Below the pieces are notes generated by a model, which was not told the DNA's origin, did not search any database, and saw only the letters and a program-made list of their open reading frames with translations. DNA of 64,000 nt, from assembly GCF_009828115.1 (NCBI RefSeq), contig NZ_WTYL01000003.1, positions 134,501 to 198,500 of the forward strand, in the 5' to 3' direction. Numbering within the stretch: the first letter of the stretch is position 1; every line of letters starts with the position of its first letter. This stretch comes from Allopontixanthobacter sediminis. Its GTDB lineage: Bacteria; Pseudomonadota; Alphaproteobacteria; Sphingomonadales; Sphingomonadaceae. Below are positions 1-64,000 of this stretch, one piece after another. The position numbers and the translations under genes are program-made.

Positions 1-35
1 GTGAAGGGTGTGCTCTACCACTGAGCTACGCGCCC
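1..35 (-). tRNA. tRNA-Val(CAC), 5' part only
   Basis: Read on the minus strand, this is the first half of a tRNA: acceptor strand GGGCGCG, the TA at positions 8-9, a D-arm GCTC/GAGC, anticodon stem CACCC, then TT and CAC as bases 34-36. The anticodon CAC decodes the valine codon GUG. The window edge cuts the gene right after the anticodon, so the T-arm and 3' acceptor strand are missing from view, not from the genome. Confidence 0.85.
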
Positions 36-115
36 GCACTCAAAGACATCTGAAGTGTCTCCCGGCAGGAGCGGGCCATTGCCACGTGCCTGCCGGGAAA
101 ACAAGTCTGCCTGAT

Positions 116-2002
116 TTAGTGCAGCACCAATTTCATCATTGAATCGAACCAACCGCCTCGCCGTTCCGCCTCGGCGCGGGCGCGGGGTGCGACCGGGCAT
201 TCCAGGCAATATACCTGCATTCCGCGGCTGCCGAGCAGGCGTTCCAAATCGCTGGTGGCTTGTCCGGCAAGCGCCTGTTGGCGCAGGGCCACCATGCCGA
301 ACATATCCTGCCCACCGTTACCGCGTGCTTCCGATCCGTCCGACACCAGCGACTGGATCAGCGACTGGTAGGGATCAAGTTCCCCGCCAAGGTATTTCAC
401 GTGGTAATCACCCCATTCGAGATCGGCCTGTCGGGCGGCCCAGACAATCGCGTCTTCGATACCGCCATACTGGTCGACAAGGCCGATCTGCCGCGCCGTA
501 CCGCCATCCCAAACCCGGCCCTGACCAACCCGGTCGACCTGTTCGTTGGTCATGTTACGCGATTTCGCAACGCGGGTGAGGAAGCGGCGATAGCCATCCT
601 CGATAGTGCTCTGCAGGATCGAATCCACTTCCGGGGTGAAGCCGGCAACCAGGTCAGGTTGACCCGATAGCGGCGTGGTCTGCACTCCGTCCGCATTGAC
701 ACCGAGTTCCGCTGCCGCGTTTTCGAATGTCGGGATTACCGCGAAAATGCCGATCGAACCGGTGATCGTTTCCGGTTCGGCGAAGATGCGGTCGGCGGGA
801 GTGGCAACCCAGTACCCGCCGCTGGCCGCGACATTGGCCATCGATACGGCGATGGGGATGTCTTTCGCCTTGTGGCGCAGGATCGCGCGGCGAATTTCTT
901 CGGAGGCGAGCACCGATCCGCCAGGCGAATCGACGCGAACCACAAGCGCAGCGAGATCGTCGTCCAGGGCTTCGTCCAGCAAGTCGGAGATTCGGTCTCC
1001 ACCCGCCGTGCCGGGGCCAGCGTCACCGTCGACGATTTCGCCGGCGATGGTCACGACCCCAATGGCCTTGCCCGGTGTGGGCGGGGCGCTATCGGCCACC
1101 CACGGATCGAATTTCGTATGGGCAAAGCTGCCGGGGGTGTCTTCGATCGGATCTTCGCCGACGAGTTCCGCAACCCGCTGACCGAATTCAGTCCGGCTAC
1201 CCAGCTTATCGACCAATCCGGCGCCGAGCGCCGCTTGCGCCAGATCACCATTGTTCGCCGCGACCCACTCGGCAGGGGTCTTGGTAACCAGGTCCATCTT
1301 CAGTTTCGGCCGGGCTTTCTGCACACTGGCCTGCCATTCGGACCACAGCGCGCCATACAGGGACTGATAGTTTTCACGCGCTTCGGGCGACATGGAATTG
1401 CGCGAATATGGCTCGACTGCCGATTTGTAGGTGCCGACCTTGTAGACCCGTGCGTTGACTTTCAATTTGGCCAGCAGGTCGCTGTAATACAGGCGGGTGC
1501 CGCCGGGGCCGGTAATCATGGCCCCTCCCAGAGGGTCGACCCATACTTCGCTCGCGTGGGCGGCCAGCATCATCGCATCGTCGCTGTAAGCGACGGCATA
1601 GGTCAGCACTGGCTTGTCCGCCGCTTTCGCCCGTTCGAGCGCAGCGCCGATTGCCTCCATATGGACTTGTCCGCCACCAAGGAAATTGGTCATGTCAACG
1701 ACCACGGCCTTTATCCGGTCATCCCGTGCTGCCGCTTCGATCGCCTGCACCATGTCTCGGGCCTGGTATTCACCGATCGGGGCGGTGCCGGACAGGAGCG
1801 CCGCAATGGGGTCAACGGCCGATTTTTCCTCGACAATCACGCCGTCGAGCTCGAGCAGCAACGCGCCGTCGCGGATTTGCGCCGGGCTGGGGCGCGCGGT
1901 CAGCGCTGCATACAGCAGGCCGAAAAACAGCAGCAGGAACACCAGGCTGAGCCCGTCCTTGACGGCTACTAGCAGATGCCAGACTTTACGCGCGAAACCC
2001 AT
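116..2002 (-). CDS. sppA: Signal peptide peptidase SppA, 67K type (protease IV)
   Basis: This is an inner-membrane serine protease of family S49 that degrades signal peptides left after secretion. The 628-residue length fits the tandem-domain (67K) type rather than the short type. A single N-terminal membrane segment lies at about residues 13-35. The N-terminal S49 domain carries the catalytic lysine in GTYKSAVEPY (Lys193), and the C-terminal domain carries the nucleophile in AASGGYW (Ser394), the usual split Ser/Lys dyad. The gene is transcribed divergently from pyrB and appears monocistronic. Family assignment is firm. Confidence 0.96.
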   Translation of the reverse strand: MGFARKVWHLLVAVKDGLSLVFLLLFFGLLYAALTARPSPAQIRDGALLLELDGVIVEEKSAVDPIAALLSGTAPIGEYQARDMVQAIEAAARDDRIKAVVVDMTNFLGGGQVHMEAIGAALERAKAADKPVLTYAVAYSDDAMMLAAHASEVWVDPLGGAMITGPGGTRLYYSDLLAKLKVNARVYKVGTYKSAVEPYSRNSMSPEARENYQSLYGALWSEWQASVQKARPKLKMDLVTKTPAEWVAANNGDLAQAALGAGLVDKLGSRTEFGQRVAELVGEDPIEDTPGSFAHTKFDPWVADSAPPTPGKAIGVVTIAGEIVDGDAGPGTAGGDRISDLLDEALDDDLAALVVRVDSPGGSVLASEEIRRAILRHKAKDIPIAVSMANVAASGGYWVATPADRIFAEPETITGSIGIFAVIPTFENAAAELGVNADGVQTTPLSGQPDLVAGFTPEVDSILQSTIEDGYRRFLTRVAKSRNMTNEQVDRVGQGRVWDGGTARQIGLVDQYGGIEDAIVWAARQADLEWGDYHVKYLGGELDPYQSLIQSLVSDGSEARGNGGQDMFGMVALRQQALAGQATSDLERLLGSRGMQVYCLECPVAPRARAEAERRGGWFDSMMKLVLH

Positions 2003-2115
2003 CTATCAATTACCCCGGTTTTTGTTCGACGACGTGCATGTAGGGGCTGGAGGTGAACCTTGCCAGCCGAAACCGCTTGAGCAGCATACACCGTTCGACT
2101 AGGGACTTGGCTTTA

Positions 2116-3159
2116 ATGACATCGACAGAAAAATCCTCGTTCGCCGGCCGCTACCCTGCGGGCGGCGCGGCGTTTCCGCACCGTGACCTGCTTGGCATCG
2201 GCCAGCTCGAACGGCATGAGATCCTGTACCTGCTGGACGAAGCGGAACAGTGGGTCGAACTGAACCGCCAGGCTACCAAGCATAGCGATGCCCTCGGCGG
2301 TCTTACGATCATCAACGCGTTCTTCGAAAATTCCACCCGGACGCTGCTCAGTTTCGAGATCGCGGGAAAGCGCCTCGGCGCCGACGTGGTCAATATGCAC
2401 GCGGCCCAATCCAGCGTGAAGAAGGGGGAAACCCTGATAGATACGGCGATCACCCTGAACGCGATGCGGGCGGACGCGATCGTCATTCGGCATGGCAGTT
2501 CGGGCGCCGTGGCGCTGATCGCCGGCAAGGTCGACTGCCCGGTCCTGAACGCGGGAGACGGCAGCCACGAACACCCGACCCAGGGCCTGCTCGATGCTCT
2601 CGCACTTCGCCACGCGTTGCGGGCGCGGGGAGAGAGCGGGGACGACTTTACCGGCATGACGGTGACGATTTGCGGGGACATCCTGCACAGCCGTGTTGCC
2701 CGCTCGAACGTGCTCTGCCTGACAGCGCTGGGTGCGAATGTGCGGGTCTGCGCGCCGCCCGCCCTGATGCCTGCCGGGATCGAACGGATGGGCGTTACGC
2801 CGTTCCACAATTTTGACGAGGCCCTGGCCGGGAGCGACGCAGTGATGATGCTGCGGCTGCAGACCGAGCGGATGGACGGACAATTCATTCCCAGCCCGCG
2901 CGAATACCGCCATCTCTACGGTCTCACCCGCAGCAGGCTTGCCAAGGCCGCCCCCGACGCGCTGGTTATGCACCCGGGCCCGATGAATCGCGGCGTGGAG
3001 ATCGACAGCGACGTGGCCGACATGGCCGGCCGCTCGATCATCACGCAGCAAGTCGAGATGGGCGTAGCAATTCGCATGGCGGCGCTCGATGTTCTTACTC
3101 GCCGTGCCCGCAAGGTGCCCGACTGGAGCGACGCGGTAAATACGGGGCGGTGGGCATGA
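2116..3159 (+). CDS. pyrB: Aspartate carbamoyltransferase catalytic chain
   Basis: PyrB condenses carbamoyl phosphate with L-aspartate, the first committed step of pyrimidine synthesis. The carbamoyl-phosphate loop STRT is at residues 73-76 and the conserved HPTQ motif at about 153-156. I chose ATG 2116 (347 aa), which begins [11 protein letters not shown] and has AGGGA about 11 bases upstream. A GTG at 2053 would add 21 residues unlike the family. The stop overlaps the start of the next gene (ATGA), so the two are probably translationally coupled. No pyrI regulatory chain is nearby, consistent with a class of ATCase that assembles with a dihydroorotase-like subunit. Confidence 0.97.
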
Positions 3160-4382
3160 AGCAGCTGAAACCCCTCACCATCACCGGCGGCAGGCTGGCC
3201 CTTGCGGACGGCATTTCCCATGGCGCGGTCCGGCTGATCGATGGGCGAATTGTCGGACTTGGCGAAATCTCCGCGCAGGACGGCGACGAGGTGCTCGACG
3301 CGAGGGGCCAATTGATCGCGCCCGGCCTCGTCGATTTCGGTGTCTTCGCGGTGGACAAGCCCGCGTTTCATTTCGGCGGCATCACCCGGGCGGCGCTGAT
3401 GCCCGACCAGTCGCCGCCTCTCGACGTACCAAGCCGGGTGCGGTTCGTAGCCCAGAGCGGCAAGCCCGATTTCTGGGTCCATCCGCTCGCAGGCGCGACC
3501 AAGGGCCTTGGAGGCCGCGAACTGGCTGAAATCGGGTTGATGCGGGATGCGGGCGCTCGCGGCGTGGCGACCGGACGTCAGTGGATCGGCGATAGCGGCG
3601 CCATGCTGCGGCTGCTGCAATACGCCGCGATGCTGGATTTGGTGGTGGTTTGCCACGCGGAAGATGCCGGGCTGGCCGGTCACGCTGCCGCCACTGCCGG
3701 CGAGATGGCGACGCGGCTCGGCCTGCCGAGCGCTCCCGCCGAAGCGGAGGCGCTGGCGGTAGCGCGGGATATCGCTCTCGCTCAGATGGCAGGAGCACGG
3801 GTGCATTTCCGGCAAGTGACCACGCGCGGAGCGCTCGACCTGATCCGTCAGGCAAAGGCACAGGGCTGCCCCGTCACAGCTGGGGTCACACCCGCCCATT
3901 TCATGCTTTCGGACCTCGCGACCATGGATTTCCGCACGTTCGCCCGCCTCTCACCGCCGCTGCGCCCGGAAAGCGACCGGGAAGCGGTGCGCGAGGCGAT
4001 TTCCGATGGCACTATTGATGTCATTTCCTCCGGTCACGATCCGCGCGGGCCCGAGGGCAAGCGGTTGCCCTTTGCCGATGCCGAACCCGGGATGGCGGGG
4101 GCCGAGACGCTGCTGGCGATGGTGCTGACACTCGTCCGCGACGAGGTGATCGAATTGCCGCGCGCTTTCGACCTTGTCGCTGCTGCGCCGGCGCGCCTGC
4201 TGGGCGTGGAAGCGGGCGCGCTGATCGAAGGGTACGAAGCTGACATCGCCCTGATCGACCCCGACAAGCCTTGGGTCATCGACAGCCGCAAGATGGAAGC
4301 GAGCGCGGGCAACACCCCCTTCGATGGTCAGCCCACCCAAGGCCGCGTGACCAGGCTGTGGAAGGGTGGGGTTGCCGTTTAG
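3156..4382 (+). CDS. Dihydroorotase-like protein lacking catalytic residues (PyrC'/PyrX type)
   Basis: This 408-residue amidohydrolase-fold protein aligns along its length with type I dihydroorotase, but most metal ligands are gone. The HxH motif at the end of the first strand reads DFGVF (residues 60-64). The ligand His of the HVST motif is Gln220 in HFRQVTT. The catalytic Asp of the ATDHAPH motif is Gly293 in SSGHDPRG. His167 in CHAED remains. In Pseudomonas, an inactive PyrC' of this kind is a structural partner of ATCase, and the overlap with pyrB suggests the same here. A true PyrC must then lie elsewhere. Automatic annotation would probably call it dihydroorotase. The start at ATG 3156 is fixed by the overlap. 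Confidence 0.88.
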
Positions 4383-4645
4383 CGGCTTCCACCGTGACGC
4401 CCTCGCGCTCGGTTCGCCGCATGTTGCGCCCGATTTGCCCGCAGAATTAACCATGATGGCGGATGCGTTCATCTGACAGAAAGGTCGATCTGAACAGGCA
4501 GCAATTTCCGTGCAGCGGTTCACGTTGCGCGTCCTGTAAACGCACTATGAAGGGGGCTCTGACAGCCGGACATGCCATCACGGGGGGCCGCAGCAACGGC
4601 TACGGATTTGCATGACCGGTCCGGACCAATTGAAGGAGTAGCGTA

Positions 4646-5545
4646 ATGAATATTTTCACCAGAGGGCCGCTGATGCTCTCGCTGTTCGCCGCACTTGCCA
4701 TCCCTGCATCTGGCGGACTGTATGCGCAGCAGCAGCAGCAGCAGCAGCAGGAAATGCAATCCGAAGGCGAGGTCATGGCGACCGTCTACGGCACCCCGCC
4801 TGCCGATCTGTCCGGCATGACCGAAGGGCCGGAAATTGAAGGTTTCATCTCGGCGCGCGGCGATAACAACATGCAGGTGATGGGCGCCGACGGCACCAGC
4901 ACCATCGTCCATATCAGCGAAGCTACCGAGATCAGGTCCAAGGGCGGTTTCCTCGGCCTCAACAGCGACAAGCTCGCCGCAGCCTCGCTGCTGAACGGCC
5001 TGCCGGTATCCGTCGAAACTGTGCAATGGGGACGCGGTCTGGTCGCCAGCCGGATCGATCTCAAGACCAAGGACCTCAAGACGGCCACCATGATCCGTAC
5101 CGGCACCTCGCAGGGGTTTGCCGAACAGACCGCAGCGACCGAAGCGCTGCGCGGCCGCATGGGCGACATCGACAAGTACAACATCAAGGGCACGACCAAC
5201 GTGAACTTCGACACCGGCAAGGCCGTGCTGTCCGAACAGGGCAAGGCCGACCTTTGTGCCGCGGCGAGCCAAGCCGAAGCGATGGACAACGCCTTGATGC
5301 TGGTGGTCGGTTACACCGATTCGACCGGCAGCCAGGAATTCAACCAGGAACTGAGCGAAAAGCGTGCGAGCCGGGTGGTCAACTACCTCCAACAGGCGTG
5401 CGGCTGGAAGCCGTACCGAATGCTGACCCCGACCGGCATGGCCGAAGCCGACCCGCTGGCGGATAACGAAACCGCATATGGCAAGGCGCAAAACCGCCGG
5501 GTCGCGGTGAATATCCTGGTCAGCAAGAGCGTCGATGGCTTCTAG
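4646..5545 (+). CDS. OmpA-family cell-envelope protein
   Basis: The 299-residue protein has a signal peptide (residues 1 to about 27) followed at once by a run of eight glutamines. A central region of about 120 residues resembles an OB/beta-rich domain and was not assigned to a family. The C-terminal OmpA-like peptidoglycan-binding domain covers about residues 185-290, with NVNFDTGKAVLSEQGKADL and the NRRVAVNI ending typical of OmpA/MotB. A strong ribosome site GAAGGAG lies 8 bases before ATG 4646. The protein probably sits in the periplasm or outer membrane and binds peptidoglycan. It is monocistronic and ends at a bidirectional terminator. The 263-base stretch upstream shows no other gene. 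Confidence 0.87.
   Translation: MNIFTRGPLMLSLFAALAIPASGGLYAQQQQQQQQEMQSEGEVMATVYGTPPADLSGMTEGPEIEGFISARGDNNMQVMGADGTSTIVHISEATEIRSKGGFLGLNSDKLAAASLLNGLPVSVETVQWGRGLVASRIDLKTKDLKTATMIRTGTSQGFAEQTAATEALRGRMGDIDKYNIKGTTNVNFDTGKAVLSEQGKADLCAAASQAEAMDNALMLVVGYTDSTGSQEFNQELSEKRASRVVNYLQQACGWKPYRMLTPTGMAEADPLADNETAYGKAQNRRVAVNILVSKSVDGF
4727..4750 (+). repeat. (CAG)8 trinucleotide tract encoding polyglutamine
   Basis: Eight perfect CAG units in frame encode Gln8 immediately after the predicted signal-peptidase site of the OmpA-family protein. Because the unit is three bases, changes in copy number alter linker length but not reading frame. Confidence 0.95.
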
Positions 5546-5601
5546 GTTGTACCAAGTACTATAATGCGACGAGCGGGTGTAATCCCCGCCGCCCAAAAAA
5601 A

Positions 5602-5635
5602 GCCCCGCCTCCTTTTCGGGGGGCGGGGCAGTTTT
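5602..5635. terminator. Bidirectional rho-independent terminator
   Basis: A GC-rich stem (GCCCCGCC paired with GGCGGGGC) is followed on the plus strand by AGTTTTC. It is preceded by a run of seven A, which gives a T-run on the minus strand. It lies between two convergent genes and can serve both. Confidence 0.85.
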
Positions 5636-5656
5636 CGCTGTATTACAGGAGAAATT

Positions 5657-7030
5657 CTAGCGGCGGGCCATCCGGACGCTCTTGTCGACAGATCCGGGTA
5701 ACGGGGTCGCTGCGGCATAGGCGATGCAGCCGTACCCGCGGGCGGTAAGACCCGAGCACATCGAGCGGGCTTCGCTCTTGCCCATGTCGCCAGCCGCGAC
5801 GCGCCAATACGTCTTTCCGTTCACGCGGGCTTCCGAGATCATCATGTCGTACTGGTTCAAATTGGCATAGCGCTTGGCGTAGATGCCGATCGCGCGCTGC
5901 GCCAGTTCCCTGGTCGAAAACGAGCCGAGCTGGATCATGTGATCGCCGCGCTTCACGGTTGCTCGTGCGGTCCGCGCCGGAGCTTTCTGGGGAGCGGGCT
6001 GGGTTTGGACCACAGCAGGCTGCGCCTTGGTCGCGGCCACCGGAGCGGATGCCGCAGAGGCGAATGCATCGCTGAAATTGGCAGGTTTGGTTTCCGCACG
6101 TGCAGGGACGAGCGCGGCGAGCGGACGGGCCACCGGTGGCGCGATTTCGCGCACAGCGGGTGCTTCGGCAGCTTCCTTTGCGGCCATGTAATTTGCGAGC
6201 GCGGGCAATTCGCGCGGGGCGCTGACGGCAGCCATCACCGCCGGCGCTTCGGGAGTTGCTACCGGAAGTTCGGCCGCTGCCTCGGCTACCATCTGCTCGG
6301 TGCTTGGTGTGTTGGCCAGCGCAAGTTGTACGGGCTGCCCGCTGTCGCCCACCACCGGAACTTCGAGCAGTTTTGCCACGCGGCGATGAGTATCTTCGGG
6401 CGCGATGGTGCTGGCCCATTCTGCGATCCGGTCATTGATCTGGTTACCGGGGACGTCTTCTGCTGCCATCACCCTGGCAGAGCGCCAGTCACCCTTCAGT
6501 GCGAAAGCATAGGCAAGGTTCTGACGGGTCTTGGCATTGCTTTGTCCGCTGCGGATCGCGTTGGAAAGGATGTGCACACCCTGATTGGCATCCCCGGACA
6601 ACGCGAACGCCAGACCGAGATCGGCCGGATCCAGATCGTCCCGGTATTCGGTCAGCAGCGCGTGCGCCGAGCGGCCATCGCCCGCAGCAATTTGCGCCAG
6701 CGCAAGGCTGAGCGCGGTGCGCGGGCTGTCATCGCCAAGCGCGCGTGCATCGCTGAAACTGGTCACCGCCGACTGGAACCGGCCGGCCTCCATGTAGGTC
6801 GCGCCCAACATGGCGCGGTATGCGGGGTTGCGGGGATCGGCGAGGACTGCGGCTTCTGCATGGTTCAACGCCCGTCCGGATTCCCCTTTGGCCAACGCGG
6901 TTTGCGCTTTGCTCGCGGACATATCGGCGCGCGGTGCGGCAGTGGTCGTACAACCGCCCAGCGCCGAAGTGGCGAGGGCGGTCGTGACGGCCAGCGTGAC
7001 GAAGCGGGCGTTATGTGCGGATCGGCTCAT
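5657..7030 (-). CDS. TPR and SPOR domain lipoprotein-like protein
   Basis: The 457-residue protein starts with a signal sequence ending in SALGGC (Cys27 or so), a plausible lipobox. TPR-like helices cover about residues 40-190 (NPAYRAMLGATYMEAGRF). A long Ala/Pro-rich linker follows, and a C-terminal SPOR domain spans about residues 360-440 (HMIQLGSFSTRELAQRAIGIY). SPOR domains bind peptidoglycan strands stripped of stem peptides, mostly at the division septum. It is the last gene of the parA / RHH operon, with a 14-base gap to the gene before it. A divergent gene 3 kb away encodes a second SPOR protein. The exact role is unknown. Confidence 0.85.
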   Translation of the reverse strand: MSRSAHNARFVTLAVTTALATSALGGCTTTAAPRADMSASKAQTALAKGESGRALNHAEAAVLADPRNPAYRAMLGATYMEAGRFQSAVTSFSDARALGDDSPRTALSLALAQIAAGDGRSAHALLTEYRDDLDPADLGLAFALSGDANQGVHILSNAIRSGQSNAKTRQNLAYAFALKGDWRSARVMAAEDVPGNQINDRIAEWASTIAPEDTHRRVAKLLEVPVVGDSGQPVQLALANTPSTEQMVAEAAAELPVATPEAPAVMAAVSAPRELPALANYMAAKEAAEAPAVREIAPPVARPLAALVPARAETKPANFSDAFASAASAPVAATKAQPAVVQTQPAPQKAPARTARATVKRGDHMIQLGSFSTRELAQRAIGIYAKRYANLNQYDMMISEARVNGKTYWRVAAGDMGKSEARSMCSGLTARGYGCIAYAAATPLPGSVDKSVRMARR

Positions 7031-7044
7031 GGTCAGTCCCCTGT

Positions 7045-7905
7045 TCAGCTATTTTCGGTGCCATTGCGCTGCACCTGGGCGGCCAGCGTGGCGAGTTCGG
7101 GCATGTCACCCAGAAAAGCATCGAGCGCGTCGGTCACGATCTGCTGCGCGCTGCGGCCGCCGATGGTGCTGGCCAGACGTAGCTTGAGGTGCCGTTCGGC
7201 ATCGAGACGAAGCGTGAACGCCGCCCGTTTGCCCTGATCCACCGCGGCGACCCGCCGGGTGCGGACCGTCTTCGGCGCCTTGACTGCGATGATCCGGGGC
7301 GCTTCGTATCCGGCGAGATCGGCAACGCTGGACTCCGCCAGATTTTCTGCGCCGTCCTGAAGGTCACTTTCGCCGAGGCCGTAGTCGGCTTCCGCGATAT
7401 ACTCGGCGGCATTCCCGAGGTCGTAGATCGATTCATCGCCGAACGGTTCGGACCCGTCTTCGAGTTCATCCTGCGGCTCGTCATCGTTGGACATGATCGC
7501 GTCGGACAGGATCGGCGGGGATTTGCGTTCGAGTCGCCGGGCCAGGACTTCCTGCTGCCCGCGCGCGTCGCCCGCGCCGCCATTGCCGAGCGGATTGCTC
7601 GAAACTGCGAATTCCGCCAGCTTTGCGCCGGACTGTTCATCGAGTTCGCGTGCTTCTGCAGCGGTTACTTCGTTTGCCGGAAACGGCGTCAGTTTGAGCG
7701 GCTCATGGTCCTGGTGCGGCGCGAGTTCGTCGCCCATGTCGTTCCAGCCCAGATCATCCAGGCTTTCTTCCGAAAAGGAATCGGTCCCGGAACCGGAGCC
7801 GATCGAGCCGAGCAATCCGCCATGCTGCGGCCGCATGGCTGGCCGGGCACCGCCCTTGCGGGCGAGCAGATTCGGACTCAGGGAGGCAAAGGAAGCTTCG
7901 TTCAT
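7045..7905 (-). CDS. ParA-associated protein with C-terminal ribbon-helix-helix-like segment
   Basis: The first 200 or so of the 286 residues are low-complexity and acidic (many Asp, Glu, Gly). A basic patch, roughly residues 205-230, leads into a C-terminal segment, FTLRLDAERHLKLRLAS, followed by two predicted helices. That is the pattern of Arc/MetJ-type ribbon-helix-helix DNA-binding domains, which include partner proteins of ParA ATPases. I infer a ParB- or ParG-like adaptor; no named family was recognised. The start is uncertain: ATG 7905 has GGTAGAG upstream, but GTG 7926 overlaps the parA stop as GTGA. The gene sits between parA and a TPR/SPOR gene. Confidence 0.72.
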   Translation of the reverse strand: MNEASFASLSPNLLARKGGARPAMRPQHGGLLGSIGSGSGTDSFSEESLDDLGWNDMGDELAPHQDHEPLKLTPFPANEVTAAEARELDEQSGAKLAEFAVSSNPLGNGGAGDARGQQEVLARRLERKSPPILSDAIMSNDDEPQDELEDGSEPFGDESIYDLGNAAEYIAEADYGLGESDLQDGAENLAESSVADLAGYEAPRIIAVKAPKTVRTRRVAAVDQGKRAAFTLRLDAERHLKLRLASTIGGRSAQQIVTDALDAFLGDMPELATLAAQVQRNGTENS

Positions 7906-7922
7906 GATGGCTCTACCAGTGC

Positions 7923-8639
7923 TCACTGAGCAACGCGGCGACCGAAGCCGCCACCGGGACGGCTTGCTCCCGCAGCCTGCGCGGCCATGTTAGGAGCTGC
8001 AAATACGGTACGGCGAAAATTCTTTTCGAGCCGGTCGGCTATGTAGTTCCACAGGGCGGCAACCTCTGCGGAGGAGCGGCTACCGGGATCGACTTCCATG
8101 ACCGTGCGGCCATCGATCATCGAGGCGGCGAAATCGGTCCGGTGATGGAGAGTGATGGGGGCAACGGTGCCGTGCTGTGACAGGGCAACTGCGGCTTCCG
8201 AGGTGATCTTGGCCTTGGGGGTAGCGCCGTTGACCACGAAGACCAGCGGCTTGCCGGCCCGTTCGCACAGGTCGACGGTGGCACCTACAGCGCGTAAATC
8301 GTGCGGACTGGGGCGGGTCGGGACAACGATCAGTTCCGCAACTCCGATTACCGACTGGATGGCCATGGTAATGGCCGGGGGCGTGTCGATTACCGCTAGT
8401 TTGAAACCCTGCTGACGCAGGATCTGCAAGTCGGATGCGAGCCGTGCAACCGTGGTTTGGGCGAAGGCGGGATATTCCGCCTCCCGCTCGTTCCACCAAT
8501 CGGCGGTCGAGCCTTGTGGATCGATGTCGATCAAGACCACCGGTCCTGCTCCGGCGCGCTGCGCCTGGACGGCCAGATGGCCTGAGAGCGTGGTCTTGCC
8601 AGATCCACCCTTCTGCGAAGCTAATGCCAGTACACGCAA
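7923..8639 (-). CDS. Orphan ParA/MinD-family ATPase
   Basis: The 238-residue protein has the deviant Walker A motif KGGSGKTT at residues 10-17, including the signature Lys10. It also has the DIDPQGS switch region and IDTPPA. Such ATPases position cargo (DNA, chemoreceptors, division or pole complexes) on the nucleoid or membrane. The start is TTG 8639, supported by AGGGGGAT just upstream; no better in-frame start exists. The expected parB and gidA/B neighbours of the chromosomal parAB locus are absent, so this is a separate, orphan ParA. It is followed by an RHH-like protein and a TPR/SPOR protein, which suggests a cell-cycle or envelope positioning role. Confidence 0.88.
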   Translation of the reverse strand: MRVLALASQKGGSGKTTLSGHLAVQAQRAGAGPVVLIDIDPQGSTADWWNEREAEYPAFAQTTVARLASDLQILRQQGFKLAVIDTPPAITMAIQSVIGVAELIVVPTRPSPHDLRAVGATVDLCERAGKPLVFVVNGATPKAKITSEAAVALSQHGTVAPITLHHRTDFAASMIDGRTVMEVDPGSRSSAEVAALWNYIADRLEKNFRRTVFAAPNMAAQAAGASRPGGGFGRRVAQ

Positions 8640-8949
8640 AGCGCGATCCCCCTGAAATTCCGTATGTCGTCACCGCACCACTGCGGGTCGACCTCGGAGA
8701 TCGCAGGATACAACTAATTTTGAGTTAACGCTGGCGGGCACTTGTTTCGCCCGAAGATGAATATTTGGCTGTTTTGGGTGGGCTTCTTGATTGGCGCGCA
8801 AGATTTGGCTGCCAAAAAATTACCGGAAAAGAAACTCTTTGCTAACAGGTCGTTTACTATGACAGGTCAGCGAACAGGCCGATTACGCGGCCGGAGCAGC
8901 TCTGGGACCGCGGCTTGGCCGGCCGGTGCAAAATGGGATCTGTGGACCG
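8640..8949. other. Divergent intergenic region between parA and the SPOR/Sel1 gene
   Basis: These 310 bases separate two outward-facing genes and must hold both promoters. The middle is AT-richer than its surroundings (around 8700-8870), including GAGTTAACG near 8716. I see no convincing gene, RNA or repeat. A 105-codon frame beginning at 8742 runs into the downstream gene in the wrong frame and lacks family features. Confidence 0.5.
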
Positions 8950-10068
8950 ATGATGGATACACGTGGTTTTTTATACGCTTTTTGCCTCTGCGCGGCTGTC
9001 AGCGCAGCGCCAGCGCTGGCGGATGTAAAAGCGGGCGTCGATGCATGGACTGCGGGTGATTACGCCGCTGCGGTCCGTGAATGGCGTGAACCCGCCGCGA
9101 AAGGCGATCCCGATGCGCAGTTCAACCTGGCGCAGGCGTACCGTCTGGGCCGCGGGGTGGAGGCCGATCCGGCACAAGCCGAAGTGCTGTATGCCAAGGC
9201 TGCGGCGCAGGGCCATCTGAAGGCGGCGGATAATTACGGGCTGCTGCTGTTTCAGGACGGTCGGCGAGAAGCCGCGATGCCGTATCTTACCGCCGCGTCG
9301 GAACGCGGTGATCCGCGCGCCCAATATCTCATTGGCCTGGCGCATTTCAACGGGGACCTGCTGCCCAAGGATTGGGTGCGCGCCTATGCCTTGCTGACCT
9401 TGTCCAACTCGGCGGGCCTGCCGCAGGCGGCGCCCGCGATCAAGCAGATGGACAGCTTCATTCCGCGCGAACAGCGGGAACAGGCTCAGACCTTGGCGCA
9501 GGCTCTCAATCGCGACGCCGATGCCGCGCGCTCGGCGCAATTGGCCGCAGCCGACCTCGGCGCGGATATGCCAAGCCAATCGGTTGCGCCGGCCGCCGTC
9601 GCGGCCGTACCCTCACCACCTGCCGCGACACCGATTCGCTCCGCATCGGCACAGTCTTCCGCCGAAGCGGCCCGGGATGCGATTTCGGCCGCATCGCAAG
9701 CAACGGGTACGGAGAATCCCGCCAATGCCGGTGCGGACTATGCCCGGCCTGCCCGCCAGGCGGCTGCGTCCACGCCAGAACCGGACCCGCAGAAAGCCCC
9801 GGTCCGCACCGCGCAGGCTTCCAAACCGCCCGCTGCCCCGAATGGCGTGTGGAAGGTTCAACTCGGTGCATTTTCAGTCGGCGGGAATGCGGAAAAGCTG
9901 TGGCGCCAGCTGTCATCACGAAGCGAACTGGCGGGGCGAACCCGTCTGCTGGTTTCAGCGGGCAATCTGACCAGGCTGTTGGCCGGGGGGTATCCGAGCC
10001 AAGCCGCCGCCAATCAGGCCTGCGCGAGTCTCAAGCGAGCCGGCCATAGCTGCCTGGTGACGCGTTAG
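8950..10068 (+). CDS. Sel1-repeat and SPOR-domain periplasmic protein
   Basis: The protein (372 aa from ATG 8950, or 371 from ATG 8953) begins with a cleavable signal peptide ending in AAPALA. Sel1-like/TPR repeats cover about residues 30-185 (DAQFNLAQAYRLGRGVEADP is a textbook Sel1 unit). An Ala/Pro-rich linker follows, and a C-terminal SPOR domain covers about residues 295-370 (WKVQLGAFSVGGNAEKLW). It likely acts in the periplasm at sites of septal peptidoglycan. It faces the parA operon, whose last gene also encodes a TPR-plus-SPOR protein, so the locus has two related envelope proteins flanking a ParA ATPase. Confidence 0.87.
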   Translation: MMDTRGFLYAFCLCAAVSAAPALADVKAGVDAWTAGDYAAAVREWREPAAKGDPDAQFNLAQAYRLGRGVEADPAQAEVLYAKAAAQGHLKAADNYGLLLFQDGRREAAMPYLTAASERGDPRAQYLIGLAHFNGDLLPKDWVRAYALLTLSNSAGLPQAAPAIKQMDSFIPREQREQAQTLAQALNRDADAARSAQLAAADLGADMPSQSVAPAAVAAVPSPPAATPIRSASAQSSAEAARDAISAASQATGTENPANAGADYARPARQAAASTPEPDPQKAPVRTAQASKPPAAPNGVWKVQLGAFSVGGNAEKLWRQLSSRSELAGRTRLLVSAGNLTRLLAGGYPSQAAANQACASLKRAGHSCLVTR

Positions 10069-10132
10069 GCGAAGCCGTCTTGCCCCGCTGTCCGGTAATG
10101 CTAAGCCGGTAATCGTGATCAGGGGGGCATTG

Positions 10133-11425
10133 ATGGATACAACGCACGAAATGGCCAGCGGAGCTTCTACACCGGACGAGGCCGAAGCCAGAACTGTTCC
10201 CGCGACCGACCGCTTGGTGAGCCTCGATTTCATCCGCGGGATCGCGGTTATGGGAATCCTGTGGGCGAACATCGTCGCCTTCGGCCAGCCGTGGGCGGCC
10301 TATATGTACCCTGCGGCCTTCAAGGTTCCGCACGGCGAGTTTTCGGACTGGCTATGGGTCGTGCAGTTCGTTCTGATTGACGGCAAGATGCGGGGGTTGT
10401 TCACGCTCCTGTTCGGGGCCGGGATGATGCTGTTCATGGAAAAGGCGTGGGCTAGGGGTGCCACCCGCTCGCTCCAGGCGAGACGGTTGTTCTGGCTTTT
10501 CGGCTTCGGACTGATCCATTTCTACTTCATCTGGCGGGGCGACATCCTGGTGCTGTATTCCGTTGTCGGCTTCGTCGCCATGGCATGCCTTCGATGGAAG
10601 GCGAAAACCCAGCTGGTTATCGGCCTGTTGGGATATGCCGTCGGGGCGATCATGTTCCTCGGCGCGATGTTCCTGCCCTATCTGGTGGCCGATACCGAGT
10701 TGGGAAATCAGCCCTCATATATCGAAATGCGCGACGAGCTGGCGTCCCAGCAGAAAACGGACATCGCGGAAGGCGTGAGCGAAACGGCGATTATCCGCGG
10801 CGGCAGCTACGCCGACTATGTAGGCCATAATTTCACCGAGCACGGGACAGATCCGTTCACGATGCTGTTTATCTTCGGGCTGGAAACTTTTCCGCTGATG
10901 TTGATCGGGATGGCGCTCTACCGGATGGGGTTGTTTGGCGGCGAGATGGACCGGCGAAAGATGCGGTTGTGGGGCTGGGCCGGGCTGATTGTCGGAAGCG
11001 CGCTTACGCTGCCGATCGCCCTGTGGGCCATGGGTGAAGGCTTCACTTACTGGGGTACGTTGGCAGCGTTCATGGGCGTTTCTCCCCTGCCGAGGCTGGC
11101 CGCCGTGCTGGGGCTGCTCACCTTGTTGGCGCTCTGGGCCCCCACAGCGGCGACCGGCTGGCTGGGGGAACGGGTGACCGCCGCCGGGCGGATGGCGTTT
11201 TCAAACTATCTCGGCACTTCGATTGTCATGCTGCTGGTGTTTCACGGCTGGGCGGGCGGACTTTACGGCCAACTTGGCCGGCCGGAACTGTATCTGGTGG
11301 TCGCAATGACATGGGCGTTGATGCTGCTGTGGTCGAAGCCCTGGCTTGAACGGTTCCGCTATGGACCGCTGGAATGGCTGTGGCGCTGTCTCACCTACGG
11401 AAAATTGTTTGCACTGCGCCGATGA
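10133..11425 (+). CDS. DUF418 (YeiB-like) multi-pass membrane protein
   Basis: The 430-residue inner-membrane protein opens with the family hallmark LVSLDFIRGIAVMGILWAN and has about 9-10 membrane segments. The C-terminal block, from GRMAFSNYLGTSIV onward, matches the DUF418 domain. Substrate and function of this family are not established; a transport or acyl-transfer role has been proposed from resemblance to acyltransferase-3 proteins. ATG 10133 was chosen because AGGGGGG lies five bases upstream; the GTG at 10115 would place this site inside the gene. Monocistronic. Confidence 0.88.
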   Translation: MDTTHEMASGASTPDEAEARTVPATDRLVSLDFIRGIAVMGILWANIVAFGQPWAAYMYPAAFKVPHGEFSDWLWVVQFVLIDGKMRGLFTLLFGAGMMLFMEKAWARGATRSLQARRLFWLFGFGLIHFYFIWRGDILVLYSVVGFVAMACLRWKAKTQLVIGLLGYAVGAIMFLGAMFLPYLVADTELGNQPSYIEMRDELASQQKTDIAEGVSETAIIRGGSYADYVGHNFTEHGTDPFTMLFIFGLETFPLMLIGMALYRMGLFGGEMDRRKMRLWGWAGLIVGSALTLPIALWAMGEGFTYWGTLAAFMGVSPLPRLAAVLGLLTLLALWAPTAATGWLGERVTAAGRMAFSNYLGTSIVMLLVFHGWAGGLYGQLGRPELYLVVAMTWALMLLWSKPWLERFRYGPLEWLWRCLTYGKLFALRR

Positions 11426-11441
11426 CAAATCACCTTGCTAT

Positions 11442-11456
11442 TGCGACTAAGTCGCA
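11442..11456. promoter_or_regulatory. Perfect palindrome upstream of bfd, candidate iron-regulator site
   Basis: TGCGAC-TAA-GTCGCA is a perfect 6+3+6 inverted repeat about 46 bases before the bfd start. Its place before two iron-storage genes suggests an operator for a Fur, Irr or RirA type regulator. The sequence is not a clear match to any one consensus I can name, so the regulator is an inference. Confidence 0.4.
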
Positions 11457-11502
11457 GTAACTCTATGTCCAGTCGTTCGGCGACTCGCGTGGAGATTTGT
11501 GC

Positions 11503-11694
11503 ATGTACGTTTGCGTCTGCAATGCGATCAGGGAATGCGAATTGCGCCGGGTTGCGCGCCATTCCGGCGGCGATGCCGAGACCGCCTATGCCGCGTTGGG
11601 CAAGCGTCCCAATTGCGGCAGTTGCCTTGACGATGCCGAAGCGATCCTGTTTGAAGAGCGGGAACTGGCCTTCGAACCGGTCTACGCGGAATAG
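11503..11694 (+). CDS. bfd: Bacterioferritin-associated ferredoxin
   Basis: This 63-residue [2Fe-2S] protein donates electrons to bacterioferritin to release stored iron. The four cluster ligands are Cys4, Cys6, Cys38 and Cys41 (CVC ... PNCGSC), the standard BFD-like pattern. ATG 11503 has GGAG about nine bases upstream; the TTG at 11497 would add only two residues. The bacterioferritin gene follows 132 bases downstream on the same strand, the classical pairing. A palindrome upstream may mediate iron control. Confidence 0.93.
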   Translation: MYVCVCNAIRECELRRVARHSGGDAETAYAALGKRPNCGSCLDDAEAILFEERELAFEPVYAE

Positions 11695-11826
11695 GGCACT
11701 ACTAACGCAAATCACTCGCAACTGGCGGATTTCTGCGGTTTTTCGGCGCTCATCGTAGGCCGAAGCCTTGCCAACGCATCCCGAGGCGCGCATAAATCGT
11801 TCGCATTCGCAGCAAGGAGAATTCGC

Positions 11827-12309
11827 GTGAAGGGCGACGCCAAAGTCATCGAGTATCTGAACAAGGCGCTCACCAACGAGTTGACCGCGATCAACCAGTA
11901 TTGGCTGCATTACCGCGTGCTGGACAATTGGGGAGTTCACAAACTCGCCGAGTACGAACGGCACGAGAGCATCGACGAGATGAAGCACGCCGATACGCTG
12001 GCAGAGCGTATCCTGTTTCTCGATGGCCTGCCCAATTTCCAGGCGATCCATAAGCTGAAGGTCGGCGAGACGGTCGAGGAAATCCTCCGCGCCGATCTCG
12101 CGGTAGAACACGAAGCAATCCCGCTGTTGAAGGATGCCATCGAATACTGCGAAAGCGTCCGCGATTACGTGACCCGCGAAATCCTTGCCCGCATTCTCGA
12201 AAGCGAAGAAGAACACGTCGACTTCCTCGAGAAGCAGTTCGACATGATCGCGCGAATGGGTCTCGAAAATTACGTCCAGCTACAGAGCAAGGCGGCCGGC
12301 GAGGACTGA
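11827..12309 (+). CDS. bfr: Bacterioferritin
   Basis: The 160-residue four-helix-bundle protein forms a 24-subunit shell that oxidises and stores iron. The haem-ligating Met52 is present in ESIDEMKHAD. Ferroxidase ligands Glu18, Glu51, His54, Glu94, Glu127 and His130 are at or near their expected places (TNELTAINQY, AVEHEA, ESEEEHVDF). The start is GTG 11827, with AAGGAG seven bases before it. It pairs with bfd upstream and converges with der. Confidence 0.96.
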   Translation: MKGDAKVIEYLNKALTNELTAINQYWLHYRVLDNWGVHKLAEYERHESIDEMKHADTLAERILFLDGLPNFQAIHKLKVGETVEEILRADLAVEHEAIPLLKDAIEYCESVRDYVTREILARILESEEEHVDFLEKQFDMIARMGLENYVQLQSKAAGED

Positions 12310-12357
12310 AGATCGCGGGCCAGCAACCACCCGTTACCGGTCGCGCCGGCTCCGCCG

Positions 12358-13806
12358 CTATTTCTTTTTATCGAAGGGGTTCTTGTTGCCCTTCAGCGTG
12401 ACCCGCACCGGCACCGCGTCAAATCCAAGCGATCTCCGTATCCCGTTTACCAGATAGCGTTCGTAACTGGTTGGCAGCATGTCGAGTCGGTTGCCGAACA
12501 CCACGAAACGGGGCGGGCGCGTGCCTGCCTGCGTAATGTAGCGCAGCTTGATCCGCTTGCCCCCGGGTGCGGGCGGCGGGTTGGCTTCCAGCGCGTCGTC
12601 GAACCAGCGGTTCAGCGCCGCGGTCGGCACGCGCTTCGACCAGCTCGCACGTATTTCAAAGGCGGATGACAGCATCGTGTCCAGCCCCTTGCCGGTGCGC
12701 GCGGACACCGCGAACAGCGGCACGCCCTTGACCTGCGCCAGGCCTTCGTCGAGCGCATGGCGCACGCCGTTGAACAGGCCGCTGGCATCTTCGGCAACAT
12801 CCCACTTGTTGATTGCGATGATCAGGGCGCGGCCTTCTTCGAGCACCTGACTGGCGATTTTGAGGTCCTGGTGTTCCAGGCCCTGCGTCGCGTCGAGCAG
12901 CAGCACCACGACTTCGGCGAAGTCGATCGCGAGCTTGGCGTCCTGCACCGCGAGCTTTTCCAGCTTTTCGACCACGCGGGCGCGCTTGCGCATTCCGGCG
13001 GTGTCGATCAGGCGGATGTCGCGCACGTCGCCGGTCTTCGGATCGTTCCATTTCCAGTCGACCGCAATCGAGTCGCGGGTAATCCCTGCTTCGGGTCCGG
13101 TCAGCAGCCGGTCTTCGCCCAGCAACCGGTTGATCAGGGTGCTCTTGCCCGCATTCGGACGACCGACGATGGCGAGTTTCAGCGGCCCCTTGACCACCTC
13201 TTCCTCGATGTATTCCTCGCCAGCCTCTTCGGCGGCGTCACGGGCAGCCTGCCGCGCAACCTTCAACTGTTCGGCCTCGAATGCGTTTTCGACGGCGATG
13301 CGTTCTTCACTCTCGCCGATCAGCGGCCACAAGGCGCCGAAGAGGTCCGAGATTCCTTCGCCATGTTCGGCGGAAATCGGCACTGGGTCACCGAAGCCGA
13401 GCGCGTAGCTCTCATAGATACCCGGCTCGGCAGACTTGCCCTCAGCCTTGTTCGCAACCATCACAACGGAGACTTTCTGTCCCCGCAGCCACAGCGCGAT
13501 TTCCTGGTCCAGGGTAGTGATCCCGGCGCGGGCGTCGATCACCATCAGCGCGACATCAGCGCCGATCAGGCTGATTTCGGTCTGCTTGCGCATCCGCCCG
13601 GGCAGGCTTTCCGGATCGTCATCCTCCCACCCGGCGGTGTCGACGATCTTGAATTTCAGACCCGCAATTTCGGCATCGCCCGACCGGCGGTCGCGCGTAA
13701 CGCCGGGCTGGTCATCGACCAGCGCCAGTTTCTTGCCGACCAGCCGGTTGAACAACGTCGATTTGCCGACGTTGGGCCGGCCGATAATGATGACTTGAGG
13801 TAACAT
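12358..13806 (-). CDS. der: Ribosome-assembly GTPase Der (EngA)
   Basis: Der is an essential tandem-GTPase that helps mature the 50S subunit. The first G domain has GRPNVGKS at residues 9-16, the second GRPNAGKS in the middle of the protein, each with its own DTAG and NKxD-type motifs (VANKAEGKS, INKWDVAED). A C-terminal KH-like domain follows and ends in a lysine tail. I placed the start at ATG 13806 (482 aa, beginning MLPQVIIIGRPN), since the 140 codons upstream in the open frame bear no resemblance to the family. It faces the CHAP gene divergently. Confidence 0.96.
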   Translation of the reverse strand: MLPQVIIIGRPNVGKSTLFNRLVGKKLALVDDQPGVTRDRRSGDAEIAGLKFKIVDTAGWEDDDPESLPGRMRKQTEISLIGADVALMVIDARAGITTLDQEIALWLRGQKVSVVMVANKAEGKSAEPGIYESYALGFGDPVPISAEHGEGISDLFGALWPLIGESEERIAVENAFEAEQLKVARQAARDAAEEAGEEYIEEEVVKGPLKLAIVGRPNAGKSTLINRLLGEDRLLTGPEAGITRDSIAVDWKWNDPKTGDVRDIRLIDTAGMRKRARVVEKLEKLAVQDAKLAIDFAEVVVLLLDATQGLEHQDLKIASQVLEEGRALIIAINKWDVAEDASGLFNGVRHALDEGLAQVKGVPLFAVSARTGKGLDTMLSSAFEIRASWSKRVPTAALNRWFDDALEANPPPAPGGKRIKLRYITQAGTRPPRFVVFGNRLDMLPTSYERYLVNGIRRSLGFDAVPVRVTLKGNKNPFDKKK

Positions 13807-13931
13807 TGCGGGGCAGGTGGGCCTTTCACGGTCAATTGGCAAGTTCGATCGCCGCAGCGGGAGGTCATGGCTAATTCCTGTTAACCTTAGCCGGCAGGTC
13901 GATCCTAACCAAAAATTGGCAGGGTGGCGGC

Positions 13932-14675
13932 ATGAAATTGTCGTTTTCCCTGTTCGCATTAGGCGCAATGATGTCCGTTCCCGCGGTCGCCGCCGCCGAA
14001 TCTTCCGCAGACATAGCAGTCGGGTTCCATAATCAGGCGGACGCCAGTTCAGACACCGAACTACCGCCCTATCTGCAATGTGTTCCGTTCGCGCGAGAAC
14101 TTTCCGGGATCCGGATATACGGAGATGCCCATAGCTGGTGGGCGCAGGCCGAAGGAAAGTACCAGCGAGGCAACCGCCCGCAAGTCGGCGCCGTGATGGC
14201 ATTCCAGCCGCACCGCAACATGACACTAGGCCATGTCGCGGCGGTCAGCAGGATTATCGATGACCGCACGGTCTTGATCAGCCATTCGAACTGGTCGCCG
14301 ATCAACGGGCGTCGCGGTCAGATCGAGCGCGATGTCCGCGCGGTTGACGTCTCGCCTGCTAACGACTGGAGCATGGTGCGGGTCTGGTATCATCCTCTGC
14401 AAGCCGTCGGAGCCACGGCATGGCCGGTGCGCGGATTTATCTACAACAATACTTTGAAGGACGCCGATAAACCGCCGCTTGCTGCAACCCGGCTCACACA
14501 AGCATCGAACCCCCGAGCGGGCCGCGCGGCAGTCTCGAAACAGTTCGACAACGCGTTCGCCGACATGAGCATTCCTGCTTCGCCAGTATTAACGCGGACG
14601 TCGGTAACCAGCGGCGATAAAACGCGGCTTCGGTCCGACCCGGTCCGCGAAGCGATCGCCCGCTACGAACGTTAA
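13932..14675 (+). CDS. Secreted CHAP-domain amidase/peptidase
   Basis: The 247-residue protein has a signal peptide (residues 1 to about 21). A CHAP domain follows at about residues 45-165, with the nucleophile Cys in YLQCVPFAREL, the His in LGHVAAV and a polar residue in ISHSNW. CHAP enzymes cleave peptidoglycan cross-bridges or the amide linking stem peptide to glycan. The C-terminal 80 residues are basic and probably disordered. AGGGTGG before ATG 13932 is an acceptable ribosome site. No immunity or secretion partner is adjacent, so a housekeeping cell-wall role is more likely than a toxin. Confidence 0.82.
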   Translation: MKLSFSLFALGAMMSVPAVAAAESSADIAVGFHNQADASSDTELPPYLQCVPFARELSGIRIYGDAHSWWAQAEGKYQRGNRPQVGAVMAFQPHRNMTLGHVAAVSRIIDDRTVLISHSNWSPINGRRGQIERDVRAVDVSPANDWSMVRVWYHPLQAVGATAWPVRGFIYNNTLKDADKPPLAATRLTQASNPRAGRAAVSKQFDNAFADMSIPASPVLTRTSVTSGDKTRLRSDPVREAIARYER

Positions 14676-14688
14676 ATTGCGCTTAAAT

Positions 14689-15015
14689 TCAGGCTTTCGC
14701 GACCGGCGGATTTTCGCCTAGATCTTCGTACCAAGCCTCCACGGGACCGGTCAGCTTGATGGTCAGCGGCTGACCCTTCCGATCAAGCGATTTTCCAGCC
14801 TGCACCCGCACCCAGCCTTCGGAAATGCAATATTCCTCAATGTTGGTGCGCTCGACGCCCTTGAAACGAATGCCGACGCCGCGGCGCAGCTTTTCTTCGT
14901 CGAACAGGTTGCTGCGCGGGTTTACCGATAACCGGTCGGGCGGCACGTCGCTTGGATCCGTCTCGGCGTTGGAAACGATTTCCGGGGCGGCTTCGGGGTT
15001 TTTTTCTTCGCTCAT
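14689..15015 (-). CDS. DUF3297 family protein
   Basis: The 108-residue soluble protein has a disordered acidic N-terminus and a conserved core from about residue 35 (PPDRLSVNPRSNLFDEEKL) to WYEDLGENPP. The core matches DUF3297, a small family of unknown function in Proteobacteria. I chose ATG 15015 (MSEEKNPEA); an in-frame ATG at 15054 would add 13 residues and lacks support. It converges with the CHAP gene, leaving 13 bases between stops. Confidence 0.82.
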   Translation of the reverse strand: MSEEKNPEAAPEIVSNAETDPSDVPPDRLSVNPRSNLFDEEKLRRGVGIRFKGVERTNIEEYCISEGWVRVQAGKSLDRKGQPLTIKLTGPVEAWYEDLGENPPVAKA

Positions 15016-15077
15016 GCGCTGCCCCTTATTAGCTGCGCGCGGGGCAGGCAACATGAGACTTTACGTTATGCTACGCC

Positions 15078-15284
15078 TCAATCGGGCGGCGGAGGCGTTT
15101 CAAGCGGCGGGGGCGTAATGTCGGGCTGGGCGGGCTGCGGTTCGTCGATATCCTCTCGGCCCGGCGGGAATTCGGTCGGACTCTGCGGGTTGACGGTGTC
15201 GCCGCCCTGGTCCGGGTTGACCTCGTCCGGCTGTTGCCCCGGCTGGGTCGCTGCGGTAACGGCTCCATACTGATCGATGTTCAT
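15078..15284 (-). CDS. Small acidic proline-rich protein, unknown function
   Basis: This 68-residue reading frame begins MNIDQYGAVT. A strong ribosome site GGAAGGAAT lies six bases before ATG 15284. The composition is striking: many Pro, Asp, Glu and Gln, almost no hydrophobic residues, and a C-terminus of repeated TPPP/TPPPP. It should be disordered and cytoplasmic, as there is no signal peptide. It lies 62 bases upstream of the DUF3297 gene on the same strand and may be co-transcribed with it. No family was recognised. The ribosome site is the main reason to call it real. Confidence 0.6.
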   Translation of the reverse strand: MNIDQYGAVTAATQPGQQPDEVNPDQGGDTVNPQSPTEFPPGREDIDEPQPAQPDITPPPLETPPPPD

Positions 15285-15427
15285 CGCTTTATTCCTTCCA
15301 TCCAGCCAACGAAGCGGCGGGCAGCCTGTTCCGCGCTTGCCCTTTTGCGCGCGGCCTTTTAAGGGCGCTGGCTTGTCCGTGTAGGCAAGACTGCGAAGTC
15401 TGGCCACTGCGGCGTCGTTTGGGCCCC

Positions 15428-15512
15428 GCGGGCGTGGCGGAATTGGTAGACGCGCTGGTTTTAGGTACCAGTATCGTAAGATGTGGGGGTTCGAGTCCCT
15501 TCGCCCGCACCA
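15428..15512 (+). tRNA. tRNA-Leu(TAG) with encoded CCA
   Basis: Acceptor strands GCGGGCG (15428-15434) and CGCCCGC (15502-15508) pair, followed by discriminator A and a genomic CCA. The anticodon stem CTGGT/ACCAG encloses loop TTTAGGT, giving anticodon TAG. A long variable arm marks it as a class II tRNA, and the T-arm has GGTTCGAGTCC. It lies 67 bases before tig. Confidence 0.96.
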
Positions 15513-15579
15513 GACGCCGACCGTTGGGTACGTAAGCGGGACCGTTGAAAAAGATTCTATAAAGGCAAAGTTGCACCTC

Positions 15580-17220
15580 ATGCAGATCAAAGAAACCACC
15601 AGTGACGGGCTGAAGCGCGCGTACAAGCTCACCATCCCCGCCGCCGATATCGCTTCGCGAATCGATGCCGAGGTGAAGAAGATTGCCCCGCAGGTCAAAA
15701 TGCCCGGTTTCCGCCCCGGCAAGGTTCCGGCCAATTTGGTCAAGAAGATGCATGGCGAGCAACTGCATGCGCAGATGGTCAATGACGTGATCCGCGAATC
15801 GATCGATTCGCTGATGCAGCAAAAGAAGCTGCGTCCCGCGATGCAGCCGAGCATCGATCTCGAAGAAGGCTATACGGAAGGCAAGGACGCCGAGCTGAAT
15901 GTCTCGCTCGAAATCCTTCCCGATGTCGCCTTGCCCGAACTGGACGGCCTCAAGCTGGAGCGGCTGACCGTTCCAGTCAGTGATGCCCAGGTCGATGAGG
16001 CGATCAAGAACATCGCCGACCAGCAGAAAAGCTACAAGGACGCGCCGAAGAGCCACAAGGCCGCTGATGGCGACCAGCTGATCATCGATTTCACCGGCAG
16101 TGTCGACGGCGTGGAATTCGAAGGCGGCAAGGCCGAAGGCGCCGCGCTCGTAATCGGTTCCGGCCAGTTCATTCCCGGCTTCGAAGAACAACTGACGGGC
16201 GTGAAGACCGGCGACGAGAAGACCATCACGGTTACCTTCCCCGAAGATTATCCAGCCGAAAACCTCAAGGGCAAGGACGCGCAGTTCGCGATCACCGTCC
16301 AGCAGGTCAAGACCGAGACCGAAAGCAAGGCGGACGATGAATTCGCCATGTCGCTCGGTCTCGAGAGCCTCGACAAGCTGAAGGAACTGCTGCGCGGCCA
16401 GCTCGAGCAGGAAACCAATGGCCTGACCCGCACGCAGATGAAGCGTCAGCTGCTCGATACGCTGGCGGCCGGCCACGATTTCGAAGTGCCGCAGGGCATG
16501 GTCGACGCTGAATTCGATCAGATCTGGGCGCAGTTGGAACAGGAAGCCGCCAAGGACGAAGATCCTGCCAAGGCGATGAAGGAAATCGAATCCGAGCGGG
16601 ACGATTACCGGCATATCGCGGAACGCCGCGTTCGCCTCGGCTTGTTGCTGTCTGAAATCGGGCAAAAGAACGGCGTCGAAGTGACCCAGCAGGAAATGGC
16701 GATGCTGACCCAGCAGGCCGCCCAACAATATCGCAATGAAGACCGCGAGCGCTTTCTCCAGTTCATCGCCAACGAGCCGATGGCAGCTGCCCAGCTGCGT
16801 GCGCCGATGTACGAAGACAAGGTGGTCGATTTCCTGTTCGGCAAGGCTGACGTTACCGAGCGGGAAGTAACCCGCGAGGAACTGGAAGCGGCGATCGAGG
16901 CGGAAGAAACCGTCGATGCCAAGCCTGCCAAGAAGGCGGCGGCGAAGAAGCCGGCCGCGAAGAAAGCAGCTGCCAAGACATCGGAAACGGACGAAAAGCG
17001 GGCCAAGGAAGCAGCTTCGAAGAAGGCTCCGGCCAAGAAAGCTGCCGCGCCCAAGGCTGACGCCCCCAAGACCGAAGCCAAGCCTGTCGATAAGCCCGAA
17101 GTCAAGAAGGCTCCGGCAAAGAAGGCTGCGGCACCCAAGGCTGAAGCGAAAGCACCGGCCAAGGCTGCAGCGACGAAAAAGCCGGCTGCGAAGAAATCTC
17201 CCGCCAAAAAAATAAGGTAG
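15580..17220 (+). CDS. tig: Trigger factor with a basic, Lys/Ala/Pro-rich C-terminal tail
   Basis: Trigger factor is the ribosome-bound chaperone and prolyl isomerase that meets nascent chains. The N-terminal ribosome-binding domain has the signature region GFRPGKVP near residue 45. The FKBP-like PPIase domain (about 150-240) contains GDQLIIDFTGSVDGVEFEGG, and the helical C-domain ends near residue 440. The 546 residues exceed the usual 430-450 because of a tail of about 100 residues made almost entirely of Lys, Ala and Pro with some Glu/Asp, repeating KKAAAKK/KKAPAKKAA units like histone H1. ATG 15580 (MQIKETTSDG) matches family N-termini. clpP and clpX follow, as in many bacteria. Confidence 0.96.
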   Translation: MQIKETTSDGLKRAYKLTIPAADIASRIDAEVKKIAPQVKMPGFRPGKVPANLVKKMHGEQLHAQMVNDVIRESIDSLMQQKKLRPAMQPSIDLEEGYTEGKDAELNVSLEILPDVALPELDGLKLERLTVPVSDAQVDEAIKNIADQQKSYKDAPKSHKAADGDQLIIDFTGSVDGVEFEGGKAEGAALVIGSGQFIPGFEEQLTGVKTGDEKTITVTFPEDYPAENLKGKDAQFAITVQQVKTETESKADDEFAMSLGLESLDKLKELLRGQLEQETNGLTRTQMKRQLLDTLAAGHDFEVPQGMVDAEFDQIWAQLEQEAAKDEDPAKAMKEIESERDDYRHIAERRVRLGLLLSEIGQKNGVEVTQQEMAMLTQQAAQQYRNEDRERFLQFIANEPMAAAQLRAPMYEDKVVDFLFGKADVTEREVTREELEAAIEAEETVDAKPAKKAAAKKPAAKKAAAKTSETDEKRAKEAASKKAPAKKAAAPKADAPKTEAKPVDKPEVKKAPAKKAAAPKAEAKAPAKAAATKKPAAKKSPAKKIR

Positions 17221-17261
17221 GTCTTGCGGGCGGCGAAGCCGGCAGCCATCTCCTCCGTATG

Positions 17262-17298
17262 ACGGCCCTTTCCGCATCTGGCGGGAGGGGCCGTTTTG
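17262..17298 (+). terminator. Rho-independent terminator after tig
   Basis: A 13-14 bp stem (ACGGCCCTTTCCGC against GCGGGAGGGGCCGT, two G-U pairs) with a short loop is followed by TTTTGGTT. It lies 42 bases past the tig stop. Confidence 0.82.
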
Positions 17299-17362
17299 GT
17301 TATAATCTCTATCGCATTGGCCCGGCTCCTATTTTCGGGCGCAGCAGGATAGGGTAACCGTG

Positions 17363-17731
17363 ATGATCGAAGTCTGGCTCCGCGAGATGAGCCTGGGTGT
17401 GTCCCTCGCAGTCGAAGGAATCGCCGCGGTGGTCGTGGCCTATGCGGTGGCAGAAGCGGTGATCCGCCTCCTCTTTTCGGTTTCGGGACACAGCGGGAAC
17501 AGTTCCGCCGACCAGGCACATAACGTCAAGGAAGAGATCAGGTTACGTCTGGGCCGCTGGCTGGCACTGGCGTTGGAATTGCTGCTCGGAGCGGATATCC
17601 TGCGGACCGCGGTCGCGCCAAGCTGGTCGGAAATCGGTCAGTTGGCTGCGATCGCAGCAATCCGGACCGCGCTGAATTACTTCCTTCAGAAGGAAATCGA
17701 AAGCGGCCAGAAAAATACCGTTGAGCGTTAA
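17363..17731 (+). CDS. DUF1622 small membrane protein
   Basis: The 122-residue protein has three hydrophobic segments (about residues 12-36, 64-82 and 88-105) with the conserved pieces LRLGRWLALALELLLGADILRT and IRTALNYFL, which define DUF1622. The family is of unknown function and sits in the inner membrane. ATG 17363 is preceded by AGGGTAACC; the GTG immediately before it is an alternative. The gene has its own region between the tig terminator and clpP. Confidence 0.83.
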   Translation: MIEVWLREMSLGVSLAVEGIAAVVVAYAVAEAVIRLLFSVSGHSGNSSADQAHNVKEEIRLRLGRWLALALELLLGADILRTAVAPSWSEIGQLAAIAAIRTALNYFLQKEIESGQKNTVER

Positions 17732-17916
17732 CGACGTTCCTTATTCCAGTGTCCCGGATCAATCATGCAATCTCTCGGTGCAGCGCCCGCTTGTCAGCGA
17801 CCCGCCGGCCCCGTGACGGAGTGCGGATATCACGTACAGCGAGCAACCTCTGACGAATTCCCACGCTGGCGCTTGGCCTCGCGCAACCAGGTTTTCCACC
17901 GGTCAGGATTAACGCC

Positions 17917-17948
17917 CTTGAACATCGGCTGCGCAGTCGCGACATAAG
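17917..17948 (+). promoter_or_regulatory. Possible heat-shock promoter for clpP
   Basis: CTTGAA (17917) followed after 17 bases by CGACATAAG (17940) loosely fits a sigma-32 promoter, 32 bases before the clpP start. The -10 match is poor. The 248-base gap upstream of clpP holds no gene I can support. Confidence 0.25.
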
Positions 17949-17979
17949 CGGTCATCTCCCGCAAGGTTTAAGGATTCTC

Positions 17980-18684
17980 ATGATCGATCTGTTTGGCACC
18001 TCCGGCGAAACTTACGGAACGCAGGGCCAGTTCTCCCAGGACCCGGTAACCGGTGCGCTTGTGCCGATGGTGGTCGAGCAGACCAGCCGGGGCGAACGCA
18101 GCTTCGATATCTTCAGCCGCCTGCTGCGTGAACGCATCGTGTTCGTCACCGGCCAGGTGGAAGACGGCATGGCGTCATTGATTACTGCGCAGCTGCTGTT
18201 TCTCGAGAGCGAAAATCCCTCGAAGCCGATCTCGATGTATATCAACTCGCCCGGCGGCGTGGTGACGGCGGGCATGGCGATCCACGACACGATGCAATAT
18301 ATTAAGCCGCGGGTTTCCACCGTTTGCATGGGACAGGCTGCCAGTATGGGCAGCTTCCTTCTCGCAGCGGGTGAACCGGGCATGCGAGTCGCGCTGCCCA
18401 ATGCGCGGATCATGGTCCACCAGCCCTCCGGCGGCGCACGCGGGATGGCGTCTGACATCGAAATCCAGGCCCGCGAAATCCTACGGATCAAGAAGAGCAT
18501 GAACGATCTGTATGTGAAATACACCGGGCGCAGCCTGGAAGAGATCGAAAAGGCGATGGACCGCGACACCTTCCTCGAAGCTGACGAAGCGATGAAGTTC
18601 GGTATCGTGGACAAGGTTTTCGAAACCCGTCCCGAGGGTGAAGAACCCAAGGACGAGATGGGATCGGGCGGCGCACCGGAGTGA
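17980..18684 (+). CDS. clpP: ATP-dependent Clp protease proteolytic subunit
   Basis: ClpP forms the double-heptameric serine protease chamber served by ClpX or ClpA. The catalytic triad is visible as Ser122 (GQAASMGSF), His147 (MVHQPSGG) and Asp196 (DRDTFLE). The 234-residue length includes an N-terminal extension of about 25 residues and an acidic C-terminal tail ([10 protein letters not shown]). AAGGA precedes ATG 17980 by about six bases. clpX follows after 185 bases, the standard arrangement. Confidence 0.97.
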
Positions 18685-18869
18685 TCCGGCGCCCGTATTT
18701 CACGGGCTGCCCCTGGCGCGGACACGTGTAGCAATTCAGCAACCGTGCTGCTTCAGCTGTCCGTAAGATGGCGTATGTTAGCGCTAGATGTTGATTATCG
18801 GCAATCCGGCTATACAGTCGGTAGAATCCTTGCCCGTCGTTTCGGCGCGGGGATTCGGGAACACGGGAA

Positions 18870-20135
18870 ATGACCAAATTGAGCGGAACTGATTCCAAGA
18901 GTACTCTTTACTGCAGTTTCTGCGGGAAATCGCAGCATGAAGTGCGCAAGCTGATCGCGGGACCGACCGTGTTCATCTGCGACGAGTGCGTGGAGCTGTG
19001 CAACGACATCATCCGCGAAGAAACCAAGGCGGGCATTGCTGGCCGCAAGGATGGCGACGTTCCCACACCAATGGATATCTTCACCACGCTCAACGATTAT
19101 GTGATCGGGCAGGACCGCGCCAAGCGCGTGCTGTCGGTGGCCGTGCACAACCATTACAAGCGGCTGAAGCATGGCGGCAAGGCCGGCGACGTCGAACTGG
19201 CGAAATCGAACATCCTTCTGGTTGGCCCCACCGGCTGCGGAAAGACGCTGCTCGCGCAGACGCTGGCCCGGACCTTTGACGTGCCGTTTACCATGGCCGA
19301 CGCGACGACCCTGACCGAAGCTGGTTACGTGGGCGAGGATGTCGAGAACATCATCCTGAAGTTGCTCCAGTCTTCGGATTACAACGTCGACAAGGCGCAG
19401 CACGGGATCGTCTATATCGATGAAATCGACAAGATCACCCGCAAGGCCGAAAATCCCTCGATCACCCGTGACGTGTCGGGCGAAGGCGTGCAGCAAGCGT
19501 TGCTCAAGCTGATGGAAGGCACCACTGCTTCCGTCCCGCCGCAGGGTGGGCGCAAGCATCCGCAGCAGGAATTCCTGCAGGTCGATACGACCAACATCCT
19601 GTTCATCTGCGGCGGCGCGTTCTCCGGACTGGACAAGATCATTGCGGACAGGTTGCAGAAGCGCAGCATTGGTTTCGGCAACCATGTTGCCGATCCGGAC
19701 AAGCGCCGCGTCGGCGAGTTGCTGGAAAAGGCCGAGCCGGAAGACCTGCTCAAATTCGGGCTAATCCCTGAGTTCGTCGGCCGTTTGCCGGTGATCGCCA
19801 CTCTGCGCGATCTGGATGTGGGCGCACTGGTCGAGATCCTCAGCCAGCCCAAGAACGCGCTGGCGAAGCAGTACGCCAAGCTGTTCGAACTGGAAGATGT
19901 CGAACTGACCTTCACCCAGGATGCGCTCGAAACGATCGCGGAAAAGGCGATTCTGCGGAAGACTGGCGCGCGCGGGCTACGCTCGATCGTGGAAGGTCTT
20001 CTGCTCGATACCATGTTCGACCTGCCCGATATGGAAGGCGTCACCGAGATCGTGATCGACAAGGATGTGGTCGAAGGCCGCAAGGATCCCGTGCGGGTGA
20101 TGGGTGCGAAAGCGAAGAAGGAAAAGGCGGCTTAG
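18870..20135 (+). CDS. clpX: ClpX unfoldase, ATP-binding subunit of ClpXP
   Basis: ClpX is the AAA+ ring that unfolds tagged substrates into ClpP. In Alphaproteobacteria ClpXP also degrades cell-cycle regulators such as CtrA. The N-terminal zinc-binding domain has Cys15, Cys18, Cys37 and Cys40. Walker A GPTGCGKT is at residues 119-126, Walker B is VYIDEIDKI, and the ClpP-docking loop is the IGF of RSIGFGN. At 421 residues it is full-length. The next small gene begins one base after the stop. Confidence 0.98.
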
Positions 20136-20136
20136 T

Positions 20137-20454
20137 TTGCCGCCCTTCCTGCTTTCATCAGTAGGCCGGGTCGAATTCTTCAAGCGCGACGAGGTGACCA
20201 GCGATCTGATCTGCTGCGAAATTGCGCTTGTTGGCAAAGCTGACGCTGGCGATGTGATATTCGCGCATGAAGAGATGCCGTATTGGGACGAACTGATCCG
20301 TAAACTCGGATTCCTTGGCGGGTTCGACGTCGAATGGTTCAGCCAAGTGTCTCAGCCGCCTTTTGCGATAAACCGCTATGTCGCATTCCAGCGCCCGAAC
20401 GGAAAATCCCGTCCGGCCCAAGTGGCACCGGACGGGATCGTTGGACGCGGGTGA
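20137..20454 (+). CDS. Conserved-looking hypothetical protein coupled to clpX
   Basis: An open frame of 105 codons starts at TTG 20137, one base after the clpX stop, with AAGGAAAAGG at the right distance inside the clpX end. The translation looks protein-like: GRVEFFKRDEVTSDLICCEI, then FAHEEMPYWDELIRKLG, then VSQPPFAINRYVAFQRP. It suggests a small soluble alpha/beta protein. Codon use shows the third-position GC bias of real genes here. I do not recognise a family with a known function. The last 15 or so codons overlap a hairpin that terminates the opposite-strand fasciclin gene. No ATG or GTG start is available near the conserved-looking N-terminus. Confidence 0.6.
   Translation: MPPFLLSSVGRVEFFKRDEVTSDLICCEIALVGKADAGDVIFAHEEMPYWDELIRKLGFLGGFDVEWFSQVSQPPFAINRYVAFQRPNGKSRPAQVAPDGIVGRG
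20402..20438 (-). terminator. Terminator for the leftward fasciclin gene
   Basis: A perfect 11-bp stem (ATCCCGTCCGG at 20406 with CCGGACGGGAT at 20428) is preceded on the plus strand by AAAA, which reads as a T-run after the stem on the minus strand. It lies 64 bases past the fasciclin stop and inside the end of the rightward small gene. Confidence 0.65.
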
Positions 20455-20501
20455 GGGGATAACGCCGCATCCGAAATGGTTGGCTATAACTTAGCCAGGA
20501 C

Positions 20502-21107
20502 TTAGCCAGGCAGCGAAACCGCGTTGGTCACGTGGATCACGCCGTTGGACTGCATCACGTCCGCTTGGGTTACGGTGGCCGTGCCGCCCTTGGCATCAAC
20601 CAGCACGACATTGCCGCCCGAGAGGCGCGCCGTCAGCGTTCCGCCGTTCACCGTTTTAAGCTGCGCCATGCCGCCGCCTGCGTCGATCATGCGCATCAGA
20701 TCACGGGCCGTCACGCGGCCGGGAACAACATGATAGGTCAGCACGCCGGACAATGCTGCCTTGTTTTCCGGCTTCAGGAGCGTGTCTACGGTGCCTGCGG
20801 GCAGCTTTGCGAATGCTGCGTTGGTCGGCGCGAAGACCGTGAACGGGCCGGGGCCAGACAGGGTCTCAACCAGGCCGGCAGCCTTCACCGCGGCAACCAA
20901 GGTGGTGTGATCCGCCGAATTTACGGCGTTCTCGATGATGTTGCGGGTCGGGAACATTTCCGCACCGCCAACCATCACTGTTTGTTCGCTGCTGGCACTG
21001 GCGGACTGCATGCCCGAATCCATGCCACTGTCCATGGTGGTGCAGCCGCTGCCCATGATTGCGAAGGCGGTAAGGGGGACCGCCAGTCTTTGAAATTTGC
21101 TCGGCAT
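20502..21107 (-). CDS. Fasciclin (FAS1) domain surface protein
   Basis: The 201-residue exported protein has a hydrophobic N-terminal signal ending near a cysteine (MGSGCTTMDSG), so it may be a lipoprotein, although the lipobox is weak. A Met/Ser/Gly-rich stretch follows, then one FAS1 domain (about residues 60-200). The domain has the H1 motif GPFTVFAPTNAAFAKLP and the H2 region VLTYHVVPG. FAS1 domains mediate adhesion or matrix interactions. ATG 21107 has GGAG six bases upstream. It lies directly downstream of an RskA-like anti-sigma and an ECF sigma gene, suggesting it is a target of that sigma factor. Confidence 0.87.
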   Translation of the reverse strand: MPSKFQRLAVPLTAFAIMGSGCTTMDSGMDSGMQSASASSEQTVMVGGAEMFPTRNIIENAVNSADHTTLVAAVKAAGLVETLSGPGPFTVFAPTNAAFAKLPAGTVDTLLKPENKAALSGVLTYHVVPGRVTARDLMRMIDAGGGMAQLKTVNGGTLTARLSGGNVVLVDAKGGTATVTQADVMQSNGVIHVTNAVSLPG

Positions 21108-21190
21108 ATCTATCTCCATCGATCGCAAGCCGTTTTAGCTTGTGCGGAAGATACGCAGCGCCTCCGCCGATGGATGCAAAAAATGCGAGG

Positions 21191-21937
21191 TCAGGTTCGC
21201 GCCGCTTGCAGTTTGCCGCTGGCCACCATCGGGCCAGCATCGGTTCCGGGCACAGCCCCGCCCAGTGGTTCGCGGGTGAGGACCAGTTCCGCACCGGCTT
21301 CGATGCGCTGTGCAAGTGCCTCGTCGACGGACATCCGCCGCTCTTCCCCCGGCACGACCACGCCGAGCGATTTAGCGTCTTCACCGGGTGTCACGAGCCA
21401 CAATTCATGGTCGTGCACTCCGTCCGCCGTCAGCCCGCTGGCGGATACCAGCATTTCCTCGCGGTCCGGCAGGTACGTCACGCCCAGACGCAGCGGTGTA
21501 TCGCCAATCGGGATCGATGCCACGAGGGGGTCGGCCGTGGCAATCTGCTGCGCGGGAAGCGCGTCCGGGCCCGGATTGCGGGTCGCAGGCAGCGCAAGGA
21601 ATGCCAACACGACCGCAGCCGCTGCAGCAAAGCCGGTGGCAATTTTCCATTGACGGACTCTGCGGCGGAGCGCGAGCACTTCAATCACTGGTTCGTCGGC
21701 AAGGTCGTTCTGATCCAGCGCGGCCTGGATGCGTTCCCACACATCGCTGCCGGGCGCTGCCGGAGGGATCGCACCGAGCAGCGGCGCCAACCGATCTTCC
21801 CAATACGCGACCGACGCAGCGAAGGCGGCATCACTTGCCATCAGACCGCGTGCGTTCAGCCGGGCTTCCGCGTCAAGCAGGCCCAGCACATATTCGGCGG
21901 CGAGTACCTCGCGCTCTGGCAGTTCGGGCTCTGTCAT
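21191..21937 (-). CDS. RskA-like anti-sigma factor
   Basis: The 248-residue single-pass membrane protein has an N-terminal cytosolic anti-sigma segment (LAAEYVLGLLDAEAR, typical of the zinc-less RskA family). A transmembrane helix lies near residues 100-118 (ATGFAAAAAVVLAFLAL), and a periplasmic RskA domain has DHELWLVTPGE and SLGVV. It should hold the adjacent ECF sigma factor inactive until proteolysis. The ATG overlaps the sigma factor stop as ATGA, indicating translational coupling and matched levels of the pair. Confidence 0.88.
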   Translation of the reverse strand: MTEPELPEREVLAAEYVLGLLDAEARLNARGLMASDAAFAASVAYWEDRLAPLLGAIPPAAPGSDVWERIQAALDQNDLADEPVIEVLALRRRVRQWKIATGFAAAAAVVLAFLALPATRNPGPDALPAQQIATADPLVASIPIGDTPLRLGVTYLPDREEMLVSASGLTADGVHDHELWLVTPGEDAKSLGVVVPGEERRMSVDEALAQRIEAGAELVLTREPLGGAVPGTDAGPMVASGKLQAART

Positions 21938-22515
21938 TCTTCGAGACACCTTTTCAGCCGGGCCAGGCCGCGCCGAACCCAGCTTTTCATTGTTCCCAGT
22001 GGCACACCGCGTTTCTCGGCCAGTTCCGCATAAGTCGTTCCTTCGAAAAACGCGGTCCGGATCGCGTCCTGCTGGCGTTCTTCAAGGGTCCCGATGCAAT
22101 GATGGACCCGCGCGCTGCGTTCGGAGCTTTCCAGCACCGCGTCGGCCAGAGGCCGGCGGTCGGGGATGCCCGCAGCTTCGTCCACCGCCACCGCACCGCT
22201 TCGCACCTTGCCCTTGCGAAGGCGGTCAACCGCGCGGTTGCGCGCGAACACCGCGAGCCAGCTAATCGGGCTCCCCCTCTCGGGATCATAATTTTTCGCC
22301 CGTTGCCACAGGCTGACATACACGTCCTGCAATGCATCCTCCGCCTCGCCCCTGTCACCCAAGATACGGAGGCAGATGCCGAATAGTTTCGCGGAGGTCG
22401 CCTGGTAGATGCGTTCCAGTGCGCCGCGGTCGCCGCTGGCGAGCTGGGCCATCGCTTCGCGTAGCTGGGCGCGGGCGAGGTCGGCATTGTTCAGGGTCGG
22501 GTCTGGTTCGCTCAT
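21934..22515 (-). CDS. ECF RNA polymerase sigma factor (SigK/RpoE-like)
   Basis: The 193-residue protein has sigma region 2 (LFGICLRILGDRGEAEDALQDVY, then WLAVFARNRAVDRLR) and region 4 (AIRTAFFEGTTYAELAEKRGVPLGTMKSWVRRGLARL split by a helix-turn-helix). It would direct polymerase to a small regulon in response to an envelope or redox signal. ATG 22515 was preferred over the TTG two codons earlier, and the CDF gene stops two bases upstream. Pairing with an RskA-like anti-sigma and a fasciclin gene resembles SigK-RskA and its MPT70/MPT83 targets in mycobacteria. Confidence 0.9.
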   Translation of the reverse strand: MSEPDPTLNNADLARAQLREAMAQLASGDRGALERIYQATSAKLFGICLRILGDRGEAEDALQDVYVSLWQRAKNYDPERGSPISWLAVFARNRAVDRLRKGKVRSGAVAVDEAAGIPDRRPLADAVLESSERSARVHHCIGTLEERQQDAIRTAFFEGTTYAELAEKRGVPLGTMKSWVRRGLARLKRCLEE

Positions 22516-22517
22516 CG

Positions 22518-23450
22518 TCAACAGCTGTCGCAGTCCCGTGTGGTTTCAATCTGGATAGTCGTATGCCCGATCCGGAAATCATGCGCCAGCCGGTCCGATA
22601 CATCGCGGAGAAATCCGTCTCCGGTTGCGCCAGCGGGCATGACGAGATGTGCGGTCAGCGCCGTCTCGGTAGTGCTCATCGCCCAGATGTGGAGGTCGTG
22701 CACGGCATCAACGCCAGGGAGGCTGGAAAGAAAATTTCGGACTTCGCCCTCCTCGATACCTTCGGGCACGGCGAGCAGGCCCATCTTCACGCTGTCCCTC
22801 AGGAGCCCCCATGTGCCCCAGGCAATAACCGCCACTATAACTAGGCTGGTGACCGGATCGATCCACCATGCGCCGGTCAGCAGGATGGCGATTCCAGCCA
22901 CCACAACTCCGACAGACACCAGTGCATCGGCCGCCATGTGCAAGAACGCGCCGCGGATATTGAGATCGTCCTTGCGCCCCCGCATGAACAGCAAGGCGGT
23001 GCCGGTGTTCACGGCGATGCCGATTCCGGCCACGATCACCATGGTCATGCCGGCTACCGGTGCGGGATCGGCCAGCCGGTTGATCGTTTCGAACAGGATC
23101 GCGCCCAAGGCCACCATCAGCAGGCCCGCATTGGCCATCGCCGCGAGGATGGTCGAACTCTTGAAGCCATAGGTGAAGCGCTGCGAAGGTGCGCGCTTGG
23201 CCAGCACGCTCGCGGCCCAGGCGAGCAGCAGGCTCAGCACATCGGACAGATTATGCCCGGCGTCGGCAATAAGAGCCATCGAGCCGGACCAGAACCCGTA
23301 GGCAGCCTCAATAATGACGAAGCCGGTGTTCAGGACCACCCCGATAGCAAAGGCGTTGGTGAAATCGGCTGGCGCATGCCCGTGTCCATGGGCGTGCGAA
23401 TGCCCATGCGCGTGCGCGTGCCCGTGATTGTGAGAATGTCCGCTGCCCAT
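22518..23450 (-). CDS. Cation diffusion facilitator, ZitB/CzcD-like zinc exporter
   Basis: The 310-residue inner-membrane antiporter has a histidine-rich N-terminus (11 His within the first 25 residues) and six membrane segments. Transport-site residues are His66/Asp70 in AGHNLSD (segment 2) and His171/Asp175 in HMAADAL (segment 5), the two-His/two-Asp arrangement of zinc-selective CDFs. A cytoplasmic C-terminal domain (VHDLHIWAMS, IQIETT) completes the family. It exports Zn2+ (possibly Cd2+ or Co2+) in exchange for protons. It lies five bases after mtgA and two before the ECF sigma gene, probably one transcript. Confidence 0.92.
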   Translation of the reverse strand: MGSGHSHNHGHAHAHGHSHAHGHGHAPADFTNAFAIGVVLNTGFVIIEAAYGFWSGSMALIADAGHNLSDVLSLLLAWAASVLAKRAPSQRFTYGFKSSTILAAMANAGLLMVALGAILFETINRLADPAPVAGMTMVIVAGIGIAVNTGTALLFMRGRKDDLNIRGAFLHMAADALVSVGVVVAGIAILLTGAWWIDPVTSLVIVAVIAWGTWGLLRDSVKMGLLAVPEGIEEGEVRNFLSSLPGVDAVHDLHIWAMSTTETALTAHLVMPAGATGDGFLRDVSDRLAHDFRIGHTTIQIETTRDCDSC

Positions 23451-23455
23451 CGGGG

Positions 23456-24124
23456 TCAGTCGTACACGCAGGCGTCGAGCCCGTCACGCCGGACCACACC
23501 CATCCGGGCTGCGATAGTGTTACCGTAACGGCGGGTGAAGCCTTTCGGATTGGTTACGGATCGTTTCTGCGGCAAGGGGAGGGCCGCAGCCATACGCGCC
23601 GCTTCGGTCTTGGTCAGGCGCGCGGCGGAATGCTGGAAATAGCGCTGCGCCCCGGCTTCCGCCCCGTAAGTTCCGATGCCGGTCTCCGCGACATTAAGGT
23701 ACACTTCCATGATCCGCTGTTTGCCCCAGATCGTTTCGATCAGGAAAGTGAACCACGCTTCCAGCCCTTTGCGGAAATAGCCCCCGCCTTGCCACAGGAA
23801 GACATTCTTTGCGGTTTGCTGGCTGATCGTAGAACCCCCGCGGATGCGGCCACCTTCGGCGTTACGCTTGATGGCCTGCTCGATCGCTTCCTGGTCGAAG
23901 CCGTTGTGACTGCAAAACTTTCCGTCCTCCGCAGCGATCACCGCGGTCACCATGTTGCGATCGATGTTGCCGAGTGATTCCCAGTCCTTGGTAATCCCGT
24001 CACCGTTGAGGATCATGGTGGCGGTGACCGGCGGCGGCACGAATTTGAACAGCAGCACCAGCGCGAGACTGATGCCGATGAACCATAGAACGATTTTGAC
24101 GAGTAGTTTGGCAGCCCGGATCAT
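23456..24124 (-). CDS. mtgA: Monofunctional peptidoglycan glycosyltransferase
   Basis: MtgA polymerises lipid II into glycan strands at the outer face of the inner membrane. The 222-residue protein has one N-terminal membrane helix (about residues 8-28) and a GT51 domain. Motifs seen are VIAAEDGKFCSHNGFD (motif 1, catalytic Glu), GGSTISQQTAKN (motif 2) and KQRIMEVYLNVAETG (motif 4). No transpeptidase domain is present, which separates it from bifunctional PBPs. ATG 24124 starts MIRAAKLL. An rpoH terminator lies just upstream. Confidence 0.94.
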   Translation of the reverse strand: MIRAAKLLVKIVLWFIGISLALVLLFKFVPPPVTATMILNGDGITKDWESLGNIDRNMVTAVIAAEDGKFCSHNGFDQEAIEQAIKRNAEGGRIRGGSTISQQTAKNVFLWQGGGYFRKGLEAWFTFLIETIWGKQRIMEVYLNVAETGIGTYGAEAGAQRYFQHSAARLTKTEAARMAAALPLPQKRSVTNPKGFTRRYGNTIAARMGVVRRDGLDACVYD

Positions 24125-24161
24125 CGCGGAGTGATAACAACCTCCGGTACACTCGGCCAAA

Positions 24162-24200
24162 CAAAAACGGCCCCGATCGCTGTTTCGCGATCGGGGCCGT
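24162..24200 (-). terminator. Rho-independent terminator after rpoH
   Basis: A perfect 14-bp stem (ACGGCCCCGATCGC at 24167 with its complement ending at 24200) and a short loop are followed, on the minus strand, by TTTTTGTTT. It separates rpoH from mtgA. Confidence 0.9.
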
Positions 24201-24220
24201 CCATGATTATGCAGTGAGGA

Positions 24221-25126
24221 TTAAGCTGCGGTTGGCATCAGCCGTTCGCCTGCGATTGTTTTCATCGCCTTCTGCAGCTTTTCAAACGCGCGCACTTCGA
24301 TCTGGCGAATACGTTCGCGGCTGACGGAATACACCTGGCTGAGTTCTTCCAGCGTCTGCGGATTGTCCGTCAGGCGCCGCTCGGTCAAGATGTGTTTTTC
24401 ACGGTCGTTGAGGCTATCCATCGCTTCGCCCAGCATCTCATGCCTAACCGAAGCTTCTTCGGCTTCCGCAACCATCTCGTCCTGCAACGGACCGTCGTCG
24501 GTGAGCCAATCCTGCCACTGGCCACCACCATCTTCATCGCCGCGCATCTGGACGTTGAGGGACGCATCGCCGCCCATCATCATCCGGCGGTTCATGTTGA
24601 TGACTTCCTGCTCCGGAACGCCCAGATCGGTCGCAATCTTGGTCACGTCATCGGGGTGGAGGTCCGAATCCTCATAGGCTTCGAGCTGTTTCTTCATCCG
24701 GCGCAAGTTGAAGAACAGTTTCTTCTGTGCGGCGGTTGTGCCCATCTTGACCAGCGACCAGCTGCGCAGGATGAATTCCTGCATGCTCGCCTTGATCCAC
24801 CACATCGCATAGGTGGCGAGGCGAAAGCCGCGATCGGGTTCGAATTTCTTGACGCCCTGCATCAGCCCAACATTCCCTTCGGAAATCAGGTCACTGACGG
24901 GCAAGCCATAACCGCGGTAACCCATGGCGATTTTCGCCACGAGCCGCAGGTGCGAGGTTACCAGCTGCGCTGCCGCCTCGGGATCTTCATGTTCGGCATA
25001 ACGCTTGGCGAGCATGTATTCCTGCTCGGGCGTCAGAATGGGGAATTTCTTGATCTCGGCCAGATAGCGGTTGATGCTCTGCTCACCGCTGAGTGCCGGA
25101 ACGGTTAAACTTTTCTTGGTGCTCAC
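24221..25126 (-). CDS. rpoH: Heat-shock sigma factor RpoH (sigma-32)
   Basis: RpoH directs transcription of chaperone and protease genes on protein stress. The 301-residue protein has region 2 (DLISEGNVGLMQGVKKFEP, then FRLATYAMWWIKASMQEFIL). It also has the RpoH box QKKLFFNLRR, which sets it apart from RpoD, and region 4 ending with SRERIRQIEVRAFEKLQKAM. I chose GTG 25126 (VSTKKSLTVPALSG) because AGGGAAGAA precedes it and the length is then normal. ATG 25180 would add 18 unusual residues. A sigma-32-like promoter lies in front of clpB in this same window. Confidence 0.96.
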   Translation of the reverse strand: MSTKKSLTVPALSGEQSINRYLAEIKKFPILTPEQEYMLAKRYAEHEDPEAAAQLVTSHLRLVAKIAMGYRGYGLPVSDLISEGNVGLMQGVKKFEPDRGFRLATYAMWWIKASMQEFILRSWSLVKMGTTAAQKKLFFNLRRMKKQLEAYEDSDLHPDDVTKIATDLGVPEQEVINMNRRMMMGGDASLNVQMRGDEDGGGQWQDWLTDDGPLQDEMVAEAEEASVRHEMLGEAMDSLNDREKHILTERRLTDNPQTLEELSQVYSVSRERIRQIEVRAFEKLQKAMKTIAGERLMPTAA

Positions 25127-25239
25127 TTCTTCCCTAACCTTTCTTGCGTCGACTCGCGATGCCAGACCCCTGATGGGCATCCGTCCGTGCGGGCCACATG
25201 GTTACATATAGAGGATTTCTTCGCGTCTTGAAGCGCGTT

Positions 25240-26196
25240 TCATCGATTTAAACGAACGGTTTCGTCGATCAGTTCCCTCATATCCGCGGGCATTTCGGCG
25301 TGAAATTCGTGCTTTTCATCCGTAACCGGGTGGAGGAAGCCAAGCGAGGCGGCGTGAAGTGCCTGCCGGGCAAAGCCGAGATCGCGTAAAACCGGCCGTA
25401 ATTGCGAAGGTGTCCGTCCATAGATTGGATCCCCTAATAGCGGGTGTCCGATTGACGAAAGATGAACCCGTACCTGGTGGGTGCGGCCAGTTTCGAGGCG
25501 GCATTCAATCAGCGTTGAAAACCGCAAGGGTTTCAGGGTCTTATAATGCGTGACCGCGCGCTTTCCGCGGGACGAAACATCATCCAGCGTCATCATTTTC
25601 TTGCGGTTGTGATCCGACCGGCCAATGCGCTTTTCGATGGTCCCGGATGGCGGCGCGGGGTGTCCGGCGCAGACTGCCACATACGTCCGCTCGATCGAGT
25701 GGTCGGCGAACTGCCGGGCCAGACCTTCATGTGCCGCAGTAGTTTTTGCAGCCACCAGCAAACCAGAAGTGTCCTTATCGATCCGGTGGACGATGCCGGG
25801 GCGTGCCACCCCTCCGATACCGGACAACTGGCCGCGGCAATGGTGCAGCAGGGCATTGACCAAGGTGCCGTCATGGTTCCCGGCGGCAGGATGCACCACC
25901 AGGCCCGCGGGCTTGTTGACCACGATCAGGTGCTCGTCCTCGAACACAATATCGAGCGGGATGTCCTGCGCCTGAGCAGCGGCTTCGACCGGCGGGGGCA
26001 GGGTGATGGTGAAATGCGCCCCGGGTTGCATCTTCTTGGACGGGTTGGAGGCGGTGGTCTTGCCGACCACGATCGCGCCCTCGGCCATCAGCGCCTTGAT
26101 TCGCTCCCTCGACAGGCCTGACGCCTCGGCCAGCCCCTTGTCCAAGCGCTGGGCGGGTTCCGGCAATATCCCGGTGATCGTTTCGATGTCAGTCAC
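25240..26196 (-). CDS. rluD: 23S rRNA pseudouridine synthase, RluD family
   Basis: The 318-residue enzyme has an N-terminal S4 RNA-binding domain (residues 16-65, RLDKGLAEASGLSRERIKALM) and a RluA-type catalytic domain. The nucleophile is Asp140 in HRIDKDTSGLL. RluD modifies uridines of helix 69 (E. coli 1911, 1915 and 1917) in the 50S subunit. A second, RluC-like, synthase lies near 48 kb, so the two presumably divide the sites. It starts at ATG 26196 and faces the M67 gene. Confidence 0.92.
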   Translation of the reverse strand: MTDIETITGILPEPAQRLDKGLAEASGLSRERIKALMAEGAIVVGKTTASNPSKKMQPGAHFTITLPPPVEAAAQAQDIPLDIVFEDEHLIVVNKPAGLVVHPAAGNHDGTLVNALLHHCRGQLSGIGGVARPGIVHRIDKDTSGLLVAAKTTAAHEGLARQFADHSIERTYVAVCAGHPAPPSGTIEKRIGRSDHNRKKMMTLDDVSSRGKRAVTHYKTLKPLRFSTLIECRLETGRTHQVRVHLSSIGHPLLGDPIYGRTPSQLRPVLRDLGFARQALHAASLGFLHPVTDEKHEFHAEMPADMRELIDETVRLNR

Positions 26197-26222
26197 CCGG
26201 CCCCACTATCCGTTCCCCCGCG

Positions 26223-26236
26223 GCTTGTCGAAGGAC
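26223..26236. repeat. Partial copy of a dispersed repeat (GCTTGTCGAAGGAC)
   Basis: The 14-base core GCTTGTCGAAGGAC is identical to part of the longer copy inside the RNase P RNA gene at 28286-28308. It lies in the short gap before the M67 gene. Such TGAGCTTGTCGAAGGAC elements are, from general knowledge, common between genes in sphingomonads; I could not count copies genome-wide. Confidence 0.6.
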
Positions 26237-26263
26237 AGTTTTGCATTATGGCTGGCGGACACG

Positions 26264-26671
26264 ATGGAAGATCCGACGAAGGTCACAATTCCCGCCCGTT
26301 TACTCGGTGCGCTTCACGCCGAAGCGGCAAAGGCGGCCCCGCGCGAAGCGTGCGGCATCCTCCTGGGGAATGGGCACGATATCGAGCGCATCAGTCCGGC
26401 CGCCAATGTCCATTCAGAACCGGAAGCCCGCTTCGAGATCGACCCCCGCGCCTTGATCGACGCATACCGGGACGCGCGCGGCGGCGGTCCGCAAGTCCTC
26501 GGGTATTATCACTCGCACCCCGCCGGCCCGCCCGAGCCATCATCCACTGACCGCGCCATGGCGGCGGCAGACGGGAGCATCTGGGCAATTATCGGGCTGG
26601 GCCGAGTGGAGTTCTGGCGCGATGGGCCTTCCGGTTTCGTACCGGTTGGCTATAGCTGCCCGGCCCGCTAA
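26264..26671 (+). CDS. M67 family (JAMM/MPN+) metallopeptidase
   Basis: The 135-residue single-domain JAMM protein carries the full zinc motif: Glu28 (REACGILLG), then His83-x-His85-Pro with Ser94 and Asp96 (HSHPAGPPEPSSTD). Prokaryotic relatives remove ubiquitin-like or sulfur-carrier proteins from targets or process cysteine conjugates (Mec/desampylase type). No ThiS/MoaD-like gene is adjacent, so the substrate is unknown. ATG 26264 gives the family-typical start; the longer open frame upstream runs into rluD antisense. It is read divergently from rluD and 37 bases ahead of chpT. Confidence 0.88.
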   Translation: MEDPTKVTIPARLLGALHAEAAKAAPREACGILLGNGHDIERISPAANVHSEPEARFEIDPRALIDAYRDARGGGPQVLGYYHSHPAGPPEPSSTDRAMAAADGSIWAIIGLGRVEFWRDGPSGFVPVGYSCPAR

Positions 26672-26708
26672 GACGGTTAACCACACTCAAATCCGGAAAC
26701 TTTCTCGC

Positions 26709-27365
26709 ATGAACACTGCCTCCGTCGATCTTGCCGCAATGCTATGCTCCCGCCTTTGTCACGACTTGCTAAGTCCGGTGGGCGCGCTGAGCAACGGCCT
26801 GGAGCTGCTGGCGGACGAGAAGGACCCTGAAATGCGTGCGCGGTGTTTCGAATTGCTCGAACAAAGTGCCAGGATCAGCACCGACAAGTTGAAATTTTTC
26901 CGCCTGGCATTTGGCGCTGCGGGCGGCTTCGGCGAATTTGTGGACATCCAGGAGCCCAAGGCGCTGGTCGAAGCGCTGGTGGCGGACAAGCCCAAGGTGC
27001 AGGTGAACTGGGCTTTCGCTGCGGACAAGCTGCCCAAGGACGCGGTCAAGGTTCTGCTTAATTTCTCGCATATCGCAATCGACGCACTGGTGCGCGGAGG
27101 AACGCTGGATATCGGCGCGGAACTGCGTGACGGGGCGAGCGAAATCGTGGTCCGCGCGGCTGGCCCGAAGATCGCCTTCGACGATACGATTGGCAAGGCG
27201 CTGGAAGGCACGCTGCCCGCCAGCGAACTCTCCAGCCGGACCGCACCGGCGCACATGATTTACATGGTGGCGAACGCGGCAGGCGGCGGGCTGCAGTACC
27301 AGCGTACCGACGAAGCGCTGGTGCTGGGTGCTGTATTGCCTCAACCCGAAGGCATGATCGGGTGA
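26709..27365 (+). CDS. chpT: Histidine phosphotransferase ChpT-like
   Basis: ChpT shuttles phosphate from the hybrid kinase CckA to CtrA and CpdR, controlling the alphaproteobacterial cell cycle. The 218-residue protein has the phospho-accepting His18 in LCHDLLSPVGALSNGLELL at the start of the helical dimerisation domain. A degenerate ATPase-like C-terminal domain (about 85-215) ends in YMVANAAGGGLQY. It fits the DUF2328/HPTransfase family. A half CtrA-like TTAACC lies 19 bases before ATG 26709, too little to call a site. Its identity as the cell-cycle ChpT rests on family and length. Confidence 0.88.
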   Translation: MNTASVDLAAMLCSRLCHDLLSPVGALSNGLELLADEKDPEMRARCFELLEQSARISTDKLKFFRLAFGAAGGFGEFVDIQEPKALVEALVADKPKVQVNWAFAADKLPKDAVKVLLNFSHIAIDALVRGGTLDIGAELRDGASEIVVRAAGPKIAFDDTIGKALEGTLPASELSSRTAPAHMIYMVANAAGGGLQYQRTDEALVLGAVLPQPEGMIG

Positions 27366-27414
27366 ACTTCCGGCGGGGACTTGCTCGACACGCTGCGAAC
27401 GAGCGGCCCCTTCA

Positions 27415-28119
27415 GTGAAGGACGAACTCGTCCACCGCGAAGTGTTATCGCCGAACTTTGGCGAACGGCAACTGCCGATCTCGATGGTCGTGATCCATTA
27501 CACCGAAATGGCCGATGCTGAGGTGGCCCTGCAGCGCATGTGCGACCCCGATACGGAGGTCAGCGCGCATTACCTGATTAGTGAAGCGGGCGAGGTTACC
27601 CGGTTGGTTCCGGAGGACAAGCGGGCCTGGCACGCGGGCGCGAGTTACTGGCGCGGCCACAAGGATGTGAATTCCGCCAGCATCGGGATCGAACTGGATC
27701 ACCCCGGCCACGCCCTGGGTTACCGCCCATTCGCCGAGCCCCAGATTGATTCACTGGTTCCCCTGTTGGCGCGGATCGTGAAGGAATACGACATCCCGCG
27801 TGCCAATGTGATCGGCCATTCCGACGTTGCCCCGGCGCGCAAGACCGATCCGGGCGAATTGTTTCCGTGGGAGCGCCTGGCGGAATATGGCCTCGCGCTG
27901 CCGACTCCCGACATCCGGATGGGCGACCCGTTCGACAACGACGGTGCGTTCTACATGGCGCTGGAACGCTGGGGCTACGACATTACCGACGGTCACAAGG
28001 CGGTCGAAGCGTTTCAGCGACGTTGGCGCCCCCACCGTATCGACGGCGAGATTGACGGACAGTTGCGCGCCATCCTTTTCCAATTGCTCTTGGATCGCGA
28101 CCGCGGAACCGCTAGATAG
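27415..28119 (+). CDS. N-acetylmuramoyl-L-alanine amidase (AmpD/AmiD type)
   Basis: The 234-residue enzyme cleaves the amide between MurNAc (or anhydroMurNAc) and L-Ala. The Amidase_2 domain has zinc ligands His28 (VVIHYTEM), His135 (GHSDVAP) and Asp145, plus Lys143 (ARKTDPG), as in AmpD. A C-terminal peptidoglycan-binding-like segment follows (FQRRWRPHRIDGEIDGQ, about 190-225), so the architecture is closer to AmiD than to short AmpD. The start is GTG 27415. No signal peptide is visible, which favours a cytosolic muropeptide-recycling role. It ends six bases before rnpB. Confidence 0.9.
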   Translation: MKDELVHREVLSPNFGERQLPISMVVIHYTEMADAEVALQRMCDPDTEVSAHYLISEAGEVTRLVPEDKRAWHAGASYWRGHKDVNSASIGIELDHPGHALGYRPFAEPQIDSLVPLLARIVKEYDIPRANVIGHSDVAPARKTDPGELFPWERLAEYGLALPTPDIRMGDPFDNDGAFYMALERWGYDITDGHKAVEAFQRRWRPHRIDGEIDGQLRAILFQLLLDRDRGTAR

Positions 28120-28124
28120 GAATT

Positions 28125-28591
<467 letters not shown>

Positions 28592-28747
28592 AATTTCGAC
28601 CTTTCTAATGGTCTCGCTATCCCTCCCGTCTCCCGGCGAAACGGAAACAATTTTCCGGTGTCTGCATTGGTCAGGTATAGCCGGGGTTATCCTTTATTCG
28701 CAGCGCCTTGACCCGGCTCCGGCGCTACATGACGAAGGAGAGAAGCC

Positions 28748-29116
28748 ATGATGCTTGATGAAAGAGTTCGCGGTAGCAACCTTATTGGAAGCGACCGTGT
28801 TGAAGGCACCGACGTGTTTGGCCGAGACGGCAACAAGATGGGGTCCGTGCGCCGGATCATGATCGAGAAGGAAAGCGGCCAGGCCCGCGATGTCGAGATT
28901 GCCGTCGGCACATTTCTTGGCATGGGCGGTGAGTTGCACAGCCTGCCATGGGAAAAATTCGACTACGACACCGATCTCGGCGGGTACAAGCTGAACGTCA
29001 CCGAAGACGAACTTCGCAACGCCCCAACTTATGGCGAATCCGAACGGGACACCGCGTATGACCGCGACTACCAGAGCCGCGCTTATGCATATTGGACTGT
29101 CACCCCTTACTGGTGA
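28748..29116 (+). CDS. PRC-barrel domain protein
   Basis: The 122-residue protein carries a PRC-barrel domain over about residues 10-90: GTDVFGRDGNKMGSVRRIMIEKESGQARDVEI split over two strands, then LPWEKFDYD. The tail is Tyr-rich. PRC-barrel proteins bind RNA or protein partners (RimM, photosynthetic H subunit); free-standing ones are often stress-induced and of unknown role. A strong GAAGGAG precedes ATG 28748, and the adjacent ATG 28751 is equally possible. An imperfect hairpin (GCTCCGCTGCT/AGCGGCGGAGC, 29133-29160) after the stop may terminate it. Confidence 0.85.
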   Translation: MMLDERVRGSNLIGSDRVEGTDVFGRDGNKMGSVRRIMIEKESGQARDVEIAVGTFLGMGGELHSLPWEKFDYDTDLGGYKLNVTEDELRNAPTYGESERDTAYDRDYQSRAYAYWTVTPYW

Positions 29117-29204
29117 TGGGTAATACGGACAGGCTCCGCTGCTTTGGTGAGCGGCGGAGCGGTCCGATAGGAACTATACGGGATTTGTTGTGAATGGGCC
29201 GTTT

Positions 29205-30008
29205 TCAGGCCGCAACCGGCAGGTGCTCGGAGCTTACACTGCCTTCGCGTTGGACCGCTTGGATATAGCGCCTCTCGGCACCTTCGAGGACGAGCGCCGT
29301 AAGCCGCCCGAACCGGTATGCGCCCGTGTCGATGCCGATCCGGTTGTCCCGTTCTTCAACTTTCTCGACGATGGTATGCCCGTGCACGATAACATGTGAA
29401 TGCGCGCCGGAGAATCCGAGAAACGGATCGCGAATCCACAGCAGGTCCTGACGTGTCTGATCCTCCAGCGGCACTTCCGGGTTGATGCCGGCATGGACGA
29501 AAGCATAATCGCCGAGCGTCAGATACTCTTCGAATGACTGGACGAACTGGCGGTCCGCCTCGGGCACATAACGCACCATAATTGCCTGCAATTCTTCCAG
29601 CGACGCTCCATTGTAGGATTGGAGATCGACCCCGTAGCTAAGCACGGTTTCGCGGCCGCCATGTTTCAGGAAGTGCCGTAGCATATTGACGTTGTTAAAG
29701 GCCTGGAGGAACATTTCCTCATGATTGCCCGCAAGTATGCGGACATTGCGCGATGCTTGCAGCCGGCGTGCCCGGTCGATCACACCGGCGCTGTCAGGTC
29801 CGCGGTCCACCAGATCGCCCAGGAGGATGATAGTCGTTTCAGCTGGTCCGGCGTCCCGATCGTCCCGCTCGATGGCGGCGACCAATTCTTCGAACAGATC
29901 AAGCCTGCCGTGGATATCGCCGACAACATAGGCCCGCTGACCCTCGGGCAGCCGTGCGGCGGGTCCGGAAGGCTTGGAGCGGAAAAACTGACGAAAATAT
30001 TCAAACAT
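29205..30008 (-). CDS. PPP-type metallophosphoesterase
   Basis: The 267-residue cytosolic enzyme has the two-metal phosphoesterase motifs in order: GDIHGR (Asp31, His33), GDLVDRG (Asp65), GNHEEM (Asn95, His96), HAG, and VHGHT near the C-terminus. Closest classes are bacterial protein phosphatases of the PrpA type and ApaH-like hydrolases; sequence alone does not decide between phosphoprotein and Ap4A as substrate. The start at ATG 30008 (MFEYFRQFFRSK) gives a family-typical length; the longer open frame upstream has no family features. Monocistronic and divergent from the porin gene. Confidence 0.88.
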   Translation of the reverse strand: MFEYFRQFFRSKPSGPAARLPEGQRAYVVGDIHGRLDLFEELVAAIERDDRDAGPAETTIILLGDLVDRGPDSAGVIDRARRLQASRNVRILAGNHEEMFLQAFNNVNMLRHFLKHGGRETVLSYGVDLQSYNGASLEELQAIMVRYVPEADRQFVQSFEEYLTLGDYAFVHAGINPEVPLEDQTRQDLLWIRDPFLGFSGAHSHVIVHGHTIVEKVEERDNRIGIDTGAYRFGRLTALVLEGAERRYIQAVQREGSVSSEHLPVAA

Positions 30009-30386
30009 GGCGTGGTTAGGAAACCTGGTTGTGGTACTGGATAACTCTACGGCACTGCCGTTCGATCCCGGCGGTAAAATTTTATGACGACATTCTGAAA
30101 TTGCTTGTGTAGCCGATTCTGTCCGGCGCTTAAGCGAGGCCTTCTTGCAGTGCAACGCCTGTCGGATTGCTGAATCAATCGGTGCGATGCTTCGTCGATC
30201 GCCCAACATATGGTGCATAAAGAGCACAGTGTAAGTCTTCGCGTGACGAGAGGCGCAATTTCTCTTGTGCGGTGCACAACAATGCGGCAAGTTTATTGCG
30301 TATTTGTTAGAGTTCGCACAGCAAATGATGCAGCCAGCAGACACGCAGGTGGGACGAAGCAACTCACACAAACAAGGAAGTTTGTC
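30009..30386. other. 378-base divergent intergenic region with two inverted repeats
   Basis: No gene is supported here. Two inverted repeats stand out: GTGC-N7-GCAC at 30213-30227 and the perfect TTGTGC-GGT-GCACAA at 30265-30279. Both are AT-flanked and upstream of the porin gene. They could be operators for one dimeric regulator, but the factor is unknown. A long frame upstream of the porin start has no coding character. Confidence 0.45.
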
Positions 30387-31130
30387 ATGCTAACGTCCAT
30401 TCGCAGCCTCACCGCTGCAACTATTCTTTCTACTTCGGCACTTTTCGCGGTTCCGGCCTTTGCGCAGGAAGAAAGCGAATCGTCGATTACGGTTTCTGCC
30501 AACGTCGCTATCGCCAGCGAATACCGGTTCCGCGGCGTCGACCTGTCTGGCGGCGATCTTGCCATCCAGGGCGGCGTCGATGTTGCTCACGATTCGGGCT
30601 TTTACATTGGCACCTGGGCGTCCTCGCTGGATGAGGACACGGTAGGGTACGGCGCAACCGAACTCGACATCTATGGCGGATGGAGCGGCAACGTGACCGA
30701 AGGGCTCGCGCTCGACGTCGGGGTGATTCAGTATATCTATCCCAACGCTGGTCCGGGCGAATTCGATTATACCGAATTCTATAGCTCGCTCGGCTTCACT
30801 TTTGGGCCTGCCGAAGCGACTGTCGGCGTGGCCTATGCGCCCGAGCAGGATTCGCTTGGCGGGACGGACAACCTCTATCTCTACACCGATCTCGGCGTCG
30901 GCATTCCCGGCACTCCGGTCACCGTTACCGGCCATCTGGGTTACACCGATGGCTTCCTGACCTACACCAACGACAGCAAGGCTTTCGACTGGTCGATCGG
31001 CGCGGAAGCAGCCGTCTACGGTCCGGTCAGCGTTGGTGTTGCGTACATCGGTGCCGAAGGTGACATCCCCGTAGGCGCCTACGATTTCGTCGATGACGCT
31101 TTCGTGTTCACCCTGAGCGCCAGCTTCTAA
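30387..31130 (+). CDS. TorF-family putative outer-membrane porin
   Basis: The 247-residue protein has a signal peptide cleaved after AVPAFA (residues 1 to about 26). The mature part is rich in alternating beta strands, with the N-terminal motif ANVAIASEYRFRGVDLSGGDLAIQGG typical of the TorF / Gcw_chp family split across residues 34-60. It ends in a Phe (TLSASF), the outer-membrane assembly signal. It probably forms a small beta-barrel pore; the solute is unknown. AAGGAAG precedes ATG 30387. It ends at a strong bidirectional terminator. Confidence 0.87.
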   Translation: MLTSIRSLTAATILSTSALFAVPAFAQEESESSITVSANVAIASEYRFRGVDLSGGDLAIQGGVDVAHDSGFYIGTWASSLDEDTVGYGATELDIYGGWSGNVTEGLALDVGVIQYIYPNAGPGEFDYTEFYSSLGFTFGPAEATVGVAYAPEQDSLGGTDNLYLYTDLGVGIPGTPVTVTGHLGYTDGFLTYTNDSKAFDWSIGAEAAVYGPVSVGVAYIGAEGDIPVGAYDFVDDAFVFTLSASF

Positions 31131-31148
31131 GCGGACGTTACAGAGTCA

Positions 31149-31187
31149 AAAAGGGGTTCGCGCCATAACGGCGCGGACCCCTTTTAT
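31149..31187. terminator. Bidirectional rho-independent terminator
   Basis: AAAAGGGGTTCGCGCC pairs with GGCGCGGACCCCTTT around an ATAAC loop, and the stem ends in a T-run on one strand and an A-run on the other. It lies between the convergent porin and SIMPL genes. Confidence 0.9.
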
Positions 31188-31961
31188 TTAGTTCAGCAGA
31201 AAGTTGACTGTGGTCACCACCCGGACTTTTTTGAACGGTGTATCGGAGACACCCCAGCCGCCGACATCCCCGTCGCGGGCCTCGATGGTGAAATACCCTT
31301 GTGTCGCGTCGCTGATTGCGCCGACACCGGTACCGCTATCCTCCGCGAATTGTTCCGCCGACGAGCGCGCATCCCGAGTGGCCTCCGCCACCATCTCCGG
31401 CTTGATCTCGTTCAGCTTCGTGAATGAATAGGCCATGGCAGACCCTTCCTCGAGGAATACTCCTCGATTGACCAGGTCGAACTGGCGGCTGACAGCTTTC
31501 TGCGCGCGGTCGATATCGGTTGTGCGCAGCGACAGCCGCTGCCGTACCGTATAGCTGGTCACCCCTTCATAGGTGTTGCTCGCGACATTGGCCCCGGTCG
31601 GCTGCAGTTCAGCGCCGGGGAAGCCGAGGTCGGCGAAGAATTTCTCGATCGTTGCAGTGTCCTGGCGCACTTTCTCCTGAGCGGTGGCGAGGTCAGTTGA
31701 AGTAGTCGCATAGGAGATCGTCCAGGTCGCCAGATCTGCAGTCACGTCACGTTCCGCAAGGCCGCGCACGGTCACCGCATGTTCGGCTTCCTTGGCGCGC
31801 AACAGTCCATTGCCGAGGAGGTAGCCGCCAACGATCATTCCTGCCGAAAGGATCGCAGCAGTTCCGAGCCAGCGCAGCGTTAGTGGATCCTTGAAATAGT
31901 TTCGGCGCTCGAGAGAACCATCGCTTGCTCTGCCCGTTGCTTGATCAGAAAGTCCATTCAT
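31188..31961 (-). CDS. SIMPL (DUF541) domain membrane-anchored protein
   Basis: The 257-residue protein has one membrane helix at about residues 32-51 and a periplasmic SIMPL domain from about residue 60 (AVTVRGLAERDVTADLATWTISY) to the C-terminus (FKKVRVVTTVNFLL). The family (YggE, BP26) is linked to oxidative-stress tolerance and forms ring oligomers; its molecular task is unsettled. It is transcribed divergently from gloA. ATG 31961 follows AGGGACG. Confidence 0.87.
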   Translation of the reverse strand: MNGLSDQATGRASDGSLERRNYFKDPLTLRWLGTAAILSAGMIVGGYLLGNGLLRAKEAEHAVTVRGLAERDVTADLATWTISYATTSTDLATAQEKVRQDTATIEKFFADLGFPGAELQPTGANVASNTYEGVTSYTVRQRLSLRTTDIDRAQKAVSRQFDLVNRGVFLEEGSAMAYSFTKLNEIKPEMVAEATRDARSSAEQFAEDSGTGVGAISDATQGYFTIEARDGDVGGWGVSDTPFKKVRVVTTVNFLLN

Positions 31962-32058
31962 CGAATCGTCCCTCGAGTAACTCGGCGTGGCGCCTCATCT
32001 GCGATGAAATGTGCATTTCTGTCGATGAACTGATTTTGAACGAAAAGGCGACTACCAG

Positions 32059-32496
32059 ATGACCCATTACCTCCACACCATGATCCGCGTCTCCGATCCA
32101 GATGCCACGGTAAGGTTCTTCAACCTCATCGGCCTGGAGGAGACGCGGCGTTTCGACAGTGAGAAAGGCCGGTTCACCCTGATTTTTCTCGCGGCGCCGG
32201 GACAAGAGGGGGTAGCGGAAGTCGAATTGACGTACAACTGGCCGCCAGAGGATGGCAGCGCTTCGGAAGAATACAGCGGGGGGCGAAACTTCGGCCATCT
32301 CGCTTACCGCGTCGATAACGTTTATGAAACGTGTCAGCGGCTGATGGACGCGGGGGTGACGATCAACCGCCCGCCCCGCGATGGACATATGGCCTTTGTC
32401 CGTTCGCCCGACGGCATTTCTGTCGAACTTCTTCAGGAAGGCAACCTGCCGCCGCAGGAACCCTGGGCAAGCATGGAAAACACTGGCAGCTGGTAG
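32059..32496 (+). CDS. gloA: Lactoylglutathione lyase (glyoxalase I)
   Basis: This VOC-fold metalloenzyme isomerises the methylglyoxal-glutathione adduct to S-lactoylglutathione. All four metal ligands are present: His6 (LHTMIRV), Glu56 (VELTYNW), His80 (FGHLAYRV) and Glu123 (SVELLQE), matching E. coli GloA. The 145-residue length is standard. ATG 32059 has only a weak ribosome site. It converges with nhaA. Confidence 0.95.
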   Translation: MTHYLHTMIRVSDPDATVRFFNLIGLEETRRFDSEKGRFTLIFLAAPGQEGVAEVELTYNWPPEDGSASEEYSGGRNFGHLAYRVDNVYETCQRLMDAGVTINRPPRDGHMAFVRSPDGISVELLQEGNLPPQEPWASMENTGSW

Positions 32497-32517
32497 GGTG
32501 GTAAACCCGCGCGCCGC

Positions 32518-33729
32518 CTAATCCTGGTTGCCGTACCGCTCCTTGGGATGGGCTGTAGTCATGCGCAGGATCGTGAAACCGACGACCGCCGAGATGAGCG
32601 AGCCGAGCAACGTGCCGATCTTCGCTTCATCGATCAGCAGGCGGTAACCGGGGAAGGCGAGTTCGCCGATAAACAGCGACATGGTGAAGCCGATCCCACA
32701 CAGGATTGACACACCCCATACCTCGGGCCAACTCGCATTGTGCGGGCGTTCTGCAAAACCGATCCGGTCGGCAATCCAGATGGCGCTGAATATCCCGATC
32801 TGCTTGCCGAGGAACAGTCCTGCCGCGATCGCAATCGGCAAGGGCGCGAGGATTCCAGCGAGACCGATACCCGCCAGCGCAACGCCGGCGTTGGCGAAGC
32901 CGAAGATGGGCACGATCAGGTAGGCACTCCACGGCGCCATGGAATGTTCGATGCGCTCGAGCATGGTGTTATCGTTCTTGCCCACCATCGGGATGGTCAG
33001 CGCTGCGACCACCCCTGCAATGGTCGCATGAACGCCTGAATTGAGCACCATGTACCACAGCACGATGGCGAGACCGATGAACAGCGCGGTGTTGGTGATG
33101 CGCATCCGGTTGAGCCCGAACATGACGCCGACAGTCACGAGCGCGGCGATCAGCCACGCCAGCTTGATGCCTGGCGTATAGACAAGGGCGATGACCAGCA
33201 CCGCGCCGATATCATCGACAATGGCTACGGTCAGCAGGAACAGTCGCAGCGACGCTGGAACCCGATTGCCGAGCAGCCCGAGAACGCCCATCGCGAAGGC
33301 GATATCGGTCGCGGCGGGAATTGCCCAACCGTCCAGCAGACGGGCGGGTTCATTCCAAACAAAGAAGGAGTAGACGAGCGCCGGGATTGCCATCCCCGCC
33401 GCTGCGGCAAGGATGGGCAGGCGCCGCTGTTCGTTGGTCGAGAGCTGGCCCTCGATCCATTCGCGCTTGACCTCAAGTCCGACGACGAAAAAGAAGATCG
33501 CCATCAAACCGTCGTTGATCCATAGGTGCGCGGTGTTCAGCTTGGCGATCGGTGTCCATGGCAGCGCGCCGTGGAACAAGTGAAAGTATTCGGACGCCAG
33601 CGGCGAATTCGCCATCGCCATTGCCGCGGCAGCTACCACGATGAGCAGGATGCCTGCCGAGGCATCGCCGACAAACAGGGCGCGCACGGGCGCGAAAAAT
33701 TCGCGAAGGGGGGGAGTTGTCTTTGCCAT
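32518..33729 (-). CDS. nhaA: Na+/H+ antiporter NhaA
   Basis: NhaA exports sodium in exchange for protons and sets pH and salt tolerance. The 403-residue protein has about 12 membrane segments. The paired aspartates of the active site are in LTVAIVDDIGAVLVIA, the conserved Asp of segment IV in PAATDIAFAMG, and the family loop is NDGLMAIFFFVVGLEVKRE. ATG 33729 (MAKTTPPLREFF) was chosen; the open frame extends 29 codons further without family support. A marine or brackish habitat would suit this gene but is not shown by it. Confidence 0.96.
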   Translation of the reverse strand: MAKTTPPLREFFAPVRALFVGDASAGILLIVVAAAAMAMANSPLASEYFHLFHGALPWTPIAKLNTAHLWINDGLMAIFFFVVGLEVKREWIEGQLSTNEQRRLPILAAAAGMAIPALVYSFFVWNEPARLLDGWAIPAATDIAFAMGVLGLLGNRVPASLRLFLLTVAIVDDIGAVLVIALVYTPGIKLAWLIAALVTVGVMFGLNRMRITNTALFIGLAIVLWYMVLNSGVHATIAGVVAALTIPMVGKNDNTMLERIEHSMAPWSAYLIVPIFGFANAGVALAGIGLAGILAPLPIAIAAGLFLGKQIGIFSAIWIADRIGFAERPHNASWPEVWGVSILCGIGFTMSLFIGELAFPGYRLLIDEAKIGTLLGSLISAVVGFTILRMTTAHPKERYGNQD

Positions 33730-33820
33730 AATCAGATGCGGCCCCCTCTTTCGCAAATCTTTGCGCGTTGCAAGCTTCCTAAGCCTCCGGGAGGAACAAA
33801 TACCTATAGGGGGCACTGTT

Positions 33821-33955
33821 TTGACTTTCGGAGCTTTTACGGCTTTTGAGTGGCTTATGCTGTTTCAGCATGAGTTGTTGCTGTTTGCCGTGGTGTTTTT
33901 TCTCATTGGTGCGGCGGATGAGATCTGCATGTATCTGGCATGGTCGTGGAACTAA
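33821..33955 (+). pseudogene. N-terminal remnant of an NfrB-like glycosyltransferase
   Basis: About 44 codons (from a TTG at 33821) read FEWLMLFQHELLLFAVVFF and then IGAADEICMYLAW before a stop. To my reading this is the first membrane segment and start of a glycosyl transferase family protein of the NfrB (phage N4 adsorption protein B) type, which normally runs to several hundred residues. GGGAGGA lies upstream at 33790. The stop is followed within a few bases by the C-terminal remnant of an NfrA-like protein, so the bulk of both genes seems deleted. Identity is from recall of the family N-terminus. Confidence 0.5.
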
Positions 33956-33957
33956 GG

Positions 33958-34313
33958 CCGGCTGCGTTCGTGGTGACCGAGATTCCGCCGGTATCCTTGC
34001 CATTCGGATTGCGCGGCGAGACCCACCTCGCGGCAGGATACGTCGGCGGCGATTTCGCGACCGCGTTTGTTGACGAGCAGGCAAAGGTCGATCGCGACTT
34101 TCTGCGTTTCGATAGCGGTAGTTTGCGAGCCGGAGCGGGCGCGTGGGGCGGAGCGCAAAAAGGAGGCGCCCGGCTCGACATCGGACCGAGCGCTTCGGTT
34201 AACGTCCAGTTGAGGCAAGTACCCGTCCGTCTAGCAGTTGACACCGTCTGAGCGCAGCAGGTGACGCTCAGCCCAAGTCCGGCGTCGCGATCACGCTCAC
34301 GACCGGCTTTTGA
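33958..34313 (+). pseudogene. C-terminal remnant of an NfrA-like outer-membrane protein, frameshifted
   Basis: From 33958 the frame reads PAAFVVTEIPPVSLPFGLRG, then FATAFVDEQAKVDRDF, then WGGAQKGGARLDIGPSASV and RLAVDTV, stopping at 34249-34251. In the neighbouring frame, translation resumes as LSAAGDAQPKSGVAITLTTGF with a stop at 34311-34313, ending in Phe as outer-membrane barrels do. The two pieces together resemble the last 110-120 residues of the beta-barrel domain of NfrA-like proteins, broken by a frameshift near 34245. There is no start codon of its own. The relic follows the NfrB-like remnant directly. Confidence 0.52.
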
Positions 34314-34391
34314 CCCGCGCATGGCGGTTTAACCGGATGCCTTGCACGGTTCAGCTTTAATCCACTGCGGGCGTGGTTTAGGGCAACGTTA

Positions 34392-35306
34392 ATGGACGTC
34401 TATCTTCCTATCGCGAATTTGTCAGTCAACGGGCTGGTTATCGTGCTGTTGGGCATGATCACCGGCGTGCTGTCCGGCTTGTTCGGGGTCGGCGGCGGGT
34501 TCCTGACCACACCGCTGATGATCTTCTATGGCATCCCCCCTACCGTCGCCGCGGCATCCGCTTCGACCCAGGTGACGGGGGCCAGCGTGTCCGGAGTCTT
34601 TGCCCACCGGCGGCGCGGCGGGGTGGATTACCGGATGGGCACCGTGATGGTCGTCGGCGGCATATTCGGTGCAGGGATTGGGGCGATCCTGTTTCGCTGG
34701 TTCCAGGCGATCGGCCAGATCGATATCGTGATCAACGTGCTTTACGTGCTGATGCTCGGCACCATCGGGTCGCTGATGCTGAAGGAAGCATTGCAGACGA
34801 TGCTGCCCGCTGAAAAGGGCATCAGCCGGTCTGTGAAGAAGCGGCGCCATCACCCACTTGTGACCGCGCTTCCCCTTCGTTGGCGGTTCTACGGTTCGGG
34901 CCTGTACATTTCCCCGTTGGCCCCGCTCATTCTCGGCATCGTGGTGGGGATTTTGACCATGCTCATGGGTGTTGGCGGCGGATTCATCCTGGTTCCTGCG
35001 ATGCTCTACATCCTCGGCATGAACGCAAATGTCGTCGTTGGAACGTCGCTGTTCCAGATATTGTTTGTAACCATTGCTACTACGATGATGCACGCGCTGA
35101 CGACCCGGGCGATCGACATCGTCCTTGCGGTGCTGCTGCTGCTAGGGTCTGTATCGGGCGCACAAATCGGGGCCAGAATTGCCCAGGTGGCTCGTCCGGA
35201 AATACTTCGGCTGGTGCTGTCTTCGATCGTCCTGATGGTGGCGCTGCGAATGCTGTTCGGTCTGGGCTTCCGGCCTGACGAGATTTTCACTGTGGTTTCT
35301 CTATGA
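34392..35306 (+). CDS. TauE/SafE-family sulfite/sulfonate exporter
   Basis: The 304-residue inner-membrane protein has about eight segments and the twin family repeats GVLSGLFGVGGGFLTTPLMI (first half) and GILTMLMGVGGGFILVPAML (second half). TauE/SafE proteins export sulfite, sulfoacetate or related anions. The cytosolic loop at about residues 138-155 is strongly basic (SRSVKKRRHH). Its stop overlaps the start of a TIGR02186 gene (ATGA), the recurrent partner of this subfamily, so the two likely work as one unit. Confidence 0.9.
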   Translation: MDVYLPIANLSVNGLVIVLLGMITGVLSGLFGVGGGFLTTPLMIFYGIPPTVAAASASTQVTGASVSGVFAHRRRGGVDYRMGTVMVVGGIFGAGIGAILFRWFQAIGQIDIVINVLYVLMLGTIGSLMLKEALQTMLPAEKGISRSVKKRRHHPLVTALPLRWRFYGSGLYISPLAPLILGIVVGILTMLMGVGGGFILVPAMLYILGMNANVVVGTSLFQILFVTIATTMMHALTTRAIDIVLAVLLLLGSVSGAQIGARIAQVARPEILRLVLSSIVLMVALRMLFGLGFRPDEIFTVVSL

Positions 35307-36079
35307 ACCTAGTCCGGTCATTTCTCGCAATCTGCGTTATGGCGCTTTGCCTGGCCGAGCCGGCCAGTGCCCAGCGCGATCCCATCCTTGTGCCGGAAGT
35401 TTCGCAGCACGAAGTGCAGGTGCGGCAGGGTTTCGTCGGCACGGAGTTGTTGCTATTTGGCGCGATCCTCGACCCGAGCGGCGCACGCGCGGGGCGGGAT
35501 TACGAAATCGTCGTGGTGCTCAAGGGCCCGACCGGAGCGATCCGGGTGCGCGAGAAGGAACGCATCGGCGGCATCTGGATCAATGCCACCACCACCGATT
35601 TCCGGTCCGCCCCGTCATTCTTCGCGGTCGCCTCCTCGGCGCCGATTTCGGAGATCGTGGATGAACGGACTGCCGCAATCTACGAACTGGGGCTTGGTTT
35701 CATCCAGCTCTCGCCGACGGGAACGATCGATCCCGAAGAGCAGACGAAATTTACCGAAGGACTCGTCGACCTGCGCCAGCGCGAAGGGCTGTACAAGGAA
35801 GACATGGGCGGAGTGCAGATCAACGAACAGGTGCTGTACCAGGCGCGCATTTCGCTGCCCTCCAATGTCCAGACCGGCACCTACACCGCCGAGACCTTCG
35901 CGATCACCCGGGGCCGCGTGATTGCATCTGCAATTGCGGAGGTCGAGGTCAGGAAGGTCGGCTTCGAACGGTTCGTCGAGGTGTTCTCCCAAAAGCAGGC
36001 CTTTTTCTACGGCCTGATCGCGGTGTTCCTGTCGATTTTCATGGGCTGGATGGCCGGACGTGTCTTTGCGATGATGTGA
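35303..36079 (+). CDS. TIGR02186 family membrane-anchored periplasmic protein
   Basis: The 258-residue protein has a signal peptide (cleaved near ASAQ, residue 24). A periplasmic beta-rich domain of about 200 residues (GTELLLFGAILDPSG, RERIGGIWIN-like segment) follows, with a single membrane helix near the C-terminus (about 232-255, FFYGLIAVFLSIFMGWMAG). This matches the alphaproteobacterial TIGR02186 / Alph_Pro_TM family, whose function is unknown. Overlap with the TauE-like gene suggests an accessory subunit of that exporter. Confidence 0.88.
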   Translation: MNLVRSFLAICVMALCLAEPASAQRDPILVPEVSQHEVQVRQGFVGTELLLFGAILDPSGARAGRDYEIVVVLKGPTGAIRVREKERIGGIWINATTTDFRSAPSFFAVASSAPISEIVDERTAAIYELGLGFIQLSPTGTIDPEEQTKFTEGLVDLRQREGLYKEDMGGVQINEQVLYQARISLPSNVQTGTYTAETFAITRGRVIASAIAEVEVRKVGFERFVEVFSQKQAFFYGLIAVFLSIFMGWMAGRVFAMM

Positions 36080-36175
36080 CGATTTCCCGGCTGACGCGCA
36101 GGGCAGTCGTTGACGCGATATTAACCCTCCGCGGACTACCAATCAGATACTGTTCAACGGGAAAAATACCTAATC

Positions 36176-37867
36176 ATGACTGATATGGCTCACGGAAACC
36201 TTCACCGGCCTGACGCGGATAGCGCGCTTCCCGGCCATACGTCTTCCGGATTGAATACGGCCGACAACGCGGTGCGCCCGATCGGGGTAGTGCTGGAAAT
36301 CGCCGGTTCCGGTTCGCAAATTGCGCTTGATCTCGATCGGCTGAACGAATGCATGGCCGATGACGATCCGTCGATCGGCTTGGCCGGTCAGGTCGGTAGC
36401 CAGATCAAGATTCGCGTGGGCAACAGCTGGCTGCTGGCCAGCGTGCGCAATCAGCGGCAGGACCGCCGGGCAGGTGGCGGGATCATCGCCAACATCGATT
36501 TCCTCGGCGAGGGCCAGGAAGAAAAATTGACCGGCAAGATCCACAGTTTCCGCCGCGGTGTGACCCGTTATCCTATTCCGGGCGCGTTGATCTATCCAGC
36601 CACGACGGCCGATTTGCGGCAGATCTACGCCAGCGATGGCCGCGCCAACATCCAGATCGGCACCGTCTATCCGACCAAGGACATTCGCGCGGGTATTTAT
36701 GTCGATGCGCTGCTGGGCAAGCATTTCGCGCTGCTGGGCTCGACCGGTACCGGGAAATCGACCAGTGCGGCGCTGCTGCTGCACCGGATCTGCGAAGCCG
36801 CGCCCGAAGGCCACATCGTCATGATCGATCCGCACGGCGAATATTCTGCGGCGTTCAAGACGACCGGCAAGATCTTCGACGTCACCAATCTGCAGATGCC
36901 GTACTGGCTGATGAATTTTGAAGAGCATTGCGAAGTGCTGCTGTCCTCCAATGGCAACGAGCGGCAGGTCGATGCCGATATTCTCGCCCGGTGCCTGCTG
37001 AAAGCGCGGATGAAGAACCGGCTCGCGGAAACGATGGGCAAGATCACCGTAGATTCGCCGGTACCCTATCTGCTGTCCGACCTGTCGAACGAAATCCAGA
37101 ACCAAATGGGCCAGCTGGACAAGGCAACATCCAGCGCGCCGTTCATGCGGATCAAGACCAAGCTGGACGAGTTGAAGAGCGATCCGCGCTACCAGTTCAT
37201 GTTCTCCGGCATGTTGGTTGGCGACACGATGGCGGACTTCATTTCGAAGGTATTCCGCATGCCGAGCGCCGGCAAGCCGATCTCCATCATCGACGTCTCG
37301 GGTGTGCCATCGGACATTACCGCCACCGTCGTTGCCGTCCTGTCGCGGCTGGTGTTCGATTTCGCGATCTGGGGGCGTGACGAAAAGACCTCGCCGATCC
37401 TGCTCGTATGCGAAGAAGCCCACCGCTATGTTCCCAACGAAGCCAACGCCGACGGGTCTTCGGTTGGCAAGATTCTCAGCCGGATTGCCAAGGAAGGTCG
37501 TAAATACGGTATCTCGCTGGGCCTGATTACCCAGCGTCCATCCGACCTTGCCGAAGGCGTGCTGTCACAATGCGGCACGATTATTTCGATGCGCCTCAAC
37601 AACGACCGCGACCAGGCTTTCGTGAAATCCGCCATGCCGGAAGGCGCGCGCGGGTTCCTCGATTCAATCCCCGCGCTGCGCAACCGAGAATGCATCATCT
37701 GCGGTGAAGGCGTGGCAATTCCGATCCGCGTTTCGTTCGATAACCTCGAGGAATCGAAGCGCCCCGCGTCGGAAGACCCAAGCTTCGTCGAGCTCTGGCG
37801 CCAGAGCGGTGGTGAAGAGGATGCTGTGCAGCGCACCGTTCAAAGGTGGCGCAGCCAAGGGGCATAG
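36176..37867 (+). CDS. HerA-type DUF87 ATPase
   Basis: The 563-residue cytosolic protein has an N-terminal HAS-barrel-like region (about 35-165) and a RecA-fold HerA/FtsK core. Walker A GSTGTGKS is at residues 188-195, IDPHGEY follows, Walker B lies in PILLVCEEAHRYVP, and the sensor region is LGLITQRPSDL. Family members form hexamers that translocate DNA with a nuclease such as NurA. No nurA, sir2 or other effector gene is adjacent, so the partner and role (repair, segregation) are open. ATG 36176 has a poor ribosome site (GGGAAAAA). It stands alone, ending at a tandem hairpin. Confidence 0.88.
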   Translation: MTDMAHGNLHRPDADSALPGHTSSGLNTADNAVRPIGVVLEIAGSGSQIALDLDRLNECMADDDPSIGLAGQVGSQIKIRVGNSWLLASVRNQRQDRRAGGGIIANIDFLGEGQEEKLTGKIHSFRRGVTRYPIPGALIYPATTADLRQIYASDGRANIQIGTVYPTKDIRAGIYVDALLGKHFALLGSTGTGKSTSAALLLHRICEAAPEGHIVMIDPHGEYSAAFKTTGKIFDVTNLQMPYWLMNFEEHCEVLLSSNGNERQVDADILARCLLKARMKNRLAETMGKITVDSPVPYLLSDLSNEIQNQMGQLDKATSSAPFMRIKTKLDELKSDPRYQFMFSGMLVGDTMADFISKVFRMPSAGKPISIIDVSGVPSDITATVVAVLSRLVFDFAIWGRDEKTSPILLVCEEAHRYVPNEANADGSSVGKILSRIAKEGRKYGISLGLITQRPSDLAEGVLSQCGTIISMRLNNDRDQAFVKSAMPEGARGFLDSIPALRNRECIICGEGVAIPIRVSFDNLEESKRPASEDPSFVELWRQSGGEEDAVQRTVQRWRSQGA

Positions 37868-37891
37868 TTCTCGCTCGCGGCCAGTTAACTT

Positions 37892-37939
37892 CGCCAACGC
37901 CTTCGCGTTGGCGGCCGACCGGCCGGCGGCCGGTCGGCC
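37892..37939. terminator. Two adjacent perfect hairpins between convergent genes
   Basis: Hairpin 1 is CGCCAACGC-CTTC-GCGTTGGCG (37892-37913). Hairpin 2 is a perfect 12-bp stem, GGCCGACCGGCC, loop GGC, then its complement (37913-37939), followed by TTT. They share one base. Their place between the convergent HerA and queE genes suggests a bidirectional terminator, although the T-run is short. Confidence 0.6.
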
Positions 37940-37969
37940 TTTGAGCCTGCTGCCGCAGCCCTCCTTTTC

Positions 37970-38704
37970 TCAAGTTCCCCTGGTATCGCCGAACAGGTGG
38001 ATGTGGAGGCGGTCGCTCATGCGGAAGCCGTGTTCGAGGCAGAGCGGCACCAGCCACTTTTCCCGCTCTCGCAGCGTAGCACTGTCGGTGCCTTCGGGCA
38101 TCAGAAACACGCGCGCGGGCGGGATGGCGTGAGCGCGGACGAGGGCGGTCACTTCGTCCACATCACTCGGCGACGCGATCACGAATTTGAAGAACGCCCG
38201 GCTATCCGCGCTATAATGGCTGAGCCGTTCCGCCAGCAGCGCCAATTCTGCCGGATTGCCGCTGTGCGCTAGTTTCGGGCTGACGTTATATTGATCGATC
38301 CGGATATCGAGCCGGGGTGGGGCGGTGGTGGTGCCGTTGGTCTCGACCTCCACCGTCAGGTCGGGCAGCAGTTCCAGCAGCGCGGCAAGGGCAGGTGCCT
38401 GAAGCAGCGGTTCCCCGCCGGTAATCACCAGACGCCGTTGGCCAAGTTCGGTGATCCGCTGCGCAACGTCCGCTTCGCTCAGGGTGATCTGATTGGCCTT
38501 GCGGTTGAAAGTCTCGCTGATGCGATGCGGGCGATCATCGCCTTCGAAATACCAGGTGTAGGCGGTATCGCACCAGACGCAGGCTAGATTGCAGCGTGAC
38601 AGGCGGATGAAAGTGCAGGGCGCACCAGCAGAAGGGCCCTCGCCTTGAACCGAGGCGAAGATCTCCGGCTCGCCGGGAACCGTAGTGGCGAGAATAAGCG
38701 CCAC
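37970..38704 (-). CDS. queE: 7-carboxy-7-deazaguanine synthase
   Basis: QueE is the radical-SAM enzyme that contracts carboxytetrahydropterin to the 7-deazaguanine core of queuosine. The 244-residue protein has the cluster-binding cysteines Cys38, Cys42 and Cys45 in CNLACVWCDT, the GGEPLLQ motif, and an upstream substrate motif SVQGEG. The start is GTG 38704, preceded by AAGGGGGC; the open frame continues upstream into a repeat region without family similarity. Other queuosine genes are not in the window. Confidence 0.93.
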   Translation of the reverse strand: MALILATTVPGEPEIFASVQGEGPSAGAPCTFIRLSRCNLACVWCDTAYTWYFEGDDRPHRISETFNRKANQITLSEADVAQRITELGQRRLVITGGEPLLQAPALAALLELLPDLTVEVETNGTTTAPPRLDIRIDQYNVSPKLAHSGNPAELALLAERLSHYSADSRAFFKFVIASPSDVDEVTALVRAHAIPPARVFLMPEGTDSATLREREKWLVPLCLEHGFRMSDRLHIHLFGDTRGT

Positions 38705-38852
38705 TAAAGCCCCCTTCTCTTCAGAGGAGGGGGTTGGGGGTGGTGACTTCGGCAATGAAGAAAACACCACCTTGCTGCGACTAGGCTCCGCTTGGCCTCG
38801 CAAAATCTCGCCTCCCCTCCACTGAAGAGGATGGGGAAAGGCCCGCCGTAGC
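38705..38852. repeat. Intergenic region with two inverted-repeat elements
   Basis: CCCCCTTCTC/GAGGAGGGGG around TTCA (38710-38733) and a second, related purine/pyrimidine hairpin, CCCCTCCACTGAAGAGGATGGGG (in two arms, about 38814-38836), face each other across about 80 bases. They resemble the short palindromic intergenic repeats common in this order. They may also terminate valS. No gene is supported. Confidence 0.5.
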
Positions 38853-41564
38853 TCACCCCAGCCGCCCCAGTGCCGCCGTAATCCGCTCGACCTCCGCGCT
38901 GTGGTGTGCGAAATCGGCCTTGGCTTTCTCGACTGCTTCAGGTTTTGCACGGTCGACGAAATTGGCGTTTCCAAGCCGCCCCTCGAGCGATTTGGCTTCC
39001 TTAGCGGACACTTCCAGTGCCTTGGTCAGACGTGACTTTTCGGCTTCGATGTCGACCAGACCTTCCAGCGGAACCACGAAACTGTCCTTACCGACGCCGA
39101 TCTGCATGCCTGGGCCAGCGGGTGCCGCTTCGAAGTGGACCGCGCTGATCCGGGTAATTCGTTCGATCGCGGCCTGGTTTCCGGCGATGACGGTCTTTGC
39201 CGCTGGCGAAGGCTGCGCCAGATAGGCTTCCAGCTTGGCGCCCGGCGGTATTCCGAGTTCATTCTTGGCCGCCCGCAAGGCGCTGGTGAGCGCGATCAGC
39301 CATTCGACTTCAGCCTTCGCACTCGCGTCGACGGCGGCGTTCGGCTCGGGCCATTTGGCGGTGATCAGCGGATAATCTGCCCGGTCGCCCTGCTTGCTCC
39401 ACAATTCCTCGGTTACGAACGGCATGAAGGGGTGGAGCATGACCAGGATCTGGTCGAGCACCCATCCGGCAACGACCTTGGTTTCCTCGTCAAAATTGCC
39501 CTTGATGAGCTCAATGTACCAGTCGCAGAAATTGTCCCAGACGAAGTGGTAAATTGTGTTGGCGGCGGCATCGAACCGCAGGTCGGCCAGCGCCTGATCC
39601 AGTTTCGCCAGCGTCTCGACCACCTCGCCGATAATCCAGCGGTTGACCGCGCTGGTCGCGGCGGGGGCTGCCAGAGTGGTCGATGCGCCGATGCCGTTGG
39701 CCTGGCAGAACCGGGTGGCATTCCACAGCTTGGTGGCGAAGTTGCGGTATCCCTCGACCCGCTTGTCATCCATCTTGATGTCGCGGCCCTGGCTTTCCAT
39801 CGCCGCCATGAAGAACCGCAGCGCGTCCGCGCCATACTGGTCGATCAGGCCGAGCGGATCGACCACGTTCCCCTTGGATTTCGACATTTTCTGCCCGTCC
39901 GCCGCGCGCACCAACCCGTGCAGGTAAAGCCGCTTCCACGGTGCCTTGCCGGTCAGGTGCATCCCCTGCATCGCCATCCGCGCATCCCAGAAGAACAGGA
40001 TGTCGAAGCCGGAGATCAGCAAATCGTTGGGATAATGCTTCTGGTAAAGCGGCGCGTTTTCGTCCGGCCAGCCAAGCGTGGCGAAGGGCCATAGGGCGGA
40101 GGAGAACCAGGTGTCGAGGACGTCGTTGTCCCGCATCAAAATAACATCGGGACCAGCTTTGGCCTGCGCTTCCTCTTCGGTCATTGCGACGAAGATTTCA
40201 CCATCCGGCCCGAACCAGGCGGGAATCTGGTGGCCCCACCACAATTGACGCGACACGCACCACGGCTGGATATTCTCCATCCAGTTGAAGAAAGTCTTTT
40301 CCCAGCTTTTCGGGACGATTTCGATTTCGCCGCTGCGGACTGCGGCCAGTGGGGCCATCGCCAGTGTCTCGGCATCGACATACCATTGGTCGGTCAGCCA
40401 TGGCTCGATCACCACGCCGCCGCGGTCGCCGAACGGGGTCTGTATCGTGCGCGGTTCCGCATCGTGCAATTCCTCTTCGCCTTCCTTGTTCTTCGTGACG
40501 TGCGGGATCAGATAACCCTGTTCCTTCAGCCGCTGGACCACCAATTCGCGCGCGCCGTCCAGCTTTTCTTTGCGGAAACGGTGAAGGCCGAGGAATTCAT
40601 CCGGAATCAGTTCGTCCGAAGTCTGGCAGACATTCGCTTCTCCATCGAGCATGTTGAGCATCTCGCCCGGCGCGAAGCCCGCCCGTTTACCGACCTCGAA
40701 ATCGTTGAAGTCATGGCCCGGGGTGATCTTCACCGCACCGCTACCCAGTTCGGGGTCGGCATGTTCGTCGGCCACGATCGGGATGCGCCGGCCGGTGATC
40801 GGCAGGGTAACGAACTTGCCGACCACGCTGGCGTAGCGTTCGTCCTTCGGGTGGACCGCCACCGCCATATCGGCGAGCATCGTTTCGGGCCGGGTAGTTG
40901 CGACCTCGATGTAATTGCGGCCGTCTGCTAGCGTTTCACCGTCGGCAAGAGGGTATTTGAAATGCCAGAAACTGCCTTTGAGCTCCTGTGTTTCGACTTC
41001 CAGATCGGAGATCGCCGTTTTCAGCTTGGGGTCCCAGTTCACCAGCCTCTTGTCGCGGTAGATCAGTCCATCGTTATAGAGGTCGACGAACACTTTCATC
41101 ACCGCGTCGGAAAAGTGCGGGTCCATGGTGAATTGTTCGCGGGACCAGTCCATCGAGCAGCCAAGGCGGCGCAGCTGGCCGGTTATCGTGCCGCCGCTTT
41201 CCTCCTTCCATTGCCAGACCTTGGAAATGAAATCCTCGCGCGAATAGTTCGTGCGTTTGTCTTGCAATTCTTCCAGTTGCCGCTCGACCACCATTTGCGT
41301 GGCGATCCCGGCATGGTCGGTGCCGACCACCCACAACGCATCCTTGCCGCGCAGCCGTTCATAGCGGACCATGATGTCCTGCAGAGTGTTGTCGAGCGCG
41401 TGGCCAATATGCAGGGACCCTGTGACGTTGGGCGGCGGATTGACGATCGTAAAGGGCTGCGCATCGGGCCGTTCGGGACGGAACAGGCCCGATGCTTCCC
41501 AATGAGCGTACCACCGCTGTTCGATTGCGGCCGGGTCGAAGGTCTTTGAAAGTTCGCTGGTCAT
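38853..41564 (-). CDS. valS: Valine-tRNA ligase
   Basis: ValS charges tRNA-Val and edits mischarged threonine. The 903-residue class I synthetase has the HIGH motif in [14 protein letters not shown] (residues 52-55), the CP1 editing domain, and KMSKS in [17 protein letters not shown]-terminal coiled-coil arm (about 840-903, [17 protein letters not shown] onward) also fits. ATG 41564 ([15 protein letters not shown]) was chosen; the open frame extends 20 codons upstream without similarity. It faces the Mla-type operon. Confidence 0.97.
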
Positions 41565-41685
41565 ATCGCCGCAGCCTTTGCCAGCGGGGCCAGCCAGAAG
41601 CAACGATGATGAGCGCCGCATCATTGGCCGTGCAGCGCAGTATCCCGCTTGTCGTGGCGGACTTTTGCCACCATAGCTGGCACTT

Positions 41686-42810
41686 ATGAGTTCCTCGGTG
41701 ACTTCCCCGGCAGAATTTTACCTTGATGAAGGCGGCGATGGCCCGCCGCGGTTGGTGCTGACCGGCCCCTACCTGGTTTCCACCATTGGCTTCGTCGACC
41801 GCGAACTCCGCAAGATCGATGTCGAACTTGATGAGATCGATCTGTCAGGCGTTACCGAAATCGATACCGTTGGGGCGTGGACCGCAAGCCAGCTCGCCGA
41901 AAAGCACAGCGCCAAGGTGGTCGGCGCGAGCAGCCGCGCCGAGCGGCTTATAAAGGCGCTGGGCGAAAGCGCGGATTCTTCGACCGTCCGGGCGCCCCGC
42001 GAAGGCGTGATGATGCGGGTACCGCGCGCCGTGGGTGAGGGCGTCGCCAACTTCGGTGCTGGCGTCCTCACTTTGTTGAGTTTCCTGGGAGAGGTCATCG
42101 CCGGATTCGGTTCGATCATCCGGCACCCGCGCCGCTTCCGCAGGAAGGCCTTCGTGCATCAACTGGAACGGGTCGGTGTAACGTCGCTCGGGATCATCGG
42201 CCTGATGAGCTTCCTGATCGGGATCGTCGTTGCGCAGCAGGGAGCGGTGCAGCTCCAGCAATTCGGTGCGGAAATCTACACCATCAACCTGACCGGGCGG
42301 CTTACCCTGCGCGAACTGGGCGTGCTGATGACCGCGATCATGGTCGCGGGACGGTCGGGTTCTGCGTTTGCCGCGCAGATCGGCACAATGAAGCTTACCG
42401 AGGAAGTCGATGCCATGCGTACGATCGGGATTTCCCCGATCGAAGCCCTGGTGATCCCGCGGATCATGGCCGCGGTGCTGATGATGCCGCTGCTGGGTTT
42501 CTACGCCGCCTGCATGGGGATTATCGGCGGTGCTTTCATCGCCAGTATTTCCCTGGATATTCCGTTTCTGACCTTTCTGTCGCGGATACAAGAAGTCGTG
42601 CCGATGTATGACCTCTACGTCGGCATGGTCAAAGCGCCGGTGTTCGGACTGATCGTGGCGATCGCGGGCTGTTATCAGGGCATGCAGGTGTCGGGCAATT
42701 CGGAACAGGTTGGCCTGCGGACGACCAAGGCCGTGGTCCAGGCGATCTTCATGGTCATCGTCCTCGACGCGTTCTTCGCCGTGTTCTTTACGCAGATTGG
42801 CTGGGCATGA
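41686..42810 (+). CDS. Mla-type phospholipid ABC permease with fused STAS domain
   Basis: The 374-residue protein combines an N-terminal STAS domain (about 15-100, [17 protein letters not shown]; the MlaB function) with an MlaE permease (about 120-374). The permease has the family segments [18 protein letters not shown] and [19 protein letters not shown]. In Enterobacteria MlaB is a separate protein; the fusion is common in Alphaproteobacteria. The complex moves phospholipids between inner and outer membranes to preserve lipid asymmetry. Its last four bases overlap the ATPase gene (ATGA). Confidence 0.93.
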
Positions 42811-43691
42811 GCGACGAAGAAGAACCCCGGACCCTAAGACGGCACGAACGTTTCAAGGGGGATTTCCCGATCGTGGTGGAAGGGCTGGTCAACCGGTTCG
42901 GCAGCCAGACAGTGCACGAGAACCTCGACCTCAAGGTCCGTAACGGCGAGATATTAGGCGTGGTCGGCGGGTCCGGCACCGGCAAATCGGTGCTCATGCG
43001 CTCAATCATCGGGTTGCAGCGCCCCAACGAGGGAAACATCGACGTGTTCGGGCGGTCGATCACTGAAGCCGAAACGGACGAAGATATCCGCGCTCGCAAC
43101 CGCTGGGGTGTGCTGTTCCAGGGCGGCGCGCTGTTTTCGACGCTTACGGTCGGTGAAAACGTGCAAGTGCCGATCAAGCAATTCTATCCCGAAATCAGCG
43201 AACAACTGCTGAACGAAATCGCCCGGTACAAAGTGGTCCTGTCCGGCCTGCCGGAAGATGCGGTGGACAAGTACCCATCCGAACTGTCCGGCGGCATGCG
43301 CAAGCGCGCCGGTCTCGCCCGGGCGCTCGCGATCGATCCGGAATTGCTGTTCCTGGACGAACCGACCGCCGGCCTTGATCCGATCGGCGCGGATAAATTT
43401 GACCGGCTGACCCGCGAATTGCAGCAGACGCTGGGTTTGACCGTCTTCCTGATCACTCACGATCTCGACACTCTGTATGCCATTTGTGACCGGGTGGCGG
43501 TGCTGGCGGACAAGCGGGTGATCGCGGTCGGCACGATCCCTGAACTGCTGGCAACCGACCATCCGTGGATCCAGGAATATTTCAACGGCGCACGCGGCCG
43601 CGCTGCGCAGGGGTCAATGGCCAAATCCTCTGAAAAGTCAGCGGCCAGGGCCGACAACATGATGGACAATGCGCCATCCTCAAGGGCATAG
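42807..43691 (+). CDS. Mla-type ABC transporter ATPase
   Basis: The 294-residue ATPase has Walker A GGSGTGKS (residues 54-61), signature LSGGMRKRAGLARAL (typical of the MlaF subfamily), Walker B LLFLDEPTAGLDP, and the switch His in LITHDLDTL. A C-terminal tail of about 30 polar residues follows the domain. It powers the permease encoded just upstream. The mce/mlaD gene begins nine bases downstream, so the operon continues. Confidence 0.94.
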   Translation: MSDEEEPRTLRRHERFKGDFPIVVEGLVNRFGSQTVHENLDLKVRNGEILGVVGGSGTGKSVLMRSIIGLQRPNEGNIDVFGRSITEAETDEDIRARNRWGVLFQGGALFSTLTVGENVQVPIKQFYPEISEQLLNEIARYKVVLSGLPEDAVDKYPSELSGGMRKRAGLARALAIDPELLFLDEPTAGLDPIGADKFDRLTRELQQTLGLTVFLITHDLDTLYAICDRVAVLADKRVIAVGTIPELLATDHPWIQEYFNGARGRAAQGSMAKSSEKSAARADNMMDNAPSSRA

Positions 43692-43700
43692 GGGCAGGCA

Positions 43701-44648
43701 ATGGAAACACGCGCAAATCATGTCTGGGTCGGTGCCATAACTTTGTTACTGGTGGCGGCGCTGGCATTCGGTATCGTCTGGCTTTCGCGCCTTAGCGCGG
43801 AGGACCAGAACGACTACGACATCCTCTTCAAGCAATCCGTATCAGGTCTTGCCCGCGGATCCGAAGTTTCCTTTGCCGGCGTTCCCGTGGGCCAGGTGAC
43901 GGGGATTTCGCTGTGGGAAACGGATCCGGAATATGTCCGGGTACGAATCAAGGTGAACGAGAAGGTGCCCATCCTGGTCGGCACAACCGCCACCATCCAG
44001 GGTTCCTTCACCGGTGTTTCGACAATCCTGCTGGATGGTGCCCGCAAGGGTGCGCCGCCGATCACCTGCGAATCCACCGCTTGCCCGGAAGGCGTGCCGT
44101 TGATCCCGCCCAAGCCCGGCGGATTGGGTGAGTTGCTCGCCAACGCGCCGCTGCTGCTGGAACGGCTGGCAACCCTGACCGAGCGCCTGACGACGGTGCT
44201 TTCGGATGATAACCAGAGCCAGATTGCCGGAATACTGCGCAACACCAACCAGATGACCGCGCAATTCGCCGAAGCCGCCCCGCAGGTGGAGCGTACGCTC
44301 GCAGAATTGCAGGTTACCTTGCGTGAATCCTCCGAAGCACTCGACGCGTTCGAGAAAGTCATGGGATCGACCGATCAATTGCTGAACAAGGAAGGTCAAT
44401 CGCTCGCGGTGGAACTGCGCAGTACCCTAACCTCGGCAAGCAACGCGGCGCAGTCCCTCTCCGACACGCTGGAGGATGCGCGGCCGGTCACGAAGCAACT
44501 TACCGAAACCACGCTGCCCGCGGCCGAAGCAACCCTGCGCGATCTGCAGGCGACCAGCAAGGCGCTGCGCAAGGTGACCGAAAAGATTGAAACACAGGGC
44601 GCTACGTCCATCCTCAGCGGTCCTAAACTGCCGGACTATGAAGAATGA
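43701..44648 (+). CDS. MCE/MlaD-family substrate-binding protein
   Basis: The 315-residue protein has an N-terminal membrane anchor (about residues 9-28) and one MCE domain (about 36-115, LARGSEVSFAGVPVGQVTGI and FTGVSTILLDGA). A long periplasmic helical region of about 170 residues completes it. MCE proteins form hexameric rings that carry lipids across the periplasm; the long helices are more like the PqiB/LetB or Gram-positive Mce type than short E. coli MlaD (183 aa). The stop overlaps the lipoprotein gene (ATGA). Confidence 0.92.
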   Translation: METRANHVWVGAITLLLVAALAFGIVWLSRLSAEDQNDYDILFKQSVSGLARGSEVSFAGVPVGQVTGISLWETDPEYVRVRIKVNEKVPILVGTTATIQGSFTGVSTILLDGARKGAPPITCESTACPEGVPLIPPKPGGLGELLANAPLLLERLATLTERLTTVLSDDNQSQIAGILRNTNQMTAQFAEAAPQVERTLAELQVTLRESSEALDAFEKVMGSTDQLLNKEGQSLAVELRSTLTSASNAAQSLSDTLEDARPVTKQLTETTLPAAEATLRDLQATSKALRKVTEKIETQGATSILSGPKLPDYEE

Positions 44649-45310
44649 TCACTGACGTCCTTAACGAGAAGGCCAATCCTATGTTCGATGCCCAGTGTGC
44701 GTCCAACGGAAGCCGGTTCCGGCGCAGCAGGCCCGCCGCCGGTCTGGTCCTTGCGGCCCTGGCCCTTTCGCTCTCGGGTTGTATCAGCATCGGGTCGGAG
44801 CCTCCACCGAGCTTGCTGACACTGACCCCGACCACCCAGGCCCCTGCGGGTGCGGGGCCGAGCGGGACGATCAGCGGCGCAATCATGGTCATGGAGCTGG
44901 AGGCGCCGGCAAAGCTGGCGGTCCAACGCGTCCCGGTGCAGATCGACGATTCCAGTGTGGCGTATCTAAAGGAGGCATTCTGGGTCGAACAGCCTGCCCG
45001 CCTGTTCCGCCGTCTACTTGCGGAAACTATCCGCACGCGGTCGGGCCGAATCGTGGTCGACACGGATGAAGTCGCTGTGCCGCCATCCGAAAGCGTCCGG
45101 GGGACGCTTCGGGAATTTGGTTATGACGCGCGCACCCAATCGGTCATCGTGCGGTTCGATGCGATCCGGAGCGGCGCGGGTGACCAAGTGCAGACCCGCC
45201 GTTTCGAAAGCATCGTACCGGGAGTGGCGGCGGAAGCAGCCCCTGTCGGCGACGCGATTAACCGCGCGGCCAACGATGTTGCGGGACAGGTTTCCGACTG
45301 GGTCGGCTGA
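44645..45310 (+). CDS. ABC-type transport auxiliary lipoprotein (PqiC/DUF330-like)
   Basis: The 221-residue protein has a lipoprotein signal with a good lipobox, LSLSGCIS, and a periplasmic domain (about 55-220) of the ABC transport auxiliary family. It contains RVPVQIDDSSVAYLKEAFWVEQ-type sequence and FRRLLAETI. PqiC/MlaA-like partners link MCE rings to the outer membrane. Two starts are possible: ATG 44645 overlapping the upstream stop, or ATG 44681, which has GAGAAGG upstream and gives a more normal signal length. It is the last gene of the operon. Confidence 0.87.
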   Translation: MITDVLNEKANPMFDAQCASNGSRFRRSRPAAGLVLAALALSLSGCISIGSEPPPSLLTLTPTTQAPAGAGPSGTISGAIMVMELEAPAKLAVQRVPVQIDDSSVAYLKEAFWVEQPARLFRRLLAETIRTRSGRIVVDTDEVAVPPSESVRGTLREFGYDARTQSVIVRFDAIRSGAGDQVQTRRFESIVPGVAAEAAPVGDAINRAANDVAGQVSDWVG

Positions 45311-45311
45311 C

Positions 45312-46007
45312 TTAGCCTGCTGCCAGCCGCAAGAACTCTGCGCCGCGCCGGAATTCCGCACTGCGCTGCGCCAGCCGGGCCTCCGCTTCGGCATCCTTTC
45401 CCCAAAGCCCGGCTTGCCAAAGCTCTTCGAGATTGGCGGCATCCCACAGCGCATCGAGATCGGCATCCGGCCTCAGCGCAGCCAATCCGATGCACAGCGA
45501 CGCCGCAAGCGACGTACACGTCAGCAGCCCCGCAACAGTGAAATCATCCAGTGCCGCAAGCCGAGTGCGAAGGACGGTCAGTGTTTCCGCTGGCTGGGCG
45601 CGGTGGATAATCCCGCTGACGCGGGCGAGTTGGACGTTCTCAGCATCCTCCAGCGCGGTTAGTAGCGGTTCCCACATCTCCAGTTGGCGGCGGTACAATG
45701 CCTGCTCCGGATCGGCGCGGTAGCACAGTGTGTCGGTTTCGGCGAAGCCGAGCAATTTATCGAGGGTAGTGCCGCGTTCCCGGCCGACAATGTCGATCGC
45801 GTAATCGGCGAGATCACGGAAGCGGAACTTCGCCAGGTCGAGCTCTTCGCCCTGGGCTGCCCATTCGGCCGCCAACGCATCGGCCATAGCGCGATTGGGA
45901 ACAGTCTGCGGCGAACCCGCAGCGGTCTTGATCGGGCGGCCATCCAGCAGCACGCCAAACCCGTGCTCACGCGGCTCGACACTTACGTCCCGGTAGAATC
46001 TTTTCAC
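45312..46007 (-). CDS. ATP12-family F1-ATPase assembly chaperone
   Basis: The 231-residue protein matches ATP12, the chaperone that guards the alpha subunit of F1-ATPase until it joins the ring; it occurs in mitochondria and Alphaproteobacteria. Conserved parts seen: FGVLLDGRPIKTAAG near the N-terminus, LAAEWAAQGEELD, DTLCYRA, and a C-terminal helical bundle. The start is GTG 46007, overlapping the upstream stop as GTGA. It is the last of six overlapping genes. The atp operon is not in the window. Confidence 0.9.
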   Translation of the reverse strand: MKRFYRDVSVEPREHGFGVLLDGRPIKTAAGSPQTVPNRAMADALAAEWAAQGEELDLAKFRFRDLADYAIDIVGRERGTTLDKLLGFAETDTLCYRADPEQALYRRQLEMWEPLLTALEDAENVQLARVSGIIHRAQPAETLTVLRTRLAALDDFTVAGLLTCTSLAASLCIGLAALRPDADLDALWDAANLEELWQAGLWGKDAEAEARLAQRSAEFRRGAEFLRLAAG

Positions 46008-46213
46008 TCTTTCGGGCTCCGCCAGCGGCGTGCGAGAAATTGCGGGGCCACGAATGCGTCGATAATCCCAAGCACGATCAGCACATAGCCAACCTCGATC
46101 GGCCAGCCGATGGTGCCCTGCGTCACCAGCAACCCGGTGATCACCAGCGCTACGCCGAGAATTCTCGCCAGGTTGAGAAGAAACCACCGGTTCCTCGCCG
46201 CATCATCGTTCAT
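46004..46213 (-). CDS. Small two-helix membrane protein, unknown function
   Basis: The 69-residue protein has two hydrophobic helices (about residues 11-31 and 36-56) separated by a Gly/Pro turn (TIGWPIEVGY), and a basic C-terminus (RRWRSPKE). It should sit in the inner membrane. Its start overlaps the phosphatase stop (ATGA) and its stop overlaps the ATP12 start (GTGA), which strongly supports expression. Adjacency to ATP12 makes a role in ATP synthase assembly conceivable, but nothing in the sequence shows it. Confidence 0.82.
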   Translation of the reverse strand: MNDDAARNRWFLLNLARILGVALVITGLLVTQGTIGWPIEVGYVLIVLGIIDAFVAPQFLARRWRSPKE

Positions 46214-46863
46214 CCCAGCAATTCTCCCAGATTTTGTGCCGACGTAGCAACCGCCTGCGCGCCTGCCGCGGTTAATTCGGCCGAAGTGTGATAGCCCCAG
46301 TCGACCCCGATGGCGCGCACATTGATCGCGCGGGCCATGTCGATATCGAAACTGGTGTCGCCAATCATCACCGTATCCCGAGGCATTGCGGCGGCATCTG
46401 CCATGGCCGCTTCGAGCATCGCCGGATGTGGTTTCGAAGGGTGCCGGTCCGCCGTCTGCAGGGAAATGAAATGGTCGATCACGCCGTGCCCCGCAAGGCA
46501 GCTTTCGAGGCCGCGATCCGATTTACCGGTCGCCACGGCAAGCAGCCAACCGCGTTCGCGCAATTGCACGATCAATTCGGCAATTCCGTCAAACATCGGC
46601 TCTTCCAATCGGCCTTCGGTTCGGCTGTCGCGGAAGGCTTGTTTGTAACCTTCGACGACCTGGACCTGATCGGAGGCGGCGGCGCCGGGCGCTAATATTC
46701 TTACCGCTTGCGGAAGGCTGAGACCGACGATCCTCCGAACCAGATGGTGATCGGGCGGTGGCAGCCCCGCCGATGCGAACCCGCGGTCCATAGCCTCGCA
46801 GATGCTTGCTTGCCCGTCGACCAGCGTCCCGTCGCAGTCGAATACCGCCAGTCGCACACTCAT
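46210..46863 (-). CDS. HAD-superfamily hydrolase, phosphoglycolate phosphatase-like
   Basis: The 217-residue HAD-IA enzyme has the catalytic aspartates Asp9 and Asp11 in VFDCDGTLVDG, motif II Thr in AVATGKSD, motif III Lys in SKPHP, and motif IV MIGDTSFDID. A helical cap lies between residues 17 and 80. The nearest specific function is phosphoglycolate or pyrophosphate hydrolysis; the substrate is not fixed by sequence. Both ends overlap neighbours in the six-gene operon. Confidence 0.88.
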   Translation of the reverse strand: MSVRLAVFDCDGTLVDGQASICEAMDRGFASAGLPPPDHHLVRRIVGLSLPQAVRILAPGAAASDQVQVVEGYKQAFRDSRTEGRLEEPMFDGIAELIVQLRERGWLLAVATGKSDRGLESCLAGHGVIDHFISLQTADRHPSKPHPAMLEAAMADAAAMPRDTVMIGDTSFDIDMARAINVRAIGVDWGYHTSAELTAAGAQAVATSAQNLGELLG

Positions 46864-47462
46864 GAAACCAAGTCCCGCATCAGCCGGGCAATTCCGTTGG
46901 CGCCCGCGCTATCCAGCCCACGCGTGACCCGTTCGCGCTCGGCTGCCCACTTGTTCTGTGATAATTTGACCGTCTCGCGCCAGCTGCCGATTTCCATTTC
47001 GAAGCCGACGATGCCTTTCAGCAAACCGGTGAGGCGGGCGGGCGAGAGCTTGTCCATGGTCCACGGCTGACCTTCCGTGACCCTCGCCTCCTGCCGGTCG
47101 ACTAACTGTTGAAGCAAGGCGCTCAGACCTTCCTCCTCCATCCGCCGGACGTGGCCTTCCAGTTCGAGTGCGACATAGTTCCACGTTGGCACCTGGTCCG
47201 GCTGACCATACCACCGAGCCGAGACGTAAGCGTCCGGCCCATTTACCACGGCGAGGGCGGTGTTTCCGGGCAAGTGCTGCGTCAGGCCGTTCCCGACGGC
47301 AAGATGAAACTGCAGCGCGCCGTCTCCGGTGGAAATGAGCGGCGTGTGGGCTACCCGCGGCCCCAAGGGGGTCTGCGCGAAAATCATCCCGAAGCCGATC
47401 TGGTCGATCAGGGCTTCGTGCAGCCGGCGATCTTCGTCCCGAAAAGCTCTGATCGGGTGCAT
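46860..47462 (-). CDS. PaiB-family FMN-binding protein
   Basis: The 200-residue protein belongs to the PaiB / negative transcriptional regulator family, with a split-barrel flavin-binding fold. Conserved parts are GPRVAHTPLI near residue 35, WYGQPDQVPTWNYVALELEG and the C-terminal GIVGFEMEI...KLSQNK block. B. subtilis PaiB affects sporulation and protease genes, but the fold suggests a flavin-dependent enzyme or sensor. It overlaps the RluC-like gene by one base and the HAD gene by four. Confidence 0.88.
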   Translation of the reverse strand: MHPIRAFRDEDRRLHEALIDQIGFGMIFAQTPLGPRVAHTPLISTGDGALQFHLAVGNGLTQHLPGNTALAVVNGPDAYVSARWYGQPDQVPTWNYVALELEGHVRRMEEEGLSALLQQLVDRQEARVTEGQPWTMDKLSPARLTGLLKGIVGFEMEIGSWRETVKLSQNKWAAERERVTRGLDSAGANGIARLMRDLVS

Positions 47463-48748
47463 CAGCGTCCCTTTTTGCTCGGTCCGCCCCGCTTTGGCGC
47501 GCCGGTTTTGGTACCGGCTTTCGCGGCGGGCTTGGGTGAACCCTTGCCCTTGGTCGGACCGCGTTTCGCGGGGGCCGCTGCCTTGCCGCCGGTTTTGGGC
47601 CGACCCTTGGCGATACCGTCCTTTTCATTCCGTCCACCGGCGACCCGTTCGCGACGCTCACCGCGGCGTTCCTTGCGTATCTGCTTGGAATGCTGGCGCG
47701 CGGACTGCTTTTTCTGGTCACGCGACATCGGGGTGGGCTCGTCACTGGGCAGGGCGTCGCTCAGCGTCAGGTCGAAACCCATCTGCTCCATGCTGGCAGC
47801 AAAGTGCGGGGGAAGGTCTGCCGTCACATCCAGCGGCGTACCGTCGGGGTGGTCGATCACCAGCCGCCGCGCGTGAAGGTGCAGCTTGCGGCTGATGCTG
47901 CCCGTCAGGAACGCATCCTGCCCGCCGTATTTGCCGTCGCCGACGATCGGGTGACCAATTGCCGCCATGTGGACGCGAAGCTGGTGCGTGCGCCCCGTGA
48001 GCGGCTGCAACTCGACCCAGCACGCGCTGTTTCCGGCCCGCTCGATCACCCGGTAGCGGGTGCTGGCCTTCTGGCCATTGGCTTCGTCGACATGCATCTT
48101 TTCGCCGCCGGTGCCCGGCTGCTTGGATAGCGGCGCGTCAACCTGTCCTTCGTAGACATCGGGCACCCCGACGATCAGCGCCCAGTAGACTTTCTTCGCA
48201 GTACGGCCGGAGAACCGCTTGGAGAAGAAAGCAGCGCTGCCGGGGGTCCGGGCAATCAGCAGGACACCGCTGGTATCCTTGTCGAGCCGGTGGACGAGCC
48301 GCGGGCGGGGGCCAGTCTCCGCGAAGGCATCCAGCAGACCGTCGACATGGCGGACCATGCCAGTGCCGCCCTGCGTGGCGAGGCCCGGCGGCTTGTTGAG
48401 CACGATCGCCGCACGGTCTTGCGTGATGACCATCGCGTCCGCTTCGGCGATTTCGTCTTCGGTCAGTACGCGGCGCTGGTTCGGTCCGCGGTCCGGCGTA
48501 TCCCCGCCCGGCGGCACCCTGAGGATCTGGCCCGCAGCAATCCGGTCGTCGACCTTCGCCCGTTTTCCGTCGATCCGGATCTGCCCGGTCCGTGCCCAGC
48601 GCGAAACGGTGGCAAAGCCGATCTGCGGCAGATGGCGCTTGAACCACCGGTCGAGCCGTACCCCATCGTCATCGCGTCCGATGGTGAACTGGCGGACTTC
48701 GGCGGAGGTACCGGCGTTCCCGGCGGGCGGCGACTGGGCGGCACTCAT
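47462..48748 (-). CDS. RluA-family 23S rRNA pseudouridine synthase (RluC-like) with basic tail
   Basis: The 428-residue protein has an S4 domain (about residues 28-78), a RluA catalytic domain with Asp156 in HRLDKDTSGVLL, and the TGRTHQLRVH motif. From residue 341 to the end runs a strongly basic Lys/Arg/Gly/Ala/Pro tail not found in E. coli RluC (319 aa). The likely targets are helix-39/90 region uridines as for RluC (955, 2504, 2580), although specificity cannot be read from sequence. It overlaps crcB upstream and paiB downstream. Confidence 0.9.
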   Translation of the reverse strand: MSAAQSPPAGNAGTSAEVRQFTIGRDDDGVRLDRWFKRHLPQIGFATVSRWARTGQIRIDGKRAKVDDRIAAGQILRVPPGGDTPDRGPNQRRVLTEDEIAEADAMVITQDRAAIVLNKPPGLATQGGTGMVRHVDGLLDAFAETGPRPRLVHRLDKDTSGVLLIARTPGSAAFFSKRFSGRTAKKVYWALIVGVPDVYEGQVDAPLSKQPGTGGEKMHVDEANGQKASTRYRVIERAGNSACWVELQPLTGRTHQLRVHMAAIGHPIVGDGKYGGQDAFLTGSISRKLHLHARRLVIDHPDGTPLDVTADLPPHFAASMEQMGFDLTLSDALPSDEPTPMSRDQKKQSARQHSKQIRKERRGERRERVAGGRNEKDGIAKGRPKTGGKAAAPAKRGPTKGKGSPKPAAKAGTKTGAPKRGGPSKKGR

Positions 48749-49161
48749 GCGGCGATCCTCGTGATGATCAGGCCGAGATATAGCCCGGCAAGGCTGGCGA
48801 TGACGGAGATCAGCGCATAGGACAGCGCCGCTGCCGGCTGTCCCCGCTCGATCAGTAGCATCAGTTCAAGGCTGAAGGACGAAAAGGTGGTGAACCCGCC
48901 GAGCAGGCCGACGCCGATCAGCAGCCGCCATTGCTCTCCGCTGGCCCCGCTGCGCGCGAGATAGCCCGCCAGCAACCCCATCGCGAACCCGCCGAGCACG
49001 TTGACGGTCAGTGTCGCCCACGGGAATGCGGTAATCGCCTGCGGGCCGATGAAGCGGGTCATGGTTCGGCCGAGCTGGTAACGCAGCACCGCACCTGCCG
49101 CGCCGCCCAGCGCCACATTGACGGTGGCCGCCAGGGGGGCCATTGAAGAAACAGAGGTCAT
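48745..49161 (-). CDS. crcB: Fluoride ion channel CrcB/Fluc
   Basis: The 138-residue four-helix membrane protein works as a dual-topology dimer exporting fluoride. Family motifs present: GGAAGAVLRYQLGR near the N-terminus, TLTVNVLGGFAMG, and GGFTTFSSFSLE with the conserved Thr and Phe. ATG 49161 (MTSVSSMAPL) has AAGGGA upstream; MAPL six codons later is an alternative. I looked for a fluoride riboswitch upstream and saw none. It is the first gene of a chain of six overlapping genes. Confidence 0.94.
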   Translation of the reverse strand: MTSVSSMAPLAATVNVALGGAAGAVLRYQLGRTMTRFIGPQAITAFPWATLTVNVLGGFAMGLLAGYLARSGASGEQWRLLIGVGLLGGFTTFSSFSLELMLLIERGQPAAALSYALISVIASLAGLYLGLIITRIAA

Positions 49162-49398
49162 GGCCCGTCCCTTAGACGCACAATCGCCTTTCGTCATCTG
49201 CGCTCTTCCAGGGCGCGCACTTGGCGGTATTTGGCGCGGGAACGCGTTCAGACCCTTGCCAAAACACCTTCGATTCGTTAAGCGCACCGCAGTTCGAGCC
49301 GATCCGGACAGGATTCGGCACAATTTCTAATGGTTAGCTGTAGGCGCAACCCCGCCGTGACGCGGGCTCTGTACCTTTGCTGTGAGGTGTTTGAATTT

Positions 49399-49605
49399 AT
49401 GCAGATCATGGTTCGCGATAACAATGTCGACCAGGCCCTACGCGCGCTCAAGAAGAAGCTGCAGCGTGAAGGCGTGTATCGCGAAATGAAGCTGCGCCGG
49501 CACTATGAAAAGCCATCGGAAAAGCGCGCCCGTGAAAAGGCTGCCGCCGTTCGCCGCGCCCGCAAGCTGGAACGCAAGCGGATGGAGCGTGACGGGATCA
49601 AGTAG
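49399..49605 (+). CDS. rpsU: Small ribosomal subunit protein bS21
   Basis: The 68-residue highly basic protein matches bS21 from start to end ([20 protein letters not shown], then [16 protein letters not shown]). It helps 30S subunits start initiation. ATG 49399 is the family start, although its ribosome site is weak (GAGGTG). A good terminator follows at 49664. The 237-base gap before it, shared with crcB, holds both promoters. Confidence 0.96.
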
Positions 49606-49663
49606 GTTCCGTCCGGCAATTGCGGGACTTCCCGCTTGAACCAGACACGATGATCAGCCATCA

Positions 49664-49690
49664 GGGCACGGTGCATTCCGTGCCCTTTTT
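49664..49690 (+). terminator. Rho-independent terminator after rpsU
   Basis: An 8-bp stem (GGGCACGG/CCGTGCCC) with a six-base loop is followed by TTTTT, 58 bases past the rpsU stop. Confidence 0.9.
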
Positions 49691-49741
49691 GCTTTGTGTA
49701 TGCCATCCACCAATCAGGCCATTCACCAAACAGGACCTTTC

Positions 49742-50299
49742 ATGACCGAGATTACCCGTGTTCCGCTGCATCCGATCGCCAGAGGGTCGTTGACCAAGCT
49801 GTGGCTGGGTGTCGTTGCGGTGATCCTGATCGGCGCCGGCATCGCCTACGCAGCCATGCCTGCCGGTGTGTCGGTCGAAACGGTAACCGCGGGCGCAGGC
49901 CCAAATCCTTCGGCAACCGACGTGGTGTTGGTGAATTACACCGGCAAGCTTGCGGATGGCACGGTGTTCGATGAAGGCCAGCAGACGCCGCTGCCGCTGG
50001 AAGGGATGATCCCCGGCTTCCGCGAAGGCGCGATGAAAATGCAGAAGGGCGGGACGTATCTCATGACGATCCCCTCGGAAAAGGGCTATGGCGCGGAAAG
50101 CAAGGCAAACCCCCAAACCGGCGAGGAAGTGATCCCCGCGAACAGCGATTTGGTGTTCGATGTTGAACTGATCGACTTCATGTCGCTGGCAGATTTCCAG
50201 GCGCGCATGGCAGAAATGCAGCAGATGCAGCAGATGATGCAGCAACAGCAGCAGGGCGCACCCGGCGCGCCGCCGCCACCCGCACCGCCGCAGCCATAA
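49742..50299 (+). CDS. Membrane-anchored FKBP-type peptidyl-prolyl isomerase
   Basis: The 185-residue protein has an N-terminal membrane anchor (about residues 19-38) and an FKBP domain (about 50-142) with VLVNYTGKLADGTVFDEG, PLPLEGMIPGFREG and IPSEKGYG. A tail rich in Gln, Met and Pro (QQMQQMMQQQQQG) follows. It catalyses proline isomerisation, most likely at the periplasmic face. AGGA lies a few bases before ATG 49742. The nearby DUF4153 gene is on the same strand 54 bases downstream. Confidence 0.92.
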   Translation: MTEITRVPLHPIARGSLTKLWLGVVAVILIGAGIAYAAMPAGVSVETVTAGAGPNPSATDVVLVNYTGKLADGTVFDEGQQTPLPLEGMIPGFREGAMKMQKGGTYLMTIPSEKGYGAESKANPQTGEEVIPANSDLVFDVELIDFMSLADFQARMAEMQQMQQMMQQQQQGAPGAPPPPAPPQP

Positions 50300-50353
50300 T
50301 AACTCGGATGTTTCGGGGCTTGCTGTAAGCGGTGAACAGGCAGACAACGCCGC

Positions 50354-52057
50354 ATGACCCCAGACACGCAGGCTTCGCCGGTTCAGTTTGATAGCGATTG
50401 GTCGCTGCGCCCGTGGGTGCTGGGCCTGTTGCTTGGCGTGGCAGATCTGCTTGTCTACCTGATTACTGACGGAAACGATCAAAGCCGCGGTCACATGGCG
50501 CTGGCTGCCTTTGTTTTTTTCTCCGCCATGTTCGCGGCTTTCACGCTCGACCGGGGCCGCTGGATCGAGCCTGCCTTGGCGGCGGTGATTGCTGGCGTGG
50601 TCATGGCCGGTCTCGCATGGCAGGCGGTCGACCCGAATGACTGGCTGGCGGACGAGGACTTCGCGTTTGGCGCCGGGGTGGTCGCAATTACCCTGTCTCT
50701 GCCATTGTTCCAGGCCGGTTTTCACCGGCTTCGCTTCCGGACACCCTACCGCGACACGCATTTCCATGTCTGGACCGACATCGTCAGCGGGGCCGGAGCG
50801 CTTGTTTTCGTGGGGTTGTCCTGGGCGCTGATCGCTGTCCTGTCCGAATTGTTCCACCTGCTACAGATCGATTTGCTCAAGAACCTGATCGATGAAGAAT
50901 GGTTCGGCTGGACCTATTCCGGCCTGACATTCGGCGCGGCGCTCGGCACGCTGCGCAACCAGTTGAGGATACTCGGCACCCTCCAGTCGGTCGTGCTGCT
51001 GGTCCTGTCCCTGCTCGCAGTACCGCTCGCCGCGGCGCTCGTCCTGTTCCTGGCGGCGATGATAATGTCGGGGCCCGATGTCCTGTGGGAGGCCACCCGC
51101 AGCGCCACGCCGATCCTGCTCGCCTGCGCGTTTGGTGCGTTTGTGCTGACCAATGCGATCATTCGAGACGACGACAGCGAAATGACCACGTCCCGTATCA
51201 TGCGGATCACCGCGTTGATCCTCGCGCTGGGAATTCTGCCGCTGACGGTCTTTGCCGCGATTTCGATGGGCACGAGGGTGGCGCAATACGGCCTCTCGCC
51301 GGAACGGATCTGGGGCCTGATCGCCATCGGTTTCGCCTGCGCTTACGGTTTCGCCTATGTGGTGGCTCTGGTCCGCGGACGGAAAGCCGGATGGCATGAC
51401 GCCCTCCGCCGCGCCAATCTCCACCTGGCGGTCGCGGGCTGCGCGCTGGCATTTATCGTGGCGCTGCCGCTGTTCGATGTCGGAGCGATGTCCGCGCGCA
51501 ACCAGATCGCACGAATGGAGGCGGGCAAGGTCAGTGTGGAAGATTTCGATTATGCGGCACTGCGCTGGGATTTCGGGGAAAGCGGACGCCAGGCACTGCG
51601 AGAGTTGGCCCGATCCGAAAATGCAGAAATGAATGCGCTGGCTACAAAGGCGCTGGCAGAGAAGGAACGATCGTACCGCTACCCCTCCGGACCGGACGAC
51701 GAGCAAAAGCGAGCGGCGAACCTGCGGATGGATTTCTCCGACCCCGTGTTGCGGCAAAAAGCGCAATCGGCGGTTCTCGGATTGCCGTGGGCCTGTCACA
51801 CGCCGTGCGTACTTATTGATCTGGGTGCCGGGGCGGGCGGGATTCGCCGCTTGGCGAAAGTCGAAAACTTCGCTTACACGCTGTTCGAAGTCGACCTGTC
51901 CGCGGATGCCACACATGCCCCGAACAACGCGGAGTTGGGCCTCGCAACCGAAACCCCACAAGTAAAAGTCGAAGCCGGTTCCAAGGTCGAGGTCCGGCCT
52001 TTCACCGGCCGTCAAATCTATGTCGACGGCAAACCCTTGGGCGTTCCTTTCGAATAG
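50354..52057 (+). CDS. DUF4153 multi-pass membrane protein
   Basis: The 567-residue inner-membrane protein has about 10-11 hydrophobic segments in its first 380 residues and a soluble, mixed alpha/beta C-terminal part of about 180 residues. The segment HFHVWTDIVSGAGALVFVGL and the overall layout fit DUF4153. The function of the family is unknown. It lies between the FKBP gene and gatC and has no obvious partner. Confidence 0.82.
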   Translation: MTPDTQASPVQFDSDWSLRPWVLGLLLGVADLLVYLITDGNDQSRGHMALAAFVFFSAMFAAFTLDRGRWIEPALAAVIAGVVMAGLAWQAVDPNDWLADEDFAFGAGVVAITLSLPLFQAGFHRLRFRTPYRDTHFHVWTDIVSGAGALVFVGLSWALIAVLSELFHLLQIDLLKNLIDEEWFGWTYSGLTFGAALGTLRNQLRILGTLQSVVLLVLSLLAVPLAAALVLFLAAMIMSGPDVLWEATRSATPILLACAFGAFVLTNAIIRDDDSEMTTSRIMRITALILALGILPLTVFAAISMGTRVAQYGLSPERIWGLIAIGFACAYGFAYVVALVRGRKAGWHDALRRANLHLAVAGCALAFIVALPLFDVGAMSARNQIARMEAGKVSVEDFDYAALRWDFGESGRQALRELARSENAEMNALATKALAEKERSYRYPSGPDDEQKRAANLRMDFSDPVLRQKAQSAVLGLPWACHTPCVLIDLGAGAGGIRRLAKVENFAYTLFEVDLSADATHAPNNAELGLATETPQVKVEAGSKVEVRPFTGRQIYVDGKPLGVPFE

Positions 52058-52114
52058 CTTCCGATGGTGCAATGCCCGCTTGAAGCCGCGCCTCCCCGCC
52101 GCTAACGCGGCGTC

Positions 52115-52417
52115 ATGTCCGTAGATAAACAAACTGTCGCGAAAATCGCTTCGCTGGCGCGCATCCAGATGGGTGACGCGGAGCTGGAGCGGATGGTGCC
52201 CGAACTCAACAACATCCTTAACTGGGTGGAGCAACTGGGCGAGGTCGATTGCAGCGGTGTCGAGCCGATGACTGCGGTGATCCCCAACACGTTGCGGCTG
52301 CGCGATGACGTGGTCAACGCCGACCCGCTGACCGGCGGCGACCGCCGTGACGACATCCTGGCCAATGCCCCCGCGCGCGAACACGGGTTCTTCGGCGTAC
52401 CCAAGGTGATAGAATAA
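52115..52417 (+). CDS. gatC: Asp/Glu-tRNA amidotransferase subunit C
   Basis: The 100-residue GatC wraps around GatA and holds the GatCAB complex together. Family features: [17 protein letters not shown] at the start and [16 protein letters not shown], then LRDDVV. With GatAB it converts Glu-tRNA-Gln and/or Asp-tRNA-Asn to the correct amide forms. Its stop and the gatA start share one base (TAATG). Confidence 0.96.
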
Positions 52418-53904
52418 TGACCGATATTACCGATCTGGGCGTCGCCGCGATCCGCACCGGGGTGGCACAGGGCGATTTCTCCGCGCGCGAAGTGGCAGAG
52501 GGTTTCAACGCCAATGTCGCCGCCGCATCCGCGCTCAACGCGTTCATCGTCACCACGCCGGAAAAGGCGCTCGAGGCAGCGGACAAGGTCGATGCCGACC
52601 GCGCTGCCGGCAAGACGCTCGGCAGCATGGCAGGCGTCCCTATCGGGATGAAGGACCTGTTCGCTACGGACGGTGTCCAGACCACGGCCGCCAGCCACAT
52701 CCTGGAAGGCTTCGTGCCCCAGTACGAGAGCACCGTGTCCAGCAACCTCTGGGCGGCGGGTGCCGGGATGCTGGGCAAGCTCAACCTTGACCAGTTCGCC
52801 ATGGGGTCGTCGAACGAAACCAGCTATTTCGGCAATGTCATCAGTCCGTGGAAACGTAGCGGCGGTTCCAACGCGCAGATGTCTCCCGGCGGTTCATCGG
52901 GCGGCAGTTCCACGGCGGTGTCGGCGAGGCTCGCCCCCGCGGCGACCGGAACGGACACCGGCGGATCGATCCGCCAGCCCGCCGCATTCACCGGCATTAC
53001 CGGCATCAAGCCGACCTACGGCCGCTGCAGCCGCTGGGGCGTAGTGGCGTTCGCATCCAGCCTCGACCAGGCAGGCCCGATGGCGCATGACGTGCGCGAT
53101 TGCGCGATCATGCTCGGCGCGATGGCGGGCTTCGATCCGAAGGATTCCACCAGTCTCGACCTGCCAGTTCCCGATTGGGAAGGGGAACTCAATTCCGACC
53201 TCAAGGGCAAGAGGGTCGGAATTCCGCGCGAATACCGGATGGACGGCACCGATCCTGAAATCCTCAAGAGCTGGGACGATGGTATCGCCTGGCTGAAGGA
53301 TGCAGGCGCCGAAGTGGTCGATGTCCGCTTGCCGAATACGAAGTACGCGCTGCCTGCCTATTACATCATCGCCCCGGCGGAGGCCTCATCCAATCTCGCG
53401 CGCTATGACGGCGTGCGCTACGGGCTGCGCGACCTGCCGGAGGGTTCCGGCCTGCAGGACATGTACGCCGCGACCCGCGCGGAAGGGTTCGGAGACGAAG
53501 TGAAGCGCCGGGTGCTGATCGGTACGTATGTGCTCAGTGCCGGTTATTACGATGCGTATTACACGCAGGCCCAGAAAATCCGCGCCCTCGTGGCGAAGGA
53601 TTTCGAGGACGCATTCCAGAAATGTGACGTGATCCTTGCCCCGACCACGCCGACCGCCAGCTTCGGCCTCGGCGAAAAGAGCGACGATCCTTTGGCTATG
53701 TATCTGAACGACGTGTTCGCGGTGCCTGCAAGCCTTGCTGGATTGCCGGCGATGAGCGTGCCGTGCGGAGTGAACGGCGAAGGATTGCCGCTCGGCCTTC
53801 AGATCATCGGTCGCGCCTTCGACGAACAGGGTGTGCTCAACGCCGGCTTGGCCATCGAGGAGCGCGCAAACTTTACAGCCAAACCGGACAGGTGGTGGGT
53901 ATGA
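52417..53904 (+). CDS. gatA: Asp/Glu-tRNA amidotransferase subunit A
   Basis: The 495-residue amidase-signature enzyme frees ammonia from glutamine for the GatB kinase/transferase. The Ser-cisSer-Lys triad is visible: the Lys in [11 protein letters not shown] (about residue 75), and the serines in the [11 protein letters not shown] stretch (about 160-170) and in [12 protein letters not shown] (about 185). Its stop overlaps the gatB start (ATGA). Full length and intact. Confidence 0.97.
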
Positions 53905-55400
53905 GCAATTACCGTATCCAGGGCGCGACGGGCGATTGGGAGGTCGTAATCGGCCTCGAAGTTCATGCGCAGGTCACATCGAAATCGAAGCTTTTTTCCA
54001 GCGCTAGCACCGAATTTGGGGCTGAACCCAACGCCCAGGTCAGCCTGATTGACGCCGCGATGCCCGGGATGCTCCCGGTCCTGAATGCGGAATGCGTTCG
54101 CCAGGCGGTGCGTACTGGCATGGCAATCGAGGCTCAGATCAACACCTATTCACGGTTTGACCGGAAGAATTACTTCTACGCCGACCTGCCGCAGGGGTAC
54201 CAGATTTCGCAGCTTTATCATCCCATCGTGGGCGAGGGGAAGCTGCTGATCGCCAGGGACGAGAAGGCCGGCATTCCCGAAGACAAATACATCGGAATCG
54301 AGCGTATCCATATCGAACAGGATGCGGGAAAGCTGATGCACGACCAGCATCCGACCATGTCCTACGTCGATCTCAACCGCTGCGGCGTGGCGCTGATGGA
54401 AATCGTTTCCAAGCCGGACATGACTTCACCCGCCGAAGCCGGGGCATACGTGCGCAAGCTGCGGTCGATCCTGCGCTATGTCGGATCGTGTGACGGTAAC
54501 ATGGAAGAAGGCTCCATGCGGGCGGACGTAAACGTGTCTGTACGCAAGGTCGGCGCGGCAGAACTGGGTACGCGGACCGAGACCAAAAACGTCAATTCGG
54601 TCCGCTTCGTCATGGCGGTGATCGAACAGGAAGCGCGCCGCCAGGTCGATCTGATCGAAGAGGGCGGCACCGTGGTCCAGGAAACCCGGCTGTACGATCC
54701 GGACAAGAACGAAACGCGGTCCATGCGTAGCAAGGAAGACGCGCACGATTACCGCTATTTCCCCGATCCGGACCTGCTGCCGCTCCGGCTGGAGGATGCG
54801 TTCCTGGTGGAATGCCGCGCGTCCCTGCCTGAGCTGCCCGACGCCAAACGCCTGCGTTACACCGGCGAATTGGGCATGACCGAATATAATGCGGCGCAGC
54901 TGACGGCAGAGGTGGAAACCTTTGCCCGGTTCGAAACCCTGCTGGCGGAAACCGCGCGTCAGGCCGGAAAGACCGAAGCCGAGGTGGCTACGCAGGTCGC
55001 CAACTGGACTTTGTCGGTCGCCCCAGGTGTAATCAAGTCGCTGGGGGATGAGGCAAGGTTGGAGCACAACACCGCCGCCGCCAACGCCGCGATCCTGCAA
55101 ATGGTCAGCGCCAACACAGTATCCGGCGGGCAGGCCAAGGAAATTTACGAGATCGTCCTAAAGACTGGCCGCGATCCGGCAGAAATCGCCGAGACCGAAG
55201 GATTGAAGCAGCAGTCCGACACCGGCGCCATCGAAGCGGAAATCGACAAGGTCCTCGCCGCCAATCCCGACAAGGTCGCAGAGTACCGCGGCGGCAAGGA
55301 CAAGCTGTTCGGTTTCTTTGTCGGCCAGACGATGAAGGCGATGCAGGGCAAAGCCAACCCGGGCGTAGTGAACGAATTGCTGAAGGCGAAGCTGGGCTGA
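53901..55400 (+). CDS. gatB: Asp/Glu-tRNA amidotransferase subunit B
   Basis: The 499-residue GatB phosphorylates the misacylated tRNA and receives ammonia from GatA. Seen: the start [13 protein letters not shown] with [10 protein letters not shown], the cradle region [17 protein letters not shown], then [14 protein letters not shown], and the C-terminal YqeY-like tail domain. ATG 53901 is fixed by the overlap with gatA. The operon ends at a strong terminator 35 bases on. Confidence 0.97.
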
Positions 55401-55435
55401 TCGGCATTAGTCCCGGATCGCGTCACCAAGCATGA

Positions 55436-55470
55436 AAAAGGCCGCCGGAGCCTCGCTCCGGCGGCCTTTT
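55436..55470. terminator. Bidirectional rho-independent terminator after gatB
   Basis: AAAAGGCCGCCGGAG pairs with CTCCGGCGGCCTTTT around CCTCG, giving a T-run on both strands. It separates gatB from the convergent small gene at 55491. Confidence 0.93.
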
Positions 55471-55490
55471 CATTGGATTGGCTCTTTGCG

Positions 55491-55796
55491 TTAGCTTTGG
55501 CGTTCGCCTGTCATTGCCATCGAGCCGAAGGCACCGGCGTTTACGGTGCCTACCAGCTGGTCGCCGTCCACGTTTGCTTCGCAATCGAGGGTCATCGGCA
55601 TGGGCACCGTCATGTTCATTTTCCAAGTCAGCGTGTTGCCGTCGATTTTGCCGTCTTCGACTTCCATGCTGCCCATCGCACCGGCGTTGGTGCCGGTGAA
55701 TGTGTTGCCATCATCGCCGGGTACGACGGTAAAGGTGCTCTTCTGGTCGCCCATCGGGCTCTTGGTTACGCAATCGTAGGTTCCTGCAACAGACAT
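55491..55796 (-). CDS. Small beta-rich hypothetical protein
   Basis: The 101-residue protein has no signal peptide or membrane segment and consists of alternating short strands and Gly/Asp turns: GTYDCVTKSPMGDQKSTFTV, GTNAGAMGSMEVEDGKIDG and GTVNAGAFGSMAMTG. The two NAG-G-MGSM/GSMAM stretches look like an internal duplication, suggesting a small beta-barrel. AAGGAG lies nine bases before ATG 55796, so expression is likely. I do not recognise the family. It precedes the M16 peptidase gene by 42 bases on the opposite side of the terminator. Confidence 0.72.
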   Translation of the reverse strand: MSVAGTYDCVTKSPMGDQKSTFTVVPGDDGNTFTGTNAGAMGSMEVEDGKIDGNTLTWKMNMTVPMPMTLDCEANVDGDQLVGTVNAGAFGSMAMTGERQS

Positions 55797-55837
55797 TCAT
55801 TCTCTCCTTGTGCATGGGTGGGTCGGGTGTGTGAGGA

Positions 55838-58750
55838 TCAGTCGCCGGCCGCCTCGCGGGTTTCGACGGGCAGGCCCAACTTGTCGAGTTGCGGTGAGAT
55901 CACCGCGGCGTCGCCGACGATAACGAAAACAAGATCATCACCGAGCAGGTTTGCTTTTGCTTCGGCGTCGATCTGCTGGGCGGTAAGGTTCGAATAACGC
56001 TCCGCCAGGGTCTCGTAATAATCGTCCGGGCGGCCGTAATTCACGATACTCTGGATTCCGCCGAGAACCGCGCGCGATGTCTCGAACCGACCGGGAAGCT
56101 CGCGGACGTTGCCGTTGACCATCCGTTCGAGTTCCTGCGCGGTGACACCCTGTCCGCCAGTGTATGCGGCCAGATCCTTGCGCAATTCGACAATCGAATC
56201 CCCGGTCCGGTCGGCCTGGACCGGCGCATAGATCAGCAGGCTGGTCTGGTCGATCGGCTGGCGCAGGATGCTGCGCACGCCGTAGGACCAGCCCTTGGTC
56301 TCACGCAGGTTCATGTTGATCCGGCTGAGGAAGCTGCCACCGAAAACCTCGTTGGCCGAACCCAGCACCAGCAGGTCTTCCGTTCCCTTCTGCGGCAGGA
56401 CGCGGCCTGCCAGGATTACGGACTGCGGCGAATTTGGCCGGTTAATCAGGATAACCCGCGAAGTCTGCGAAGGAATCGGTGCAGTAAAATCCTTGGTCGG
56501 AGCCGGTACGCCGGGCGCGCGCCAGTCGCCGAAACTCGCTTCCAGCAACTTCACGGCATCGGCCAGGTTCGTATCGCCGACAATGAACACCTTGGCCATG
56601 TCGGGACGGATCCACACCCGGTGAAAATCGCCGAGTTCTTCGCGCGTGAGAATGCTGACCACGGCTGGATCGCCCGTTCCCGTGGGCGGGATACCATAGG
56701 GGTGGTCGGTACCGAACAAAGCCGGTGCGAGGGCCCGCTGGCCGATTGAACCCGGATCATTGAGCTCGTTCTTTATCCGCGTCAGTTGCTGGGTGCGGAC
56801 GCGTTCCAGTTCCTTGGGATCGAAGGCCGGGTTGCGCACATAGTCAGCCATCAGTTCGAGCGAGGGGGCCAGATTTGGCTCCATCGCGGCGAGCCCGATC
56901 GTCGTCTTGTCGGCGTCGGCGATGGCGTAAAGCGCGGCACCGAGCCGTTCCTTGGCGATCGCCAGTTCGGTGGAATCCAGCGTGGTCGTGCCTTCGTCCA
57001 TCATCTGCAGCATCATCGACTGGAGGCCGAGGCGCTGCTTCGGATCGGCGGCATATCCGGCATCGAACTCGATTTCGACATTGACCACCGGCACCGCGTC
57101 ACGCCGGGCAAAATACACTTCCATCCCGTTTGAAAGGGTCGCCCGTTCGATGTCCGGGAAATCGAGCGGCCTCAATTCTTCGACATCCGGCAGCTTCGAC
57201 CGGTCCGCTTGGGCCGTAGCCGTATTCGCCGCTGCACCCATGGACTGTGCTGCAAATGGACCGTTGTAGAACGCGGGCTGCATTCCGCTGCCAGCTTCCG
57301 GCGCGACGATGTATCCGCCGCGATTCTCGCCGCCTTCGGTCCGGTCACCCGGCTCGACAGTCAGCGAAAATACGGGGCGGGACAGCCACTTGGATGTGAC
57401 GCTGCGCACTTCTTCCGGGGTCATCGCAGCGGCCCGTTCCAGCGCCTCCTTATACGCGGAGGGGTTGCCTTGATAGAGCAGCCCCTCTGCCAATGTCGGG
57501 GCCTTGCCGCCGAAGCCGCCGACCTGTTCCAGCCCGCGGATCTGGCCCGCGGCATATGTGGTGGTGGCGCGCTGCAATTCGTCCGCGGTCGGACCTTCGG
57601 CCAGGAATTTCGCAATTTGCGCGTCCAGCGCGGCCGCCAAGGTGCCCTCGTCGACCCCGGGCTTGGCATCGGCATAGACCACGAACTGGCCGGCCTGGGC
57701 GAAGATTTCAGCGCGGGCGACCACACTCACTGCCAATTGCTGTTCGCGCACCAACGCGTTGTCGAGCCGCGAACTGGCGAGGCCGCCGAGTACGGTACCG
57801 CCCATCGTCAGCGGCAGGTAATCGGGGTTGTCGAGCCCGGGAACGGCCCACATCCGGTAGATGCGCGGGGTCGCGACGCGGTCGTAAATCGTTTTCTCGA
57901 GCGGCGCGTCGAGATCGGGCACGGGGGCCGCGACTGGCTTGATCGCAGGGCCGGCGGGAATGGCGCCGAACCATTTGGAGACCTTGGCCTTGGCCGTAGC
58001 GACGTCAATATCGCCGGCCAGCGCCAGGACGGCGTTGTTGGGGCCGTAATGATCGCGGAACCACTGCTTCACATCGTCGAGCGTTGCGCTGGAAAGATCA
58101 TCCATCGAACCGATGGTCGAGTGATGATAGGGGTGGCCGGACGGGTAGAGATTTTCCAGTTGTTCGTATTCTGTCAGGCCGTACGGCTGGTTGTCACCCT
58201 GCCGCTTCTCGTTCTGGACCACGCCAATCTGGTTATCGAGTTTTTCCTGCGTCACTGCGCCAAGCAGGTAGCCCATCCGGTCGCTTTCGAGCATCAGCGC
58301 TCGATCGAGCGCGCCGGTCGGCACAGTCTGGAAGTAATTCGTGCGGTCGAACCAGGTGGTCCCGTTGAAATCGGTCGCGCCGACCTGCTGCAGCGGCTCA
58401 AAGAAATCGCCCGGTGAATTTTCCGAGCCGTTGAACATCAGATGCTCGAAAAGATGGGCAAACCCGGTCTTGCCTTCGGGTTCATGCTTCGAGCCCACTG
58501 CGTACCACACCGACACGCCGACAACCGGTGCCTTGCGGTCGGTATGGACCAGCACGGTCAGGCCGTTATCGAGCGTGAAGCGTTCGTATGGGATCGAAAC
58601 CGCGCTAACCAGTTCCTCAACCGAAGCGGGTTCCGCGGCGGTGACTTGCTCGGCTGACGCAGGAATTGCGGATGCCGGTTCCATCGAAGTTGTGGCGCAC
58701 GCACCGAGCGAAAGTGCAAGCAGGCTGACGGCGGTAAAGCGAAGACGCAT
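55838..58750 (-). CDS. M16-family zinc metallopeptidase, two-domain lipoprotein
   Basis: The 970-residue protein starts with a lipoprotein signal (LSLGACATT, lipidated Cys18). The first M16 half carries the inverted zinc motif HLFEH (His99, Glu102, His103). The second half, from about residue 525, has the fold but no HxxEH, as in other pitrilysin-type proteases. It is probably anchored in the periplasm and clips small peptides or misfolded proteins. I chose ATG 58750 over the TTG four codons earlier. It is read in the same direction as the acylase upstream, with a 52-base gap. Confidence 0.93.
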   Translation of the reverse strand: MRLRFTAVSLLALSLGACATTSMEPASAIPASAEQVTAAEPASVEELVSAVSIPYERFTLDNGLTVLVHTDRKAPVVGVSVWYAVGSKHEPEGKTGFAHLFEHLMFNGSENSPGDFFEPLQQVGATDFNGTTWFDRTNYFQTVPTGALDRALMLESDRMGYLLGAVTQEKLDNQIGVVQNEKRQGDNQPYGLTEYEQLENLYPSGHPYHHSTIGSMDDLSSATLDDVKQWFRDHYGPNNAVLALAGDIDVATAKAKVSKWFGAIPAGPAIKPVAAPVPDLDAPLEKTIYDRVATPRIYRMWAVPGLDNPDYLPLTMGGTVLGGLASSRLDNALVREQQLAVSVVARAEIFAQAGQFVVYADAKPGVDEGTLAAALDAQIAKFLAEGPTADELQRATTTYAAGQIRGLEQVGGFGGKAPTLAEGLLYQGNPSAYKEALERAAAMTPEEVRSVTSKWLSRPVFSLTVEPGDRTEGGENRGGYIVAPEAGSGMQPAFYNGPFAAQSMGAAANTATAQADRSKLPDVEELRPLDFPDIERATLSNGMEVYFARRDAVPVVNVEIEFDAGYAADPKQRLGLQSMMLQMMDEGTTTLDSTELAIAKERLGAALYAIADADKTTIGLAAMEPNLAPSLELMADYVRNPAFDPKELERVRTQQLTRIKNELNDPGSIGQRALAPALFGTDHPYGIPPTGTGDPAVVSILTREELGDFHRVWIRPDMAKVFIVGDTNLADAVKLLEASFGDWRAPGVPAPTKDFTAPIPSQTSRVILINRPNSPQSVILAGRVLPQKGTEDLLVLGSANEVFGGSFLSRINMNLRETKGWSYGVRSILRQPIDQTSLLIYAPVQADRTGDSIVELRKDLAAYTGGQGVTAQELERMVNGNVRELPGRFETSRAVLGGIQSIVNYGRPDDYYETLAERYSNLTAQQIDAEAKANLLGDDLVFVIVGDAAVISPQLDKLGLPVETREAAGD

Positions 58751-58802
58751 GAAATTTCCCAAATTGTTGATTTGTTTCTTTGGATACCTGTTTAACCAGC
58801 GC

Positions 58803-60965
58803 TCACCGGCTGGTCACGGTTTTTCGACTAACCGCATTTCTTTCGGCATCAACGCGCCAGAAATGAACCGGTTTCAGACGGTGCTGGATGAACAGTGTAG
58901 ACTGGTCGCTGTAATGCGGGCTGTCAGGGCGAGTGGTCGCGGAGCCGAAGGGCTGGATCGATTGGGAGCGGACGGGTTTGCCCTGTTCCCATTCGACGAA
59001 CATTACGAAGCTGTCGCCATGTTTGACCGAAAGGCGTCCGTCGTCATCAACGTCCCAGGTGGTTGATGCGCGGAGCGTATCGCTGCCACCATCGAGGGGC
59101 AGGTCGACCTCGCCCTGCCGCAGGCGCAGCACTTGTGACATCGGCGGGTCGAGCCGTCCGAAATGGGTCATCAGGTGCCGTGCGGCGTCGCCCAGTTGCC
59201 CCTCGGGAGACGGCTGTTCCAGCTTGTTCTGATACTCCGCCGACATGTATTCGCGCAATATCAGCAGCGCCAGGGCATCGGCACGTCCAACGTTGTCGGC
59301 GGTCAGGTCCCACGTGCCGAGCAATCGCTGGGCACGGTGTTCCAAGGTGCCCTTGCGCAGCGAAAGTGCGGCGATTTCGTCCAGCATCTGGTCGACGTAT
59401 CCGGCCCTTTCGTAGGCTTGGTCGTACTTTATCGCCTCGAGCGTTTGGCGGTCGATCGTGGCGGCTTCGCTCATTAGTTTCCATGCGCGGCGGGCGCGGT
59501 TGGTGCTGTTGAGCTCGACCCCCAATTCCGGTGCGACGCTGTCCGGCGACAAGTCGCTGCCGGGCCCCGCGGCCTTGAATGGGTTGTTATTGGCGTTGAA
59601 CACCCAGCCGGATGATGGATTGAGATATTGCGGGACATCGGCGAAATCGGCTTTTTCGGTCCAGATCAGGCTGCTGTCGTCGCCTGGCAAGATGCCGCGC
59701 CAATCGGGGCCGACCTTCCGCTTGGGGAATGATGCGTTGTAGATATAGGCAATGTTGTCCGCTGCGTCGGCGTAGATGAAATTGGTCGAGGGGACGTCCA
59801 TCCGGGCCATGATGCTGGTCCACTCGGCAAGGTCTTTCGCCTTGTTGAGCCGGTAATAGGCATCGAGCTGGCCAAGATCGTCGATCCCGGCGTAGCGGAT
59901 GGCATAGAAGCCATTGTCGTTCTTGATCACCGGACCGTGTTTGCTGTGGTAAACCGTCATCCACACCGGCACAGATACCGGTCCGTACCGCACCGCGAGG
60001 CGGACGGATTTTTCTTCCAGCGGCAGCCATTTTCCGTCGAGCCGGTAATTCTTGCCGCTTTCGTCCATTTCCAGCTTGTAGACATCGACGAGATCAGGGC
60101 GGTTGACCGTGTTGGTCCAACCGAGATTTTCGTTATGCCCGAGGAACGGGTACGGGCTGCCGGGGAAATTGGCGCCTGCGAAGTGCCAGCCCTCTCCGCT
60201 TTCCACGACCAGTTCGTACCACGCGACACCGCCGCGCCATGGTTGGTGCGCGTTGGAGACCAGCCGAGTGGTGGCCTCGCCGGATTTTTCCGCCGAGACT
60301 GCAAATGCGTTCGAACCGGCAAGTGCGCCGTCTTCGCCGACAGGAAGCGGGCCGGGCTGTTGCGGATTGGCGGGGGTAATCGCCGGTCCGTATTCAGGCC
60401 GCATCGGTTCACCCGCCACCAGCGGTTGGATGATGTTGTTCAGACCGAAGAAAAAAGGCTGGCGCAGCGCGAAGCCCGCCGCGACATCTTCCCCGTTGAC
60501 GGGGAAAAGGCTGCCCAGCTTCAGCTCGGCAGGATGCTCGGCTGCGTATTGGTTAAGGCCCGCGGCATAGGCGTTGAACAGCGCCTGCGTATCCGCGGGG
60601 AGGGAGGTAAACTGGCGCCGGGCCGTCCCGCGCGCGTCCAGCAGGTGATAGACGTAATCGACCGCTGCCCCGTCTTCCCCGGCGATCGCGCCGTAGCGTC
60701 CGCGGCTCATCGCCACGACATCCTGCAAGGTAAAGAAATCGTCTTGTGCGTGGGCGATCGCTACGCCGAATGCGACGTCCGCGTCGGTGTCGCCGTAGAT
60801 GTGGGGCACGCCGAATTCGTCGCGGATGATCTCCGCACGATAATCCGTCGCTTTGGGCGCTGTACCGCGGGTCGCGAACAGCGGCTCCCATGTCATCAGG
60901 CCAATCAGCATCACAACCAACAGGCTCAGCACAACCCAGCCCAGCCGGGCGAGCCACTTCTTCAT
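58803..60965 (-). CDS. Penicillin-acylase family (Ntn) hydrolase
   Basis: The 720-residue precursor has an N-terminal membrane segment or signal (residues 8-26) and the S45 layout: alpha chain, linker, then beta chain beginning at the nucleophile Ser218 in LAGSNAFAVS. It is cut autocatalytically before that serine. Oxyanion and substrate residues follow (NAHQPW, FPGSPYPFLGHNENLGW). Family members hydrolyse N-acyl homoserine lactones, aculeacin-like lipopeptides or beta-lactam side chains; the substrate is not fixed by sequence. Located in the periplasm. It faces clpB and may share a transcript with the M16 gene. Confidence 0.9.
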   Translation of the reverse strand: MKKWLARLGWVVLSLLVVMLIGLMTWEPLFATRGTAPKATDYRAEIIRDEFGVPHIYGDTDADVAFGVAIAHAQDDFFTLQDVVAMSRGRYGAIAGEDGAAVDYVYHLLDARGTARRQFTSLPADTQALFNAYAAGLNQYAAEHPAELKLGSLFPVNGEDVAAGFALRQPFFFGLNNIIQPLVAGEPMRPEYGPAITPANPQQPGPLPVGEDGALAGSNAFAVSAEKSGEATTRLVSNAHQPWRGGVAWYELVVESGEGWHFAGANFPGSPYPFLGHNENLGWTNTVNRPDLVDVYKLEMDESGKNYRLDGKWLPLEEKSVRLAVRYGPVSVPVWMTVYHSKHGPVIKNDNGFYAIRYAGIDDLGQLDAYYRLNKAKDLAEWTSIMARMDVPSTNFIYADAADNIAYIYNASFPKRKVGPDWRGILPGDDSSLIWTEKADFADVPQYLNPSSGWVFNANNNPFKAAGPGSDLSPDSVAPELGVELNSTNRARRAWKLMSEAATIDRQTLEAIKYDQAYERAGYVDQMLDEIAALSLRKGTLEHRAQRLLGTWDLTADNVGRADALALLILREYMSAEYQNKLEQPSPEGQLGDAARHLMTHFGRLDPPMSQVLRLRQGEVDLPLDGGSDTLRASTTWDVDDDGRLSVKHGDSFVMFVEWEQGKPVRSQSIQPFGSATTRPDSPHYSDQSTLFIQHRLKPVHFWRVDAERNAVSRKTVTSR

Positions 60966-61085
60966 GCAGTAATCCTCTCACCTCCGGACTAGCGGGATTT
61001 TTCCGGTCGGAAAAGGGTTGTGATACGAAACCTTCGCTTTCGGCACCGAGCGCGGTCGCCAGCCGAAACGCTTTCGCTTCGCAAG

Positions 61086-61117
61086 CTTGTGGCTTGGCAC
61101 TGGCAACCCCTATATAG
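61086..61117 (+). promoter_or_regulatory. Sigma-32-like heat-shock promoter of clpB
   Basis: CTTG at 61086 is followed after 18 bases by CCCTATATAG (61108-61117), a close match to the alphaproteobacterial RpoH pattern CTTG-N17/18-CYTATNT. It lies about 95 bases before the clpB start and in the right direction. Confidence 0.65.
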
Positions 61118-61211
61118 ATGTAACACACCTACTGTTTGCCAAGACATGGGGGATACTTGTGTTGCAAATTCGCCACACTATATCCAGCCGGTATCATTCG
61201 AAAGGCACTTC

Positions 61212-63791
<2,580 letters not shown>

Positions 63792-63861
63792 GGATACGGC
63801 GGGGGCGGTCGTTCCAGGACACCCGCCTCGGCCAATCCGGAAAACGAACAATTGCCTAACA

Positions 63862-63895
63862 AAAAAGGGCCCCGGTTTCCCGGGGCCCTTTCTTT
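63862..63895. terminator. Bidirectional rho-independent terminator after clpB
   Basis: AGGGCCCCGG pairs with CCGGGGCCCT, with AAAAAA before and TTCTTTT after. It lies between clpB and the convergent TonB-receptor gene. Confidence 0.92.
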
Positions 63896-63914
63896 TGAGC
63901 AATGCTCGGTATGA

Positions 63915-64000
63915 TCAGAGCGCGAAGTTCACGTTAGCGAACCACGTACGGCCCCGGTAATCATAACCGGAATAGAGCGGTGCGTTACCGACCGTGTTGA
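63915..64000 (-). CDS. TonB-dependent receptor, C-terminal end only
   Basis: The last 27 codons before the stop read LYSGYDYRGRTWFANVNFAL at the C-terminus. A final barrel strand with the RTWFANV core and a hydrophobic end is typical of TonB-dependent outer-membrane receptors. The rest lies beyond the window. The ligand cannot be told. Confidence 0.7.
   Translation of the reverse strand, partial: NTVGNAPLYSGYDYRGRTWFANVNFAL

Follow-up and report, generated by a model that had tools for sequence, protein, structure and literature searches.

A four-gene cassette in the chromosome of Allopontixanthobacter sediminis is, on balance, probably a domesticated ParF/ParG-type (type Ib) system of plasmid origin that cooperates with septal SPOR proteins in the cell cycle. 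Together with tagged membrane SPOR partners of the same ParA in other alphaproteobacteria, this arrangement suggests that the positioning of DNA or cargo is linked to the dividing cell wall. It is an open question how the nucleoid is coupled to constriction and to remodelling of the septal wall in bacteria, and here the cassette provides a concrete, testable candidate. Within the window (the whole 64,000-nt stretch of DNA analysed), the cassette comprises genes for a ParA ATPase, a ribbon-helix-helix (RHH) partner, a TPR-SPOR lipoprotein and a divergent Sel1-SPOR protein (Table 1). All four reading frames are open where the preliminary description had placed them, and the deviant Walker A motif, the two SPOR domains and the Sel1 region were recognised.

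Table 1. Features of the cassette, in window positions
Feature	Position	Strand	Evidence or detail
TPR-SPOR lipoprotein	5657..7030	-	Pfam SPOR 35.7 bits, TPR_19 35.6 bits
ParA partner: N-terminal tag, disordered linker, C-terminal RHH	7045..7905	-	conservation profile, AlphaFold
Ribbon-helix-helix domain AAFTLRLD...RHLKLRLA...SAQQIVTDALDAFL	7102..7230	-	ParG match, AlphaFold, Foldseek
Proposed ParA-docking tag MNEASFASLSPNLLARKGGARPAMRPQ	7825..7905	-	invariant residues across partner types
ParA ATPase, ParF-like	7923..8639	-	238 aa, start TTG 8639
Putative -10 element CTGCGAT	8700..8706	-	7 nt past CtrA-type box
CtrA-type box TTAACTCAAAATTAG (TTAA-N7-TTAG)	8714..8728	-	89 nt upstream of parA
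Weaker box TTAGCAAAGAGTTT (read on - strand), faces Sel1-SPOR gene	8832..8845	.	motif count
Sel1-SPOR periplasmic protein	8950..10068	+	Pfam Sel1 44.6 bits, SPOR 54.6 bits

A ParF-like ATPase and its tagged partner

The ATPase carries its deviant Walker A motif (QKGGSGKTT) around residue 10. It is a short ParA within the type Ib size range (about 190-240 aa), has no N-terminal HTH and is nearest to ParF; in a sequence search its best PDB matches were the ParF-type entries 5u1g and 4dzz (E 1.4e-14). The NCBIfam model NF041546 (ParA_partition, 'ParA family partition ATPase') matches it at E 1e-47, with a score of 161.9 bits that falls under the 180-bit cut-off and leaves it outside that family. 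A search of PHROGs gave one generic ParA match and one unknown family, and nothing else. Like MipZ, it is an alphaproteobacterial ParA/MinD-type ATPase with a proposed link to division; unlike MipZ, it scores just 33 bits to PF09140, over residues 3-54 only, and does not belong to that family. The genome encodes a true MipZ elsewhere (374.5 bits to PF09140), as well as a Soj-type ParA.

The partner gene lies directly downstream, its start 17 nt past the parA stop codon. On the basis of conservation, this start was moved from GTG 7926 (open reading frame 7045-7926) to ATG 7905, which gives a protein of 286 aa. Pfam returned no match for this middle protein, ParB included, and the partner is an RHH protein rather than the ParB with CTPase/HTH and parS that define chromosomal ParABS. 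The RHH fold proposed earlier for its C-terminus was confirmed by several searches. A profile of the RHH family has ParG as its best PDB match (E 3e-4), the core is modelled by AlphaFold with pLDDT 91-98, and a relative from Sphingomonadales clears the Pfam RHH_1 cut-off; in Foldseek, the top matches to the RHH were nearly all RHH proteins (CopG, Arc, AtaR), at weak E values of 0.3-3. The partner thus has the type Ib design of a disordered, flexible N-terminal tail followed by a folded RHH. Because both partner and family could be identified, a truly orphan ParA is ruled out, and the preliminary description was wrong to call it one: it belongs to a ParF/ParG-type pair with relatives on plasmids.

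The cassette resembles ParF-ParG of plasmid TP228 (type Ib) in its short ParA lacking an N-terminal DNA-binding domain, in the partner gene directly downstream, and in a partner that, like ParG, joins a flexible N-terminal tail to a C-terminal RHH; ParF and ParG are its best PDB relatives. It differs in being chromosomal, single copy and vertically inherited, in the length of the partner (286 aa with a long linker versus 76 aa for ParG), and in having fixed SPOR neighbours and a CtrA-type promoter but no seen centromere repeats. When the spacers were searched for such repeats, just two-copy direct repeats of 11-13 nt and of chance quality were found, and nothing like a centromeric repeat array turned up next to the operon; a centromere may still lie further away. 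Plasmid ParAs of about 57-66% identity are immediately followed by a tag-RHH partner of 80-114 aa. The pairs on small plasmids (Comamonas pZM22-2, Deefgea, Xanthomonas pXCV19 and E. coli p2017.17.01CC_2) share the ParA and tag-RHH design, with partners that begin with the full or a shortened tag and end in an RHH-like domain; unlike the sphingomonad cassette, they sit beside replication genes and without SPOR genes. ParA itself was found in 167 of 199 Sphingomonadales genomes, with a median identity within the family of 89%, and the neighbouring PyrB and Der are less conserved. Since it is this widespread, and single copy in every genome listed, a mobile element or plasmid remnant is ruled out for sphingomonads. 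A plasmid partition module would here have become a core chromosomal device.

The N-terminal tag (consensus ASLtxxLLARKGxAxP) is shared with the plasmid partners of ParA relatives. In an alignment of 18 rows that took in RHH-type, membrane-SPOR-type and plasmid partners, residues L9, L13, K17, G18, A20 and P22 were invariant, and K17-G18 is a candidate basic motif for ATPase activation. Activators of ParA are known to use N-terminal peptides that are aliphatic and basic (PMC12462528; PMC12204374), the ParG tail being a known example (PMC7308502); judged by sequence, the tag matches these peptides in position and character. McdAB and other ParA/MinD cargo-positioning systems likewise combine a nucleoid ATPase with a basic N-terminal partner peptide (PMC12204374, PMC10241942), although they differ from the sphingomonad cassette in cargo and partner; the text of a ParA/MinD survey says nothing of SPOR or ribbon-helix-helix partners (PMC10241942). 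A search of the genome with the tag found the partner as its sole carrier (E 1.5e-11; next-best 2.0), with no second tagged protein, for instance an overlooked SPOR partner in the membrane, and the tag is absent from the genome's other three SPOR proteins. So short a tag could serve as a sequence predictor of ParA partners.

SPOR proteins, gene set and promoter

Both SPOR proteins clear the PF05036 cut-off and are predicted to be exported, from a lipobox or signal peptide. The TPR-SPOR protein consists of a signal peptide with lipobox Cys27, TPRs at about 40-127, a linker and a C-terminal SPOR domain at 361-437; Cys27 is retained in 65 of 81 aligned orthologues. At one locus (L270), an OmpA domain, also peptidoglycan-binding, takes the place of SPOR at the end of the TPR protein. 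The signal peptide of the Sel1-SPOR protein ends AAPALA-D, is conserved among orthologues, and was used to correct the start to ATG 8950 or 8953, versus GTG 8926 for the open reading frame.

Among 67 Sphingomonadaceae loci with flank long enough to judge, the four-gene arrangement is intact in 62, and is therefore far above chance; partner and TPR-SPOR genes were lost from none. The gene set also occurs in distant families of Sphingomonadales, including loci with reshuffled local order, so that the conservation proposed as a check holds across the order for the set and at times not for its arrangement.

A CtrA-type promoter precedes parA. The sequence TTAAC-N6-TTAG is present at 70 of 80 Sphingomonadaceae loci (0.03 expected), and its spacing to the putative -10 element is exactly 7 nt at all 42 loci having both. 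TTAA-N7-TTAG is the reverse complement of the Caulobacter fliQ site CTAA-N7-TTAA (PMC11264516), and CckA-ChpT-CtrA is retained in Sphingomonadales (PMC2877005). The box has the form of a CtrA-regulon site (TTAA-N7-TTAA-type, near -35, fixed spacing to a putative -10), and CtrA is predicted to bind it. The weaker box, which faces the Sel1-SPOR gene and may be a degenerate CtrA site, is found as TTAGCAAA at 30 of 80 loci (0.27 expected). The whole genome holds 8 sites of TTAACN6TTAR, and just one besides that of the cassette is located at a typical CtrA target (cheR, adjoining a GGDEF-EAL gene). This census of perfect boxes, with too few sites to inform, was set aside as proof of a CtrA regulon, and the argument for CtrA control is accordingly made from motif and spacing. 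At loci beyond Sphingomonadaceae, the box was not found.

Membrane SPOR partners in other alphaproteobacteria

Elsewhere in the Alphaproteobacteria, in at least four families (f9, f17, f109 and f130), ParA adjoins a tagged single-pass membrane SPOR protein; in f17, a tagged partner is present at 24 of 30 loci. The predicted layout is a tag at the cytosolic end, a transmembrane segment and SPOR in the periplasm: clusters of K/R ahead of the membrane segment indicate a cytosolic N-terminus and a periplasmic SPOR domain, and SPOR scored over the Pfam cut-off in all six partners tested. In these pairs (G158, G271, G355, G150 and relatives), ParA is about 58-64% identical to the sphingomonad protein and the N-terminal tag is the same. 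The ParA-SPOR link thus recurs, now in one polypeptide and without RHH, whereas sphingomonads have tag-RHH and SPOR as separate proteins. With the tag on the cytosolic end of a membrane SPOR protein, ParA would meet SPOR directly. The tree requires at least three changes for SPOR-type partners; support for separate acquisitions of SPOR is weak, and the partners may have had a single origin. No description of a ParA with a SPOR partner was found in the open-licence literature.

These pairs bear on the earlier proposal that ParA and SPOR proteins form a joint positioning system. The tag-TM-SPOR polypeptides of other families lend it independent support, but in sphingomonads themselves no protein was found that bridges cytosolic ParA to the periplasmic or outer-membrane SPOR proteins. 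A widely conserved, near-invariant ParA has partners that repeatedly end in, or accompany, peptidoglycan-binding domains. It is plausible, though somewhat less likely than not, that this ParA lineage gained a trans-envelope class of partner, the tag having passed between RHH proteins of plasmids and SPOR proteins that span the membrane, so that a nucleoid-bound ATPase reads or places septal peptidoglycan factors; sphingomonads would build the same link from separate, CtrA-timed RHH and SPOR proteins. If true, such reading across the envelope would directly connect nucleoid position and septal cell wall, mechanically or by signalling.

A model for the cassette and competing explanations

We propose that in sphingomonads ParA-ATP dimers would coat the nucleoid, by analogy with the ParF family. 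The partner would dimerise through its C-terminal RHH, which probably binds DNA, and its tag would dock on the ParA dimer to trigger ATP hydrolysis; as a consequence, the partner and its load would be moved or evenly placed. The TPR-SPOR lipoprotein and the secreted Sel1-SPOR protein would collect at denuded septal glycan, as other members of the SPOR family do. With ParA, partner and TPR-SPOR co-timed by the putative CtrA-type promoter, the position of the nucleoid or cargo would be coordinated with late septation.

ParA and the RHH protein could instead form a domesticated DNA partition module whose target is a chromosomal site; the SPOR genes would then have only promoter timing in common with it and serve the envelope separately. 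The kinship to ParF/ParG, the plasmid relatives, an RHH strand pattern compatible with DNA binding and the missing bridge in sphingomonads all agree with this. We nevertheless consider it rather unlikely, given that the gene set survives shuffling of local order, that members of this ParA lineage elsewhere pair with tagged membrane SPOR proteins, and that the search of the spacers found no convincing centromere-like repeats. It is improbable that ParA mainly steers the division machinery from the cytosol, like MipZ or PomZ, while the RHH partner senses the nucleoid and the SPOR proteins work further down the pathway, at the septum: a nucleoid-binding ATPase family, a CtrA-type promoter and envelope genes expected at the septum would fit, yet MipZ and a Soj-type ParA are already encoded in the genome, and neither ParA nor its partner was found to have a feature that would interact with FtsZ. 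Least probable is that the four genes travel together by history without a common function, as the conservation in close relatives of a larger neighbourhood (pyrBC, sppA, DUF418, bacterioferritin and der) might suggest, for the four remain together in Sphingobium, Sphingopyxis and Sphingomonas after those neighbours have left, and in distant families, and in other families SPOR appears again, fused to the tag.

Gene content and conservation of the cassette

All four genes of the preliminary description, encoding a ParA ATPase, its partner and two SPOR proteins, were borne out in the window sequence. Pfam searches confirmed a SPOR domain in each of the two envelope proteins, with Sel1 in one of them, and gave no match for the middle protein.

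Cassette genes in the window
Feature	Position	Strand	Arrangement
ParA	7923-8639	minus	first of three cassette genes on the minus strand
ParA partner (middle protein)	best start ATG 7905		directly after ParA in gene order
TPR-SPOR lipoprotein	5657-7030		after the partner gene
Sel1-SPOR gene			divergent from the ParA operon

The best matches of ParA among solved structures were ParF-type (E 1.4e-14), and the best solved structure for the profile of the middle protein's orthologues was ParG (E 3e-4). AlphaFold confidently predicted a C-terminal helix pair and a third helix, preceded by a disordered tail and linker. Top Foldseek matches were nearly all ribbon-helix-helix (RHH) proteins, the small size of the domain limiting their E-values to 0.3-3. 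It is chiefly the profile match to ParG and a relative clearing the Pfam RHH_1 cut-off, rather than Foldseek, that carry the weight of the RHH assignment, and they agree with the RHH-like C-terminus proposed earlier. Downstream, GC-rich inverted repeats that overlap one another and have A/T tails (5581-5635) lie between the TPR-SPOR gene and a convergent OmpA-family gene (4646-5545) and are likely a bidirectional terminator; this OmpA-family gene adjoins the cassette in Allopontixanthobacter sediminis and was not detected at the same place in 80 relatives examined.

We analyzed 80 named Sphingomonadaceae loci (Erythrobacter, Qipengyuania, Novosphingobium, Sphingobium, Sphingopyxis, Sphingomonas, Sphingorhabdus and others), 67 with enough flank for scoring arrangement. 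The window's four-gene arrangement was found in 62 of these 67, and the other five lacked only Sel1-SPOR; five Erythrobacteraceae loci (L067, L074, L086, L095, L109) have lost this gene and kept the other three. The cassette stays whole where pyrBC, sppA, DUF418, bacterioferritin and der no longer adjoin it. Its gene set also occurs in other families of Sphingomonadales and is conserved across the order, with placement altered in family f5, where the SPOR genes are shifted relative to ParA but retained (loci L264 and L266; SPOR, Sel1 and TPR confirmed). A ParA orthologue was present in 167/199 Sphingomonadales genomes, and every genome among the matches listed had a single copy. Median identity was higher for ParA (89%) than for PyrB (78%) and Der (73%), and conservation of the partner is concentrated at its two ends. 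At one sphingomonadalean locus (L270:5652-6911), the TPR protein ends not in SPOR but in OmpA, another domain that binds peptidoglycan.

A shared N-terminal tag and SPOR-type partners

At its N-terminus the partner has a conserved stretch, FASLxxxLLARKGxAKPAMRPQ, which is unique to this protein within the A. sediminis genome. The same tag starts RHH partners in other alphaproteobacteria, as well as those of plasmid ParAs in Comamonas, Deefgea, Xanthomonas, E. coli and Pseudomonas, the last three having a shorter variant. Studied ParA partners bind their ATPase and activate it by means of aliphatic and basic residues in an N-terminal peptide (PMC12462528), of basic residues in the case of McdB (PMC12204374) and of the tail in the case of ParG (PMC7308502); by this analogy, the tag is a candidate ParA-docking element.

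In four other alphaproteobacterial families (f130, f109, f17, f9), the gene adjoining a same-clade ParA encodes a protein starting with this tag, followed by basic residues and a single strongly hydrophobic segment (mean hydropathy 2.0-3.0); a C-terminal SPOR domain scored above the Pfam cut-off in 6/6 scanned. Family f17 has a ParA of the cassette clade in 34/40 genomes and a tagged partner at 24 of 30 loci read (one incomplete at a contig end). This ParA lineage is therefore linked to SPOR twice, through neighbours in sphingomonads and by direct fusion elsewhere. Some genomes (G158, G271, G355) encode two ParAs each, one with an RHH and the other with a SPOR partner. SPOR-type partners require at least three changes on the ParA tree, whose support is modest, and a single origin could still account for them.

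At another locus, a small protein encoded directly after a tagged RHH partner (L160:5761-6297) has one C-terminal membrane segment and a tag-like ASLSANLI stretch, and is possibly a membrane anchor variant. A CxC motif (CACL, CPCL, CSCL, CICG), possibly a metal or redox site, commonly follows the RHH at the C-terminal end of partners outside Sphingomonadaceae (L167-L175, L160, L155, L264-L268) and is absent from Sphingomonadaceae partners.

A candidate CtrA site and the proposed function

A TTAAC-N6-TTAG box lies ~64-126 nt upstream of parA in 70/80 Sphingomonadaceae loci (0.03 expected from shuffles), with CTGCGAT exactly 7 nt after it in all 42 loci having both. TTAA-N7-TTAG is the reverse complement of CTAA-N7-TTAA, the site described at fliQ in Caulobacter, and a typical CtrA site overlaps the -35 (PMC11264516). 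The CckA-ChpT-CtrA relay is present in Sphingomonadales (PMC2877005), and we predict that CtrA binds the box.

ParA with an RHH partner is a known kind of pair. The open-licence literature searched described neither a chromosomal ParA-RHH pair that has a CtrA-type promoter and is tied to SPOR genes, nor a membrane-spanning SPOR partner with the ParA tag. Gene content, domains, shared tag, conservation and promoter motif were observed directly. Taken with a model in which ParA would sit on the nucleoid, the tag would activate it, the RHH would hold DNA, the SPOR proteins would be at the septum and CtrA would time expression, they suggest that the cassette is most likely a domesticated ParF/ParG-type module that couples the position of the nucleoid or of a cargo to late septation. 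This proposal is weakest at the inner membrane, across which no molecule bridging ParA and the SPOR proteins was found in sphingomonads. We rejected the cassette ParA as the standard chromosome partition ATPase; the A. sediminis genome encodes a separate MipZ and Soj-type ParA, and the cassette is therefore an extra system.
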